Shown: positions 1 to 64,000 of the stretch, piece after piece
Numbering within the stretch: position 1 is the stretch's first letter
Layout: every line of letters begins with the position of its first letter
From: Diphasiastrum complanatum
Lineage: Eukaryota > Streptophyta > Lycopodiopsida > Lycopodiales > Lycopodiaceae
Direction of reading: 5' to 3'
DNA length: 64,000 nucleotides
NCBI GenBank assembly: GCA_029204225.1
Contig: CM055097.1
Coordinates: forward strand, 48,754,052-48,818,051
The notes under the pieces: generated by a model
Told to the model about the DNA's origin: nothing
The model's input: only the letters and a program-made list of their open reading frames with translations
Databases searched by the model: none
Position numbers and translations under genes: made by a program

Positions 1-1067
1 CAAGTACCCCGGACCAAAACGGCAGGTAAGGGACTTAAAGAATTTCCTATAGATGGGAGGACATCTTTCTACACACTTACTAGTTGGTTTCGTGAGGAGC
101 TTGCATAGAGAAGCTTGTAACATTTGTATAAGAGTGTGGTTAGAGAGAGAGAGAGAGCATTGCTCTTCAGCAAACTACACCACCATGTGTTGCTTTGCAA
201 TAACTGATACTGAGAGTAGGTTCTTCTTGATTCCTGGTACATAAGTCCTTTATGTCTCCAATCTTCCCTGAAGGTAGTTGAACCTGTACTTTTCCAACTC
301 CCTTTATATCATGTGTAGTTGTCTCCCAACTTCACATTTGATCCATCATCTAGTTTTTGAAAACTAGACAACCACTCTCATCTAGGTGTCATATGCTTTG
401 AAGCTCCTGGTCAATAAGGCAACACTCCTCTTCCTTCAAGAAGTCACCAGAACATGTCGATGCTGAAAACAACTCATAGTCTTCAAGATCAAAGGCACTT
501 AATTTTGCATTAGATGCTTCTTCTTTTTCTTCAACAAAATCCCCATCATGCTTCTTCTTGAACTTGTTTGTGCCAGCACTCCTTTGCGTAATGTCCTGAT
601 TTTCCGCAAACAAAGCAGTTTCCCTTCCGAAATAACTTTCTTTCCATCTTCTTATTTATTTGACTGATTCTCCTCCGGATCCTGCTGCTGCTTCTTCTTT
701 TTCTTCCCTTTGCCACCCTTCTTGGAACTTTGTTCTTGCTTCTTTGCTAGTAATGCCTGCTCCTTAAAATCATGCTTGTTGACAATATTTTATCACCTCA
801 TTTCCTCTTGTAGCAATATAGCATTTAGCTCATCGAAAGAAGGTCTCCCGTAACGATAGCATCTCAAAAAGTTTTGATATGTCAAAGTAGACTATTAAGC
901 ATAATAAATACCAACACTGAATCCGGAACACTTTCTCCAACCGGAATAAGTTGCCCTCTCATATCTTTTACCCAAGTAAAGTAGTTTGTTACTGATTCAC
1001 CTATACCCATCTTCAATCTGTGTAGCTTATTAGTCAAGAACAAGATTCGTCTCTCTCTCTCTCACAA
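1..1067 (-). pseudogene. Ty1/copia gag-protease remnant, 5' part
   Basis: Read on the minus strand, the region gives gag (TNKLHRLKMGIGESVTNYF, then MRGQLIPVGESVPDSV), a Lys-rich linker, a CX2CX4HX4C zinc knuckle at 573-617 (CFVCGKSGHYAKEC) and, toward position 1, protease and post-protease text (HMTP; SSFQKLDDGSN; KKNLLSVSVIAKQH). Several frameshifts and stops break it. It lies directly downstream of a PBS and LTR and continues past the left edge. Confidence 0.85.
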
Positions 1068-1083
1068 GCCTGCTCTGATACCA
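1068..1083 (-). other. Primer-binding site of the left copia element
   Basis: On the minus strand this reads TGGTATCAGAGCAGGC, complementary to the 3' end of initiator tRNA-Met, and directly abuts the LTR end. Confidence 0.85.
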
Positions 1084-1510
1084 TGTCAAAATTTGTCATA
1101 CAAATTCTAGATCGGAGTTATCTAGTCATACTAGCACTCACACACACAAAGATTAGCATATGAGATTAAGAGAGCTTAGATTATGAAAGAATGAGCAAAG
1201 CTCTACAACATGGAATGATTGTAGTTGGGTGCCAGTCTCTCTTATATAGATTCTCTAGTCTAGCTAAAAGCAAAAGTAAAAGCTAAGGTAAATAGGTGAT
1301 TGCTATTTAGTATTATTACTACCTATTTTGGGTAAAGACCCAAGATGTGTTTCTAAGTACTAAAAAACAAGTCCTATTCTAGTAGTAGTGCACCCACCTA
1401 CATATATGACTAAAAAATGACTTACTATAAATAGTGATGGCCCCTATAATAGCACGCAAGCATGGCCAAATTATCATTAAGGGGCACAAAATAAACATTA
1501 ACTCCTAACA
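1084..1510 (-). mobile_element. 5' LTR of the left copia element (427 bp)
   Basis: On the minus strand it starts TGTTAGGAGTTAATG and ends in TTTTGACA next to the PBS, so it has TG..CA ends. The partner LTR would be outside the window. Confidence 0.75.
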
Positions 1511-1716
1511 ACTTCCTCAATGATTCTCAGCAGTGCCTCTCTATATCAATCATCATACTCCTATACCGACCAATTTCCTTGCTCAAAGCTTGCCCATTGT
1601 TGCATCGCTCAATTCTTCTCATCAAGAGGCACCGAATTTTTCACAAACATCTGTCGAAATATCCTCCCATGAATCCAGTACAAGGCCATCTTTCTCAACT
1701 TTCTTCCGGCATCGTT

Positions 1717-2133
1717 GTGCTCACTCTTGTAATCGATAGATAGATTCAACAATCACTTCTAAATCATCGGTAACACCGCACATCAAAAAGGCCTTCTCCC
1801 ATTTCTGCAACCAATTTTCCAATGCATCTGTGGTTCTTATAGTTGTTGCACCTATAAACTTCGAAGGTTTCAAGTCCTTAATGGACGACAACTTGGGCTT
1901 CTTACCCGATTATGCATCTTTGTGACTTGAACCAAATTCATCACCTAAATTCCTAGTGCCACTGACTCATTGCTCAAGAATCTGCTTTAGCATAACGAGG
2001 CTTCATTGCTCAAGAATCTGACGAGGCTTCATTGCTCAAGAATCTGCTTTAGCATAAGCTCCATGCCATCAACCTTCACAGAAAGTGCATCAATCCTCTA
2101 AAAATCATGAATTGTATTGCTTGAGGATGCCAT
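1717..2133 (-). pseudogene. Ty3/gypsy-type gag start, broken
   Basis: A minus-strand ATG at 2133 opens MASSSNTIHDF and then stops. Further on, around 1740-1880, the frame gives KPSKFIGATTIRTTDALENW then LQKWEKAFLMCGVTDD, the retrotransposon gag fold with its WL..WEKAF core. Stops and small duplications interrupt it. A gag of this type normally precedes protease and RT, which are missing here. Confidence 0.6.
1971..2062. repeat. Short tandem duplications inside the gag remnant
   Basis: ATTGCTCAAGAATCTG occurs three times, with CTTTAGCATAA or ACGAGGCTTC between, giving overlapping units of about 26 and 36 bp. They probably arose by slippage and add to the broken frame. Confidence 0.8.
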
Positions 2134-2689
2134 AGCAAAAGAACAGCCAGAAAAAAGCGAAAACAAAATTCAGCAACAAAAGCTCTGAAGCAAAGCACAA
2201 ACGAGCTTTTTGCACCACAAACTGACTATAGAGATAGATTACCTTCAATTCCTCAAAGAACTGGATAGAATAGACCTTCTACAGCCAAATTCTAACCACT
2301 TACAAGCTTTTATCCTTTAAAAATCAGCAAGTAAAGTTTCAAACTGACATTCTACAGAAGTGAGAGATAATCGTTGAACAAGAAAGCAAATAGCTCTACC
2401 CCACCAGTGACCTACCACAAGAAATCTATTGCAACTGACAGATCTAAAAAATACTAAAAAAACAATTACAAACACTTTTGTAAATCCAAAGGAAGCTGAT
2501 TTTTTACAAATCAAAGAGATAAAGCAAACAAAATAGCAGGGATGCTCAAAGGCTGCCAAAAGACCAACAATCCACCATGGGGCTCCAAAATTCTAAAAAC
2601 CCACCTACAGTAGGGCGTTGCCTCACGAAGCTCACATCAAACCCTAACTAAAGATAAAAGTGATGCCAAACCACACAAGTTTGGAAAGC

Positions 2690-3003
2690 AACTGCTATGA
2701 TACCAAATCTCACAAAGCTATCTCAATTAAGCCCTAAAGACACCAAAGCAGGCACCAAATATCCACTTTATTGATTCTCTCTAATAGTAACTATCAAGAT
2801 CCTAGCATAAACACATAAGAGCACTATTGTTAAGTCTCTTCCCAGCCAAAGCTACATAGTAAAAAGACGAGGCATACTCAAGAGGTCCTCCCTCTTAAGC
2901 TCCCACGCCCTCCTACCTCAAGCACCCTCTTGACCTTGACCCAACGTTGGCACATGGCAAACCTCATGCACAGCCAACACTCTCCACGTGTAATACCCTG
3001 ACA
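2690..3003 (-). mobile_element. Possible PBS and LTR of the gag remnant
   Basis: The minus strand at 2705-2690 reads TGGTATCATAGCAGTTGC-like, close to an initiator-tRNA PBS. An LTR could run from about 2706 to 3003, where the minus strand would begin TGTCAGGGTATTACACG. The inner end lacks a clear CA, so the borders are uncertain. Confidence 0.35.
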
Positions 3004-3382
3004 CATAGGCAAGTGAGTAGGACAACCGTCTGACATGTGTCACTCATACACTAGACCAAGTGTCCCAATGAGCATATGACATGTCTCTCGTCGACCGATC
3101 AACTTTGCTACATTTTAGGAGGCCGGGTCCAACAGCCTCTAAATAAAGTCCCGGTACCCCATATCAAATACAAGCAAGCCAACAAGTTAAGCAAAACCTG
3201 CTACTTACAGGCCGATGTGAGCCATTTCGATAATTACAAGTCCAAGGTGTTCACACTAAGGCAGGAATATAATTACATGATAAAAGTCGTCGTTGCAAGG
3301 GTTGCATTTCTTGTCCATTGTAATCAGCGAGGAGTTTTGGTAGTAGGCAGAGGAGCTTGTGATGAACTTTTAGGTCTATCTA
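3004..3382. other. Intergenic or intronic stretch, no feature recognised
   Basis: About 380 bp between two LTR candidates. A 106-codon plus-strand ORF (3076-3396) has no recognisable motif and is likely chance. Confidence 0.3.
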
Positions 3383-3581
3383 TGACACCTCAATAACAAA
3401 CACACAGCATGAAAGCTTGAAAGAAATTAGCTATGGAAGGATGTAAACCAATGGAAATCTTAGGCACCTCAAGAAAGCAAATGTAAAACCTCAAAATGCT
3501 TGATGAGAGAGAGAGAGAGAGGAGGGCGTCGGCCTCCTTGAGGATCGATCCTCTCGATAGATAGTAACTAATGAGGTGTCA
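3383..3581 (-). mobile_element. 3' LTR of a Ty3/gypsy element (199 bp)
   Basis: The segment starts TGACACCTCA and ends TGAGGTGTCA, a perfect 10-bp terminal inverted repeat with TG..CA ends. On the minus strand it follows a purine tract. A GA-repeat lies inside it. Confidence 0.65.
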
Positions 3582-3591
3582 CCTCCCACTT
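3582..3591 (-). other. Polypurine tract of the gypsy element
   Basis: On the minus strand AAGTGGGAGG lies immediately before the LTR start, as expected for plus-strand priming. Confidence 0.6.
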
Positions 3592-3680
3592 GAGTCTCAT
3601 GCCACATGGCATGCCAATTTGGTCCCTTGGACCCAACTTACACTTACTAACTTTAATTTACAAAGAGGCCTGTGACGAGG

Positions 3681-5300
3681 CTATGGGTCTTTCTCATAAA
3701 GACCTCTCAGGGAGAGATAAAAATCTGTACTGATCTCAGTGAGGGAAAGTTCGTTCACTTCACCAATTTGACTAAGTGCAACCTGATTAGAGGTGCCTTT
3801 TATATACCGCACTTCAAAGTTAAATTCTTGCATGAGTTCTACCCATCTGGCCTTACGACCTCTCAAATCATTCTGATTACATTAGTAATTTTAGGGTATG
3901 TCATCCGTGTTGACCACGAACTTATTACCATACAAGCAATGTCTCCATAATTTCAATGCATGGATCACTGTAAACAGTTCTTTTTCTTGCGTGGTATATT
4001 TGACCTGTGCATCGGTTAGTGTTTTACTTTCAAAGGCAATGGGCTAGCCCTCCTGTAAGAGAATAGCTCCAATAGCCGTATCAATCGCGTCAGTGTTAAT
4101 GACGAACGGCAAATCTAGATCCACTATCCTCAAGACTGAAGCTAAGACAATTAGAAGCTTGAGTTTTCAGAAACTCTCATCTAACTTCTCATTCCACTAG
4201 GAGGACTTGGCCTACCTTTGCGCCTTTTTACTCCTTTTAACAACTTGTTGAGAGGCTTTGCATAATCCCCTGCAAATCTACGGAAAAACACAGTGAAACC
4301 CAAGAATGAATTAAGGTGAAGCTCCTTTTTAAAGAATTCGCACTTTGATTCCTTTGCGTAAAGCTTCTCTTGTCTTAAGATACGTAAGACCGTACGAAGA
4401 TGCTTAGCATGTTCTTTGAGTGTTCTATTGTAGACCAAAATATCATCCAAAAACACTACTACAAACTTTCCCAAATATGGACGAAATAAATCGTTCATCA
4501 TTTGCTGGAAAGTTGCGGGAGCATTGGTTAAACCAAAGGGCAAAACTAAAAACTCGTAGTGGCCAAACCTGGTCCTAAAACCGGTCTTAGATACATCTTC
4601 CAAATGTATCCTGATCTGATGGTAACCCGTACGTAGATCAATCTTCATGAAGCATTTAGCTCCATTTAACCGATCTATGAGATCATCCATCCTGGGTAAC
4701 GGGTATTATTTTTTACAGTAACTTTGTTCAGACCTTTGTAATCTACACACAACCGGAAACCCCCATCTTTCTTGTTCTTAAGAAGGACGGGTGCTCCCCA
4801 TGGAGACTTACTTGGTCTGATGTGCCCCATCTTAAGATATTCCTCGATCTGCCTAGCCACTTCCTCCTCTTGCTTTTGACTAGTCACTAAACCTGTAAGG
4901 TTGTCTGAAGATAGGATGACTATTCGGCAATAGATCTATCTTATGGTCCACTAACCGAGTGGGTGGTAGTCCGTAAGGTGGCTATTTCGGAAAAACTTCA
5001 CCAAATTCTTGTTTTAAATCATGCAGTAATTGTTGTTCCTGATGTGAATTTTCGGTGTTAAAATAGGAAAACACATTCACATCACCAACATCACAATGCA
5101 GACAAGATTTTAAAACCAAATGAAAAAGTTCATAATCAGAATCTTGAAGTTTTTCTATTAACTCAGCCGAGGAAATCATCGGCGATGGAAGTACATCAAT
5201 CTCTCCAGAAATAGCGCCCTGTACACAGCTTCTGTGAAGACAATGGGTTGTTTCTTGCACAATGGGCAATAGGATTTGATGAACGAGCATCGGGTCAGTG
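3681..5300 (-). pseudogene. Ty3/gypsy pol remnant (RT, RNase H)
   Basis: The minus strand encodes, in order, a pre-RT acidic segment (around 5290-4982), [20 protein letters not shown] (about 4750), [13 protein letters not shown], the RT core [11 protein letters not shown] with the catalytic Asp pair (about 4440), [19 protein letters not shown], and a late RNase H part FNFEVRYIKGTSNQ (about 3800). Frames change several times. The stretch between RT and the FFRRF motif is shortened relative to the family, suggesting a deletion. Integrase is not seen. It ends near the PPT and LTR at 3591. Confidence 0.9.
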
Positions 5301-5303
5301 GAA

Positions 5304-5434
5304 TCAGCTTCTATTTGACGAATGACAGGTTCGAGGGATGGATATTCACGATTCAGCTTCTACTTGATGAATGACAGGTTCGAGAGATAGAAATGCCCGA
5401 TTCAGCTTCTATTTGATGAATCACAGGTTCACAG
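5304..5434. repeat. 48-bp tandem repeat, three copies
   Basis: ATTCAGCTTCTATTTGATGAATGACAGGTTC-like units start near 5304, 5352 and 5400 with a 48-bp period. The period is a multiple of three and the repeat adjoins the gypsy pol remnant, so it may once have been coding. Confidence 0.75.
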
Positions 5435-5695
5435 AAGCTTGATTCTGACTAGATAAACAGATACAACAAGATTTTCACAGAAAACTTTACAGGTTGCTCG
5501 CGTATCAAGATGCGCCCCTCAAAAAGAAGGAACATGCGGCCAGCATGTGCTTTAAAACCTGTTTTTTTTCCCAACCCAGTACATTCCGGAACGTACTGTA
5601 CGGAACGTTCAGTACATTCCGACCCAAAAGGGTCAGAACGGATTTCTAAGCCACACGTGCATAATATTTGACTTGAACACTTGAAACGTACTTAC
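5435..5695. other. Intron 11 segment with a small GGAACG palindrome cluster
   Basis: Between the 48-bp repeat and exon 12 candidate. At about 5580-5640, CATTCCGGAACG, TACGGAACGTTC and ACATTCCG repeat one motif in both orientations. No gene was seen. Confidence 0.4.
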
Positions 5696-5732
5696 CACTA
5701 GTCATGTCAGGTTGTAGATAGACATAAATGGC
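5696..5732 (-). CDS. Possible PPR gene exon 12 (weak)
   Basis: A 37-nt segment between TTTGGCAG and a perfect GTAAGT donor, open in the phase left by exon 11 (AIYVYLQPDMTS plus one base). The splice sites are good, but the peptide does not resemble the expected C-terminus. It could be a chance match in the intron. Confidence 0.25.
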
Positions 5733-5888
5733 CTGCCAAATGTGGAACTTGAATGATGACAAAGTTCATTTGGACACAATTTTAAAAAGGCCAACCTCTT
5801 CCTTCCATCTTTCTTATGAGATATGGTAATAAAGCCAATTATGTGATCAAGAGCCTTCCACACAGAAAGGAATATAAGTAGCACTTAC

Positions 5889-5966
5889 AGTTTCTTTAGA
5901 TGCTGTTCCAAGCAGTTCACTTCCTACCTTCGGATTCAAAAAGAATCCCTTTTCATCCATCTCTCG
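5889..5966 (-). CDS. PPR gene exon 11
   Basis: Acceptor GGAATGCAG, donor GTAAGT, 26 codons, phase 0 to 0. It encodes REMDEKGFFLNPKVGSELL, which completes the helix begun in exon 10. Expected further residues (one or more exons, perhaps 50 residues) are not convincingly found to the left. Confidence 0.78.
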
Positions 5967-8900
5967 CTGCATTCCAGAGCTCATTATGATTGATAGAAAT
6001 CCCAATAAGAATAGAAACCATAATCAATTTAACAGAATAACAAGATCATGATTTTGTTTTAAGAATATAAGGTACAACTTATAATAGTTCTTAAATCAAA
6101 ACATGAAAGTTACTAATTCTGTTGCTACACCCACTAAAACAACAAAAGCTGCTCTAGCATGATATACCACCTGAACTAAATGTAGCACAAAGAACCGATT
6201 CAAGGTATGTTTTAAGAATGTACCAAAAGCCTTTTTGCCGCTGCCATGCCAACATCACTGTATTTTAGCAATGCACCATGTATAATTTCCTGACCATAAT
6301 CAACGAACCAGTTCAATATCACTGCCCTCAAGCAATATGATCCTAGCATAATATTACTTTCAGAACCAGCAACTACTCAATCCAAGTTCACGCAACTATT
6401 TTAAAAGGCTCAATTTAAGCAATACAACACAAAAATTCACTTTCTAGAACTAGAAACATAGCTATTCTAATCCACCTCGATATTTAATATAAAATTCAAT
6501 GCAATTAGAAAACATTAGTCAAATTTGTTCATATAAGCTTCCGCCCTTGCTAAGGCCTTGAAAAGATTTTGTCACATTGTTTCTAGCCTATGTTGCATAT
6601 GAGTCAGACACTTCAAAATGCTAGGTACCTTATGTGGACGACATGGTAGCTGGGCTGCTAACGAAAGGCCATAGTTAAGCTCTTAGAGACTCATTCCCAT
6701 AACAAATACTTATAAGCAAATTCTACGAAGAGTACATAATTGACCTGATTTGTTTGTGTCTCACTAAGATATGCACGTAACCACTACACATCCACAACTA
6801 TGTTTCAAACTTGGCAAACATTGTCATCCAAAACAGAATTGTGAAGTTGCAATTTATGGCAAACTCCAATGGACATCAGAATTCTATGGCAGAAAACGAC
6901 ATAGCCATCTCATTCAACTTATCAGGTACTTCTGAAGACCATAACCACTTGCATGAGAATCTTTTATGAATGTAGCCTATCACTAAGTCACCCGCACTCC
7001 GCTCACTGCAATGGTGATGAAAACTCCCCAAAACGCATTTCTCCCTGCTCTATGACGTCGCTCTGTCCGCTGGCTCTGAGCAGCCAGTTTCAAGGGTCAA
7101 TTTGGCCCAAGGATGGCCAAATTCGGTGCCTTCTAGCCAAAGATAGGCCCTTCCAAAAAACGCTCTTGCAAAATGAACTGCAACTTCTTTTTGAAGTTTC
7201 TTAATGAAGAAAAGTCCAATTTGAATGTCGGGTCCCTTTCAACATTTCAATCTAAAAAATTTTAATGGGAATGAAGGCTAGTTTGCCATTCATTTCTTCA
7301 AGGACCCATTTCACTTTGAATCCAATGGTCCTCTTTGATCCAACGGCCCACCTCAACCCCAATCGAATAGATCATGTCCGTTGATCTTGATAGGGCGAGA
7401 TCTCACGGCCCCGAATTCTTTTGTGCCCCGAACTGAATTCCTACGGCCGCCAGGACCTTCAAAGCGCTATGTGCTCATTCGGTTGAAGGTGCGCGACTGC
7501 CCGCGCCCTCCCTCCCTTAATCTCTTTCCTCCTTTGCTTCCTCTCTTCCAAGAGAGGTTTCAGCTATGGTTGATCCCCGATCAACTTTGCACCCAAGCCA
7601 TTCCACGGCTGCCCACGGCCTCTTGGAGGCTGTTGTGCCCTGCCAAAACGCCCTCCTACAGCCACTGAAAACTCCAAAAACAGCTTTCAATTGAAAGAGA
7701 ACCAAGACTTTTGCACTCGAAACCCTACTTGTCTTTCTTCGTCACAGCATCATAGATTGATTGCTCTCTGATGGCAACATGGCTGACCACGGCCACCTGG
7801 CCTCCTTTTGGCAGTACCAGGGCGCCCACCAATATGCCTTTACAGCTCAATAATTCATCTTCTGCAGAGAAAGATCCAAAACTTCTTGACTGTAAACCCT
7901 AGCTGAGCAAGAGAAGAGATTTCTTGGGCTTTACTCAGGCTTTCCCTGAGCTTTCACTTGCAGTTGCCTAGCCCACTGAGGTCGCCCTACCTCTGGCTCA
8001 GTAACACAATTTACGGATTGCCAATTGGTGCGGTATCGACTACAAACAAGCTCATTTTCCCATAAATCTGCCAACAACCCACGAAACTGGAAATTTCCCA
8101 AATTTCCATTGTCCACCCAATTGCCCTGGTTGTGTAACATTGTTCTTCACAGCTCCCTTGCAAATCCAATTGTGTCAATCAACTGCCTACACAGTCAATT
8201 ACGTAGCCATCATCGATGATTTCCCCGAAAGTCCAAAATTCTTCCTAGAATTCCCTTACGACGATCAATCTGATCACTTCCCCGAAGCTCCGATCGAAGG
8301 AACTTTGTTGTCTCCTACCATCCAGACTGCCAATACCCCGTATGGAGTCCTCTCTCCTAAGACGCTTTTCATTCCGTTTTTCTTGGTGAAAGATGTCGAC
8401 GATGGCTTCACCAGATCATGCATACCTGCATCACCCTGCCGCTCTGATACCATGTTAAAATTCTGTTAGGATCTAGTGCGGTATGCAGATCACATCAATC
8501 AATCACCATAGCCACTCCTCACAAGCTCTCAAAGATGGCACAGCAAAAAGTTTATTGTATAACAAAGAAAACTGTACATATTGTATTCACAAACTGCATG
8601 AAAAGACAGGTGTACCATCAAAAAAGCACTGGCAACACAAATACAGATTTGAAAGGAGATTCATAAAAATCCTTCATAAATACAAGAAGATGGGCAAGTC
8701 GAAGCTGGAGACAAATGAGATGACAACACAAAAAGTTGAACAAATAAGCAGGAGTGAGTTGAGGCAACTGTCCTAATTGTCTAGAAACTGGCCCTTATGC
8801 TGCTGTTACTGCCTACTTTTGCTTAAAATTCTGCACTTAAGTCAATTGATACATGCTCATCCAATTTCCATCAAAAAATTTCAAACAAAACGTGTACTTT

Positions 8901-11900
8901 TTGATGGAATTGTGCATTAAACAAAAGTTGAACAGCCACAATTCACACAAACATATATAAGAAGTAGAATAGAATGAAAAGGAGTCTACTCTCTCATAGA
9001 ATAGATGAATGTCTTAGAGACTATGCTCTTTCCCTCAAGATCTCATAGCTTCTCTCACTGCTGGATAGAGGGAAGGCCTCTCTTATTTATACATACAACA
9101 ATGAGAGAGATGAAAAAGCCAAAAAACCCCAATATGGGCTACCCAAGGGCCAAACACCAAAGGTCATGGGAGTTACAAATAAAAACCAAGAATCTTGGCA
9201 TTTGAAGTGCCAAAACGCACTTAAAGACCTCCTTTAGTTGGGTGCTGAAAAATAGGGACAGCCTTCTAATTTGAAAAAGAAGGTCCTTTAGTCATAGTCC
9301 CCCCCAACTCCTTGGACCCTCCAAACTTGTAAATATGGACCAACATTTAAGTTTTGGTCCCTTGGTCCTTAAAACCAACTTTAAAGGCAAAACCTCACAA
9401 TAACTTGACATTAATATAAGAAGTCATGATGTCCACCAAGCTTAGAGAAGGCTCAGAGTATGTGCCATACTGCTTCAGGAGACTTTTTGCCTAGGAGAAA
9501 CCTCTGATAACCCCTAACAACCATTTAGGGTGTACCTTCTGGTACCTCGACTTCGCAGTCAGAGCATCAACAGAGGAATCCAAATCCACATTAATAATTT
9601 GTCCAACCTTCCTAGTTGTTAACAATCTTAAATGTGTTAAATCTTCCTCAACGTTAAAGGACGTGTGGCTACAACAGCGTCTATCATCGCTTACTAAAGT
9701 GAATTTAGCAACTAAACAACTAAGGCATAAAATTTCATCGTAGCAAACATATGTCACTATCTACCAAGGATATAAAATGAAAATATCCTTCTAATTAGCT
9801 AGTGAGTGAGGCCATTCCCCTAGCGTCAGCATCACGTGTTTGAGCTCTCCAAAAAGCATCTGCTATATAGAAGCATAGATCAGCCCAGTTAGGACAAATC
9901 TTAACCATGTATGCTTCAAGGCCCACAACAAATACCATCGTCAAAAGACTTTTTGGTATATATTGCTGCAATTAGGAATAATTTTTGGTGCAGCCTATAC
10001 AAGTTGTCTTAAATCAAAATTAAAATGATGAAATTGCGCATGAGACCTGAAACTGACACACAGGAACGCACTTGGATAAAAGCCATCATTTGTCCTTATT
10101 TCACCTAAAACCAAACGATTATAAAATGCCTCTTTCCAGCTTCAAAAAGAATCATGCGATTCAAAAACGCCAACAAACAGAGAAATCCAACCTCCAAATC
10201 CAAGCACAGTTCATCCTCACAGGCATACAATGTGCCCTCTTCTCAAACGCACCTCCACAGAATTTTCTTATTTAAAAATATCAAATTAAGACACATCACT
10301 CACATAAAGTTATTATCATACCACATACAGATCAAGACTTGCTTGTTTTCCAGACTTGATATATTTATCGAAGTCAGATAGAGCACTATTGAAATCTCCA
10401 CAAGCTAAATTGCACCTGCACCAAGACATGAGGACAAAGTTAATAGAACTTCTTCACCTTCAATAGGGAAAATAGAGAGTGCATCAGATAACAAAAATTG
10501 CATAATTTGAAGTCAATTGCGTTTTCATGAAGTATCTTTTAAATCTCAAAAACCAATAATCATAACCAAACCTAATGCTTTATGCAGCAATCAATGCCTT
10601 ATTAGTAAAATTGTTAGCAGCCTGACTTCTAGTTTATGCAGCTAATACATTTGGCACAAGATGATCGACAACCATAAGCATCTTCAGAAGAATGCCTCTA
10701 CAAATCTGGCTTAAAGGAACCACCAACTTTCACGAGGGTCTTACTTCCTTGCATAATCATTGCCCTCATGGTTCTCTTTTGAATTTTCAATTATCTACAC
10801 TCAAGTAGATCAGAAAGCGAGAAACAAAACTCGTTCATCAGCACCATCCTTTATCACAATGCTTTCAAGCAAACCGTACAAGTACTGACAATTTCAGTTT
10901 ATATTGGTTGGTCATCCTTTCTTAGCTTTTGTTGTATTTCTTTATGTCTACGTAAGAGAGACAAATAGGAAAGTTTTTCGGCTCGTCCAAAAATTTGTTA
11001 TGAAACTTTTTTGTGAATTAGGTTTGTTGCAGTCAATTCTTTCTGTTTGCTTTGTGAGAGCTGACCCCTGCTACTTTTCCCAGCCATTAAACATTTTCCT
11101 AACATATTCTTTATTTTCCAGCATTATTCTATAGAAAAATCCGAAGAGACAAAATGGCTGCTTACATCATGTTAAATAACAACTGCAGCTAGTTGGTGAT
11201 CAAAGAGCATTTCGCAGCCTGTCAGTTGACATATATCCATCATCAGCTAGTAGCAGCTATTATTGACATGTTTTGTCAATGAAACTTGCAACATAACTCA
11301 ACCTTTGCTGGTTCTATTTGCAGTACAATTCATATTCACCAGTAGTTATCAAAGTGTCAAAAGTTTTTCAGTGGACATTATATCAATATTCCACTTCTAC
11401 TTCCAAAGCTACAATAATCATCCGGTAGTAGTGGTTGTCAGAGAGGTATATGTATAGTCCTCTCCTAGCTACATTTCCTGCTCGGTATCATGGCACATCT
11501 ATGGGGTTCATTGTTCCTGTTGCAGCCTTCTCTAAGCCCTTGTCATAAGTTCCAATTATGGATTGATTCTAGGTCAAGCAACGGTTTTGCATTGAAACAT
11601 TGGCTTGATAAGCTGGAAGACTATTTTGACATGTACTACTTGAGCGATACACAAAAGCTACATGTGGTTGTTGCTCATATGTTTGGTAAGGCAACTATCA
11701 ATAGTCGTCCATTCATCAGCACAGACTATGTTTTCAAGCCTACTTGCAAACATGCATGATTGTTTGTGACTCTCCTTTCCTTACGAGTCGTGCCAAATAT
11801 CCAAACCTCTCAGATGATAGCACCCCTAACTACAAATCTCCTTCGGATCATGTATACATCCATTGGTTCCATCCACACTAATTGCACCAACACTGCCGAT

Positions 11901-14900
11901 GATAGGTTGCAAAAGGCATCAGCACCCACATGTAAAGGTCCAGCATCTGTACAAATAGATGAGACATGCATAGCCGATACACAATCAGAGGAGTTACTTG
12001 GTTCACATGATATTCTAGATGCAGTTCAAGATGTTCATCAAAGGAACCCCAAGGCATGTCAAGTGAGGGAGAGCATCATTATAGATGTCATAAGCCAGAA
12101 AATATTCCACATGAGATAGATGACGCACAACTAGAGGGACATTTGGCACATGCAGATAGGTCACAAGTGATATTGGCCACAGCAAAGGTTCTCTAAGACT
12201 TATGACTGTTCCACATCTCAAGATCCATATTCTACGATCCAAGCATTCTCAGATGGACCCCATCCACTTTTACTACGCAATCTTCCTATTGTTTCAAATG
12301 CTCTAGATGTGGTATGCTCATATCTAGAGCAAGAAAAGCTTGTATTTGAGGTACAAGCTGAAGATAAGAGTTATGAGGCCGATCATGTGGTTTCTATAGT
12401 CTTGATACAGGCCAACATCACAATACCTCAACAACAGCTTATCATTCAATATGACACTTCCAGTCAAAGCAGCTCTAATACACAAGCGTTTCATTCTTCT
12501 GATTGCTTATACAATGTTACTGGAGGGTTTCACAATTGGCTACTCATGCTACTCTACCTTATCCTTTGTGAAGCCAGTTCCTATTGATGTTGATTGGTAT
12601 GCATGGTGCCGTTGGCTAGCTTAGGATCTCTTTGTACCTCCATTTCTACTTGTTGCTATGTGGCATGCATGACCTGTTCAACTAGCTTGAAGTACTACTG
12701 GAAAAGTTCCGCTTGATGGTGATTGGTAGTCATGGTCTTCACAAATAGTTTGGGAGACTTGTGCATGCCCAGATCCATATACAATTATTATTACGTAACA
12801 TTCTTGGTCGATGCAACTAACTTGGAGTGAAGATCCAGTTCTCCTTGCCATTCATAGACCCTTGTTACAACTACGAATCAAGGCAACTACTGTGTGTTTG
12901 TATGAGCATTTCTCATAGTGACAAGATGGAAGCATGATGGTACATTTAAATTGCTTGGGTATTGTTGGTCCCTTAAGTTCGCTTGGCATACATACCATGG
13001 AATGCACATAACTATTCCCATTCATTCCATTCTGCTTGCATAGTCCTTGCTTATATGTGGCAGACTCTTCATATTGGTTTTATGTCCATTCCATTGGCGT
13101 GCCATGCTACTCTTTCAAGCTTGTACTTGCACATTCCTGGGTATATAACCTATGTGAACATGTTAAAGAGTGATGAGTGATGAGTGCATGTAATTGCACG
13201 TTATTCCTTCATGTGCAACAGGATCCTCTTGTTACACGCTAGCATAGTTCCCCTAGTGTTATTCAATAGTAAGTTCTTTATATAATCACGATTCACGCAA
13301 TTCGCAAGAATCACGATTCGCAAATCGCGATTCTGTAAATCAGATTCGCATTTTTTTTCAGTTGAAATAAAAAACTTAGTCAGCAAATCGCGAATCGCGA
13401 CCCCCCAGCGATTCGGGGGTTGTGATATGGTTCGCTGTCCGAATTGCGGACAGTGAATCGCGTGCACCTTGATTCACACCTACGATGATTGTAATGTGAT
13501 TCTATGAATTAACAATGAAATCATGTTATTATCCTTCTCACACATTAGCTATCAAATGGTATACTCATGCATGACGTAATTCTCATACCATTGACCTGTT
13601 AAAATAGTGTCCGCCCAGTTTATGTTTTGATGGATGTGAAAATTGTCAACATTTCCTAGCTAGTTTGAGACCTAAATTGGCTAAAATTGTAAATAGTTTT
13701 GGTTCTGGAGTTTTGCACGTGTGAACCAGGCCACAATGTTTTTATTTACTGTATTTTTTCAGTATGATGAAGTGTCAAACTTCATACCCTTCAAAATGAG
13801 ACCATTTTGATGTATTTTGGTCATATAAGCCATTTTTAGCTATTTTTCCTATATAGGGAATATCTAGGGTCAAGTACCTTCTAGAGAGAGGAGAGAGAGT
13901 CATCTTCCTCATCCATAAATAGTAGGGAAGTCGTGGAGAACAGGTTGGAGAAACCTTTTGTATGCTTCATTGAGATCAATAGATCATTGTCATTGTTTCT
14001 TCCTCCATTGAGAGCATTGTTGTGTGTATTGTCTTCAAGCTATTGTGTATGATCTTAGGTGCTTTCCAAAAGTGATAGGCTGATGTATTATGGACTGTAT
14101 AATGCTATTTTGGGCCGCACTTGATGTTTATGGAAGTTTCCATTTGTGATAAATGCTTTTTGATCAAGTTCTTTGCATTCTAGGTAGCATAGAATGTGTT
14201 GCCAATTCCTAGCTTATGTAGTTTGGAGTGCAAGCATTCAAGCCAATGATCTTGGAGTTTAGATCCACTTAGGATCTGTATTTTTCACATGGTATCAGAG
14301 CTGGTTGGCTTCTATTTACAGTAAGTATTCCATTTTTGGTGATATTTGGATGTTTGATCAAGTTCTAGCATGATTTTGCATTGCTTTGTTGATCAAATCT
14401 TACTAACCTTTGTTTTGTGAGTTGAACTTGTGGATCAAAAGCATATTTCAGGTCTATTGAAGATCAGAGGCTGAAAAGAAACTATTTTGGATCAGATCAT
14501 AACACCTAATCATTTGTGATTGTGAGGCTTGTGCATATTCAATACTAACAATGTTCTTTTCAATCCTATTGTTGACAATCTCCATTCTTGGATGAACACT
14601 CTCCTTAAGTGGATGAAACTTCTCCTTAAGTGGATGACAAATGCTCTTTTGAGTGAGTTGTAATTCTCCTAAAGGCTGAGCAAAGCTCCCATTTGGATGA
14701 AAGATCCCCTTTTTTGGGTGAACATATTGTAAGCTCCATTGTGAAGAGCATATTGTAAAGATTGTCATCAATTTTGGCATAAATTTTGGTGTACTTTGTT
14801 GAGCATGTAAGTAACTCTCCTTATGTAATTTGATTGGAGCATTTGCTGGAAGGTGTTAACCATTATGCAAGTGTGTTTTCAGGTTCTTAACAGGTTGAGG

Positions 14901-17900
14901 AACATTCTCATGTGAAGTGATCTTAGATCTACATCTAAACACCAAGATTTGACAAGATAGTGAAGCTAGTCTTGTGATTCACTAAGTGTGCTCATTCATT
15001 CACCTCTAAATCTTGTATTTATCACTTGCTGGAGTTTATAAACTTTTAGAAGTGTGGTTTACATGTGGTTTTACAGGTTGAATCAATATCTTAGTGTGTT
15101 GATCATATGTTGATCAAGTTTGTTCATTACTAGGTAATCTTGGCATCCTAGTTTTGGGTATTTTCTAAGAATGCAAGTAACTCTTCACACCATAACTTGA
15201 TTTGGTCACTTGCTGGAAAGTTTGAGAGCTTAAGCAAGAGTGTGTTCAGGTTGGTTTGATTTTGTAATCCATTCTTAGTGTGTGCAAAGTGTTGCATGTG
15301 TTTCAATCTTCCTTTCTATGCTTGGAAACCATCTAGGTTCAAGATAGAAGTGTTTTAGGGTCCTAAATCTTCATAGATCTCTTTATCTATCATTTGTTGA
15401 GAGAAAAGTGAGTGCTAAGTGCTTTAGGACAGAACCTAAAAGTTGAAGAAACATTAGAATCATGGCTTCCAATGGTGGGATCATGCTAGAGTCTAGTGAA
15501 AGGTTGAGTTCATCAAACTACTCTACTTGGAAAGTGAGGATGGAGTCCTTACTTGAGTTGAATGAACTCATGGACATAGTTGCAGAAATTGAAGAGAGAC
15601 CTCTCACACTTCAAGAGCAACAAAGGTTTGATAAGAAGGCCAAAAGGGCTCTTCATATCATTAAAATGAATGTTACAAATGAACTTCTCAAGGAAGTTGG
15701 AAAGTGTCAAAGTGCAAGTGAGGCATGGAATGCCTTAAAGAAGCTCTTTGAATCAAAGTCCACATCTAGGGTATTGACCCTAAGGAGACAAATATTTTCT
15801 AGTAGGCAAAGAGAGGGTGAAAGTGCTCATGCATTTATCTTGAGAGTTAAGTCCCTAAGTGATGATTTAGCATGCATTGATGAGAACATAAAAGATGGTG
15901 AAATAGTCCAAGTTATGTTGAATGGTTTGCTAAATGAACATGCTAACCTTGTGCAAAGTTTTGCCATTCAAAGAGTCTTGCCAAGTGTGGTTGACTTGCA
16001 AGAAATCTTATTGGCTGAAGAACATAGGTTGCAATCAAAGCTTGATGGTGCATCCTTGCAAGGTGGAGGTGAAGAGGCTTTCTTCACAAAAGGCAAATTC
16101 AAGGGCAAAGGTAAAGGCAAAGGGAAATGGTCCAAAGGTGGTAACTTTGATCATGATGATCACTCTTCCTCTTCCTCTTCTACTAAGAACAATAAGTCAA
16201 AGTTCAAGTGCTTTTATTGTGGGATAAAAGGTCATTTTGCAAATGAATGTTATAAGAAGAAAAGAGAGCAAGGAGAGAGGCAAGGAAATCTTACAATAGA
16301 TGAGGAAGAACATAACACATGTGAATCACTTGTTATGACTTCAAGTTTGTTAGCCAACATAGATGATAATGATCCTTGGTGGATTGATAGTGGAGCCTCA
16401 TCTCACATGACAAGACATAAGGAATACTTTACATCCTTATTGTCTTATGAGGGAGAAGGTAACATCATCTACACTGCAAATGATGGTCAATGTGACATCA
16501 AAGGCATAGGCACTATTCCTATTTCCCTTTCAACAAATAGGAAAGCAAATCTTGAAAATGTTTTGTACATTCCTTCAATCACTAAGAATTTGCTTAGTGT
16601 AAGTCAAATGATTGACAAAGGACTTGATGTGGAGTTCATTGGAGATGCATGTTTGATAAGTAAATGTGGATCCTTGATTGCTCAAGGTAGGAGGCATGGT
16701 AAACTTTTCAAGCTTGATGCATGTGTGATCTCTAATCATGAAGGATGTATGGCTAGGGAGCAATTGACAAACCAAGAAGTTTGGCACAAGAGGTTGGGCC
16801 ATCCCAACTTCAAATCTTTGGAGGTAATGGCAAAGAAAGAGCTTGTTCTTGGTCTCCCTAAAAGTCTTGTTGCAAACAATAGTGTTTGTGAACATTGTGC
16901 CTTGTCCAAATCTCATAGACTTGCTTATTCTAGATCTACTTCTAGATCTAAAGAAGCTTTTCAACTTGTGCATTCTGATATTCATTTTTCTAGTACAACT
17001 AGCAATGGTGGGGCAAAGATGTATGCAACTTTCATTGATGACTTTAGTAGGTATACTTGGATCTATCTTCTTAAAAGTAAGGATGAAGTGTTTGCTGCAT
17101 TTGTCAAGTTCAAGAATGAAATGGAAAACCAATTCAATACAAAGATCAAATGCTTAAGATCTGATAATGGAGGGGAATACACCTCAAATAGGTTCAAAGA
17201 CTTTTGTATAGCACATGGGATTAAGAGGGAGATGTCTAGTCCTAGGACTCCACAACAGAATGGAGTGGCCGAGAGGAAGAATAGAACCCTTTGTGAATGT
17301 GCCAAGGCAATGAGACTACATGCTAATCTTGCTAAGTCTTTTTGGGGGGAAGCTTTAGCATGTGCTAACTATCTATGTAATAGATGGACAAGTGCTTCCT
17401 TGGATGGTAAAACTCCTCATGAGGTTCTTTATGGTAGAAGGCCGAGTGTCAAGCATTGTAGGATCTTTGGATGTACATGTTTTGTCAATATCACACTTGA
17501 TGATAGAACTAAAGAAGATCCTTCATCAAAGAAGGGTGTGTTTGTTGGCTATAGTGAAGTAAGCAAGGCTTACAAAGTGTACATTCCTTCTACAAAGAAA
17601 GTTGTCATAAGTAGGGATGTCATCTTTCATGAAGAGAATGTTTCCAATGTTGTTGATGTTGATGTTGATGTGCCTACTAATCATCATGATGTGCAAGATG
17701 TCTTGGATGAAGATGGAGATGCCACTCCAAAGCAAACTTCAAGGAAGACTCAAAGGCAAAGGGCTAAGCCATCAAGGCTAACCTATGATGAAAAAGGAAA
17801 GCAAGTGGTGGACAACTCTAACCTTGCTTTTCTTACCTCTTTTGATGAACCAACTTGTGTAGGTGAAGCAATTCAAAAGAAGGAATGGATCCAAGCCATG

Positions 17901-20900
17901 GATCATGAGCATCAAGCACTCATCAAAAGCAACACATGGAGGTTGGTAAAGCTTCCAAAGGACAAGAAGGCAATTGGTTGTAAGTGGATCTTCAAGATCA
18001 AGACAAATCAAGATGGATCAATCAACAAGTACAAGGCAAGGTTGGTGGCAAAGGGGTATGCTCAAGAATATGGTATTGACTATGATGAGACCTTTGCACC
18101 CGTGGCAAAGATGGTAACTATTCGAATCCTAATCTCTCTTGCAACTCTTTATGATTGGGATATGTGGCAAATGGATGTTACTAATGCCTTCTTGAATGGT
18201 GATCTTGAAGAAGATATTTACATGGAGCAACCCGAGGGCTATGTTTCACATGATGAGCCTAATCATGTGTGCTATCTCCAAAAGAGTTTGTATGGGCTAA
18301 AGCAAGCACCAAGGAGTTGGTATGCTAAGCTCAATTCCTTCTTACTTTCTCAAAACTTTGTTATGAGTGAGTATGATCATTCTCTCTACTTTAGATTGAA
18401 TGAAAATGATATCACTTTACTTTTGATCTATGTTGATGACATTATCTTAAGTGGTGGTAACAATCTAGATATAGATGAAATCAAGATGGCACTCAAAAGA
18501 GAGTTTGAAATTCAAGATCTTGGTAAACTTCATTATATCTTAGGAATAGAGATTATTAGAACTTCTAAATCTACATTCATATGTCAAGAAAAGTATGTTA
18601 ACTCTATTCTAAAAAGGTTTCATATGGAAGATTGTAAAGTTGTTTCTACTCCTATGGAATCAAATGTAAAGCTAACTACAAGAAGTAATGAAAGATCCTT
18701 CAAGGACATTACTCTCTATAGAAAGCTAATAGGATCTCTTATATGGTTAACCATCACAAGACCTGATCTAAGCTTTGTGGTTGGTAAACTAAGTCAATTT
18801 ATGCAAGATCCTAGTGAGGCTCATTGGAAGCTAGGAAAGAGAGTACTTAGATACATCTCGGGATCTAGAGATTTTGGCATCTTGTATGGAGGTACTACAC
18901 CTAACCTTTGTGGATTTTCAGATTCAGATTTTGCAGGTGATCAAATGGATAGGAAGTCAACAAGTGCCTTTGCAATCTATCTTGGAGATGGAGTGGTCTC
19001 ATGGCTATCAAAGAAGCAACCAACTATCTCTCTATCTTCCACCGAAGCCGAGTACAAGGCATTAACAACATGCACCAAGGAGATTCTTTGGATCAAGAGG
19101 ATGTTATTGGATCTTCACTTGCTGGAACCAGAGAAGACTCCAATCATACTTTGTGATAACCTTTCAGCCCAAAGCTTGGCAAGCAATCCTGTTTTTCATG
19201 CAAGGAGCAAGCACATTGAGATTGCTCACCATTTTGTGAGAGATCAAGTCATTGCCAAAGAGGTGGACCTTCAACATGTCTCTTCAAAGGAGTGTGTGGC
19301 TGATATCTTCACCAAACCATTGGGAAAGGACCTATATTTAATGCATAGATCTAATCTTGGAATGTGCTCAAAGACTATGTTGAAACTAGCATCCAATGTT
19401 GAAGAGGGAGTGTGAAAATTGTCAACATTTCCTAGCTAGTTTGAGACCTAAATTGGCTAAAATTGTAAATAGTTTTGGTTCTGGAGTTTTGCATGTGTGA
19501 ACCAGGCCACAATGTTTTTATTTACTGTATTTTTTCAGTATGATGAAGTGTCAAACTTCATACCCTTCAAAATGAGACCATTTTGATGTATTTTGGTCAT
19601 ATAAGCCATTTTTAGCTATTTTTCCTATATAGGGAATATCTAGGGTCAAGTACCTTCTAGAGAGAGGAGAGAGAGTCATCTTCCTCATCCATAAATAGTA
19701 GGGAAGTCGTGGAGAACAGGTTGGAGAAACCTTTTGTATGCTTCATTGAGATCAATAGATCATTGTCATTGTTTCTTCCTCCATTGAGAGCATTGTTGTG
19801 TGTATTGTCTTCAAGCTATTGTGTATGATCTTAGGTGCTTTCCAAAAGTGATAGGCTGATGTATTATGGACTGTATAATGCTATTTTGGGCCGCACTTGA
19901 TGTTTATGGAAGTTTCCATTTGTGATAAATGCTTTTTGATCAAGTTCTTTGCATTCTAGGTAGCATAGAATGTGTTGCCAATTCCTAGCTTATGTAGTTT
20001 GGAGTGCAAGCATTCAAGCCAATGATCTTGGAGTTTAGATCCACTTAGGATCTGTATTTTTCACAATGGACACGCTTCTCTATATCTAGCAGTTTTCTAC
20101 ATTTTACTTATTCATGCTACTGTAGCGTGTGCCATACTAATGGCACTGTCACTAGTCCCATAACGGGGACCGCTTGTCATGCACTGGTACCACACTTTTG
20201 AGTATATGTATACAGTTTCTGGAGTTCTATGATGTCGGCTTAGTTTCTTTCTAGTTCTCCATATTTTGTGCTTGATAGCTTATTGGAAGCGTAGCGTAAA
20301 CTGCGCAAATCGATCTTTATCATGGTATTAGAGACTCGATGTGGAACAAGTTACGAGCTACTTTAGCCGAATTCTGAGAGAAATTGCAGAACCGGAAAGG
20401 TTAACGAAAAAGCTATCAATTTTTCTGATTTTTGAATTGTTTGGAGCTGTGAAGTGTAAAACTGGACACAGGAAGACTCAAAATAATGCTCTCACGCAAG
20501 ACAAAGTTCCTACTGCATCAAACCAAGCCAATTTTGCTCAAGATTTGAGTAGAAAGAGCTCAAAGGGCTGAAAATTCAAAAAAAACAAAAAAAAAAGTTA
20601 ATTTTTCCAGGGCTTTGATGGTTTTGAAACTCCTTTTAAAGAGAAAAATTTATTGGATCTTCCTGTATATATTATAAATAATGATCAATTCTCAGTATAT
20701 TGTTGGTTGGATTGTTGTTGGAAGTACATGGGAAAGGTCACTGGACAGCCAACATGCTTGTGGTAATTCAACTCTCAAAGAGCAGGTTGTTATTAGTCTC
20801 AAGATAAGCCATAACTTCTCTTTTTTATGCGTTAGGGTTTGGAGACAAAGGCATGGATCTTTCTCTATGAAAGGACTTTTTCACATCTATAAGGCATGGA

Positions 20901-23900
20901 TGGTGGGCGCCCTACCAGCATGGAAATGCCTACAAATGGGAGTGGGTAGCTGCAAAGTAGTAAAGGAGGTGGAGTGAATTGAAGCTTGAGATTTTCAAAC
21001 CCTTGGAAGCTTCCACCATAGCCATTTCTCAACGAGGAGAGAGAAGAAGAAGAGCAAGTCGCGCGAGTCGAGAAGGGCTGAAACATAATGTATTGAAGTA
21101 AATACACTTCCTGCAGCTAGAATATTTCGGTACCCAAGCCATTTGATTCTTTTCTTGAAGGTTCAATGGCCATGATACAAGGAACATGCACTCTTCGATT
21201 GTCCTCACTATTGGATTGGAGTAAAACGCCTATGAAGGGTATTGAAGTGGAGACTACACTTCAACTTCATTAAAAATTTCTGAAATGCCTATGAAGGGTA
21301 TTGAAGTGGAGACTACACTTCAACTTCATTAAAAATTTCTGAAGTTCGAGTTTGTTTTGAAGGGTGAACTTTCTTCACAGTGAAGAAACAATTCAAAATA
21401 TTCAAAAAGGCCTAGTATCCTTGTTTTATGGTCGTTTTGGGTCAAATGAAAGACTATATAGGCCTCCAAACGAAGGGCAATCAAACTGTACCCACAAGTA
21501 CGGTACACAAAAATAGAGTGATAACAGTGAAGAACGTGCCCAGTGAATCTTCGAAGCGATTTGCCCCGTCCAGGGAGGCCATAGTGAGGAATACACGGCG
21601 TGAAGCATTTTGTGTTTTGAGGTACCAATTCGCAGATTTGCCGCCTAAGCAACTAGGGGGCTTGGTAAGAATTTTTGACAGGTCATTATAATCAAATTTA
21701 GGCATTGCCGTTGTACTCATAAGGCTCTTTTTAACCTATGGTTGTAGTTTCAAGCAAGTTTTTGAGCGTTCTTGGCAAAATGTCAAGTAAGTTGGATGGG
21801 GTATCCAACTACAATATCTAGAAGTTTAAAATGAAGACCATATTGTGGCACAATATCCTAGGATGGTCTTCATGGGCTCCATGATTGTCTGTCCTTTGAG
21901 CATGCTCCTTGTTGGAAAGCTATTTACATCCTATCAAGGTCATAGAAAACTCACGTAAACCAATTGTGGGTATCTCCTCCTACACTCACAGATAAAGATT
22001 CTTTGTTCTTTTCCTTGCTTATGTCAACATCATACGGACTTGGCAGTTACTTCTGTCTCCACTTCTGTGTCGCTCTTTGTTATCACTTCTTTGAATTCCT
22101 TTGTCATTGTCTTCATTATCTATGTTTGAGGCTTATGACATCACTATTGATCATACCTTTACTTTATTGTCTCCTTCATTCTCTGTTCCATGTATCTTTG
22201 TTTCCACCCTTCGTTGTTCTATCTAGTATCTTCCATATGTGAGCCATAATTATCTACTCCCATGAAAGCTTGGGATCTATTTGCTTGGCCTGAGCCATTT
22301 CTTGCTGTTACTGATTGGCATTCTTGGTTCATATGGTTGGCTAGGAGTATCATTGTGTGTTCCATGTCATATACAGTTCTACTATTACATTTTACGTGCC
22401 ACTGTTGGTCTAGACGACTGCCATGGTTTGTATATGTATCTCATGATGTTGTTATGGCCTTCTTTACCCATGAAGTTCATATTAATTCTTTTATTTGCCA
22501 TTCTTGGTCCATTCACAAAGCAGTGTGCTCACCACCACAACTTCATTTTTCCAATATTTACATTTTGCAACTCCTTTTTCAGCAGAGGTATTTTGCAGCG
22601 TTGCCATTATTTTGGGGCCTTGCCATCTCCTTATTTATGGCATGTCACAGTTTCACACTTTAAACTGACAAGTGACGTCTTTTTAAGGGCTCATTAGAAA
22701 AGGCACAAGAGTACCAAATCCTCCTTTTGTGTTTACATTTCAGCTGGCATTTTGCTATCATTTCATTTCCAACTAGCAGCATCATTTCATGTGTGCGATA
22801 GTTATGACTAGGTATAATTAAAAAACACCTGAAAGTCTTGGTATGAATTGTACCCGCTATCCAAAAGATTGAAAAGAGGCTGACCTGATTGTTTGAAGAA
22901 CACAAAAGGCATCAGGCTCATGTCCATCGTTCTCAAAAATCTCAAGGAGCCTCCTAAGATCCTGCATGACACTGTTCTTATAAGGAAGCATCCTTTGGCC
23001 TACTTATCCTGATATCGCATGTTTCATGTAACAATGTAGGGATGAACATCTGTACCATACTGAACTCTTAACCTGAATAACAGAAGCCCTTCATAACAGT
23101 ATGTACTTTTATGCTTCTGCATTCTCAAAGTTAGGTACATTAATCTAGTGTTAAGTAAGAAGAAGAGAAAAGGATTGTAAACTAGCAACCAGAAGGAAGT
23201 GTTACATGTTTAGAACTAAGAGAGAACCAAAACACACTAAGCAGAAGCAACAATACATGTCAAGTGGCCCAGGAAGACTACAAACATATGTGAAACAACA
23301 AACTGCATATACACCTAATGGAAAGTATCTGTATCTACGAAGCTAACATCCATAGATTATGTGTCTTCATTGGACAAAACCTTAAACACACACAGGTTGC
23401 ACAGTCCAATAATGGCGACAACACCTGTCAAAAGCCAAGGGCTGGCATCTCCAGCTAAACTATGATGAGACCACAGACCAGCACATGCCACACATCCAAA
23501 AAGCTCAAAAAGCACAGAAAGTACAAAAAATCTAGAAAAGACAGACGAGAAGCTACAGGTTGAGCTGAACAAAATCCAACTATGCCTATCAAAAACAAAT
23601 GCAAAGACGTTACATCCAAAAAGTAGATTCGGCAGCTTATGTTATGGCACAAGCATGAGAATACCCTTCCTAGATATTTTAAGTTTTTCAGTGAATAATG
23701 CCCTTGAACACTAGCGGCATAGATTGGGAGCACAATTGAGGGGTAAAAGAGGACCAATCCTTCAGGAACCCCAGGCCCCATTGAATAGTTATGTTCACTA
23801 CCAAAACCTCAAGTTCAAGTACCTCTCAAGATCACTGTTTCTGCAGAAAAAGTCACTATCCTGTGGATGCCTCTGAGGAAATAGGATGACTGGCGTCTGA

Positions 23901-26900
23901 TATTGTGCATGAGTGACGGACTGTATGCAGAATAATAAAGAGCCAAATGTCTTGAATAGCTACCACTGAGACCCAAATCTGTGGCACTAATAAACAAAAT
24001 ACAATATCCAATGCCAACATACAATATACCAACTCATAGAAAAGTTTAAGCAAACAAGATTGATAATGTTTATGCTATGCAGCTACAAGATTGTTATAAC
24101 TTCCACCATTAATAAGCTCTAATCAGCGAGCTCCAATGAAAAAGCTATCATCGAAGACAATAATGAACGCGATAGTTGGCACGTTTTTTCTCCACCTACA
24201 ACAAAATGAAAAGCTGGGAGAGCAACTGATTTACTCACCGAAAGGATGACAGCAGGCCTATATTGAGCCTGCGAGCGGCATTGTTCAGATTCTTGATTCG
24301 TTGGCATTTAGCAAAAGAACTGCGCATGAACTACTCGACCTAATTTTGAAAACAAGCTCATGTTGCTTCCTTCTTCTCAGTTAGGAAGTTTGAACTTTAA
24401 CAAAGCAGAATATGGACAAATCTACCAGTGCCATACTCCTTGAGGCAAACCCACCTGAATGGGCACCAATGGAGCATCCTAAAATCAGTGCATGGGAATG
24501 GTCTACCTATTACATAGCAGTTTTCAAGGAGCCCAACTAACATTTTGACAGAAAACTTGATATCCAAATGCATGTATGTCCAGGCAGACGCTCACAAAAC
24601 ATCTACTCCCCAAACACTCCAGATCCTATAGTTGATCAGAGGCAAAACACGATTTTCAAAGTATATCTTGGTTTCTGCAACTAACTGCAGCACAAAGAAG
24701 CTCGCCTAAGAAACTCTGTGAATGCAATTCTCCTGTCTGGAATCAGGTAGTTGGAATGAATTGGACTAAGAAATAATTCCACATTAGTATAGTATAAAGA
24801 CCAAGGCAGTGAGTTGGTAGTTCTTTTGTGCTGTTTCTGCCTGCAATACTTGGTGATTGTTTGCTTTCTTTGTTACTGCTACTGCTCTGTATCTTCCTTC
24901 CTTAATGCTGTGAAGGTAGAAATTCTTCAACTTTCTCCAGAGGAAAGAAAAAAGGAATGACTATAGCACATAAAGAGGCTGCTCCAAGGATGGAGGAAAT
25001 GCGGAGCGGTCCTTCTAGAGAGGATGTGATAGCAAGAATAGTGCTTGTGCATGTGGCAGCAATGATCACTTGCTCAGAGTGACGATTCGATCGTCTCCTG
25101 GTGTTTATCTCCTCTTCATGTTCTTCATCCGGCCTGTGTCTAGAGTCAAAAAATGCAACGAGACTCAAACGTTTTCGTTCCTATTAAGAATAGTTGTGAC
25201 TGCGGCCTTGTATCTGCTAGTTGTTATTCTTATTCAGAAGCTCGCAAAAGTAGGCCACAGAGGGAACATCACCCTTGCCGTAATTGAGGCGCTCATTCTG
25301 CTCTTGCCATTTGATGGGGTGTTCTTCACAGTCGTACAAGACAGCATGACTGGAACCCATGTGGAACCTGTAAATGGCATCAGTCCTAAGCACACATATG
25401 CTGATGTTGATGCTCTTGCTCAAAACCCAACCCATCTGACAGCAAAGCATGCCATCGAGATCAACACAGCTGCTGCTGAAGCTGAAGGTGGTCTAGCCAG
25501 AAGCAAGGAAGAAGAAAAGGGATTTTTTGCATGGTCGTACCCCCATGCAGCGACAGTGAGCAGCAATCAAGGAAGTGTGGCATGAACTCAGATGAGCCTG
25601 CATGCAGCGACACAGCGACACCTGCAAAGCTTGCATGCAGCAACAGCTACAAAACGATCCCTGGCACATAAATGACCACGTAGAAAAGCATCTACTTTCA
25701 ACAGCACAGACATCTACTTTCGAATCAACAGCATAGAAACCGCCACGTGAAAAACAGGAACGTTGGAAACGAATGCCACGTGGATACGACGAATGTTTAG
25801 TAAACTTTGCTCCTGGCATAGGCTAGAATTGGAACAAGTTATGAAATTCCCAGTTATAGAGATACAATACTCTTACCTAGCACTTACATCTTCACTCTCA
25901 GGCATATTAGCTCTCATGGTATACTCAAATGTTCTCACCTACTTGATACATTCAGCATTTCCATCCCCATTCCCTATTGGTTCTCATCAGTACATCTGCC
26001 ACTTCCTTTACCAAACTTATATTCAGCGTACTTGGCATGGTGAGTTGGGGGTCAACCGCGACTTTTATCGAACTCATTTCTTGGAGTGGAGCACAGCTGG
26101 TTTGCCAATTCTACCTCACTATCTGGACTCTAGTCTTTTGCATGGTCTCAGACTCCTTTTGGGCCAACTCAAACAGAGTCATGCCTTGGCATTTAACAGA
26201 CATTAATAAAGCTTTCTTTCTCTCTTTCTCACACACACACACATTTATGCTCCATTAGCAAACATCATACTTAAATGTACTTCCTTGGTCTTATGTACCC
26301 ATTGGTACACAAAAGACATTATCGTAAGATAGCGATAGGGAAGATAGACTTTTTGAGTTTGAGAGTTGTTCAGTTGATCTTGCGGATGGTTGCAATCTTG
26401 CACCATATATTTTTGGACCACCTTGTTTTTTCAATTATCTAGAATAGTATTTGTTTTGTTTTGTTGAACAACATTGTTCCATTTGAGGTTTGTGCATTAG
26501 CTTATGTGCCTTTTCATCTCATCCGGCTCAACCAACATCTACGATGCGTGTGTTTCTTGGTTCGGCTGCTTCTTTGCCGGGCAAAAAATCGCAGTCTCAG
26601 CAGCAGCCTGGGTTCAAATGCTCAATTGCGGTGCAGCCCTTCTTCAAACCTCAAAGGACACCTGAGCATCGCCCCATATTTGGGCAAAGTAGACATTAAT
26701 GGATCTTTCTTTCTTTCTCTCTCATGCACTATTGTAATTACCTTGAGCTAACTTGCTTTTATGATGACATGGCATTTCCTCGTTTCTTGTATCCCAATTC
26801 TCAATTATCATTTCCTATTTTTCAAGGAGTCCGCTTCTCCCGGATGGAAAACATTTCTCAAAACTATGCCCAACAATGAGCATATGACTCGAAATGATGG

Positions 26901-29900
26901 CTAAAACTTAATAAGAAACCAAAGGACCCTAATTATATGGTCCAAATGACAAATACTCACAATGCATACCCACGGTCCCTATAGATGCCCTGAGCATTAT
27001 CTCTAGCCTATACCTAAAAAAGTCCTTACTACAATGGAGAACATAAACTCTCTCATGAAGGATGTAATTTTCCAACAAAAGAAATTTGCTTTTCGTAATA
27101 TAGCATGGTAAACTGATTATCATATATCTTTATGGTAAAATCTATAGCCAAGAGCATTATCTACTCATTCTAAAAAAAATTAAAGCAAAAGGTTAATAAA
27201 TCAAAGCGAAAATGTTGTGATGCAAGAGCATCGACTTTATTAACTATAAATGGTGAGGCTTAATGTGTTGAATTAAATGAAAAGATGATTCCCTATATGA
27301 CAGGAGATGAACAAAGTGTACAATATGCATGCACTAGCATTTTTTGAAAAAGTCCTAAAAATTATGCAAACCACAGATGCAACCCACACTCCGAAATGTC
27401 CTGAAACGCATTTCGGGAAATTAGAGATCAAGTTTCCCCGAACGGAAAAAAAAAAAATTTACTAAGCAATTTAAAATAGAAATTTAAATAAATAAACGGC
27501 ATTAATTTTTTTCTTTAAACTTTTCCTTGATCAACTAAACTATCAAAAAAATAGATGTAGGTACCCATTCCTAAAAAGTGATAAGTAAAGGACTTGTAAA
27601 AGGTCAGTGATGAGGCCATGAAATCCAATTACATCAATGATGGATGTGTATAAGATTGCCAGAGATGACAAAGAGACAGCAAGCAATTATTCCTAGAGGC
27701 AGATTATGATCATAGGTAGGTTATGTAAGGCTGCCATGACCATCTCCAAGCTATGAAAGTGAACATCAAGTTGGAAAAATATGTGCTTCTTCCTATACTG
27801 ATTGCACCTACAAGAAGATAATCCCCCTAACCATGGGAAGTGCTCACATACCAAGTTATTATCATAGAATTACATGAAGTATCACATACAATGATAATGA
27901 ACAGCAACCTGATGAGTCATATAGCAGTCTCCAAGTAATGAAAAACAATGAGCATCTAAACCAAATTGTATTGCATATTATCTATCTTCATGTTATGAGA
28001 TAACTTTGGTTTATACAGCTTTTGTTATATATATCTATTGCATACTATATAATTTAGGTTTCTCTATATAGTAAACATTTTACGCCACCTAAAGTAACAA
28101 AAAACTCTCCAGCCATTAGTGTCTTTTCAAAAATAAATAAAATTTGTGATCCAGGTCCCAAATCACTGACGATCCTGGAATGTCCGTTTCACATTGTTTT
28201 TTGCAACAGATCTGCTGCAGCAGCTATAATTTCAACACACCAAGGACATATACACCATGACAGGTAGGTAGAGGACTGAAAAAAACCATTAGAGCTTGGG
28301 CTAAGAAATGAGAGAATTTTTTTTGAAATATTAAGGCATGGTATGATTAAGAGTTGCATATCCAATTTACTAATGTGCAAATGAAAAGACAATCTTAGAT
28401 GTTGGAAACAAATCTTTCCTCAATCCAAGCCTTAAACTAACCCTGAACATAATAATGAAAGATGAAATGGCAAGCTAAACAATTTGTACTGCTTGATTAC
28501 ACAGCAGCTCAAAAATTAGGAAAATTCTTGGAATCACACATGCAAGTCCAACTTGTAAAAAAGATCTTAATAAGCACTTCTAAGGATGGGTTTTAACCTC
28601 CATATTCTTAAAATTTGCAAATGCACGGAAAGCTGCATAATACACTAGCAAACGACGATTCACAACACCACGCCTCATTTGCAAATCTCCTAGGGCAAGA
28701 GTGCATAGCTCATCTTCAAGCTCATTGGAAATTTCAACCTCCCTTGTAACTGCTTGAGCTTTGAAATCTTTGGCCGCCCCATTTCTCCATTGCTGTAGAA
28801 GATCAAAGATCTGCATGTGCAAGATATGTAAACATGTCAACATTTTTCTTGATAAGAAAAAAATCAAGACAGATGCACGCTTCTCAGGGCTAATCAAAGG
28901 GGTTCGCTTAAGTAGGACTTTCAGATAGGAAAACCATGAAACAGAAAGTATTATAGCATAAACATTGACAATCTACTGTAAGAAGCAAACCGCGTGCACC
29001 AAAATAGCTGCAGAGGATCCTCTCTCTGGCACCAAAATAAATTCTTTTCATTTGAGTCGTGCATACGTTTGTTATAGGTTAAGTCAGTTCATGGATCCAG
29101 TTACAAAAACTCAGTATAAGTATTTGCTCAAATGTTCAGGATCATAACATTTTAGGAATGTAGAAATGGGAGGCACTAGCATACTGTAAGCCTTAAAGCA
29201 ACAAATTATTCACACTAAAAACAAGCCAAATTTTGAACTTGTACTTCATGCTAAAGCATAAAATGCAACTTGAATCTTCATTCATAAATGCACATTAAGT
29301 TTCAGAAAATGTTCTGAGAAACCCAATCAGAGATTTTCTGGAACATGCCAAAAAAAATTATCTTTTGGGTTTTTTTTATTGGTGTCAATGGCTTTTTTCT
29401 AGTCTTTAAGTTTTTTGGATAGTTTAAAAGCTATTCGATTAGTTTTTTATATTTTTACTGTTTTTGTAGGGTTTTTAGGTTTTTCTGAAAAAAAAAAAAG
29501 TGTTCCTGACAGCCCGCTACATCTACGGTTCATTTAAATCATCAAAAGCATGGACAAAATCTCTCTTTTGTGAGACTGGAATATCTAAAATTTACGGATT
29601 TGGTCGGAAAGGTCCATAGTTTCGCAGCGTATGGAACGTTGTTTAATATATACCAACCGCTTTCTGAAGCGCTTTTTTTTAACATTAAAAGTCAGAAAAA
29701 AATACTCTCAAAAAACCTGTTGTGTTTTGTACCATAGGTCCTGCGGTACTGGGTACCGCAGATCCCGGTACCGCGGGACCGTATTGGTACCGCGGTACCA
29801 TGTTGGTACCGCGGTACCACAATATAATATATTATTTAATATTTAATATTTTTTTAAATTTCTTTTACCTAAACCTACCCGCCCCCCTCGCATTTCATCT

Positions 29901-32900
29901 CAAATTTTTTTGCGCCCTCCTCCGCCCTGCCATCGCTGTTGTTTCTGCCTACCTGCCTTCTGATTCCTTGAGTCGCCCTTCGCCCACGCAACGCCTTGCC
30001 TTGCATCTGACTTGCTTCGCCCTGCCTTCGCCCATTTTCAGCGTCTCTCCAACAGTGAACCCTGCTGTTTTTTTTCCAGCAATCCATCCCTCATTTCATC
30101 TGCAATGGTGCAATCCGACCTTTCCGGTCTGTGGGACGAGGTAGACATTGTCAGGTGGGTTGCCGACAAGGCCAACAAGACCGGTCAGAAGATCGTGCGC
30201 TGCCGATACTGTCTCGTCGAGTTTGTTGCATCCCTCACTCGCCTTAAAGGCCATCTGCTCGGTGCACGCACCAAAAATGGTGCCACCTTGAATGCTGCCC
30301 CTTGTGGCAGCATGACCGTCCCCGACAGGCAGCAACTACTAGACACCTACGGGCCGCGGCTCGTGGCAGGGGAGAACACCATTTCGGAGGGCATTCTCTG
30401 ATCTTGCACCGCTCCTTATGTGGCTGACCCAGAGTTGCTGCCTGCTTGGCTGGCACGCACGAGGAGAGGGAGTGCATCCTCCTCCAGTCCCTTTGCCCCT
30501 CATCCCCCTCAGACAGTTTTGCCTCACACACCCCCATCTGCTCAAATTCCGGTGGATCCCGTCCCATCGCGTCCGCCAGTTGCCACTGCGGTTCCACCAC
30601 CACCCACTGTTGCTCGCACTCCCCCAGTCTACGACTTTCTCATGGACTCCGCCACCCGAGCAGGCCCAGGATGCTACTGTTGGGGCCTTCGAGGATGTGG
30701 AAGAGATCCCTTCTTCCTTCCCTTCCCATCCGGATGACCTCCTCAGCCAGCAGTTTTCGTACCCCATGCCAGATGTTGCCCCTCCACCAGTGCACCCCAC
30801 CTATGCTGCTGCACCCATCCCTGCCAGTGCATCCCACTCTCCCCATTCCACGTCTACAGCAGATGCATCCACCAGTGCCCAGCCTGTCGCGTCATCGTCC
30901 ATTCCCGTCACGGTTGGTGCACCGTGCTGGAGGTCCACCACCCGTCGCCCACTAGGGAGAGCCCTTGTGCAGCAGACCATTTGCAGCGCGCATCAGCCGC
31001 ACATGGACAAAGAGGCCACACAGGCCGTGGCCAGTCTGATTTACGAGCTGAACCTACCCTTTGCCATCACCAACTCTAAGCCCTTCAGAAGGGCCTTCCG
31101 CCTTGCACAGTCTGTCAGCCCTAGCTGGAGAGTCCCTAGTTCAGAGGTTGTCCGCACACACATGCTGAGGGATAAGGTTGAGTCCTTGTCTAGAGAGATG
31201 GAGCCTCTGCGTCGGCACTGGGCCACTTATGGTTGCAGCATCATGTCCGATGGCTGGACTGATGTCAGGAGGAGGCCGATCCTCAACATACTGGTCTCCA
31301 GCTGCATGGGCACACAGTTTTTGAGGGCAGTGGATTGCAGCAGGGGGGGGAGAGTCATATCTGCAGAGTTCATGTTTGATGTCATCAGGTCTTCCATCCT
31401 AGCCATAGGCCCACAGCATGTCGTCACGGTGGTGACGGACAATGCCACGAATTGCATTCAGATGGGTGTACTGCTAGAGGCCGAGTTCCCTCATATTGTT
31501 CATATCCCCTGTGCAGCGCACGGCATAGACCTTCTGATGGGGGACATAGGAGCACTTCCCTGGGTTAGAGCCATCGTCCAGGAGGCCCTCTTCTTGGTGA
31601 CTTTTGTCACCAGAAAGAGGCGTTTTCTTGCCATGTTCCGGGTGTTCAGCCATCTGGACCTCCGTAAGCCAGCCCCCACACGCTTTGCATTCGACTTGGT
31701 GGTCATCGACCGTTTGATCAGGTGCAGGGCACAGCTTCTACAGATGGTTGTGAGTGATCTTTGGTGTGCCAGTACGTTTCCGCGAACTAAGGATGGGGAG
31801 CACTTTTCTTCCACGGTGAGGGGAGACCAGTTCTAGAGGGATGCACAGACATTGTCAGGACTGCTTCGACCACTCTACATTGTGCTCCGCATGGCTGACA
31901 ACGAGGGGTCGACACTTGGACTGGTGTATGAGCTCATGGACCGGATTGGACAGTTCCTGCAGCTGCCCATCTTGCAGCCAGAGAGGTAAGCGGTACAGTG
32001 TTATAATTGTTCTTTAGCTTTTCAATGGTTGCTAGTTTGTTTTTCTGTCAGTGTTAAGTATTTCGTAATGCCCTAAACCACATGCCTCTCACCTGCAGGA
32101 TGACAGAGCTGAAGTTCATATGGGAGACGCGGTGGAACTACTTCCACAGGAGTATCCACAGCGTTGCACACATGTTGCATCCCCTCTTCCTCTCTCCGAC
32201 ACAGATCGCAGACAGGGAACTCGAGGCCGATTGGCTTCAGTACATTCACAGGGTGGGTCCACACATAGGTTTGGATCCTATCAGGCTCATGGAGGAGCTC
32301 GCTGCATTTCGTTTCGGCATGGGCACGTTCGGTCACCCGGCTACTCAGGATCCAGAGAGGAGGCAGCTCCCCATTACCTGGTGGACCATGTTCGGCAGCA
32401 CCTATCCATCCATATAGCGTCTTGCACTGTGGGTCCTTTCACAGGTATGCATCTCATCTCATCCTCCCTTGCTGTGTTTCGTTGACGTTCCACCCGTGCA
32501 CATGCTGAACCATTTCATTGCACGTACCACAGGACTCCGCTGCCTCCGTGTGTGAGCGTAATTGGAGCACATGGGCACTCATTCACACGAGGAGAAGGAA
32601 CAGGCTGTCAGTGAGTCAGTTGGAGCGGTTGGTGTTCTGTAGCACCAACGCACGTCTCGCCAGGACACTGCCGACCATTACGAGCGCATTGCAGGTGAAA
32701 AGCTATTCTCCCATTGCATGTTGGTTGACGTCTCACTAAAATGTAGGTTTCAATCTTTGATCAAATTGTTTTCCTGACACGCTCAATTTTGGTCTTGCAG
32801 ACGAAGATATCAGATTTGGAGAGCCAGGTCGACTTGCCTACGGACAGCACACATCCCATACCTGTAGATGACCTGGGCACACAGTTGATGGCAGAGAGAG

Positions 32901-35900
32901 AGAGGGAGCTTGCCGAGATGAGAGAGAGAGATCTTGGGCTTGAGCACAGAGAGCCTCCATTGTTTGAGGGAGATGAGCCAGTGTCAGAGGATGAGCCCAT
33001 TCGGGTTGTGTTTGCCAGACCAGAGAGGGATGAGGCAGATTATACAGGTGCAGGGCACACGCCACGGGCAGGGGTCACAGGTGCATCACGTGGCAGAGGT
33101 GGGACACATGGCACAGGTTATACCGGCAGACAGGCAAGGCACACAGGGGGGGCCAGTGGCATACCTACCTATGTCGACATGATGGAGGAGGCTCTTGATA
33201 GAGGGCAGAGTGGTTTAGATGTCGGTCCCGCAGATGTTTGGATGTGTGCAGCACAGAGTCATGGCCGTTACTACGACAGCACACCAGAGGAGGCGCCAGA
33301 TGACTTTGATTGCACAGATTGGGAGGCCATGCAGGGTCTACAGGGTGCACATGATGAGGCACGGGATGATTCAGAGGTTGGTGCACAGGATGATTCAGTG
33401 GATGGTGCACAGGATGAGGCCCAGAGCCCAGAGCATTTGCATTCAGATGCCCAGCTGGACGACCTGATTGCCACATTTGATTCAGAGGCCCAGCAGATGC
33501 CGAGTGTCAGGGCACCCCCTTCATCTCTTGCCAGCATGCCATACACAGAGTCACAGAGCATATGCAGAACACAGAAATACAACCCCCCCCGATAGCATTT
33601 CATAAACACATACATCAGATTGCAATACACAAGGCACGCATTGCACAAAAAACACACCGTACATTAATTCATCAGATGTATCAAAATAACAATACGTATT
33701 CCCGCCACATACGGTTGGGGCTGTTTTTTACACTATGCTAGACACTAAATGTTGCCTCATCTACTGATGAACATTACATAACAACAGTCAGCCACATACG
33801 GCTAGACCCCATCTATGCTAAACATTCCTATGGATCCTCCACTGACTCCTCGCCCTCGTCAGGAGCATTGTTGTGTCGCTCTTGTTCTGCCTCCCGATTA
33901 CCCCGAGCTGCCTCCTGGCCAGCCCGACGGCGGGCAGCCCTTTCCCTGACCATAATGAGCTGTCGTCGTGTGAAGTTCATTCCGATCTGCTCATCCAAAT
34001 CCAGCTCGACAGCGGGAGCAGGGGCCACAGCGGGAGCGGGGATCTGCAGCTTTGGGTGTCTCTCCCGAGTTTGTCGCAGCATCTCTGCAATGTCTGCCTC
34101 TTGCTTCCGATGCCTTTCGTTGTGCCTTCGGACATCTTCCTCGAGCTTCCTCCTGGCTTCGCCTTCAGGCCTTGGTGGTATGCGCTCTGCCATCTCACGA
34201 CACCCTGTTTCTCGAACTGGCTCTCACAATGCCTCTCACAATAACTCTCACAATGCCTCTCACAGCCTCTCTCTCATAGCCTCTCACTGGCTCTCACAGC
34301 CTCGCGATTGCCTATTTAACCCCACAGCCTGTTCCCCCATGTGCAGTTGTTGATGATCCCTCCATGTGCCCTTGTACCTGTCCCCATTAATTGTGATGTG
34401 CTAATGTACCTGCTCCATGTACCTGTACCACATGCTGCACTCCGATTGGGTCCGTGGTCTGCTCCCCCACAGTGCCCATGTGACGGTGTACCTGTCCGGA
34501 TTTGTCCCATGTGCCTCTGTACCTGCCCCCATGTGATGCTCCCTCCCTGTGTTGGTCTCCCATTGGACCCATGGTCTGCTCACCCACAGTGCCCATGTGC
34601 TTCTGTACTTGCCCCCATGTGATGCTACCCCCCTGTGTTGGTCTCCCATTGGCTCCTCGGTCTGCTCACCCGCAGTGCCCATGTGCCACTACACCAGTCC
34701 CCTGCATCGTGTACTGTACCCTCTTTTTTTACACCCAGAACCCCTTTTTTTACTTTTTTTGTCCTTTTTTGGTAGTTAATATGCAAACAAAAATTATTAA
34801 AAAAAAAAATTTAAAAAAAATAAAAATGGTAACGCAGGTCTGAGGGCGGTACCGTACCGGCGGTACCACTGATATGGTACCGACGGTACCATACCAGCGG
34901 TACCACGGGGTACTATGTTTTGTACATATGGGACATAATCTGCTCCATACTGAAAGGCATGGAGCAAGTATTCATGGAGATGTCCATAATGTCACTAGGT
35001 AAAACAAAATATACATGCAAGCATAAATCACATCTGAAAAGTCCGTGTTTCAATATTGTTTGAGTCAGCATTCTTTTGAATGCTACACTGGTTGAGCACC
35101 TCTAAAATGCAATGTATAAATGGTTTATTATGTCTAAACCTAAGGAAGCGGATGGCAGACGCGAACGCGCGTTCGCGTCAGCGTTCCGCGTCCCCAGACG
35201 CGTCCGCCTTTTTTTTTTAAAAAAATTTTCATTTTTTGTGCTAAAAAAAAATAAATAAAAATAAAATTGGACGCCCGCTTTTTTTTTTTCATTTTTTGTG
35301 CTAAACAAATTAAAAAAAAATTGGACGCGTCCGACCTTGCATCCAGGGGTCGGACGCGTCAGGGTCTGGACGCCGGACGCGGAATGTCCGGCCCGGACCC
35401 TCATGTCTGGTCTAAACAGTCTCTTTTAAGGCAAGCCAACGTCATTCCCTATTTTTTAATAATTTTCAAAAAGATTACAATTTTTTTCTGAAAACGTGCA
35501 ACTCAATAAAAGAAGATTAGCGCACATTCTGAAACGGAACAGGTTTTCTAATGTGTTTCAAATAAAAAACATTCAGGTCACATTCCAAAACAGAACACGT
35601 TCTGAACGGCGCATTCTGTAACAGGTGACTATGCATGCAAGCAAACAAGTAGAAAAATCATAACAAACCACGAAAAAAGAAGATAATCTTAGCTAGCAGG
35701 TATTACTCATCCTCTCATCAATACCTAAGTGCATAAGCTGCTTACTGGGTTTGAGAGAATCTGGATTCTTTTTGGGTAGACCCAATGATGACTAGAAGTA
35801 GATGGCACCAACAAGAGCAAATTAAAAACAAAAACAAAATGACAACAAAAACTTAACCACTTCCCTGGACCTTAAGTCACAAAGAAGAGTTAAAAGGAAA

Positions 35901-38900
35901 TAGACAACATTCAAAAGAACTATAAACAAATCAAGCTCCTGAATAGTAGCTTCAATTTTATTTGTATTTTGTATAGGAGCAATCATTAAATTGAAACGTC
36001 ATAGCTCTCCGCCTCCTTCAGTGACCTTCATTGAATTTTGACCTATACCACACTACTAGGAGGGTCACCTGAAATTAAACCTAAAATGTACTAGAATTGG
36101 ACCTAGAATGTACTGGAATTGAATCTGAAACTACTTAATATCCATTTACTGATAATCCTCTATGTTTTCTCTTTCTACTGATACCCATATTGCATATGTT
36201 TACCGGAAAAAAATTTGCAAATCGCGATTCGACCCCCAAGTGAGCGATTTGCAGGTTGCGACTCAGATTGCGATTCGCGAGTTCTCAAAGCAACTAGGGG
36301 ATAAAACCAACATTTCAGTGTAACACATCCCCCACCCTCCCTTTATTGCTATTTCGTTTTCTATGCAATCCACAAGACTTCTAAATTTTCAAATTTCTCT
36401 TTGCTAAGAATATTTCCTAAATATATCAACGACTTGGATGTTGGCATCAAAATAAAACAACTCGATCTTGCCACTTGTAAACTTCTCTCTTGTAAAAAGT
36501 TTTTCCAGTTGAACATATTCCATCTGTAAGTGATAAAAAAGGTTCGTCACCAGCTGAACATAGCTTTGAATGTCACAATAGAGTGTCAAATAGAGTGTCA
36601 TTGGGCCTATTGTAGTTGGACATCTTCAAAGAGCCTTCTCAACTAGATAGCATCACATGATGCCTTTGTCATTGCTCAATATTCTGATCAAGATGGATGG
36701 CAAAGTTATATCCGATTGCTCCTTAGGGCACCAAGAAATAGCTCTCAAAACCAAGTTAAGTATGCTCCTTTACACTCCAGCATCCATAAGCTCATTACTT
36801 GTTGAAACTAGCTGGTGATAGAATGCTATTTCCTCCCAGCCCCACCAGTATTTCAAGGCACAACATGTTCCAGCATTTGGTCACTCGGTCCCATCTATGT
36901 TGATTGGGCTTAAACCGATTCTTTGGGTCTTTTACCCTTCCATAACTAGTGTTGCTTAATAATCCCAAGCCCCAATGTGGCACAGTGAACCACCTGGTCA
37001 CCCCGGCTGCTTGCCAGTCAGAGCCTCTCAGTACATCTACTCTAACTCCGGTATTGATGTGTAGGCCCTTAATGGTAACTCTCAATCTCACATCTTTGAC
37101 AATTTGTCAGACGATCTCATTAGGTTGCTACTTGTGACAAACCCAACCCATCTTAGGCCAACCTTTCAACACGTTTAGGCTAGCTGCGACATTACGACTA
37201 GACCTATGATGGTAATTCTCGATCTCAATCTCTGGCAATTTGTCAAATAGTCTCATCAGGTCACTATTTGGGACAAACCTAACCCATCTTAGGCCACCTG
37301 CCTCTCTACAGTTACCGACCATCGCCATTCCTTACCATTGACTCCCTCTACAACCAATGGCTCGAGGTCAAGTTAGGTCCAAGACTGGAGCCTAACATAT
37401 ACCATTTGTTGATCTTCAATCATCTTGGTGCCAGCCCAAAGTGCATCTAAGTGACCTTGCAACTTCAACTCATTTTCATCATTACATTCAAAACTATATT
37501 TCCTTATTTGAATTCCAACATGCTTCTTATTTACTAATAAAGACTCTTTGAGGTTGGCACCTAAGCATGTCTCAGATGCATTACAAGATTTGAAGTGTTT
37601 TTGTGATTACTTCTATGCTTGACTAGCTTAAGCATGTAAATAGTTCATGTGTTGACGACTCTTCTCTGAGTGCATAAATTGAGAACTAAATTTATATGTA
37701 TACGCCATGGATTACTGAGCTGCTAGTGTTGTCTAGTTGAATTTTGTTGTCGATTTTTGGAGAATTAACATAATTTTTGAAGAGTTTTTAACTATATGGT
37801 CACTTTATAATCTTCTAAAATTACCATGTGTATCATTTTCCCTTTGATTCCAGGGTATGTCAATGTAAAGAAAAACAATCATGAAATAGCTTGAACTTAC
37901 TTTACGAGGCTTTTTATTTACCCCAAACAACCATTTTGCAAAGCCCCTCTACAAGAATATCCAAAAAAAGACAACTAGAGATTCTAATATTTTAGCACCT
38001 TGACGACTCAAAAATTTGGGACCATTCGGGAATGAAGTGCAATCATGCAACAGACTCAAGAATTGAAACAGACAAACTATTGTCTCAATTGTAATTGCTC
38101 TATTTACGCCACTCTAATGGACCGAGCATTATATAATATTGTGACACATCCTCTACTTCTCAAGTGACGGTGAAAATCCACATTTCTTTAATAGGACATA
38201 GGGCTGAAAACCTTTCAATATAAGGAGTCATAATGCCAAAATGAACTTTGATGTACTTCTTGCAGGTGATCTAGATAAGGGGTAAAGTACTGTTGATCAC
38301 AATCGTTCCTTAAACTCAACTTTGCTCAATGTTAGATATACTCAAAGTTGAGGTAGGTTGGGGTGAGGAATGCGTTAGTGGTACAGGACGATAACATCTC
38401 TCTAAATCCTAATCTTAGCAGGGTACAATTTGATATGAGCTCTAGGATTTTGCTAAATCTGTATACCATTGTGTTTTGTTCTAGCAAAAGATAGAGATGT
38501 TACAATGTGGAACCTTCCAAAGACTATCATTTAGGGTAAGAGTGTACCCAAATGACAAAGCAACCAATCTACAAGTCCACAATGAACATTAGGTCATTAA
38601 CAAACCCAGTACTCAAAACAACAATGTCTCAGGAGCCAATATAGATCCATGATGAAACACCACGGTATCAAGTCGATAACTCCTTATAACCTGGTTTTCA
38701 CTAGCCCTTGTCCACAAATAGAGACTCTCTTATGAGTTCATTTTCATGTATGTAAAAGCCTTTTCATTTTTGAAGTCCATGCCCAAACATACATGCCTAA
38801 AATATCTTTGGCATGTGTCACTTAACATTGAGCCATCCATGGCCAATAACTTGCACTTGGAATAATCCTGGGTAACTTTTTCTCAGATATGGTTGTTCTT

Positions 38901-41900
38901 GCATGACAATATACATGCAGCTCTTTGCAACATCATTGCCAAAAGTCACCGGTCTTATTTAAAACTTTTCATAGATCTTGGATGGGCCAATTATGGTGCA
39001 AAGATAGTTTCTTGACACAGAGAGTTATCTTTCTCCAGCGTCCACTTTGCAGAGGAACTCTGCTTCATTGTCAACTTTAGAAAGGGAGCTTTCTTTGTTT
39101 TCCATTGAGGGACCCTTCCAAGTGTACGCTTTTCAATAATAGACCCTGTTTTGTTAAGGGACAATCAGGCATCATAATAATCTAAAAAGCTTCTTCCATT
39201 CCGTCTTATATTTTCAAGATTCAGGTAACATCACCTTGAGTTTTTATAACAAAGCATGAAGGTACAGAGAAATACATAAAAAAAGAAAGCCTGGCTTAGA
39301 AACATTCAATTTCAAGACTTTCTATTCTGAACATAGACGGCTTTAATTGAAAGCCTCAAGCTTTTCAGCCTGAAATCACATCTTGACATCTTTTACTTTT
39401 GATTGAAATGATAGCAATGGCTTGACATTCAAAGACAAACAGGTATTCATGATTGCGTGAACCACCTGGAGAAGTGATCCCACACTATAGCCTCATGCTG
39501 CCCAGAAAAAGAATCCAACTTTATATGCAAAGAGTCAAAGAGTGCTCTCCAAACATAAAGAAAATTTCAGAACAGTATAAACAAAACTTGTTGCTTCAGC
39601 TGATGATTTTGCAGTACATACACATAGAGGTCAACCACTCAACACTGCTCTCCTCAAGCAAATTCTCCATGATTTTCTAGCCAATAAAAAGCAGAAGAAA
39701 CCCCACCTTCTCAGAAGCTTCTTGCATTACTGGCTTTTTGTTCATATAAGTGATGATAAGAGCAGCATAGCTGTAGTCATTAGAAGCTATTCCACGGGCA
39801 GTCATCCACTCCAACACATCATACCTGTGGGCGAATTTTTGATGAACACTTGTACTACCAAACTTATACCTCCCACATCATCGAATACAGAGAAGATATC
39901 CTCATGAATATAAGCAAAAGACCCATCTCATGCTCCGATTTATTTCCACAATAAAAGAGTCACTTGCAGTATAGATTAAATTGACATCACTTGTAGAGCT
40001 TGCCATACAGTTACGCAAGCCGAAGGAACTTTTAAAATGATGCTTAAGGGTCCCTTTGCAAACAAAAGAAGGTCCGTTGTTGAAAAGCGTACACTTATAA
40101 CGGTCCTTCAAAAACAAAATGAAATAAACAAGAAACATCAAGCCTTAATTCATGAATTGTAAACCTGGAATGAAAATTGAATGCACCCTTTACAAAGTTC
40201 CTTTAATCTATGCAAAAAACTTTCCCACATTGACAACTCTAAGGTAGCCTTCTCTGATTTTTGAACTGTCCAGGTCATTGATTCTCAATAGCACTGAATT
40301 CCAGCATTGTTGCCTGTTTACATTGTAGCAACTACTTGAACCAAACAAGAATCTGCTATTTTGTGCCACTTTGAGTTTGATATATAGCAAGAAGTGAATG
40401 AGCACAAGAGGAATATCCAAAGGCTAAGCACAACTTGCTCTTCGTAAGGATGTGCCATCACCTATGCCAAACTCGACAAAATGAATAATATGTCTTTCTT
40501 CATTTTTTTTTAATGTATATCGCTGTTAGGTCTAGGTCAGTTCCCAAACATAACAAAACAGAGCTGTCAACTCTTTAACTCTATGGAACACCACGTCAAC
40601 ATAATAAAGATTACATGATACAGTCAGTCATCCACCATAGTTGACCCATAGAACACTGTTCTGTACCTTCTAATACAGAAGGTATCGCATTACGTATGTA
40701 CAGAACAAATGGATTACCTACAATTTTTCAGCTTAAGTTTTTGACTACGACTTTTGATAGGGGTTTCAACTTCCAAGCTACAATTTTGCAAGAGCTTTCA
40801 AGTTATGATTTCCCAGCTGATTGTTTTCCAGCTTCAGCCATTTTTGCTATTACAATCGTTTTCCTGTTATGGTCGTCTTTAACTGATCGTTGTCCAGCCA
40901 CGATCATTTTTAACTGATAGTTTTTAGCTACGATCTCAGCTAATAGTTTCCAACATAGTTATGAGAAACGTTTCCCACCCGGGAGACACAAACCCCCCTG
41001 GGAAACGAGAAACAAGAAACGTGTTTCCCCATTTGGGGCACGACCGTTTCCCATGTTCGTTTCCCAGGCTTGGGGAAACGAGGCATGCTGGGAAACGCGT
41101 TTCCCAGCCAAAAAGGGCCGGGAAACGCATTTCCCCAATACTATGGTTTCCAAGCAATCTTTTTTTAGTATGATTTCCCAGCTATAGGAGCATTTTTAGG
41201 GGTATTGGGGATTTTTCTTTAAAATCAAAAAATATCAAATAAAATAAGTATCTAACATAATTTTTTTTAAAAGTAACAATATTAGTACAGAACATCATTC
41301 TATACATGCCCATTTCATAAGCTACAGAACTATGGGTTGACCTATACCAACAAACAGTCAATGCACCTTCTTACTTCATTAGCTGTTAAAAGGTGGCGTA
41401 GATTTACTTCAGATATAGGAGTTAAGTTATCACTTGAACAATAACGACTGAAATATATCTCACATAATCATTTTGATTACTTCATGAGAGCTTGTGTACA
41501 ATTCATATACAAAATGATTCCAGAACACATTCTCATCATCCTCTAAACACTTTCCTAGATAATCTTTCCCGGTACTGGACCTTTATGTATTCCAATGGAT
41601 TATAATACGATTTGTAGGTATGTTCTTATGTCAAGATCATGCCTTCAAATGGAGAGCATGGCACCAACCCACCTCATATTGGAGGACACTGTTGGATATT
41701 CTTGAGCATCAAAGTTTCTTACCTTTGAGTTTCTGCGAGATCATGCCTTTAAATGGGAGACATGGCATGATTTCTTCTATATTTATAACTTCATTGAATT
41801 TTTACTTGTCATCCTAGGACAATGATTTCAAAATGTCCAAAAATCTTTCAGCATGGTTTTCAAGCGTCCTTTGAGGCCTTTATATTTCGTTCCACTCACC

Positions 41901-44618
41901 AGCATCAGGGAAGAACAGTATTGAATACATACATATGATTATCCATATGCATGTGTGTTTCTAAGCACAGATCACACATATCATATGAATTAAGTTTCCC
42001 AAGAACTTCCAGGCTTATGTCAAGTATTCTTATGCAAATGTTCCTTTAATATCCATATGAATTTCTGAGGTTATTGTTAATATGAAAAGAAATCATTTCA
42101 AACTTGACTGAGCACTTAGGTCATCAAATGTCTAACAAAGGAATGATTACATGGACAAAGTAACCTGGATTTTTGGGTACCACTGCATGGCAGTTCAATT
42201 TTCGTTACGGGATGCGTGTCCCGAATCTCTATCCACTTACTGACGCGTACTGTATAAATGAAAGCAACGCATATTTAAGATACATTCCAAGTGATTGATT
42301 TCCAGCCTCATTCCTATTCTCCTTGAAAGTGAAAAAAGCCACAGAGTAAAGCTGCACTATAGAGGGTATAATGTATATGGGTGAAATAAAACACCCGCAG
42401 TTCTGCACCATTTCCTACCCTGACTCTAGCTGCTACAAAGATAGACATGCCACAGTTGTCACGACGTCATTTAAGCTTTAATGGTAATTTTGCTACTTAT
42501 CGATGAAATTTTTGCTCAGGAAATGTCAAAGTTATATATTAAATCCATGTCTTTTTATAGTAACAAAGTTGTATACACTTTTCAGCGAAGACATAAAAAC
42601 TTATTAGCAGAAATTCAAAAGTATGAAAACCTACACTTTGTCCGTGCGACCAGAAACTGCACACGCATTCAATAGTGAAAGAAACGTTTCCAACGTTGCA
42701 TGACCTCCGTAAGCCTCCATTTCTTGCCACACCTGATAATTCCACAACAGTTAGCCAACTGCACCATTCAACTTGTTTAGTAATGAATTATTTGTTGACC
42801 CTTTGTACTCATTCTTACAAAATATAAGGTTAGAAGAAGCACCTTTTCAGGTCATGTTAAATCAAATATGCTGGAGCGGCATGTATGTCAGATGTCGACT
42901 GATATGGCAATACTTATTCAAACTAAGAAAACTCCTGAAAAAGAATTTACCACCTTCCAAAGAAGCTACATTGTGTAAGCTACTATAAACAGGCAAGATC
43001 ATTCTATTTTAGAATTACTTGTGATCGATTATGATAACAAAATCACTCTGGAAATAGAGCTACACATCAGAGACGTGAAGTAAAACATTCATGTAATAAA
43101 GATTCATCCTAGCTGATGCTTGAACTACTGACATGAATCACAGCTATGTAAGATGTAACATAGAAGGAAGTGTCTGAGGTGTGTTTGATCACCATGCACT
43201 GAATTGAAATAAAGATCTAGTTTAATACTTGAGGCATTCAGATAGACTTTGTACATAAATCAATGGATGTACAAAGAATAACATCACAATAGATCTCAGG
43301 ATTGAATCACTAGAGGTAGAACTCTAGCAACTGAAATTCGCTAATGGTAGAAACATTCCTAATGGAGCAGCAGGCCTGTTATTTGCACAAGAATGCTAAT
43401 TACCCTTTGAATTAATTTACAAGACTGTTAAATAGCAGTAACTACTGCTAACTAATCTGTGGTTAGCTGTAATAGAACGTCCGTTGAAAGAATCTATGTT
43501 AGAAGTACATGAAAATTGTTATGTTGGTCATGAAGGTCGATATTCATTTCGACTTAGATCAACAGTTGTCGATCAAATTGGTAGGTTGGGTCAAATCGAG
43601 ACTCGGATAAAATCATTGGGTTGGATTTGACGTTGGGCTATTTCAACCTTGGATTTTCAATTTGATTCAATTCAACCTTGGGTCTAGTTTATTTCGACCC
43701 TAGAATGTTGAGGCTGAAATTTCAACCTTGGGCGGCCTTGGACTATTTTGACCCTTGAGCTGCTCTGTGATATTTCGACCTTGGACTATTTCAACCTTGG
43801 GCTATTTCGACCCCTGAGTACTTTACAGATTTAAAGCCTTGCAGGAAACACATTAACAATTGATTTGGTGTAGAAATCCCACACAAATAACGTGTTCTAT
43901 GGCCCTGTTTCAAGAACAAGCTAACTAACAACAAATGGTGTGATTAAATACATGCAGAGATGCAAAGGGCAACGTGTTGAAATTTTTGAAGGTTTACATA
44001 ATAGACATGGCACTGACTCCAAAAGAGACAAATATGCTGCAGCAATCAAGGAAGATAGATACGGATCGTGAAGGAGCAAGCAAATTCACATAAACATAGA
44101 TTTGGAGATATAAAACATGAAACAAGGGGCAGATCATGCAGCACAGCTGTATACACCTACAATGGATAATAAAACCATGAATGAACAAAAAAAGCAGGAG
44201 GTCGCGAGGAGCAGTCGCGAGGAGCAGGAGCAGGAGGTCGCGAGGAGCAGGAGTCGCGAGGAGCAGGAGCAGGAGGTCGCGAGGAGGCGATGAGTTTTTT
44301 TTTTTTTAAAAAACGGTTCGAACAGTAGTAAAAAAACGGTTCGAACCGGACCTTTTCGGAAAGGTCTTTCAAATCGCGGTTCTTTCAATGAATCGCGATT
44401 CGACACAACTATGACTGTCACATATTATTGAATTTCTCAAACATGGCCTTCAAGTTTGAAAAAAATTCAATCATAAAAATCACTTAAAATAACATCCCAT
44501 TTTCATTAGTATATTGAAAGTGAAAGTGACCTGAAAGGCATGATCAAAGTGATTGCATTTACCACATACTGCAATGATCCAATTGTAACACAATACCTGC
44601 ACATAAGTCAATGGCTTT

Positions 44619-44671
<53 letters not shown>

Positions 44672-44943
44672 CTCTTACGAGGAGACATAGCGGCTACTAG
44701 AGCTCCCCCATGTTGCAGCTCGCATCACATCTTTTTATAGCATCAACACCAGGAGGACCTGATGATAGTGTTATCCTTTACTATGCTCCTACATATCTTA
44801 CCGCATTCATTTCAGTTCATAGTAGATGTTTCTCCTCTTTACTGTTTTGGAGACATTTCATACGCTCCCACTATTATCACATACATGACATGTACTTTTA
44901 CAAGTCTTATATGCCTTTTGGCATGGAAAAGACATTAATAAAG

Positions 44944-45003
<60 letters not shown>

Positions 45004-48000
45004 ATGATTGCCTTTCAACAACAAGCTGCGCATATTCTCAAACTGATTGAGTGCGCTGAAATTGCAAGATGATTTGCTGATTTCCGTAAGAACCAAATGC
45101 GTTTTATAGGAAGATGTGGGCTAGTTTTCTTGGGGCACCCAGTTTCTTAGAAGAGATGCGCCCCCATCAGCTTTCCAGAAAATCAGCACTCTAGCATGCA
45201 AGAAAGATCAGCAATTGATTGGTGAACTAGTGAGACAACTTTTCTCTCTCTCAGTGTTGAATTAGCTCTAAATAAATTAGCCGCCATTTCAGCCCGATGT
45301 AGACGGCTAAAGTGGGTGCATACCTAACAAAAGGAAGATTTTCCTGAAGAATGCCATCCTTGTATGGGAAATGACGCCAGCACTTTTGCTGCCAACAGCG
45401 ATCAAAGTATTTTTGTGGGAGTTTTGAGATCCTTTTTGGTTGACAGGCATAGATCTATCTGCTATAGCAAATGAAATATCGTTTTGGTGGACACTTACAC
45501 CAATTAATTAGTCATATGTAGAGTTTTGAAACCAAAGAGTACCTTCTCGGTCAACCACAGTACATTGCAATGGCTCCATGTAAGCGCGGAGGCAGTACCT
45601 CCCCCCGTTCTCCACCCCACCCTGTTGATTCCTCAGCAAACATAAACAACCGTTGCAGGTCATCGCCTCTACCACCTCCACATCCAATGTTGTACCTCAG
45701 CTGCCACTGCACCAAGACGAAACTACCGAAAGACAGCAGACTACCCCGTTTCCAGCCACTGTCTCTGCTCATCTATCCCACAACTACACCCCTTCCCAAC
45801 CTATGGAGGGATTTTTGCTCCACGAGTTTGGTTGGCTAAAACAGGAACTGCGAGAACTTCAGCGACGAGTAAGCTATTTGGAATCCGAAAATGGCAAAAT
45901 CAAGATGGAAATAGGAGAGCTGCAGCCTGAAAACTCGGGATTGAAGACGGAGCTCACGGAAGTGAAAGATAAATGGAAGGAGGAAATGGACGCCTTGACT
46001 CAAGAGCTTAGGGCCCAACCTATTCTTGCTACACCAGAACCCTCTAACCATTTCAAGGAATTGGAAGATAAGATAGAGCAACATATAGAGGAAACAATGT
46101 CGTGGGCAGCGGTGCTCAAGAAAGGTATTAAACTGTTGATACCCAAAATGCCATTGAAGAAGCAAAACGGTTTCTTGAAACCACATTAGACCACCATAGC
46201 GAAGGGCTTGATACGGCATGGCAGACAAAACAAGATTATTCTACCTTGATTATTCGTTTCACCTCGGCTATCACCCGCAAAGATGCCCTACGTAAGAGAG
46301 CTAAGCTGAAAGATACACGAATCTTCATGGATGATGATCTCACATACATCCAAGTGGAAGAAAGGCGTCAAGCAAAGCATCAGGCCGGCGTGCAATTTAT
46401 CGGGATGGACAGGTTCGTTACATTGACAATTTACCCAAAGGCTCCTGCCAATAGGGAGTTGGGGCCCCTGGGCATGAGAGCATCTCGGGGCCCCGTCCAC
46501 ATCACCTGCATATTGGTATTTGGAATTGCAATGGTATATACTCTTCATCTATTGCCGGCGATTTATGGAGACACATGAGAGCCAAATCCAAGGGCTACCT
46601 ACATTCTCAGGCTACAGATGGGATTCAATATACAGGGTAGAGGCGAGATCCATGAATGGTACAGGTTCAGGTGGGGTCGCATGTTTATACAAAGAGTCAC
46701 TGCACTCGATTATAGAATTTATCAAACATAACGAGTACGCACGTTATATATGGGCCCGTCTCATCGGACGTGATATCGGATTGGCCAAAGATCTCTTCAT
46801 TGTTGCATGCTACTTTCCTCCTAAGTCCTCCTCTTACGTAGAGAGCATTGGCTCTCCCTTTACTGATCTCTCCACGGATATTATCAGATTCTTAGATCGA
46901 GGCTCTATTCTTCTTACTATTGATTTAACGCCAAGCCAACTGCGCGATAGGTAGAGTTCCATGATGTTGATGACCATCTATGCATACGGGCCATTGATTG
47001 TGATGATATGGGAGTTACCAGGATTTTTGCCGATACACTCGGTCCTATCACTGGTTACGATGCGTATTTGTTGCAACTAGTAGAAGCTCACGAGCTAGCC
47101 ATTTATAATGGCCTCGCTTGTTGGCCTGATTTTGGCATCTACACATGCTACCCTCATAGTGGCGGCCACAGTGTTGTTGATTACCTCATGGGGTCACCAT
47201 CCCTCATTCCACTGATATCACACTTCGAGGTCATTCCCACTACTCTCTCTGATAACTCCTTTTTATCCTTCCATCTGGGTTATGTCCCAACTCCACGAAC
47301 CTCACCTCGTTCCTCCATTGATCGTGCTCCCAGATACACCTTCGCTCACCCTTACATCGAGACTTACCAGAAAGTCCCAAAAAGCCCTTGCCTCTTTACT
47401 CCATCACTTCCCGCACGATAGCACAATAGAATCATAGGCTCGTTTCCTTACCACCTCACTTCATACAGCCGCCTCAGTTTCCTTTCCATCCACACCCCAT
47501 CGCCATGCAATCACACCAACTCGTCCTGCTCGGCCTCCGTGGTTTGATGATGAGTGTCGTTCACTACACCTCCATGTTACACATGCACGTACACATGATC
47601 CACTTATTCTCTCCATTGTTCGTCGATCTCTCCATCGTACACTCCGCCGCAAAAAGCGCACCTACGAAGAACAATAAGGGAGAAACCTCGTTGCTTCCCT
47701 ATTTAGTTCCTCTACTGGCGCCTTTTGGCGTGCATTTATCCCTCATGCTCCACCCCCTCTTCTTGACGACCTACATGTCTAGTTCACCTACGCTACCTCA
47801 CTCTACACCATACATACTGACTCACCCATTTCCATCTCCCCCCGTCCCACCTTCTTCACCTCTGAAATGGTCACTGAGGTGAAATGGTCACTGAGGCCAT
47901 AAAGAGAATGAAGATCCACCGCACTAGAGACATAGAAGACCTTGAATCAAAACTTCTGATCCATGCTGCAGATCTACTCTCATCCACTCTAGCCACTCTA

Positions 48001-51000
48001 CTTAATTGTGCTATCGTCTCGGGCTCTGGTGTACTAATATCATTCATCCCATCCACAAAAATGGTGACCCCATAAATCCTAGTAACTACCGTACTATCAT
48101 GATTGACCATGTCATAGCGAAGCTTTATGGTACTATACTTCAGTCAGCGATTAGCTCTAAGGCTGAGACCAGGAGACTACATGCATTGGGGCCAGGCTGG
48201 CTTTCGTGCTCACCATTCATGTCCATTGAGGGGAGACAGAGGGTTTTGTTGACTTCAAGAAAGCCTTTGATTCTGTTCCACGCTTTCTTCTCATCTTGCG
48301 ACTACGTGACCTTGGCTTCTCTACTGACACACACTCTTGGATGTTTTCGGGGTCACACTGGCCTCTCAGAGCATATATGGAGCACCATTGGGGTGAAACA
48401 CGGTTGCACCAGATTATCCTAGTCGAGTTTGCAGTTCCACCTCTACATCTTGATGCCATCTTTCGTCTCATCACATACAGCGTCTCAAGCTGCTTCCCAC
48501 TGATGTACAGAGACATCCACATGCAGCACTCATATCATCTCAGCACCTTCACAGCCTAGGCTATCACTTGTCATGGTTCTCACAGGCATCCCATCTATTG
48601 GATACTTTTGGCATATCTATCACGGACCTCCCATCAGGTACTCACGATTATATCAGATGTTTCCTCTACAGAGCATACCTTCGTCGCACATGGCAAGGCC
48701 AATTAGGGGTTAAACCCGACTATTACAGGACTCATTTCTTGGAGATGGATGAAGTGGGGACCCCAGTTCTACCACGCTATTTAGATTCTGGATTATCCCA
48801 TGGCCTGAGATTCACACTGATTTAGCTACGAGTCTCATCACATCAGCTTGAGATTGAGATTGGACGTTTCCATGGTATCCCACGTGATTGAAGTTGAGGT
48901 TTTTTCTAGCCAAAGAGGATCCCTTTACCCTTTTTAGATCACCACTCTTCCTTTCACTTTTTGCTTGTCGAAGTCTCATGTCAATGAATTTCTTTATCTA
49001 CTCCAAAAAACACTTGAACAACAAAATAACAAACTTCAAATTAGACGTTCATTTCCTCTTGTCAATATAATCATTGATCCCCATATTTCATTCAAATCAT
49101 GTAACGCTGTCTTCAAGGAAATTACAAACATAACAAGTCACTCCACCATAACCTGTATTCCTATCTCCTTTTCTGTTTGATAACTTTCCAGTCGATAAAA
49201 GAGGTGTAAAGCTTTCCTAACCTCGCATACCTTAACACCTTCGTTTGATGGTTATCACATCTCCAAAAAGTAAGCATAGCTTTACATTCTTTGTAGTCCC
49301 ATAAATGCAGTTTCTTAACCTTCAACTTTTGCTTCATCATTGAAATCTTTTCATCCTCTTAGTGCTGCCCATATCCATTCCATCCTTCGTTGTTTCACCT
49401 TCTCCTGCTCTTTTCTTGCCTCACCTTCATGTGTCAAGTTTGATTTCTTTTTGCACGTAATTTTGTCCTTGAAGCAGATTATTTCTTGCCCTTTAATTGG
49501 AGAACTTTATTGACCATATCATGTTCTTTCTTGATGTTTTCTTACCCAGTGGATGTTGCTCTTTGATCTATTTGCCAAGCCCATTTTGTCCCGAAGGTAT
49601 TTGAGATAAGCCCTCTCAAAGAGACTTAAGGTTCTGTAAAATTTTCTTGCTCCTCTTTGAAAGGGCTATTACCGTCTATATAAAGTAAGTTCTTATGAAG
49701 TGTGAATGTTGATCATATCAAGCTGCTTGAAGCATTGAGCTCCTTGTCTTTGGTGACCTTCACATGGTTTTTTCCTTGTATTTGCTACAGTTCAAATTAA
49801 AAAAGGGACTCGGGAGGGAACAACTTTTGCTAGAGACTTCAACAAAGGGGAGGTGGCTACCTAGAGGCTCGCATAAGGGCAAGCATAGCCACTCTTGCAT
49901 GCTACATTCTTTTGAATCGTGACACAAGAATTCCTAGAGCAAACCAGATGTTGAAGGTGATCAAAATGCTGGCGAAGAATAGTGGTGGCCAAAGATTGTT
50001 GAGGAATTGCTAGTTTTAGGCAATTGTTTTGCACTAGGAACGCAGATTCTCCTCTTTCGTGAAGGCTGCCTAGCAATCAGCTTGTGCATCAGTACTCCTT
50101 TCTTCATTGTGCTTCATCTGGCTTGGAGGAGAGCATCAGGATACATCAAATCATGGTGATGTTTGCAGTTGAGCGGTGAGCTAGCCTCTGCTCCTTCAAG
50201 TTGTTCTTTTGCATCTAGGTTCTTCTCCGGAGGGTTGTAACACTCTTGCGTCTTCATTTGCCACATATTTAGCTACACCCAACCCATCCAAACTGAGAGC
50301 ATGTAACTGTAGAGTATTGTTGTGTAACTTGACTTGATGCTGACTTGATGCTTTGTTCTCCTAGTATGAAAGTCCCCCACTAGTAAGACCACACGATAGC
50401 ACTCTCTGAGAAGGAGAGCATATTTCTTAACAAGATTTTGACTGGAAAGGTGCTCATAATATTTGCAGATGTTGAAGTCTTCGATGGGAAGTAGCATGGT
50501 GAAATAATGCATCCCTATGTAGACCATCACGTCTCCATGTGAGATGGATCCGTATATATCTTGGTTGAGGATCTTGTTGCATGATTCTCAGAGAAGTTCG
50601 AAGATAATATCCATATAAATGAACCTTTTCACTTAGTCCTTGACCTCCTACTGAACCGGTCTCCTTTTGGTATAGCCATTCCATAGATATGAACCTCTGT
50701 CCCCTCTTGTGTGTGAAGAAGAAAATGTGTCTGTTAGCAACAAAATATCACAGGTCCCTTACTGTAGATGATGAATGGACATCGTTAAAATTCCCAAAAA
50801 CGCACATACAAAGAATGTAGCTGAATCTTTCGGGTGGTAGTACTCCATGGGCAACACGAGGTAAAATTTTGAAAACTCAACAAAGACTTTCAATTACTTT
50901 CAAAACAGTGCAGCAAATTACCTCTTATTCCCATTTTGTTGGTCAAGATTGAAAGCCATAGCAATGTCTAAATTGATCTAGTACTCCATGGGCAACATAA

Positions 51001-54000
51001 AATTTTGAAAACTCAACAAAGACTTTCAATTAATTTCAAAACTGTGAAGCAAATTACCTCTTATCCCATTTTGTTGGACAAGATTGAAAGTTATAGCAAT
51101 GTCTAAATTGATCTAGTACATTTAAAGGTTAAAAGGATGCGAAAAGGCAGGATCCCCAAAGTAGCAGCTTAGAATTGCAAGCAACCTCAAAGACAACCGT
51201 GGACGGTATTGATAAATATAAATGGTTTTCATTGGAAAATAAATAACTTAAACTGCATAACCCTTACAGTATATTCCACCCAATCCTTAAAACACTGCAT
51301 TTTATGCTTAGCAGCAGCCAATCTGAAGGCACCATCACGTACATAAGAAAGTTGGAACCAAACATACATCTGGAACAAGGCCCATGGATTTCATTTCTTT
51401 AAAAAAAAATAGGGCATCTTGTACGCGAGAACCCTTGGTGCATCCTTTTAAGAGAAGGTAGAATGAGTCTTGAACTGGTTGTACTCCGTCCAGTAGCATA
51501 TCCTCATATACATCACGAAGCAAGAATGCTCTGCACATCCCACAATGCAATGAAGCGTTTACACAACATCTGCAATACTCGTAACTATGTAAGTTTAAAA
51601 ATATCAAAGTTTCCAAGCATGAAAATATAATCAATACCACAATGCAACGAAGCAGGTACACCACATTTATTCACAACTATCTAAGATTGAAAGTACCAAA
51701 AATTCCTGTTTCCTCATAATCGGCAAGGGCTGTTGAGCAGATCAGATTAAAATGACCTTCAAATATACCATGCACTATTCGATATTTTAAATCTGAATAA
51801 GAAAACATTTTTATCACATAAATCAAGATTTGGTGGATGTAAATGCGTAACACGTTACACAACCTTCTCTGCCAATTAAGTGACATGAGAGCTTTATTAT
51901 ATGAAAGGAGATCATTTGCATAACTCTTGTGGATTGTCGCAGGTGCTGTTGAATATGTAACTGAATGTTCATGTGCTGCTCTAAAAGAAAATTTTTGTTG
52001 ACAATCGATTCTCTCCAGTGACACTATACCTGTGACATCAAAAGTGAAAAGACCAGCTTGATAAGGAAATAAATCCATAATATCTGGATATCTCACAATA
52101 TGTAAAACAGCTTTCCTTTGAAATCTGTAACAAAGCACAAAATACGAGACTGGAAAACTTTAGCTCACAAAAAATTCAACTCAAGGTGATATGAACTGAC
52201 AGATTCACTCAAGATCCAAATTTACAATCCAATGCAAAATGTGTTTACTGCAGGCTAGACATGTGTAACCCAAGCATGTTAAGGATTTTCGAATAAAATT
52301 TTGACGCTAGCACTGACCTACCGTATGCCCCCTGCTCTTACTTGTTACTTCTTCTACAATATATATACATCAGGGACTAGGGTTCCACCCACCACATTCC
52401 CACCCTAACTTTAAACCTGAACCAAATGGTAAATAAAAGGCACGATGCTCAACGACGAGCAATTCAGCAAAAGACTTTAATTACTGGACAGTTAGTGTTA
52501 CTGTCCACTCTCATCAAAACAAACACAGAGAGGTCCATAGTTTCTAGACCTTTTGATGGTTTGTAGCCTGACACAACATGAACCTTACATCGGTCTGTTT
52601 CACTATAAACGCCTCCATTTTCTTAAAGTTGAAGGTAGGAAACTAAGCTACTACTTTGCTTGCAGAATGCTTATATCACGTACAATGGAACATCAAAAAA
52701 ATGAGCATCTGTTTGAGCTCAAAAGAAATTTGAAATGCCTCTTGGCAATGCATAAGCATCTGCTCTTATACATCAAGTATTTCTTATTAGCAGAGAAGAG
52801 CAATTTCATGGAAAGTCAAAAGACTCCATATTGAGAGATTTTGATGTTATTTGCAAATTCAAGGCTCGCTCAGCTTCCGTTTAAGAGATGGAAGACTTGA
52901 ATCCATGCTGCAAAACATAAGGAAAAGCTCTTGCATAATCATCCAGTCTTTGGTTTTAATTTTGCAGAAAGCACACTTGATTTAAACTGAAGCAACCAAA
53001 GCATTTTCTGATTTGAACAAATGATAACCTTTTTCATCAAAATATTTACACATAATACTTGCCACAACTATGGAAACCTTTGGGGAAAGTTGGTATTCAG
53101 ACTTATCCTGATGTTGTGGGCCTATGGAGAAGGAGTCACTCGAGCATGCAAGATTTTTTACTACATGGCCCTACACTTGCCAAGAACTTGCTATTTGTCA
53201 ATAAGAAGATGCAAACAGACATTGAAATAAGGTCTCTAGGGAGGCAATGTCAAGTGATGAAGGATGTAGTGTTGCTTGCCACTGGGATACAGAAAGGAGG
53301 ACTCTTCATACAACAACCAGAATTTATTAGGTGTGCACTATTGTATCTAGAAGCAAGAAAAAATTTGTATGGCTCAAAAGGCTAGGACACATAAGTGCTA
53401 AACTAAGTTGCACCATAACGTCGTTCCGGACCCCATGTTCTGTAACGCAGCGTTCCAGAACTCCGGAACACTATGTGAAAAAAACCTGGAAATTTTTTTT
53501 AAACAGCCGGGAAGTGACATTTCTAGCACAAGAGAAACAAACTTGTGGAGAGAGGAAGAGGAGCCCAAATGGGTAGTGTGAGCACTCTATGTGAAGGCCA
53601 TGATGAGTGGAAGATGAATGTAGCACATAGAAGAGGGCAACAGTGACTATGTGGAGATTTGCAAGCAAAGGAGCTTCTTGAAGCTTTTTTTAACCCTTTT
53701 TTTTTCCTTGCTTTGTTTGGAGGCTATAGTGCATCATTTTGAGTGATTCATGTCGCTAGGATTGGTCATAGCATGGCTAGGGAGAATCAAACTTTCCTAA
53801 AACTCTCATACCGCTTTCTGATACACTCCACGTCTTTTTTGCTTTCAGTTTTTACCTTCTGTCATCATGTCTTCTACTGATACGAGCCAATGTCCTTGAT
53901 ATGTCGTTCATCGTGATGTTCCAATTGCAACGGACATCATGATGCTTCCTAGCACAAGCAGGGTGGCTGAGTGGATGACCCTTGTTGAGCCTTTGCTCAC

Positions 54001-57000
54001 GGCAATGGGTATCCATGAGCGTGCCTTCTCCAACAAAATCAATATGCAATTTATTACTCTGGCTTTTAGTACTTGGACCGAGGACAAATCCAAATTCTAT
54101 ATAACCTAACAAGGAGCTACCCACAAGGTGCATGTTACTGAAGAGCCCTTGCTGCTATAGAAATATCCTCAGGCACACAATCCTCACCAAACCACAAGCA
54201 CGCCAAGAATGTTATCAAGCCTTTTATTGACACGACCATAGAACTATTGGACTAACGATGGTTATTTGCTAGAGGCCATCCGAGATCCTACCATCCATGC
54301 GGCTGCGCAACTCTTGAATAACTTCCTGATGGTTGGCAACCTTAGGAAGGAAATAATTTCCTCTCAAATCCTTCACCGCATAGTTGAATCTAACTATAAG
54401 TTAGATAAGACACCCTTGGAACCTTATAACTGGTTTAAAACGGTCTTTGGAGAACTTAAGAGAACTATTAAGAGTAATACCAAACAGCATTTTGCTGCTG
54501 GCTCTCTTCTGTCTTCCATCGCCGCTTCATATCTAGATAATAAGATCCATGGATTTCGTGTTGAATCAGTGCTATCCATCTATGAAGAAGTAGCACTAGC
54601 CGAATCCTACCAACAGGCATCAAGTTCACAAAGTCGCCGACGAGTACGTAGCGAGATCATTATTCCTGACTCGCCTCCCGCGTCTCGTCGCCGAACTCGG
54701 CAACCAACTTCAGCTGCGCTACCTCCTCCTGCTGCCACCCGCACGGAACTACCTATTCCCCCATCCTTTGTCGCTTCCTTAGCCACTGCTTCCTCACAAG
54801 GTCAGTTTGTGACCATTGGAGATACAATTCCAATCACAGCTGCTCAAGCCGCCTCACCCCACAAACTCGAGCCGTTTCGCCAGCAACCCAACAGCTCGTG
54901 GATATGTTCGATGATTCTGACCCCCTCGGGGCAGAAGAAATATTTGAGATGCTCAAGAGTCCGGCGCCCCCAAAAGAGGATTCGAACAAATCCATGATAC
55001 TACTAATGATTTTGATTCTACATTTCAAACAAATCAACAAGATGTACCAGATCAGGCTCCAAATACTATAAGGATCGTTCATGCGGTTGTATCTCCGAAG
55101 CAGTTCGATGCCACTGTGCCAGAAGGCTGTTGTTACTACACCCGTGGATTCTGGTGATGCTCTTGGTTTAGTCAATAACCTTGTGCGAGTGATCCAGACC
55201 ATGATCGATGAGAAGACTTTAATGGAGAAGCGCATCTCTGAATGGAATCTAAAAACACTCCGATCAGCCAGAAGGTGATTCAGCTGAATCGTGAAGTGAA
55301 GATCGCCAAACAACACGAAGCCGAGTCAGAAACGGAGTTGAAAAAGGCCAAGCAATCAGCTGAAACTTTAGAAGGCTATGTGGCTACACTCCAGAACACT
55401 CTAACAACAGCGCAAGACCAAGTGGACAAAGCCGTTCAGGATGCTAAGCAGCAAGTGTTGCTATTACAGGGGCAATTGGACATGGCAAGTCTTGATCGAG
55501 AAAGACTCCAAGGTGAATTGGATACAACCACCCTTGAGAGAGATACATACCTGCAGACGCAAGTGCCAGATCGTCCTGTCTCACCGGAGGAGATCAGCTA
55601 CTTGTTCAAGAAAGTTGTACCTCATTGGCCGAGTTTCATAGCCGATTTGATAAGTTCAAACGCACATCATCGACTGAGTTGGCAAAGGCAAAGACTACTA
55701 TCAAGGAATACGAAAAAGCAGCCACTCAAGTCCTAGATTCAAACCCCCATATTCATGTATTAAGAAAGTTCTAAAGAGTAGAGGTCTAATATAAAAGAGC
55801 AATAGATTTAAGGGCTTCCATATTTTGTAATTAACGAGATACCATATAGGGATCAATCTTTATCTCATAAATTCCCAAAATACCCTAATCAAAAACCAAT
55901 GGACTCTGTTAGTATTACAATTACAGCAATCACTAACCATTGGTCTACAGATCATTCTACCCAAGAAATCCCCTTTAGAATCACTGATGTCCCATACCAC
56001 CAGCTTTTCCTCCAAGAATCCTCTGCATCTACATCTGTTTTGCCCAAAAAGTCAAAAAGACTATTTGGCTATCCTATATCCAAATATAGGATCAAATTCA
56101 CAACCAATTCTAGGAGATAATCCTAACAATAGAAATCCCTCATGCTCCTTTAGTGTTACAAAGAATACCATTTCATATTGTACCAGACATGGACAAAACA
56201 GAACATATCATCCAAGTACAATTGAAATGCCATAAATGTATTCCCTAACCCAAAAGAAACATAGATTTCAACAAAACCGAAAAGAACTTAATTCTTTTGA
56301 TAAGTTAGAACTCTCTTGGTTGTTACAGTCATTATAGAGAAATACTCTATAACAAAAAAGAATCCAAATTACTAGATTCTTGTATGGAACACCTTCCATC
56401 TGCTTTACTTTGCAAGATCCAAATCTAATTGCAAAACAGAGATGGTTCCAAAAATGGATTATCAGTCTTGCCAATACTTTTCCCTTAGAATCATCAAATT
56501 CTCGAAATTCTAATTCATCTATGAGAATTGTGTGCCTAGAGTATAGGAGATTCTTGATATAGAATATTTCTTGAAGGAGACATATCCTAAGTTATTGACT
56601 ATATCCCAGTGAGCTCATATATTGGATAACAGAGTCTAACTAAATGTCAAGGATAACCACTAAATTCAGTTGGAATTCAGCAGAACTTACTTGGTTCATT
56701 GTAGAATTTGGAACTCATAATTTGGTTAAGAATTGGGTTGAAAGAATATTCTCGGAATCCAGTAATTTTCCAGTGATTTTAGAATGTTTCTTATATTTCC
56801 TGAGTGGTATGTTGTGCATATACTCTAGTATCTCTAAATGATTAAGTATGGTTTTGGAATCCGATAGATTATGATTGACGAATCATAAGATTCTAAATGT
56901 TTATGATTGACGGATCATAAATTGATACTTAAAGGTCATTAGATGATTATATGGAAATATGATGATTCTTAAGATAGTAATTCTTGATCAATTGGCTGAG

Positions 57001-59139
57001 TTAGAAATTTAGATCTGTTATTTGAACTCTAAATTTGTGTTCATGTCTAAGATTGTGTGAATCTTACAGGCATTTTCATTAAGTAATTGTATACTTATGA
57101 GGAATTTGCTTACCTTTACACATTGTAGTCTAGGAATGCTTGTGTATTGTTTTTCAGCCTAAAATCTCCGATTAAATAGGAGCAGTTAAGTCTATTAAGA
57201 TTGAATGGTTGCTATTTTCTAGCATATGATGCTAGGGATAGAGCACTTAACTCAAGAGAGTAATATCCTATGGAAACTCGCCCATCTCCCTATTGTGAAT
57301 TCAGATTCTTGAGCCAGTTTCTCCTCTCCTCTCTTGTGTTCTTCACTATGGCTTGGGGGCTAGATCCAGGAGGAAACTCCAGGAGGGATCTAGGTTTGGA
57401 TGGGTGGTTTTGCTCCACAGATGTCCTTTTGGTTGTTTTGCAACAGGATCTAGTCAGATCTTTATAAGGCGATTCTTACACCAAGACCCTCCAATCCACT
57501 ATATAAGTGGTAGTTTCGAATCATTGTACATGTTCTCTCTTCATTTCAATACAAGCAGGTTGGCCCTCTTATGGAATGGATCAAGAATGTCTTTGCTCTC
57601 TATCTTTCTTCCTCCATCTCTCATGCTTTCTTTGTGTTTGCTAATTGTTGGATTTGATGCTTATTGGGATTGAATGTTCTTATGCTTTTTGTGAGAGAGA
57701 AAGGGAGAGAGAGAAGGGCGAGTTTCTATCATTGCGGATCTTAGTGTTAATGCTTAGTGTTAATGGATCTTAGTGTTAATTCCACATGCTGGATTATGAA
57801 ATATGTTATTGCTCTCATGGAAACGAACCTCCGCATGACAACTAACTTCATCTCCTTGATGCTTGTGTGCTTGGATCTAGGGTTGAGGCTACGATAGGAA
57901 ATAGCCCACTACACCAAATGTGTGCTCTACAGAAAGAATCTCTCTGAATTCATGTGAGCAAGCAATGAGTGTAGTACTAAAGTTCTAAGAGACAAAACAC
58001 TTGGACAGGAAGGAAAGCAATGGTTAGTGACGTGAGGGTGTTTGGCAGCAGAGCATATGTATAAGTTCTAAAAGAAACTAGACAACAAGAAAATTCCCTT
58101 GTATCGCAAGGAAAGATCTTGTACAGCGGCAAACAAGGCTATTTGCTTCTAAGTAATAGCTCAAGGTTCAATAACAGGAGTTAACATAAAGGAATCCAAT
58201 ATCAGTTTGTGAGGGACATGGTGCAGGAAGGAAAAATGTTATTACATAACCCGAGCTTTGCCTAGAATCCTTTTACTTAAGAGGTTTAATAGGCATAGCT
58301 GAAATAGAAACAGGTTTGAGAAATTGAAAAGTGTAAAGTGAGAGAAGGTCTTGTGGTTATTTTTTGGTTAGGCACTTCATAATTCAGCTGAAAAGAAGTT
58401 AAATGTATCCACATTGGTTGGTTATGTCCACGTTGGCTTTATGGTTTCTTGACAAGTGACGCTTGAAGATCTTGGAATGTATCACGGTTTAATATGAATA
58501 ACGAAACATGAGGGTGATCGTACCACTTTACGTTCTGATCAAATGTTCATTGACAGGTGTTTTGTGTTTGTAAGTTGCTTTTATCATTGATTGCTTACTT
58601 CATTCATTCATTCATTCACAAAAGGACTTCACGCACTACATGTATAAGAAACACGCAAAAAAATTCCCGCTTTCGCCTGATCTAGTAATTGACAGCCATT
58701 TATTCATGCTTGATTTACTTTCATTTATATCCAGACTTCAAACAAGAAATTTTTACACTGTTAGTAAGGTCCTTCAGATCCAGAACATTTCCATAGAACA
58801 AAACCTAATAGTAGAGATCTGCATCAACGACAAGAGTGTACAAAAATGCTTGCTCCCAATGTAGTTGAACGATCATCTTATTACGGCAGGTTGGTCCCGG
58901 AGCCCAAAAATCTGCATGTTCAAACTTTGGTTTGCAACACTCAGATAGACGAACCAAAAGAGTTAAAAGTACCTCATCTCCATCTCTATCAATTGTCAGA
59001 TTCAGCCCAAAAGGAACTTACCAGAACCAATTGCACCCCTTGCTTGCTTCGCATCAGCCAATTTATGAAACCCAGATAGCAGCAGCAACGAGGCACGCAC
59101 GCGGCGAGAGACGCGCATGAGGACGGGCCTTGTTGCCAT
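5889..59139 (-). CDS. Mitochondrial PPR protein gene, 11 exons seen, 3' end not found
   Basis: Whole-gene entry; exons are listed separately. The joined exons give about 402 codons with no stop and matching phase at every junction (lengths 118, 115, 163, 66, 98, 118, 213, 77, 94, 66, 78 nt). The N-terminus is Arg-rich and nearly free of acidic residues, as in mitochondrial presequences. The body is made of degenerate PPR helix pairs, such as LLRDVYEDMLLDGVQP and FFFKEMKSMGLVPD. PPR proteins of this kind act in organelle RNA metabolism; the specific target is unknown. From memory the order of motifs resembles Arabidopsis At4g35850, a single-copy mitochondrial PPR gene; this needs an alignment. 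The missing C-terminus is probably left of the window. Introns reach 12.5 kb and hold nearly all transposable elements described here. Confidence 0.85.
5967..6223 (-). other. Intron 10 of the PPR gene
   Basis: A 257-bp intron without any repeat or ORF of note. Confidence 0.6.
6224..6289 (-). CDS. PPR gene exon 10
   Basis: Acceptor TATGGTCAG, donor GTACAT, 22 codons, phase 0 to 0. The peptide EIIHGALLKYSDVGMAAAKR continues the helix pattern after exon 9. It is separated from exon 11 by a 257-bp intron. Confidence 0.75.
6290..8436. other. Intron 9, left part; leader of a copia element at its right end
   Basis: 6290-6900 is plain AT-rich intron. 6950-8436 is less AT-rich and has short ORFs on both strands without recognisable domains. 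It lies where the internal region of the minus-strand LTR element at 8437-9519 should be, but no gag or pol text was found. Confidence 0.4.
8437..8452 (-). other. PBS of the 8.4-kb LTR element
   Basis: The minus strand reads TGGTATCAGAGCGGCA, a standard initiator tRNA-Met primer site, directly beside the LTR. Confidence 0.85.
8453..9519 (-). mobile_element. 5' LTR of a copia-type element (1,067 bp)
   Basis: On the minus strand it starts TGTTAGGGGTTATCAG and ends AATTTTAACA at the PBS. The ends are TG..CA and TGTTA/TAACA is inverted. No partner LTR or coding domain was found, so it is a partial or non-autonomous element. Confidence 0.65.
9790..9960 (+). mobile_element. Possible tRNA-derived SINE
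   Basis: TTAGCTAGTGAGTGAGG resembles a pol III A box, and GTTTGAGCTCTCC about 40 bp later resembles a B box. Spacing suits a tRNA-type promoter. There is no clear tail or target duplication. Confidence 0.3.
9961..10321. other. Intron 9, right part
   Basis: AT-rich intron sequence next to exon 9, no feature recognised. Plus-strand ORFs here are shadows. Confidence 0.4.
10322..10415 (-). CDS. PPR gene exon 9
   Basis: Acceptor TTGGTGCAG; the donor is probably GTATGA (an alternative GTGGTA three bases earlier also keeps the frame). It encodes CNLACGDFNSALSDFDKYIK and then SGKQASLDLY, again a PPR pair. Intron 8 before it is about 12.5 kb and holds the intact copia element. Confidence 0.82.
10416..11489. 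other. Intron 8, first part, no feature recognised
   Basis: About 1.1 kb of AT-rich sequence without a convincing coding, repeat or element signature. Confidence 0.4.
11490..11759 (+). pseudogene. Retrotransposon gag-like fragment
   Basis: The frame gives SSNGFALKHWLDKLEDYFDM, followed by LSDTQKLHVVVAHMFGKA. This is the gag core (WL..LE.YF, then helix with A..M.G.A) of plant Ty3-like elements. No zinc knuckle or pol follows, and the frame is lost after 11760. Confidence 0.55.
11760..13280. other. Decayed element-like sequence with DW..W repeats
   Basis: Between 12500 and 13100, text such as GATGTTGATTGGTATGCATGG and GATGGTGATTGGTAGTCATGG recurs (Asp-Trp-x-x-Trp if translated). The pattern is loosely shared with 22.27-22.68 kb. 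No known domain is recognised. Confidence 0.3.
13281..13475. repeat. AATCGCGATTC motif cluster
   Basis: Variants of CGATTCGC, GCAAATCGCGATTC and GCGAATCGCG recur at least eight times in both orientations within 195 bp, with a GGACAGTG/CGCTGTCC inverted pair. It resembles the MITEs at 40954 and 35140 in design. No target duplication was identified. Confidence 0.6.
13597..13634 (+). mobile_element. Left piece of an older LTR split by the intact copia
   Basis: TGTTAAAATAGTG begins here and the sequence resumes after the young copia at 20071. The joined segment is about 290 bp with TG..CA ends. Confidence 0.45.
13635..14289 (+). repeat. 5' LTR of the intact copia
   Basis: 655 bp, TGTGAAAATTG to TTTTTCACA. 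A TATA-like CCTATATAGGGAA at about 13850 probably sets the transcription start, followed by a GA-rich tract. Confidence 0.95.
14290..14303 (+). other. PBS of the intact copia
   Basis: TGGTATCAGAGCTGG directly follows the 5' LTR and matches the initiator tRNA-Met 3' end. Confidence 0.95.
14304..15461 (+). promoter_or_regulatory. Leader of the intact copia, with degenerate repeats
   Basis: 1.16 kb between PBS and start codon. Three related blocks (near 14810, 15010 and 15170) share CACTTGCTGGA-like text and end in a GTGTG..TTCAGGTT-like motif. The leader is untranslated and may carry packaging signals; this is inference. Confidence 0.6.
15462..19415 (+). CDS. Copia gag-pol polyprotein, 1,317 aa, intact
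   Basis: One open frame makes gag, protease, integrase and RT/RNase H. Gag begins with NYSTWKVRMESLL and carries a Lys/Gly-rich linker and the zinc knuckle CFYCGIKGHFANEC (residue 250 on). The aspartic protease motif WWIDSGASSHMT has its Asp at about 309. The pre-integrase WHKRLGHPNF precedes the integrase core with D506, D568 and E604. RT has the YVDD motif at about 990-993. RNase H has DSDFAGD near 1154 and ends in DIFTKPLGKD. All catalytic residues are present. The stop TGA lies five bases inside the 3' LTR. The domain order INT before RT identifies Ty1/copia. Confidence 0.97.
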   Translation: MASNGGIMLESSERLSSSNYSTWKVRMESLLELNELMDIVAEIEERPLTLQEQQRFDKKAKRALHIIKMNVTNELLKEVGKCQSASEAWNALKKLFESKSTSRVLTLRRQIFSSRQREGESAHAFILRVKSLSDDLACIDENIKDGEIVQVMLNGLLNEHANLVQSFAIQRVLPSVVDLQEILLAEEHRLQSKLDGASLQGGGEEAFFTKGKFKGKGKGKGKWSKGGNFDHDDHSSSSSSTKNNKSKFKCFYCGIKGHFANECYKKKREQGERQGNLTIDEEEHNTCESLVMTSSLLANIDDNDPWWIDSGASSHMTRHKEYFTSLLSYEGEGNIIYTANDGQCDIKGIGTIPISLSTNRKANLENVLYIPSITKNLLSVSQMIDKGLDVEFIGDACLISKCGSLIAQGRRHGKLFKLDACVISNHEGCMAREQLTNQEVWHKRLGHPNFKSLEVMAKKELVLGLPKSLVANNSVCEHCALSKSHRLAYSRSTSRSKEAFQLVHSDIHFSSTTSNGGAKMYATFIDDFSRYTWIYLLKSKDEVFAAFVKFKNEMENQFNTKIKCLRSDNGGEYTSNRFKDFCIAHGIKREMSSPRTPQQNGVAERKNRTLCECAKAMRLHANLAKSFWGEALACANYLCNRWTSASLDGKTPHEVLYGRRPSVKHCRIFGCTCFVNITLDDRTKEDPSSKKGVFVGYSEVSKAYKVYIPSTKKVVISRDVIFHEENVSNVVDVDVDVPTNHHDVQDVLDEDGDATPKQTSRKTQRQRAKPSRLTYDEKGKQVVDNSNLAFLTSFDEPTCVGEAIQKKEWIQAMDHEHQALIKSNTWRLVKLPKDKKAIGCKWIFKIKTNQDGSINKYKARLVAKGYAQEYGIDYDETFAPVAKMVTIRILISLATLYDWDMWQMDVTNAFLNGDLEEDIYMEQPEGYVSHDEPNHVCYLQKSLYGLKQAPRSWYAKLNSFLLSQNFVMSEYDHSLYFRLNENDITLLLIYVDDIILSGGNNLDIDEIKMALKREFEIQDLGKLHYILGIEIIRTSKSTFICQEKYVNSILKRFHMEDCKVVSTPMESNVKLTTRSNERSFKDITLYRKLIGSLIWLTITRPDLSFVVGKLSQFMQDPSEAHWKLGKRVLRYISGSRDFGILYGGTTPNLCGFSDSDFAGDQMDRKSTSAFAIYLGDGVVSWLSKKQPTISLSSTEAEYKALTTCTKEILWIKRMLLDLHLLEPEKTPIILCDNLSAQSLASNPVFHARSKHIEIAHHFVRDQVIAKEVDLQHVSSKECVADIFTKPLGKDLYLMHRSNLGMCSKTMLKLASNVEEGV
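19401..19410 (+). other. Polypurine tract of the intact copia
   Basis: GAAGAGGGAG directly before the 3' LTR; it is also the end of the coding frame. Confidence 0.85.
19411..20065 (+). repeat. 3' LTR of the intact copia
   Basis: 655 bp, identical by eye to the 5' LTR except for one base. Followed by the ATGGA target duplication. Confidence 0.95.
20071..20322 (+). mobile_element. Right piece of the older LTR
   Basis: Continues the LTR that starts at 13597 and ends ATCTTTATCA, next to a PBS-like TGGTATTAGAGAC at 20323-20335. The internal region after it (to about 20600) shows no known domain. Confidence 0.45.
20336..22884. other. Intron 8, last part
   Basis: 20336-21227 and 21345-22261 have no recognised gene. 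Plus-strand ORFs at 22262-22697 are Trp- and Cys-rich, without a known domain, and share the DW..W habit with 12.5-13.1 kb. Exon 8 begins right after. Confidence 0.35.
21228..21344. repeat. 59-bp perfect tandem duplication
   Basis: GCCTATGAAGGGTATTGAAG through AAAATTTCTGAA is repeated almost exactly, at 21228 and 21287. Such identity implies a recent event. Confidence 0.9.
22885..22961 (-). CDS. PPR gene exon 8
   Basis: Acceptor TCATGCAG, donor GTCAGC. It encodes DLRRLLEIFENDGHEPDAF then CVLQTI, a PPR pair; 25 codons plus two bases, which make Arg with exon 9. It lies in a region with no long ORF and was found by extending the gene with matching phase. Confidence 0.82.
22962..24890. other. 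Intron 7, left part, no feature recognised
   Basis: About 1.9 kb without a convincing gene or element. Minus-strand ORFs (for example 23455-23781, 23815-24053) lack known motifs. Confidence 0.35.
25070..25585 (+). pseudogene. Membrane-transporter-like fragment (nodulin-like/MFS type)
   Basis: A 171-codon plus-strand frame. It starts with a hydrophobic segment (GVYLLFMFFIRPV), then RIVVTAALYLLVVILIQKLA and TLAVIEALILLLPF, two further transmembrane segments, and ends in a polar, Ala/Glu-rich tail. The FMFFIRPV and ALYLLVVILIQ text suggests a plant NFD4/nodulin-like major-facilitator protein, where this region joins two halves. Flanking helices are missing, so it is a partial, probably captured or retroposed copy inside intron 7. 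Identity is tentative. Confidence 0.4.
25800..26262 (+). mobile_element. 5'-truncated LINE 3' end, copy A
   Basis: The frame to 26206 ends with GSHQYICHFLYQTYIQRTW, GELGVNRDFYRTHFLEW and LPHYLDSSLLHGLRL. The same C-terminus occurs in the LINE at 48.57-48.83 kb. After the stop comes ATGCCTTGGCAT (a small hairpin), AGACATTAATAAAGC and a TC-rich then CA-rich tail. Confidence 0.75.
26461..26760 (+). mobile_element. Possible LINE 3' end, copy B
   Basis: A GC-richer block ends with GTAGACATTAATGGATC followed by TTTCTTTCTTTCTCTCTC, like the tail of copy A. Its coding part is not clearly recognisable. Confidence 0.4.
26761..28597. other. Intron 7, right part
   Basis: AT-rich intron. At 27395-27440 a small group of GAAATG/CATTTC and GGAAA/TTTCC motifs resembles the motif-array elements, but no boundaries were found. 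No gene. Confidence 0.4.
28598..28810 (-). CDS. PPR gene exon 7
   Basis: Acceptor ACATGCAG, donor GTTAAA, 71 codons, phase 0 at both ends. It opens IFDLLQQWRNG, passes through an acidic stretch (ISNELEDELCTLALGD) and ends with RRGVVNRRLLVYYAAFRAFA, which fits the linker and next helix pair of the family. Intron 6 before it is about 10.9 kb and carries the hAT transposon. Confidence 0.83.
28811..29724. other. Intron 6, left flank of the hAT element
   Basis: About 0.9 kb of AT-rich sequence, no gene or repeat recognised. Confidence 0.4.
29725..29732. repeat. Target duplication, left copy (TTTTGTAC)
   Basis: The 8-bp sequence recurs at 34918-34925 just after the other end of the hAT element. 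Confidence 0.9.
29733..29825. repeat. Left subterminal GGTACC cluster of the hAT element
   Basis: Around seven copies of GGTACC or GGTAC(T) variants within 90 bp, mostly as palindromic TACCGCGGTA blocks. Matches the cluster at the right end. Confidence 0.85.
30105..33595 (+). pseudogene. hAT transposase gene, four exons, broken
   Basis: Likely ATG at 30105. Exons about 30105-31985, 32099-32444, 32533-32694 and 32801-33595; all three introns (113, 88 and 106 bp) are GT..AG and keep the frame. The N-terminal BED zinc finger shows CRYCLVEF..TRLKGHLLG. After a Pro/Ser/Thr-rich linker comes DUF659 (IMSDGWTDVRRRPILNILV, VVTDNATNCIQMG, PCAAHGIDLL), the hAT catalytic core. Exon 3 holds the dimerisation motif SAASVCERNWSTW..RRNRLS. 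Exon 4 is an acidic tail. Inactivating changes: a TGA at 30399, a frame change near 30650, a TAG at 31834 and a TAG near 32415 in a conserved Leu-rich position. Recently decayed. Confidence 0.9.
33828..34193 (-). CDS. Second small gene inside the hAT element, 121 aa
   Basis: Intact minus-strand ORF starting MAERIPPRPEGEARRKLEED and ending GEESVEDP. It is rich in Arg, Glu, Ala and Gln. A charged, probably helical or coiled-coil N-half is followed by a PAPAVAPAPAVE linker, then a basic helix (RRQLIMVRERAARRRAG) and an acidic tail. No known domain is recognised. It points toward the transposase gene (convergent). A TTAAATA box lies about 120 bp upstream. The intact frame in an element whose transposase is broken is notable. 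It might be an accessory DNA-binding factor; this is inference. Confidence 0.6.
   Translation of the reverse strand: MAERIPPRPEGEARRKLEEDVRRHNERHRKQEADIAEMLRQTRERHPKLQIPAPAVAPAPAVELDLDEQIGMNFTRRQLIMVRERAARRRAGQEAARGNREAEQERHNNAPDEGEESVEDP
34194..34330 (-). promoter_or_regulatory. Putative promoter and 5' UTR of the small hAT gene
   Basis: On the minus strand a TATA-like TTAAATAGG at about 34314-34322 precedes several GTGAGAGGC repeats and then the ATG at 34193. Confidence 0.4.
34494..34695. repeat. ~107-bp tandem repeat in the hAT element
   Basis: CTGTACCTGCCCCCATGTGATGC...GTGCCCATGTGC is repeated about twice, with a more diverged unit upstream from 34366. All frames stay open by base composition, which explains the many overlapping ORFs here. 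Confidence 0.75.
34840..34917. repeat. Right subterminal GGTACC cluster of the hAT element
   Basis: GGTACC recurs at least six times (GGCGGTACCGTACCGGCGG, CGACGGTACC, CAGCGGTACC) up to the terminal ACTATG. Confidence 0.85.
34918..34925. repeat. Target duplication, right copy (TTTTGTAC)
   Basis: Second copy of the 8-bp target duplication of the hAT element. Confidence 0.9.
35140..35409. mobile_element. hAT-like MITE, 270 bp, GGACGCG motif array
   Basis: Flanked by the 8-bp direct repeat GTCTAAAC (35132-35139, 35410-35417). The ends are rich in GACGCG, GGACGCGTCC and CGCGTTCGCG; the middle is AT-rich with a duplicated TTTCATTTTTTGTGCTAAA. No coding capacity. Terminal inverted repeats are weak. 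Confidence 0.65.
35418..36204. other. Intron 6 stretch with GAACG-type motifs
   Basis: At 35525-35620 ACATTCTGAAACGGAACAGG, CATTCCAAAACAGAACACG and similar text repeat loosely. Otherwise plain intron. Confidence 0.35.
36205..36290. repeat. Short GCAAATCGCGATTCG cluster
   Basis: Several inverted and direct versions of GATTCGC/GCGATT within 85 bp, the same motif as at 13281 and 44390. Borders unknown. Confidence 0.5.
36402..36780 (-). pseudogene. Copia RNase H remnant
   Basis: On the minus strand the frames give AMTKASCDAIWLRRLFEDVQ, then LYCDIQSYVQLV, EYVQLEKLFTREKF and GKIELFYFDANIQVVDIF, the typical end of copia RNase H (CDNQS, HI..HF.RE, DIFTK). Several stops and frame changes break it. 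Confidence 0.8.
36795..37330 (-). repeat. Degenerate duplicated block, unknown origin
   Basis: Two related ~87-bp units (37071-37157 and 37207-37293, period 136) share ATGGTAA.TCTC.ATCTCA and AACCCATCTTAGGCCA. Open minus-strand frames lack known domains. It adjoins the copia remnant and may be part of the same element. Confidence 0.45.
37331..39706. other. Intron 6, right part
   Basis: About 2.4 kb of AT-rich sequence up to exon 6. No coding or repeat signature seen. Confidence 0.4.
39707..39824 (-). CDS. PPR gene exon 6
   Basis: Acceptor GCCCACAG, donor GTGGGG. The peptide YDVLEWMTARGIASNDYSYA and the following AALIITYMNKK continue the PPR array. One base completes the split Val codon, then 39 codons, ending in phase 0. 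Confidence 0.85.
39825..40945. other. Intron 5, right of exon 6
   Basis: AT-rich intron; ORFs on both strands have no recognisable motifs. Near 40730-40930 TTTTCAGC/CCAGCT phrases recur loosely. Confidence 0.35.
40954..41145. mobile_element. hAT MITE, 192 bp, GGGAAACG motif array
   Basis: Flanked by the 8-bp direct repeat GTTTCCAA (40946-40953, 41146-41153). Ends CATAGTTATGAGAAACG and, reversed, CATAGTATTGGGGAAATGCG: the same CATAG terminus as the 5.2-kb hAT. The interior is almost entirely GGGAAACG/CGTTTCCC in both orientations (about a dozen). Not coding. Confidence 0.85.
41154..42634. other. Intron 5, left of exon 5
   Basis: Near 41634 and 41739 AGATCATGCCTT.AAATGG and a GCATGGCA-like ending are repeated (period about 105 bp). 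No gene. Confidence 0.4.
42635..42732 (-). CDS. PPR gene exon 5
   Basis: Acceptor ATTATCAG, donor GTAGGT. It encodes VWQEMEAYGG and then TFLSLLNACAVSGRTDK, a standard PPR pair. The exon starts in phase 0 and ends with two leftover bases (GT) that form Val with the first base of exon 6. Confidence 0.85.
42733..44140. other. Intron 4, mostly unfeatured
   Basis: No gene. At 43610-43830 TTGGGCTATTTCGACC, ATTTCAACCTTGG and relatives recur irregularly about ten times, a degenerate short tandem repeat. Confidence 0.5.
44190..44411. repeat. GTCGCGAGGAGCAG tandem and GGTTCGAACC/AATCGCG cluster
   Basis: Five GGTCGCGAGGAGCAG-like units (44198-44287) are followed by AAACGGTTCGAAC twice and CAAATCGCGG/GAATCGCGATTC. 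The segment ends ACAACTATG, the CATAG terminus in reverse. The left end and target duplication were not found. Confidence 0.6.
44531..44596 (-). CDS. PPR gene exon 4
   Basis: A 22-codon exon, too short for an ORF scan. Acceptor TTATGTGCAG, donor GTCACT, phase 0 at both ends. The peptide contains YNWIIAVCGKC, the usual PPR helix A followed by a CGKC turn, and supplies the residues missing between exons 3 and 5. A long GA tract lies just upstream of its acceptor on the transcribed strand. Confidence 0.82.
44621..44668. repeat. (TC)n microsatellite beside exon 4
   Basis: About 24 TC units. On the transcribed minus strand it is a GA tract 25-72 nt upstream of the exon 4 acceptor. Confidence 0.95.
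44669..44996 (+). mobile_element. LINE/SINE-like 3' end, copy C, with (TC)n tail
   Basis: Ends ATGCCTTTTGGCAT, a hairpin, then AGACATTAATAAAGCC and (TC)26 (44945-44996). The terminal arrangement equals that of copy A at 26.2 kb. Coding text is not recognised in the 270 bp before it. Confidence 0.6.
45334..45464 (-). other. Exon-like open segment, unassigned
   Basis: Between a possible acceptor (CAGATAG) and a GTATGC donor the minus strand is open and gives KYFDRCWQQKCWRHFPYK then DGILQENLPFVR, protein-like in composition. It does not fit the PPR gene order. It may be an exon of another gene, a captured fragment or chance. Confidence 0.25.
45653..46578 (+). pseudogene. LINE ORF1 remnant
   Basis: The first part has a heptad-like coiled coil (ELQRRVSYLESENGKIKMEI, continuing to about residue 140). 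After one frame change, IIRFTSAITRKDALRKRAKL and IFMDDDLTYIQVEERRQAKH match the C-terminal domain of L1-like ORF1 proteins, which bind RNA. No start codon can be fixed with confidence. Confidence 0.7.
46510..47421 (+). pseudogene. LINE endonuclease remnant
   Basis: HIGIWNCNGI near 46511 is the usual start of the endonuclease. GSGGVACLYKESLHS, ARYIWARL, LFIVACYFPPKSSS and a degraded GDFN-like site (near 46920) follow. The last part (HSVVDYLMGSPSLI) is the end of the domain. Frames change at least twice. Confidence 0.75.
47505..48540 (+). pseudogene. LINE reverse transcriptase remnant
   Basis: IIHPIHKNGDPINPSNYRTI, then AKLYGTILQSAIS and DFKKAFDSVPR, the fingers and first palm motifs of LINE RT. 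The later palm motif with the catalytic Asp pair is not found. Frame changes near 47880, 48060 and 48180. Confidence 0.78.
48568..48825 (+). pseudogene. LINE C-terminal segment
   Basis: SGTHDYIRCFLYRAYLRRTW, GQLGVKPDYYRTHFLEMD and LPRYLDSGLSHGLRF. Clearly homologous to the frame at 25960-26206, which defines it as the C-terminal domain of this LINE family. Function unknown. Confidence 0.75.
48891..50320. other. Intron 3 stretch, no feature recognised
   Basis: About 1.4 kb. No convincing gene, although it lies between two LINE remnants and may be element-derived. Confidence 0.35.
50330..50700 (-). pseudogene. LINE endonuclease fragment, other strand
   Basis: The minus strand gives YFTMLLPIEDFNICKYYEHL, then ALLLRECYRVVLLVGDFHTR and KHQ, in the layout of a LINE endonuclease before the GDFN motif (here GDFHTR). 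Upstream frames carry a GGQGLSEKVHLY-like piece. A different LINE from that at 45.6 kb. Confidence 0.45.
50840..51119. repeat. 141-bp tandem duplication
   Basis: Two copies starting GTACTCCATGGGCAACA at 50840 and 50981, both ending GTCTAAATTGATCTA. They differ by a few substitutions and small indels. Located in intron 3, 250 bp from exon 3. Confidence 0.92.
51368..51530 (-). CDS. PPR gene exon 3
   Basis: Acceptor TGTGCAG, donor GTATGT. It encodes 54 full codons with two PPR-like helix pairs: LLRDVYEDMLLDGVQP, then FFFKEMKSMGLVPD. The exon starts one base into a codon and ends in phase 0. This is the most family-diagnostic exon of the gene. The ORF runs past both splice sites by chance, so a simple ORF scan gives wrong borders. 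Confidence 0.88.
51531..51863 (-). other. Intron 2 of the PPR gene
   Basis: 333 bp. A short near-duplication (ACAATGCAA.GAAGC, near 51540 and 51640) is seen; nothing else. Confidence 0.5.
51864..51978 (-). CDS. PPR gene exon 2
   Basis: Follows a T-rich tract and a cluster of three AGs. The reading frame gives HEHSVTYSTAPATIHK and then NDLLSYNKALMSLNWQR, a typical region before the first PPR pair. The donor is GTTGTG after GAAG. Two bases remain and join the first base of exon 3 to make Arg. The exact start is 51978 or 51975; the two acceptors form a NAGNAG pair and both keep the frame. Confidence 0.78.
51979..53413. other. Intron 1, left part
   Basis: AT-rich, with short ORFs lacking known motifs. 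No gene recognised. Confidence 0.4.
53414..53475. mobile_element. Relic hAT MITE, 62 bp, GTTCCGGAAC motif
   Basis: Starts CATAACGTCGTTCCGGA and ends, reversed, CATAGTGTTCCGGAG. The inside is GTTCC/GGAAC in both orientations. No target duplication was seen. Confidence 0.4.
53865..55736 (+). pseudogene. Unrecognised coiled-coil protein pseudogene
   Basis: From MSSTDTSQCP at 53866 the plus strand reads through PSTSRVAEWMTLVEPLLTAM, then LEAIRDPTIHAAAQLLNNFL and TVFGELKRTIKSNTKQHF. A basic, Pro-rich linker (SRRRTRQPTSAALPPPAA) follows, then, after frame changes near 54870, 55010, 55110 and 55240, a long coiled coil (LNREVKIAKQHEAESETELK ... LQGELDTTTLERD). At least four frame changes and a few stops. 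Total about 600 codons. No domain recognised. It could be the gag-like or first ORF of an unknown element. Confidence 0.5.
55898..56841 (+). other. AT-rich coding-like stretch, unrecognised
   Basis: Broken frames give MDSVSITITAITNHW, FGYPISKYRIKFT, YGTPSICFTLQDPNL and AKQRWFQKWIISLAN. The text looks protein-like but no family is recognised. It may belong with the coiled-coil pseudogene directly upstream. Confidence 0.25.
56842..58860. other. Intron 1, right part
   Basis: 57340-57560 is GC-richer and has a TATATAAG box near 57500, as in an LTR or element promoter. At 57742-57780 TTAGTGTTAATG(GATC) is repeated. No gene recognised. Confidence 0.3.
59022..59139 (-). CDS. PPR gene exon 1 (start codon and presequence)
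   Basis: The ATG at 59139 is the first in-frame ATG after an in-frame TAA upstream. It opens 39 codons plus one base, beginning MATRPVLMRVSRRVRASLL: basic, hydroxylated and leucine-rich, typical of a mitochondrial targeting sequence. The exon ends at a consensus donor GTAAGT (59021-59016). The one leftover base pairs in phase with exon 2 if the second or third AG at 51976-51980 is used as acceptor. Assignment to the PPR gene rests on strand, order, phase and targeting character, since presequences carry little family signal. Confidence 0.7.
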
Positions 59140-59261
59140 CTCTGGAATCTCCACACCTCCGCGATCATCCAAGCATTTGTATTAAAGCAAAGGGAAATTG
59201 GGCATTTCTTTGGAGAGCAAACAAGGCAATTCCAGCATTGCGGGGTTTGGAGGTTTAGGGT
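59140..59261 (-). promoter_or_regulatory. 5' flank of the PPR gene
   Basis: The roughly 120 bp between the start codon and the tandem repeats should hold the 5' UTR and core promoter. No clear TATA box was seen. An in-frame TAA lies shortly upstream of the ATG. Confidence 0.35.
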
Positions 59262-59631
59262 TGGTTTAAGGCTCAAGCTCCCTTTAGGTCTGCACTTCGT
59301 TGTTATTTATACTCCCTTTTGGGGTTTAAGGCACTTGGTTGTTATTTCTACTCCCTTATGATAAAATAGTAAGGAAGTGTCATATCGGGGTTTAAGGCTC
59401 AAGCTCCCATTAGGTCTGGGTTGTTATTTTTACTCCCTTTGGGGTTTAAGGCACTTGGTTGTTATTTCTACTCCCTATGATAAAATAGTAAGGAAGTGTC
59501 ATATGGGGGGTTTAAGGCTCAAGCTCCCTTTAGGTCTGCACTTGGTTGTTATTTTTACTCCCTTTGGGGTTTTAGGCACTTGGTTGTTATTTCTACTCCC
59601 TATGATAAAATAGTAAGGAAGTGTCATATGG
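59262..59631. repeat. Three ~120-bp tandem repeats upstream of the PPR gene
   Basis: Three head-to-tail copies begin near 59262, 59388 and 59505. Each contains GGTTTAAGGCTCAAGCTCC, two versions of TTGGTTGTTATTTNTACTCC, and TAGTAAGGAAGTGTCATAT. The copies differ by small indels and substitutions. They end about 120 bp upstream of the start codon. Confidence 0.85.
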
Positions 59632-60754
59632 GGGGTGTTCGATAGAGAGATGATGGATTGCTTGTGTTGGCATAATGCTGGCAACCTGAAATTTCCTTTT
59701 GTTCGGCCTATGGATGATAAGAGGGACAAAGAGGAAATTGTAGAGGGACAAATGAGGAGAGTGGAGGATGCCATAGATAAGTGTTAATAGTGTAGTGACT
59801 AATTTATACTCGACTACCATGAGCACATGAACATGGCTCTTTTTCTTTTTGAATGATGGCTACAAAACTAGCTTCATTATCTACGATATGTACACTTTCC
59901 ATCAATTGATAAGGCCAAGCCAAGAAAGAGCACAAGGCTCCAAACGTCCACTTGCAACAATTAGGATTTGAGACTATCTGACATGGGCACAATGACAACT
60001 CAACTACTATAGAGGACCTATGTTATCTGAACTGCATGCCTCTTTTACATGCCAACATAAAAAAAAAAGCTCTATGTTCCAGCTAACCTATCGAGAACAA
60101 TGGGATGGATAAGAGGGAAATGTGAAAGAATATGCAAATGTCAACTTCATGTCTAGGCCTCTATCTTCATGAAAGTATTACTCCATGGCCAAGAGCCATG
60201 AGTTTAGACCTCATCCTTTAGTAGAATATCATTTCTAACGCCAATGGCCACCTCTCCATGAGATGCCATGTGCCACATTGAAGTGATGCTAGAATCAAGA
60301 GGCACTTTTGTCGAAGTTCATTGATGGAGGGGTTGTCGTAAATGTGGGGATGACAGGCAACGGAAGCTCGAAGCTTTGAGCGTAGGCATGTAGGAACGGA
60401 AACGCAACAGTTAGCAGCAGAAATATTCAAGAAGAATGATTCATATAGAATTGCACAAATGAACAATACATTAGTGAGACAAATATTGCACTCTAATTAA
60501 TATCAACAGTGAGTACAATGGCTTGTTGAGCGTGATAACGCTTAAGACAACACTTTGATTAACTTACATAAAAGACTCACACATAGCTTGATTCAACTAG
60601 TATATATTTACAAGTGTCTTCAAAAATATCTTACAAGCATTGAATGCTATTTATGTCAGTCTTTGTATATGTACAAAGTTGGTAACCACCCTTGGGATAT
60701 TTGGTTGTCCAGTTATTTTTAGGATTGATGATAAGTTGGCGACGTCGGTCCGCC
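59632..60754. other. Upstream of the PPR gene, no feature recognised
   Basis: About 1.1 kb without a convincing gene. ORFs here lack known motifs. Confidence 0.35.
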
Positions 60755-61000
60755 ACTATGGAGAAAATCCAAAAAACCCGAAGGTGCCCTTAAAGTGAAA
60801 GTATGTAAATCTCGAAGGTGCCTCTAGAACGAAGGTAGGAAAAAATGCGAAAAAGACGAAGGTGGGCCTGAAATTGATTCTAAGGCATTCTGGCCACTAT
60901 GTCGCATTTTTCGCGAAGGTGCCTAAAAAATGGTTAAGGCACAAAAATCTCAAAGGTAAAAATGCGAAGGTCCGAAACATGTAGTCGGCCTTCGGTTTTT
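60755..61000. repeat. CGAAGGTGC motif array
   Basis: CGAAGGT(GCC) occurs about seven times in 245 bp, with GCGAAAAA/TTTTTCGC pairs and a reverse CCTTCGG near the end. CCACTATG occurs twice. Design resembles the MITEs at 40954 and 35140, but no borders were found. Confidence 0.5.
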
Positions 61001-61600
61001 TGGATGCTCATTACTTGAACGATTTATTAAGGCTGAGCATAGGAAATCTAACAGGGGTAAGGGTAACCCTATCTCTTATCTATGTAAGAAGTATACCTTG
61101 AGCTTCATAACGAGCAAGAGAGACAAAGACAAAGAGAAGTAGAGAAAAGAAGAAGATCCATTCTATATAAGCTTTCTTGAGCTAGTAATGTTTGAGCTCC
61201 GTCTTTTGATGTGCTAGGCTCTTGATTTGTCATATATACAAGTGAAAGCCCATTGTCCTCAATCACATTTGATGCTCATTATCTTGGATACATTTTGATG
61301 TGATGGAATTTGAGAGTATTTCTTTTTTGTTTCATTGCATCTAAAAGCTCATATTGCTCTTCATTATAGGTTGATGTGTGGCAAGATTTTCTATCATTGA
61401 ACTCGGCCATCTTTTGATGAAACTTTTAGAGGAAATTCATGCCATGCTAATACAGGCTCAAACTCTGCTTGCTGTTCCATTGACATCATGTTTGAAACTT
61501 GGCTCTTTGGTTAGGTTCGGCCTAACATTGTACTTGGAGAAAATGGCACAAATACTAGAGTGACCCCAACAACCTTTTTTCGCATAGTTTGCATTCGTGA
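61001..61600. other. No recognised feature
   Basis: A 61-codon plus-strand ORF at 61378-61563 has no known motif. Flank of the deleted copia element. Confidence 0.3.
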
Positions 61601-62255
61601 AAATTGGCGTGTGTCCATGAACACCATCAACCACTATCTATGTCATCGGAGGAGCAAAGTAACAAACTTGGATCTTCAGATTTAGCATGTCGTTAAATCT
61701 GAGATGGTGCTCCTTTGATAGAGCTTTTGTGAAGTAATCTGCTACCATAAAATCTAACATGTAGTAAACCAATGACACTTCCGTGCTTTGCACTTTTTCT
61801 CTAAGGTGGTGATACCTGATTTCGATATGTTTGCTTCGAGAATGAAATCTCAGATTTAGAGATAGTGCAATTGTGCTTTGATTGTCACAATAGATTGTCG
61901 TTGGATGTGGCTGAGCAAGGTCGATATTTGCAAGCAGATTCCTTAGCCAAATTGTCTCCTTGGTAGCATTTGTTGCAGCTATGTACTTTGAGGTAGTTCC
62001 ATGCCTCCTTGGCCGAGGTACAAGATGCTACTTCCTTTAGAAGTTAATTACTAACATTCATTTTCAAGCAATGTAATGCTAGTCTAGCTCTATTTTTGTA
62101 CCTCACTTGATCTTGACCTCCTTGAGGTTCTTCTTCCTCTCCTATGAAATATCTTGGAGCACTAGTAGTGACTCCATTCTTACTTTCCAAGTTGAATAAT
62201 TATTAGAATTTAGCCTTTCACTAACCTCAAGAAGATAGGCTCCAATTGAACCCAT
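61601..62255 (-). pseudogene. Copia remnant: gag start fused to RNase H end
   Basis: The minus-strand ATG at 62255 opens a gag like that of the intact copia (shared NYSTWKVRMESLL). After about 260 bp, near 61993, the text jumps into late RNase H: KYIAATNATKETIWLRNLL, TIYCDNQSTIALSL, HIEIRYHHLREKV and DYFTKALSKEH. Everything from mid-gag through RT is missing. The gag part also has stops and a frame change. Confidence 0.8.
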
Positions 62256-62863
62256 TCTAAAGAGTAACAAGTACAACAAATGTACTATTCAAAGGCTCTT
62301 CCTTCTTTCTTTCTCAGAATTTAGCTAAAATGCTCCTTTCTTGAATCTCACTAGAATCAAGAAGCAAGATCTATAATGATCTTGAACTCAAAAAGATTTG
62401 GGAAAGTGTATTCTACACAATCTATTCACTTAGAACCTTGGATTTGATTTTTGAAAGTGCCAATGCCTTCCTATGATGTTTAGAATTGGTTTTAGTTTCA
62501 CTCTTGAACTAAAAACATAAGCCTCAAACTCTCTCACAAGGATTGTTAGGTTTAATAAGATTCTAACACCATTCACTTATCAAATCTATAATGGAAACAA
62601 TGGTTTTTCATAAGCACATCACTAGTTTCACTCTACACAACTTGTTTGAAGCTCAAATATGGAAAAAACACAAAGTTTTGGTGAAAGTACAACTCCAGTA
62701 GCCTCTCACACGTGTGAGAAGTACTTTTGAACTTTACACACTAATCTGAACCTCAACATCACAAGTAAACTATTAGAAAAAGTCGCCCTCCTTCAAAGTG
62801 ACTCTAGCACCAATGCTTTCACCAAAATGAAGATTCTTGGATCATCAACTAAGCTCTTTGACT

Positions 62864-62877
62864 TGGCTCTGATACCA
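62864..62877 (-). other. PBS of the deleted copia element
   Basis: The minus strand reads TGGTATCAGAGCCA, next to the LTR end. Confidence 0.85.
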
Positions 62878-63541
62878 TGTCAAATTTCAGAATTTAGGGA
62901 TGAAATTGATCTACAAATTATCACAAAGAGTGATTTGTAGCTTGGGATCTTGATCTATATCAAGACTAGCTTCCAAATCTAGCTTTCACTTGAAAATCTT
63001 TGTGTTTCCAAGCAAGAACAATAAAAAAAGATGATCCACGGCTTCACACATGTGAAGTACAGCTAATGTACGGCCTAATAACAGAGAGATAGTTTACTTA
63101 TCATTCACAAACTCATTCAAAAAGAAAGTGCTTAAGAGAGTCAAAACACAATGATAGCTTTACAAACCAAGATTTCTCATCATTAGCTCAATAATGGATC
63201 CATCATGGATCAAGTACAAATTCACCATAATCTCTCTCTAAGCTGCATCCAACACGTGTGGGACAGCTCATTGTACTTATCCATATCCACTTTGGATAAG
63301 ATCTATCAAGTTTGTCACATCATCCATTGGTGGTTTGTGTTGGCCTTCTAGATTCCTACAATCTAGGACCTAACTCCTATAATTTAGGAGATGTCACATT
63401 AGACTCAAATGAAAGCTAATCAAAATGAATCTGAATATTACAAGTGTCATTTCACACATGTGGACAGGTCCTCACACGTGTGGATCCACATAGATGCCTA
63501 ATATTCATAAAAAACCATGTGAAAATTGGTAAATTCTAACA
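62878..63541 (-). mobile_element. 5' LTR of the deleted copia element (664 bp)
   Basis: The minus strand starts TGTTAGAATTTACC and ends GAAATTTGACA at the PBS. CACACGTGTG-like palindromes recur within it (ACACGTGTGG, TCACACATGTG, CACACGTGTGAG lies just outside). Leader 62256-62863 lies between PBS and gag. Confidence 0.8.
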
Positions 63542-64000
63542 CTTGAGGGCATTTTCAGATTCAGGTTTTGCAGGAGAGAAGATGGATAGAAGATATATAA
63601 GTGCATTTACTTTCCTTTGTGGAGGAGTGATATCTTGGCTTTCCAAAAATCAAGATATAATTTCTCTTTCCTCTTGTGAAGCCGAGTACAAGGCATTGAC
63701 TTCAACAACCAAAGAACTCCTATGGCTAAGAAGACTTTTGGTGGAGCTTCAAGTGCTAAAGACTGAGGAGATCCCTTGCATCTATTGTGACAATCAAGAT
63801 TCTCAACAAATTGCTACCAATCCGATCTTCCATGCTAGAACAAAGCATATTGAGATAGCTCATCACTTTGTGACGGAGGAGGTGCAATCCAAGGAGGTAC
63901 AACTTCATCATGTGCCATCATCCGAGTGCATAGCTGATATCTTAACCAAACCCTTGGCTAAGGATCCATTTTTCAAGCTAAGAAGTGCCCTTGGAATTGT
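63542..64000 (+). pseudogene. Copia RNase H, plus strand, runs off the window
   Basis: An open frame from 63549 to the end: FSDSGFAGEKMDRR, ISLSSCEAEYKALTSTTKEL, YCDNQDSQQIATNPIFHART, then ADILTKPLAKD. It is the same lineage as the intact copia at 13635. The first catalytic Asp of the DSDFAGD motif is Gly here. The upstream part is cut off by the LTR ending at 63541. Confidence 0.85.

Follow-up and report, generated by a model that had tools for sequence, protein, structure and literature searches.

Introduction

Binding of family-specific subterminal repeats by the transposase is an established mechanism for hAT transposons, as seen in Ac and Hermes. Maize Ac/Ds elements make an 8-bp target-site duplication (TSD) and hold several transposase-binding AAACGG hexamers in their terminal 200 bp; the non-autonomous elements are described as sharing only the tips and some hexamers (PMC3260210). 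In Hermes, short subterminal repeats are recognised by the BED finger; the first two of them make up a quasi-palindrome in bp 11-27, to which two fingers bind cooperatively (PMC10368747). Given these transposase-bound repeats, the earlier note on this DNA went too far in saying that no described family follows such a rule.

Two further systems are close. The hAT-type BED proteins (CGGBP / hAT-19) are reported to recognise diverse motifs, usually CGG or CGC, that differ between proteins, and where a motif was obtained for a hAT protein, in four cases, it fits that protein's own subterminal regions (PMC8097297). For VANDAL/VANC in Arabidopsis, related proteins are described as having target words that are short, differ from protein to protein and have expanded into tandem repeats (PMC5735166).

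Here we describe hAT families of the DUF659 type, found in a 64-kb stretch of Diphasiastrum complanatum DNA (the window) and elsewhere in the genome. Very probably, each of them carries arrays of a family-specific CG half-site that act as docking sites of its own transposase.

Results

A family A element has CGGTACC arrays at both ends

A large hAT element in the window had been noted for GGTACC clusters at its ends, and these are confirmed.

29733-34917, + strand: family A hAT element, CATAG...CTATG, 5,185 bp, TSD TTTTGTAC
29752-29819, no strand: 5' CGGTACC array of family A, GGTACCGCGGTACC dyads, three 19-bp tandem units within
30105-30401, + strand: reading frame of a BED-type finger, family A, CCHC-like pattern; Pfam zf-BED E 0.086, under cut-off
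30418-31836, + strand: transposase ORF of family A, DUF659 domain, E 1e-40
34847-34904, no strand: 3' CGGTACC array of family A

The word CGGTACC occurs seven times in the 5' 200 bp (0.10 in shuffles), six times in the 3' 200 bp (0.06) and not once in the 4.8 kb between the ends. By direct reading, the exact 8-bp TSD flanks the element at 29725-29732 and 34918-34925. Two other copies, L009 and L010, have a BED-type finger identical in kind to that of the window copy, and about 1.2 kb of their 3' internal sequence is missing from the window element. L010 is 6,231 bp long and has an exact 8-bp TSD, but within an AT repeat.

Two MITEs carry arrays of other motifs

40954-41145, + strand: family G MITE, 192 bp, both ends CATAG, exact TSD GTTTCCAA, CGTTTCCC sites
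35140-35409, + strand: family D MITE, 270 bp, ends CTAAGG / CATGTCTG, exact TSD GTCTAAAC, CGGACGC sites

The 192-bp MITE had been described as nearly all motif. It does hold an array, with CGTTTCC present eight times (0.12 in shuffles), but 'nearly all' is too strong because CGTTTCCC sites with at most 1 mismatch cover 86 of its 192 bp (3.7 in shuffles). For the 270-bp MITE, the GGACGCG-type motif seen earlier proved to be an array of CGGACGC sites covering 97 of 270 bp, compared to 8.4 in shuffles. Its placement among CATAG-ended elements is ruled out by the CTAAGG / CATGTCTG ends and by a relative, L032, which has identical ends and an exact TSD, GACCAGAT. Larger pairs of ends were also seen: a CATAG pair at 40647-41334 has a TSD matching at 7/8 positions, and one end of the pair at 35022-35633 is CATAA.

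Relics and fragments elsewhere in the window

53414-53475, no strand: 62-bp relic, CATAACG...CACTATG, family-H-like CGTTCC/CGGAAC sites
5580-5650, - strand: another relic resembling family H, with ...TTCTAAG at its end, which mirrors the H 5' tip CTTAGAA in reverse; compare L035
44300-44413, - strand: terminal fragment of family I, CATAG end, GAATCGCGATTC and CGGTTCGAACCG dyads
60779-60922, + strand: CGAAGGTGC cluster, no family assigned

The first of these is probably the 62-bp relic mentioned earlier. It is indeed a piece with motif sites, but no target duplication is found at it, and the exact string quoted for it, GTTCCGGAAC, is absent from the 64-kb window. It resembles the CTTAG-ended family H in motif only. 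In the family I fragment, GAATCGCGATTC at 44390-44401 adjoins a single CATAG end at 44409-44413, and no matching TSD was found in 42.5-44.3 kb. One DNA search with the 114-bp end as query gave 265 first-look candidates for this family (AATCGCGATTC) genome-wide; the one copy read, L071, is CATAG-ended and 736 bp long. No element borders were seen around the CGAAGGTGC cluster. PsaA/PsaB fragments indicate nuclear DNA of plastid origin and hence a photosynthetic host.

Bare CATAG occurs 171 times in the window compared to 125.5 expected; it is therefore weak evidence, and was dropped as an element marker for being too frequent.

Seven motif classes are linked to coding hATs

DUF659-type hAT coding sequence is found in the host genome for seven motif classes: CGGTACC (A), CGGTTC (B), CGGAACG (H), CGGACGC (D), CGTTTGAA (C), CGTTTGGA (E) and CGTTTCCC (G). 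The idea of the earlier note that each motif is the site of a different transposase largely survives this comparison of motifs and coding elements. The CATAG ends that went with it are not general across motif classes, since H ends in CTTAG, D in CTAAGG/CAGAC, and C and E in CATGG/CAAGG. GGTACC (A) and CGTTCCGGAACG (H) each match the subterminal repeats of a single autonomous hAT, and three further motifs, from outside the window (B, C and E), likewise find a matching coding hAT. For CGTTTCCC (G) and CGGACGC (D) the match holds, but the coding copies examined are degraded. Family I (AATCGCGATTC) is represented by L071, a complete copy with CATAG ends which is, however, non-autonomous.

The B, C, E and H loci were seeded by DUF659 (PF04937) matches. 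Among the matches listed, the hAT dimerisation domain (PF05699) is found beside DUF659 at one C locus (C13:18199098) and two E loci (C8:16035479 and C6:58922994). Exact 8-bp TSDs flank coding elements of A (the window copy), B (L019), C (L014, L016, L017, L021 and L024), H (L035) and E (L026), as well as the window G and D MITEs, a G MITE (L003), a D MITE (L032) and the I copy (L071). They are inexact in a G MITE (L004, 7/8), a C copy (L041, 7/8) and the D coding copy L067, which has AT-repeat flanks. TIRs are short, with 8-17/18 bp in A, B, C, E, H and G and 6/18 in D.

The tip pattern of G, CATAGTWTTGGGRAA, has 240 matches compared to 5 with the reversed control, and the D tip patterns have 734 and 1,101 compared to 0 in the control. 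Between the D tips of L067 lies a DUF659 transposase 45.8% identical to that of B. At C2:53386979-53389448, two further D tips lie 2.5 kb from each other as a third pair. For G, 20 unpaired tips, hand-picked from the first 100 of the 240 places, were probed 1.2-1.9 kb inward; hAT coding sequence was found at two of the 20, one of which, L063, is G. Four loci on C1-C9 (query included), drawn from 40 scored of 141 candidates, match the transposase coding part and 3' UTR, and all four have the exact G tip at the expected place. The 5' end and BED of the G coding copies were not recovered, and comparison by eye of G tip places with Pfam place lists gave no pair. L062 was set aside as a G coding partner; the 6.7 kb read there contain only one G array. 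Ends were looked for and not found in L064, L065 and L037; L064 shares 53% identity with G across a short stretch of DUF659.

Words are nearly family-specific, and arrays change by whole units

In the family comparison, whose loci were hand-picked, the word of a given family is enriched at that family's ends and nearly absent from those of the others, with E sharing the word of C; the resulting counts are nearly block-diagonal, the diagonal being partly circular because the motif list came from the very elements counted. In an end-to-end test, the commonest 6-mer of one end (without the TIR) was sought at the other end, with 200 shuffles. None of the shuffles reaches the observed value for A and B, whichever end is the source, or for D and each of the five C copies when going from 5' to 3'. 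In the 3' to 5' direction the same is true of two of the five C copies, and the result is weaker for D (reached by 11/200 shuffles), C_L016 (35/200), C_L017 (4/200) and C_L024 (14/200). The test fails in both directions for H and E. Both families are asymmetric: H has one dyad on its 3' side, at the tip, and sites are few on the 5' side of E.

The half-site of every family can be written from CG, an alignment made post hoc, and sites often stand in inverted pairs. Some sites are perfect dyads of up to 22 bp, and many are lone half-sites in either orientation and at varied spacing.

The arrays of B and C gain or lose whole units (L022/L028 and the C copies), and array length apparently differs by tandem units even between two versions of one insertion. 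Of the suggestion that arrays grow and homogenise with the enzyme, growth is thus borne out by these unit changes, while homogenisation by the enzyme is unsupported.

Site type tracks the transposase tree

The transposase tree separates A, B, H and D from C, E and G (split support 0.82), and site type tracks it (CGG versus CGTTT). Similarity of words goes with relatedness of transposases (Mantel rho 0.46, p 0.028) among the seven families compared, which differ by essentially one CGG/CGTTT switch. A, B, C, E and one H copy out of three show the CCHC-like BED pattern; the BED of D contains a stop codon. At the Hermes DNA-contact positions, aligned on the zinc-binding histidine, A has S-T-R-G, B has T-T-R-G, H has T-T-R-A, and C and E have G-Q-R-S. 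Among A, B, H and D there is hardly any difference at these positions, apart from D.

Discussion

We propose that the outermost bases (CATAG, CTTAG, CATGG etc.) would be the cleavage end of each family, while the next ~200 bp hold an array of the family-specific half-site, often as inverted pairs. By analogy with Hermes and Ac, this array is most likely where several BED zinc fingers from the element's own transposase dock. The MITEs would be non-autonomous derivatives that keep tips and arrays and may be mobilised in trans, and finger and site would have changed together. The arrays lengthen and shorten through tandem duplication or deletion of whole units.

In plants, CG is a target of DNA methylation, and the CG in all half-sites here would suit arrays recognised by a regulatory or anti-silencing protein, as for VANC in VANDAL, instead of transposase docking sites. 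VANC targets are likewise often tandem repeats that vary considerably among related TEs (PMC5735166), as do the arrays here. Nonetheless, VANC21 motifs are described in non-coding regions including introns (PMC5735166), whereas here sites are concentrated within ~200 bp of the tips and are scarce between them. We consider this alternative unlikely.

Passive satellite-like growth, in which random tip duplications were frozen per family and are functionless, would account for the way B and C arrays gain and lose whole units and for the 19-bp tandem unit in A. We give it very little weight: both ends of A, and both ends of B, carry one word though their 18-bp tips match at 8-11 positions, all seven words contain CG, and words are related where transposases are. 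Least probable of all is a structural role of the palindromes, as DNA or RNA hairpins or cruciforms, with sequence drifting freely between families, since the perfect dyads would fit but the many lone half-sites at varied spacing, and the recurrence of the word itself within a family, do not.

Docking of each family's own transposase is the reading we prefer. A bolder version, which we put forward tentatively and with somewhat more doubt than belief, is that one genome holds at least seven orthogonal hAT transposase/site pairs, in which the bases outside the invariant CG changed together with a small number of contact residues that precede the BED zinc-binding histidine. If so, every pair would respond to DNA methylation through its CG anchor, array length, altered by unit duplication, would set the strength of each element, and non-autonomous elements reduced largely to a docking site would each be a selected parasite of a single enzyme. 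Few proteins have had their BED-finger specificity mapped, and matched enzyme/site pairs such as these could reveal a BED recognition code. The radiation would allow a direct test of how transposase and docking site change together without loss of function, and of how MITE families get assigned to their mobilising enzyme.

Comparison with known systems

Read on the other strand, the AAACGG of Ac is CCGTTT, near the CGTTT half-site of C, E and G. Ac/Ds is one family with one motif, whereas here seven coding families have different words and a MITE can be ~45% motif. As in Hermes, the first half-site lies close to the 5' tip, at ~11-19 bp in the representatives examined (35 in one G MITE); the Hermes word is AAG(T/C), whereas sites here contain CG and many are perfect dyads. 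The CGGBP/hAT-19 work is a microarray study of animal and fungal proteins with no reported comparison of site arrays, in contrast to the DUF659-type elements with arrays in a photosynthetic host described here. VANDAL/VANC involves a different kind of transposon, an anti-silencing function and sites that are not confined to the tips, unlike those found here. New in the present families are the density of the motifs, the dyads anchored on CG and the radiation of several families within one genome.

Elements with motif-packed ends in the window

Within the window (G000:C6:48754052-48818051, in a genome of 1.74 Gb), the following elements are flanked by 8-bp target site duplications (TSDs):

29733-34917, family A hAT, duplications TTTTGTAC
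40954-41145, family G 192-bp MITE, duplication GTTTCCAA
35140-35409, family D 270-bp MITE, duplication GTCTAAAC

Together with motif counts many-fold above shuffled expectation, the duplications on the hAT and both MITEs confirm that the elements with motif-packed ends reported in an earlier note are real. That note had described them as CATAG-ended, which does not hold for the 270-bp MITE, whose ends are of the CTAAGG/CAGAC type. Its four CATAG cases are probably the hAT, the 192-bp MITE, a AATCGCGATTC fragment with CATAG at one end, and a 62-bp relic. This relic probably corresponds to 53414-53475, a piece that has no duplication and ends in one exact CATAG and one CATAA.

Around the 192-bp MITE lies a 688-bp CATAG-ended pair (40647-41334; TSD AGTTGACC/GGTTGACC, 7/8), perhaps an older CATAG element, with GAACACTGTTCTGTAC-type dyads lacking CG in its ends. 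A possible element at 35022-35633, with exact flanking CATGCAAG and ends CATAA and CATAG, surrounds the 270-bp MITE. At 60779-60922, direct repeats of CGAAGGTGC with CCACTATG close by provide one more word beginning with CG; we looked for the borders of an element at this cluster and found none.

Coding families across the genome

Using 291 residues of the window transposase of family A (word CGGTACC, ends CATAG) as query, we obtained 134 scored matches among 14,497 first-look candidates. By hand count, 104 of the 134 have an open frame of 672 aa, three of them with an in-frame TAG within the match. One copy (L010/L012) measures 6,231 bp, its duplication ATATATAT lying inside an AT repeat, and L009 and L010 are 99% identical across 5.3 kb. 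Because its copies are abundant and very alike, family A has probably been active recently. In L009, ends of family A (inverted at 59-195, and again at 421-461) stand just upstream of an A copy beginning at 510, an arrangement at 59-510 that suggests insertion of A near A ends.

A PF04937 profile search scored 150 places among 10,620 candidates. Loci were hand-picked, not randomly drawn, from the PF04937, PF05699 and transposase-match lists for diversity and an open frame, and include four further DUF659 families:

Family B: ends CATAG, word CGGTTC; L019 complete with TSD
Family C: ends CATGG/CAAGG, word CGTTTGAA; five complete copies with exact TSD
Family E: ends CATGG/CAAGG, words CGTTTGGA and CGTTTGAA; L026 complete, also L013, L015 and L066
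Family H: ends CTTAG, word CGTTCCGGAACG; L035 complete, also L036 and L038

Six loci (L018, L020, L022, L023, L028 and L034) have sequence in common with the family B copy L019. In the oriented family C locus L017, a tandem 171-bp duplication of the BED-finger coding segment (about 1823-2160) gives two fingers; L062 likewise has two BED-like matches.

The family G tip pattern (word CGTTTCCC, ends CATAG) occurs 240 times, compared to 5 in a reversed control. The window MITE has 40 other scored matches, one being a second stretch of a single place, which are 80-92% alike, mostly along its 3′ part. Among the first 100 tip places listed, we counted by eye 12 pairs 226-1,199 bp apart; the 192-bp copy is therefore one short form. 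Coding sequence of hAT type was found in 2 of 20 inward probes from G tips. In L063, a degraded DUF659 transposase stops about 320 bp ahead of a G tip, and when the L063 3′ part served as a DNA query, this order turned up elsewhere among the 40 scored of 141 candidates. On C1-C9, the contigs with a complete G tip list, all four loci matching both the coding part and the 3′ UTR have an exact tip at the right place:

C3:72.6M (the query itself)
C5:20.50M (L069)
C5:20.10M
C4:49.70M

L069 runs through to an end in GGAAACGTTTCCCAAAACTATG; across 52 residues of its C-terminal part, it shares 61.5% identity with family C. The 5′ end and BED finger of G coding copies were not recovered from the loci read. 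From these sequences, G looks like an old, degraded family.

Family D tips (word CGGACGC, ends CTAAGG/CAGAC) occur 734 and 1,101 times (controls 0). When tips among the first 100 places of either list were paired by eye, two sites, both then read, had tips 4.5 and 4.9 kb apart, and a third pair lay 2.5 kb apart. Between one of the two pairs read, L067 carries a DUF659 transposase with stops, which runs antisense to the MITE orientation; over the best stretch its identity is 45.8% with B and 40.7% with A. The TSD of L067 is inexact and its flanks are AT repeat. L068, also between D tips, gave no match to any of our transposase queries. A 77% inverted repeat across the L067 D end (4518-4651) suggests that a second D end adjoins it in opposite orientation.

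Finally, family I has CGATTC mixed with CGGTTC and ends CATAG/CAATG. A search with its fragment at 44.3 kb in the window gave 265 first-look candidates, of which the 40 scored, query included, are 90-100% alike; this DNA search found no coding partner. One non-autonomous copy of 736 bp, L071, is complete, with TSD CTCATCAT and CGATTC sites at both ends.

In the nuclear contigs we also found broken PsaA/PsaB fragments (16 matches), as expected of plastid DNA moved to the nucleus, and accordingly take the host to be photosynthetic.

Word specificity of the ends

Counted in the MITEs and in end regions of 200 bp, the seven words are almost block-diagonal by family. The exceptions are E, in which C's word also occurs, and single words elsewhere: a G word in each of the B copy L019 and the E copy L026, a B word in L003 (a G MITE) and an H word in the D MITE of the window. 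Since the words had been picked from the same elements, we also asked whether one end predicts the other, counting the commonest 6-mer of one end (without the terminal inverted repeat, TIR) at the opposite end against 200 shuffles. A and B passed both ways (0/200 shuffles). All five C copies passed from 5′ to 3′ and two of five from 3′ to 5′, the rest being reached by 4, 14 and 35 of 200 shuffles. D passed from 5′ to 3′ and was weaker in reverse (11/200). H and E failed both ways; the H 3′ side has a lone dyad, within the TIR, and the E 5′ side has few sites.

Word type, transposase and BED finger

In the DUF659 tree, A adjoins B (57% identity), then H, then D, set apart from C, E and G; the C and E transposases share 62-67% identity. 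Local support is 0.82 for the branch between the two groups, 0.83 for G (a short fragment) with C and E, and 0.63 near L062. Words start with CGG in A, B, H and D and with CGTTT in C, E and G, a perfect split that random labels on seven families would give once in 35. A Mantel test of words against transposases, using identities rounded by hand and a single fixed 7-base word alignment, gave rho = 0.46 (p = 0.028, all 5,040 permutations).

Hermes is described as contacting DNA through residues preceding the zinc-binding histidine (PMC10368747). We aligned the fingers by hand on that histidine, although its distance from the second cysteine differs. The corresponding positions read S/T-T-R-G/A in A, B and H, G-Q-R-S in C and E, and N-S-Q-A in D, where a stop lies nearby. 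On this one main contrast, the data fit a specificity that would be determined by the finger.

Array turnover

L022 lies on a chromosome contig and L028 on a small one. Most of the two loci, with their flanks, aligns at 98% identity, and both show AAACTACT as the 8 bases ahead of the CATAG tip. The pair probably represents a single insertion in two versions, even if it may be an assembly artefact. Between these probable versions, the 5′ arrays differ by 40 bp, readable as two 20-bp units. Family C copies have 1 to 5 exact sites in the 5′ array (n = 8) and 3 to 6 in the 3′ array (n = 9), and these arrays differ partly by whole-block gains or losses while adjoining sequence aligns. Both sets of differences indicate that arrays grow and shrink by units, which bears out the growth part of the earlier proposal that arrays grow and homogenise.

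Comparison with known systems

The proposal that each motif is the binding site of a different transposase names a likely mechanism, one already established for hATs. The Ac transposase binds subterminal AAACGG (PMC3260210), and Hermes binds subterminal AAG(T/C), its quasi-palindrome being bound cooperatively (PMC10368747). Likewise, diverse BED proteins usually prefer CGG or CGC, and the words obtained for four hAT proteins match those proteins' own subterminal regions (PMC8097297). We found no description of several palindromic motif classes among one genome's DUF659 hATs in the titles and abstract openings searched, a partial coverage without Repbase. VANC/VANDAL (PMC5735166) is an analogous case in a different kind of transposon. 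Unusual here are how many families occur in parallel, their CG-anchored dyads, the density of motifs within the MITEs and the visible array turnover.
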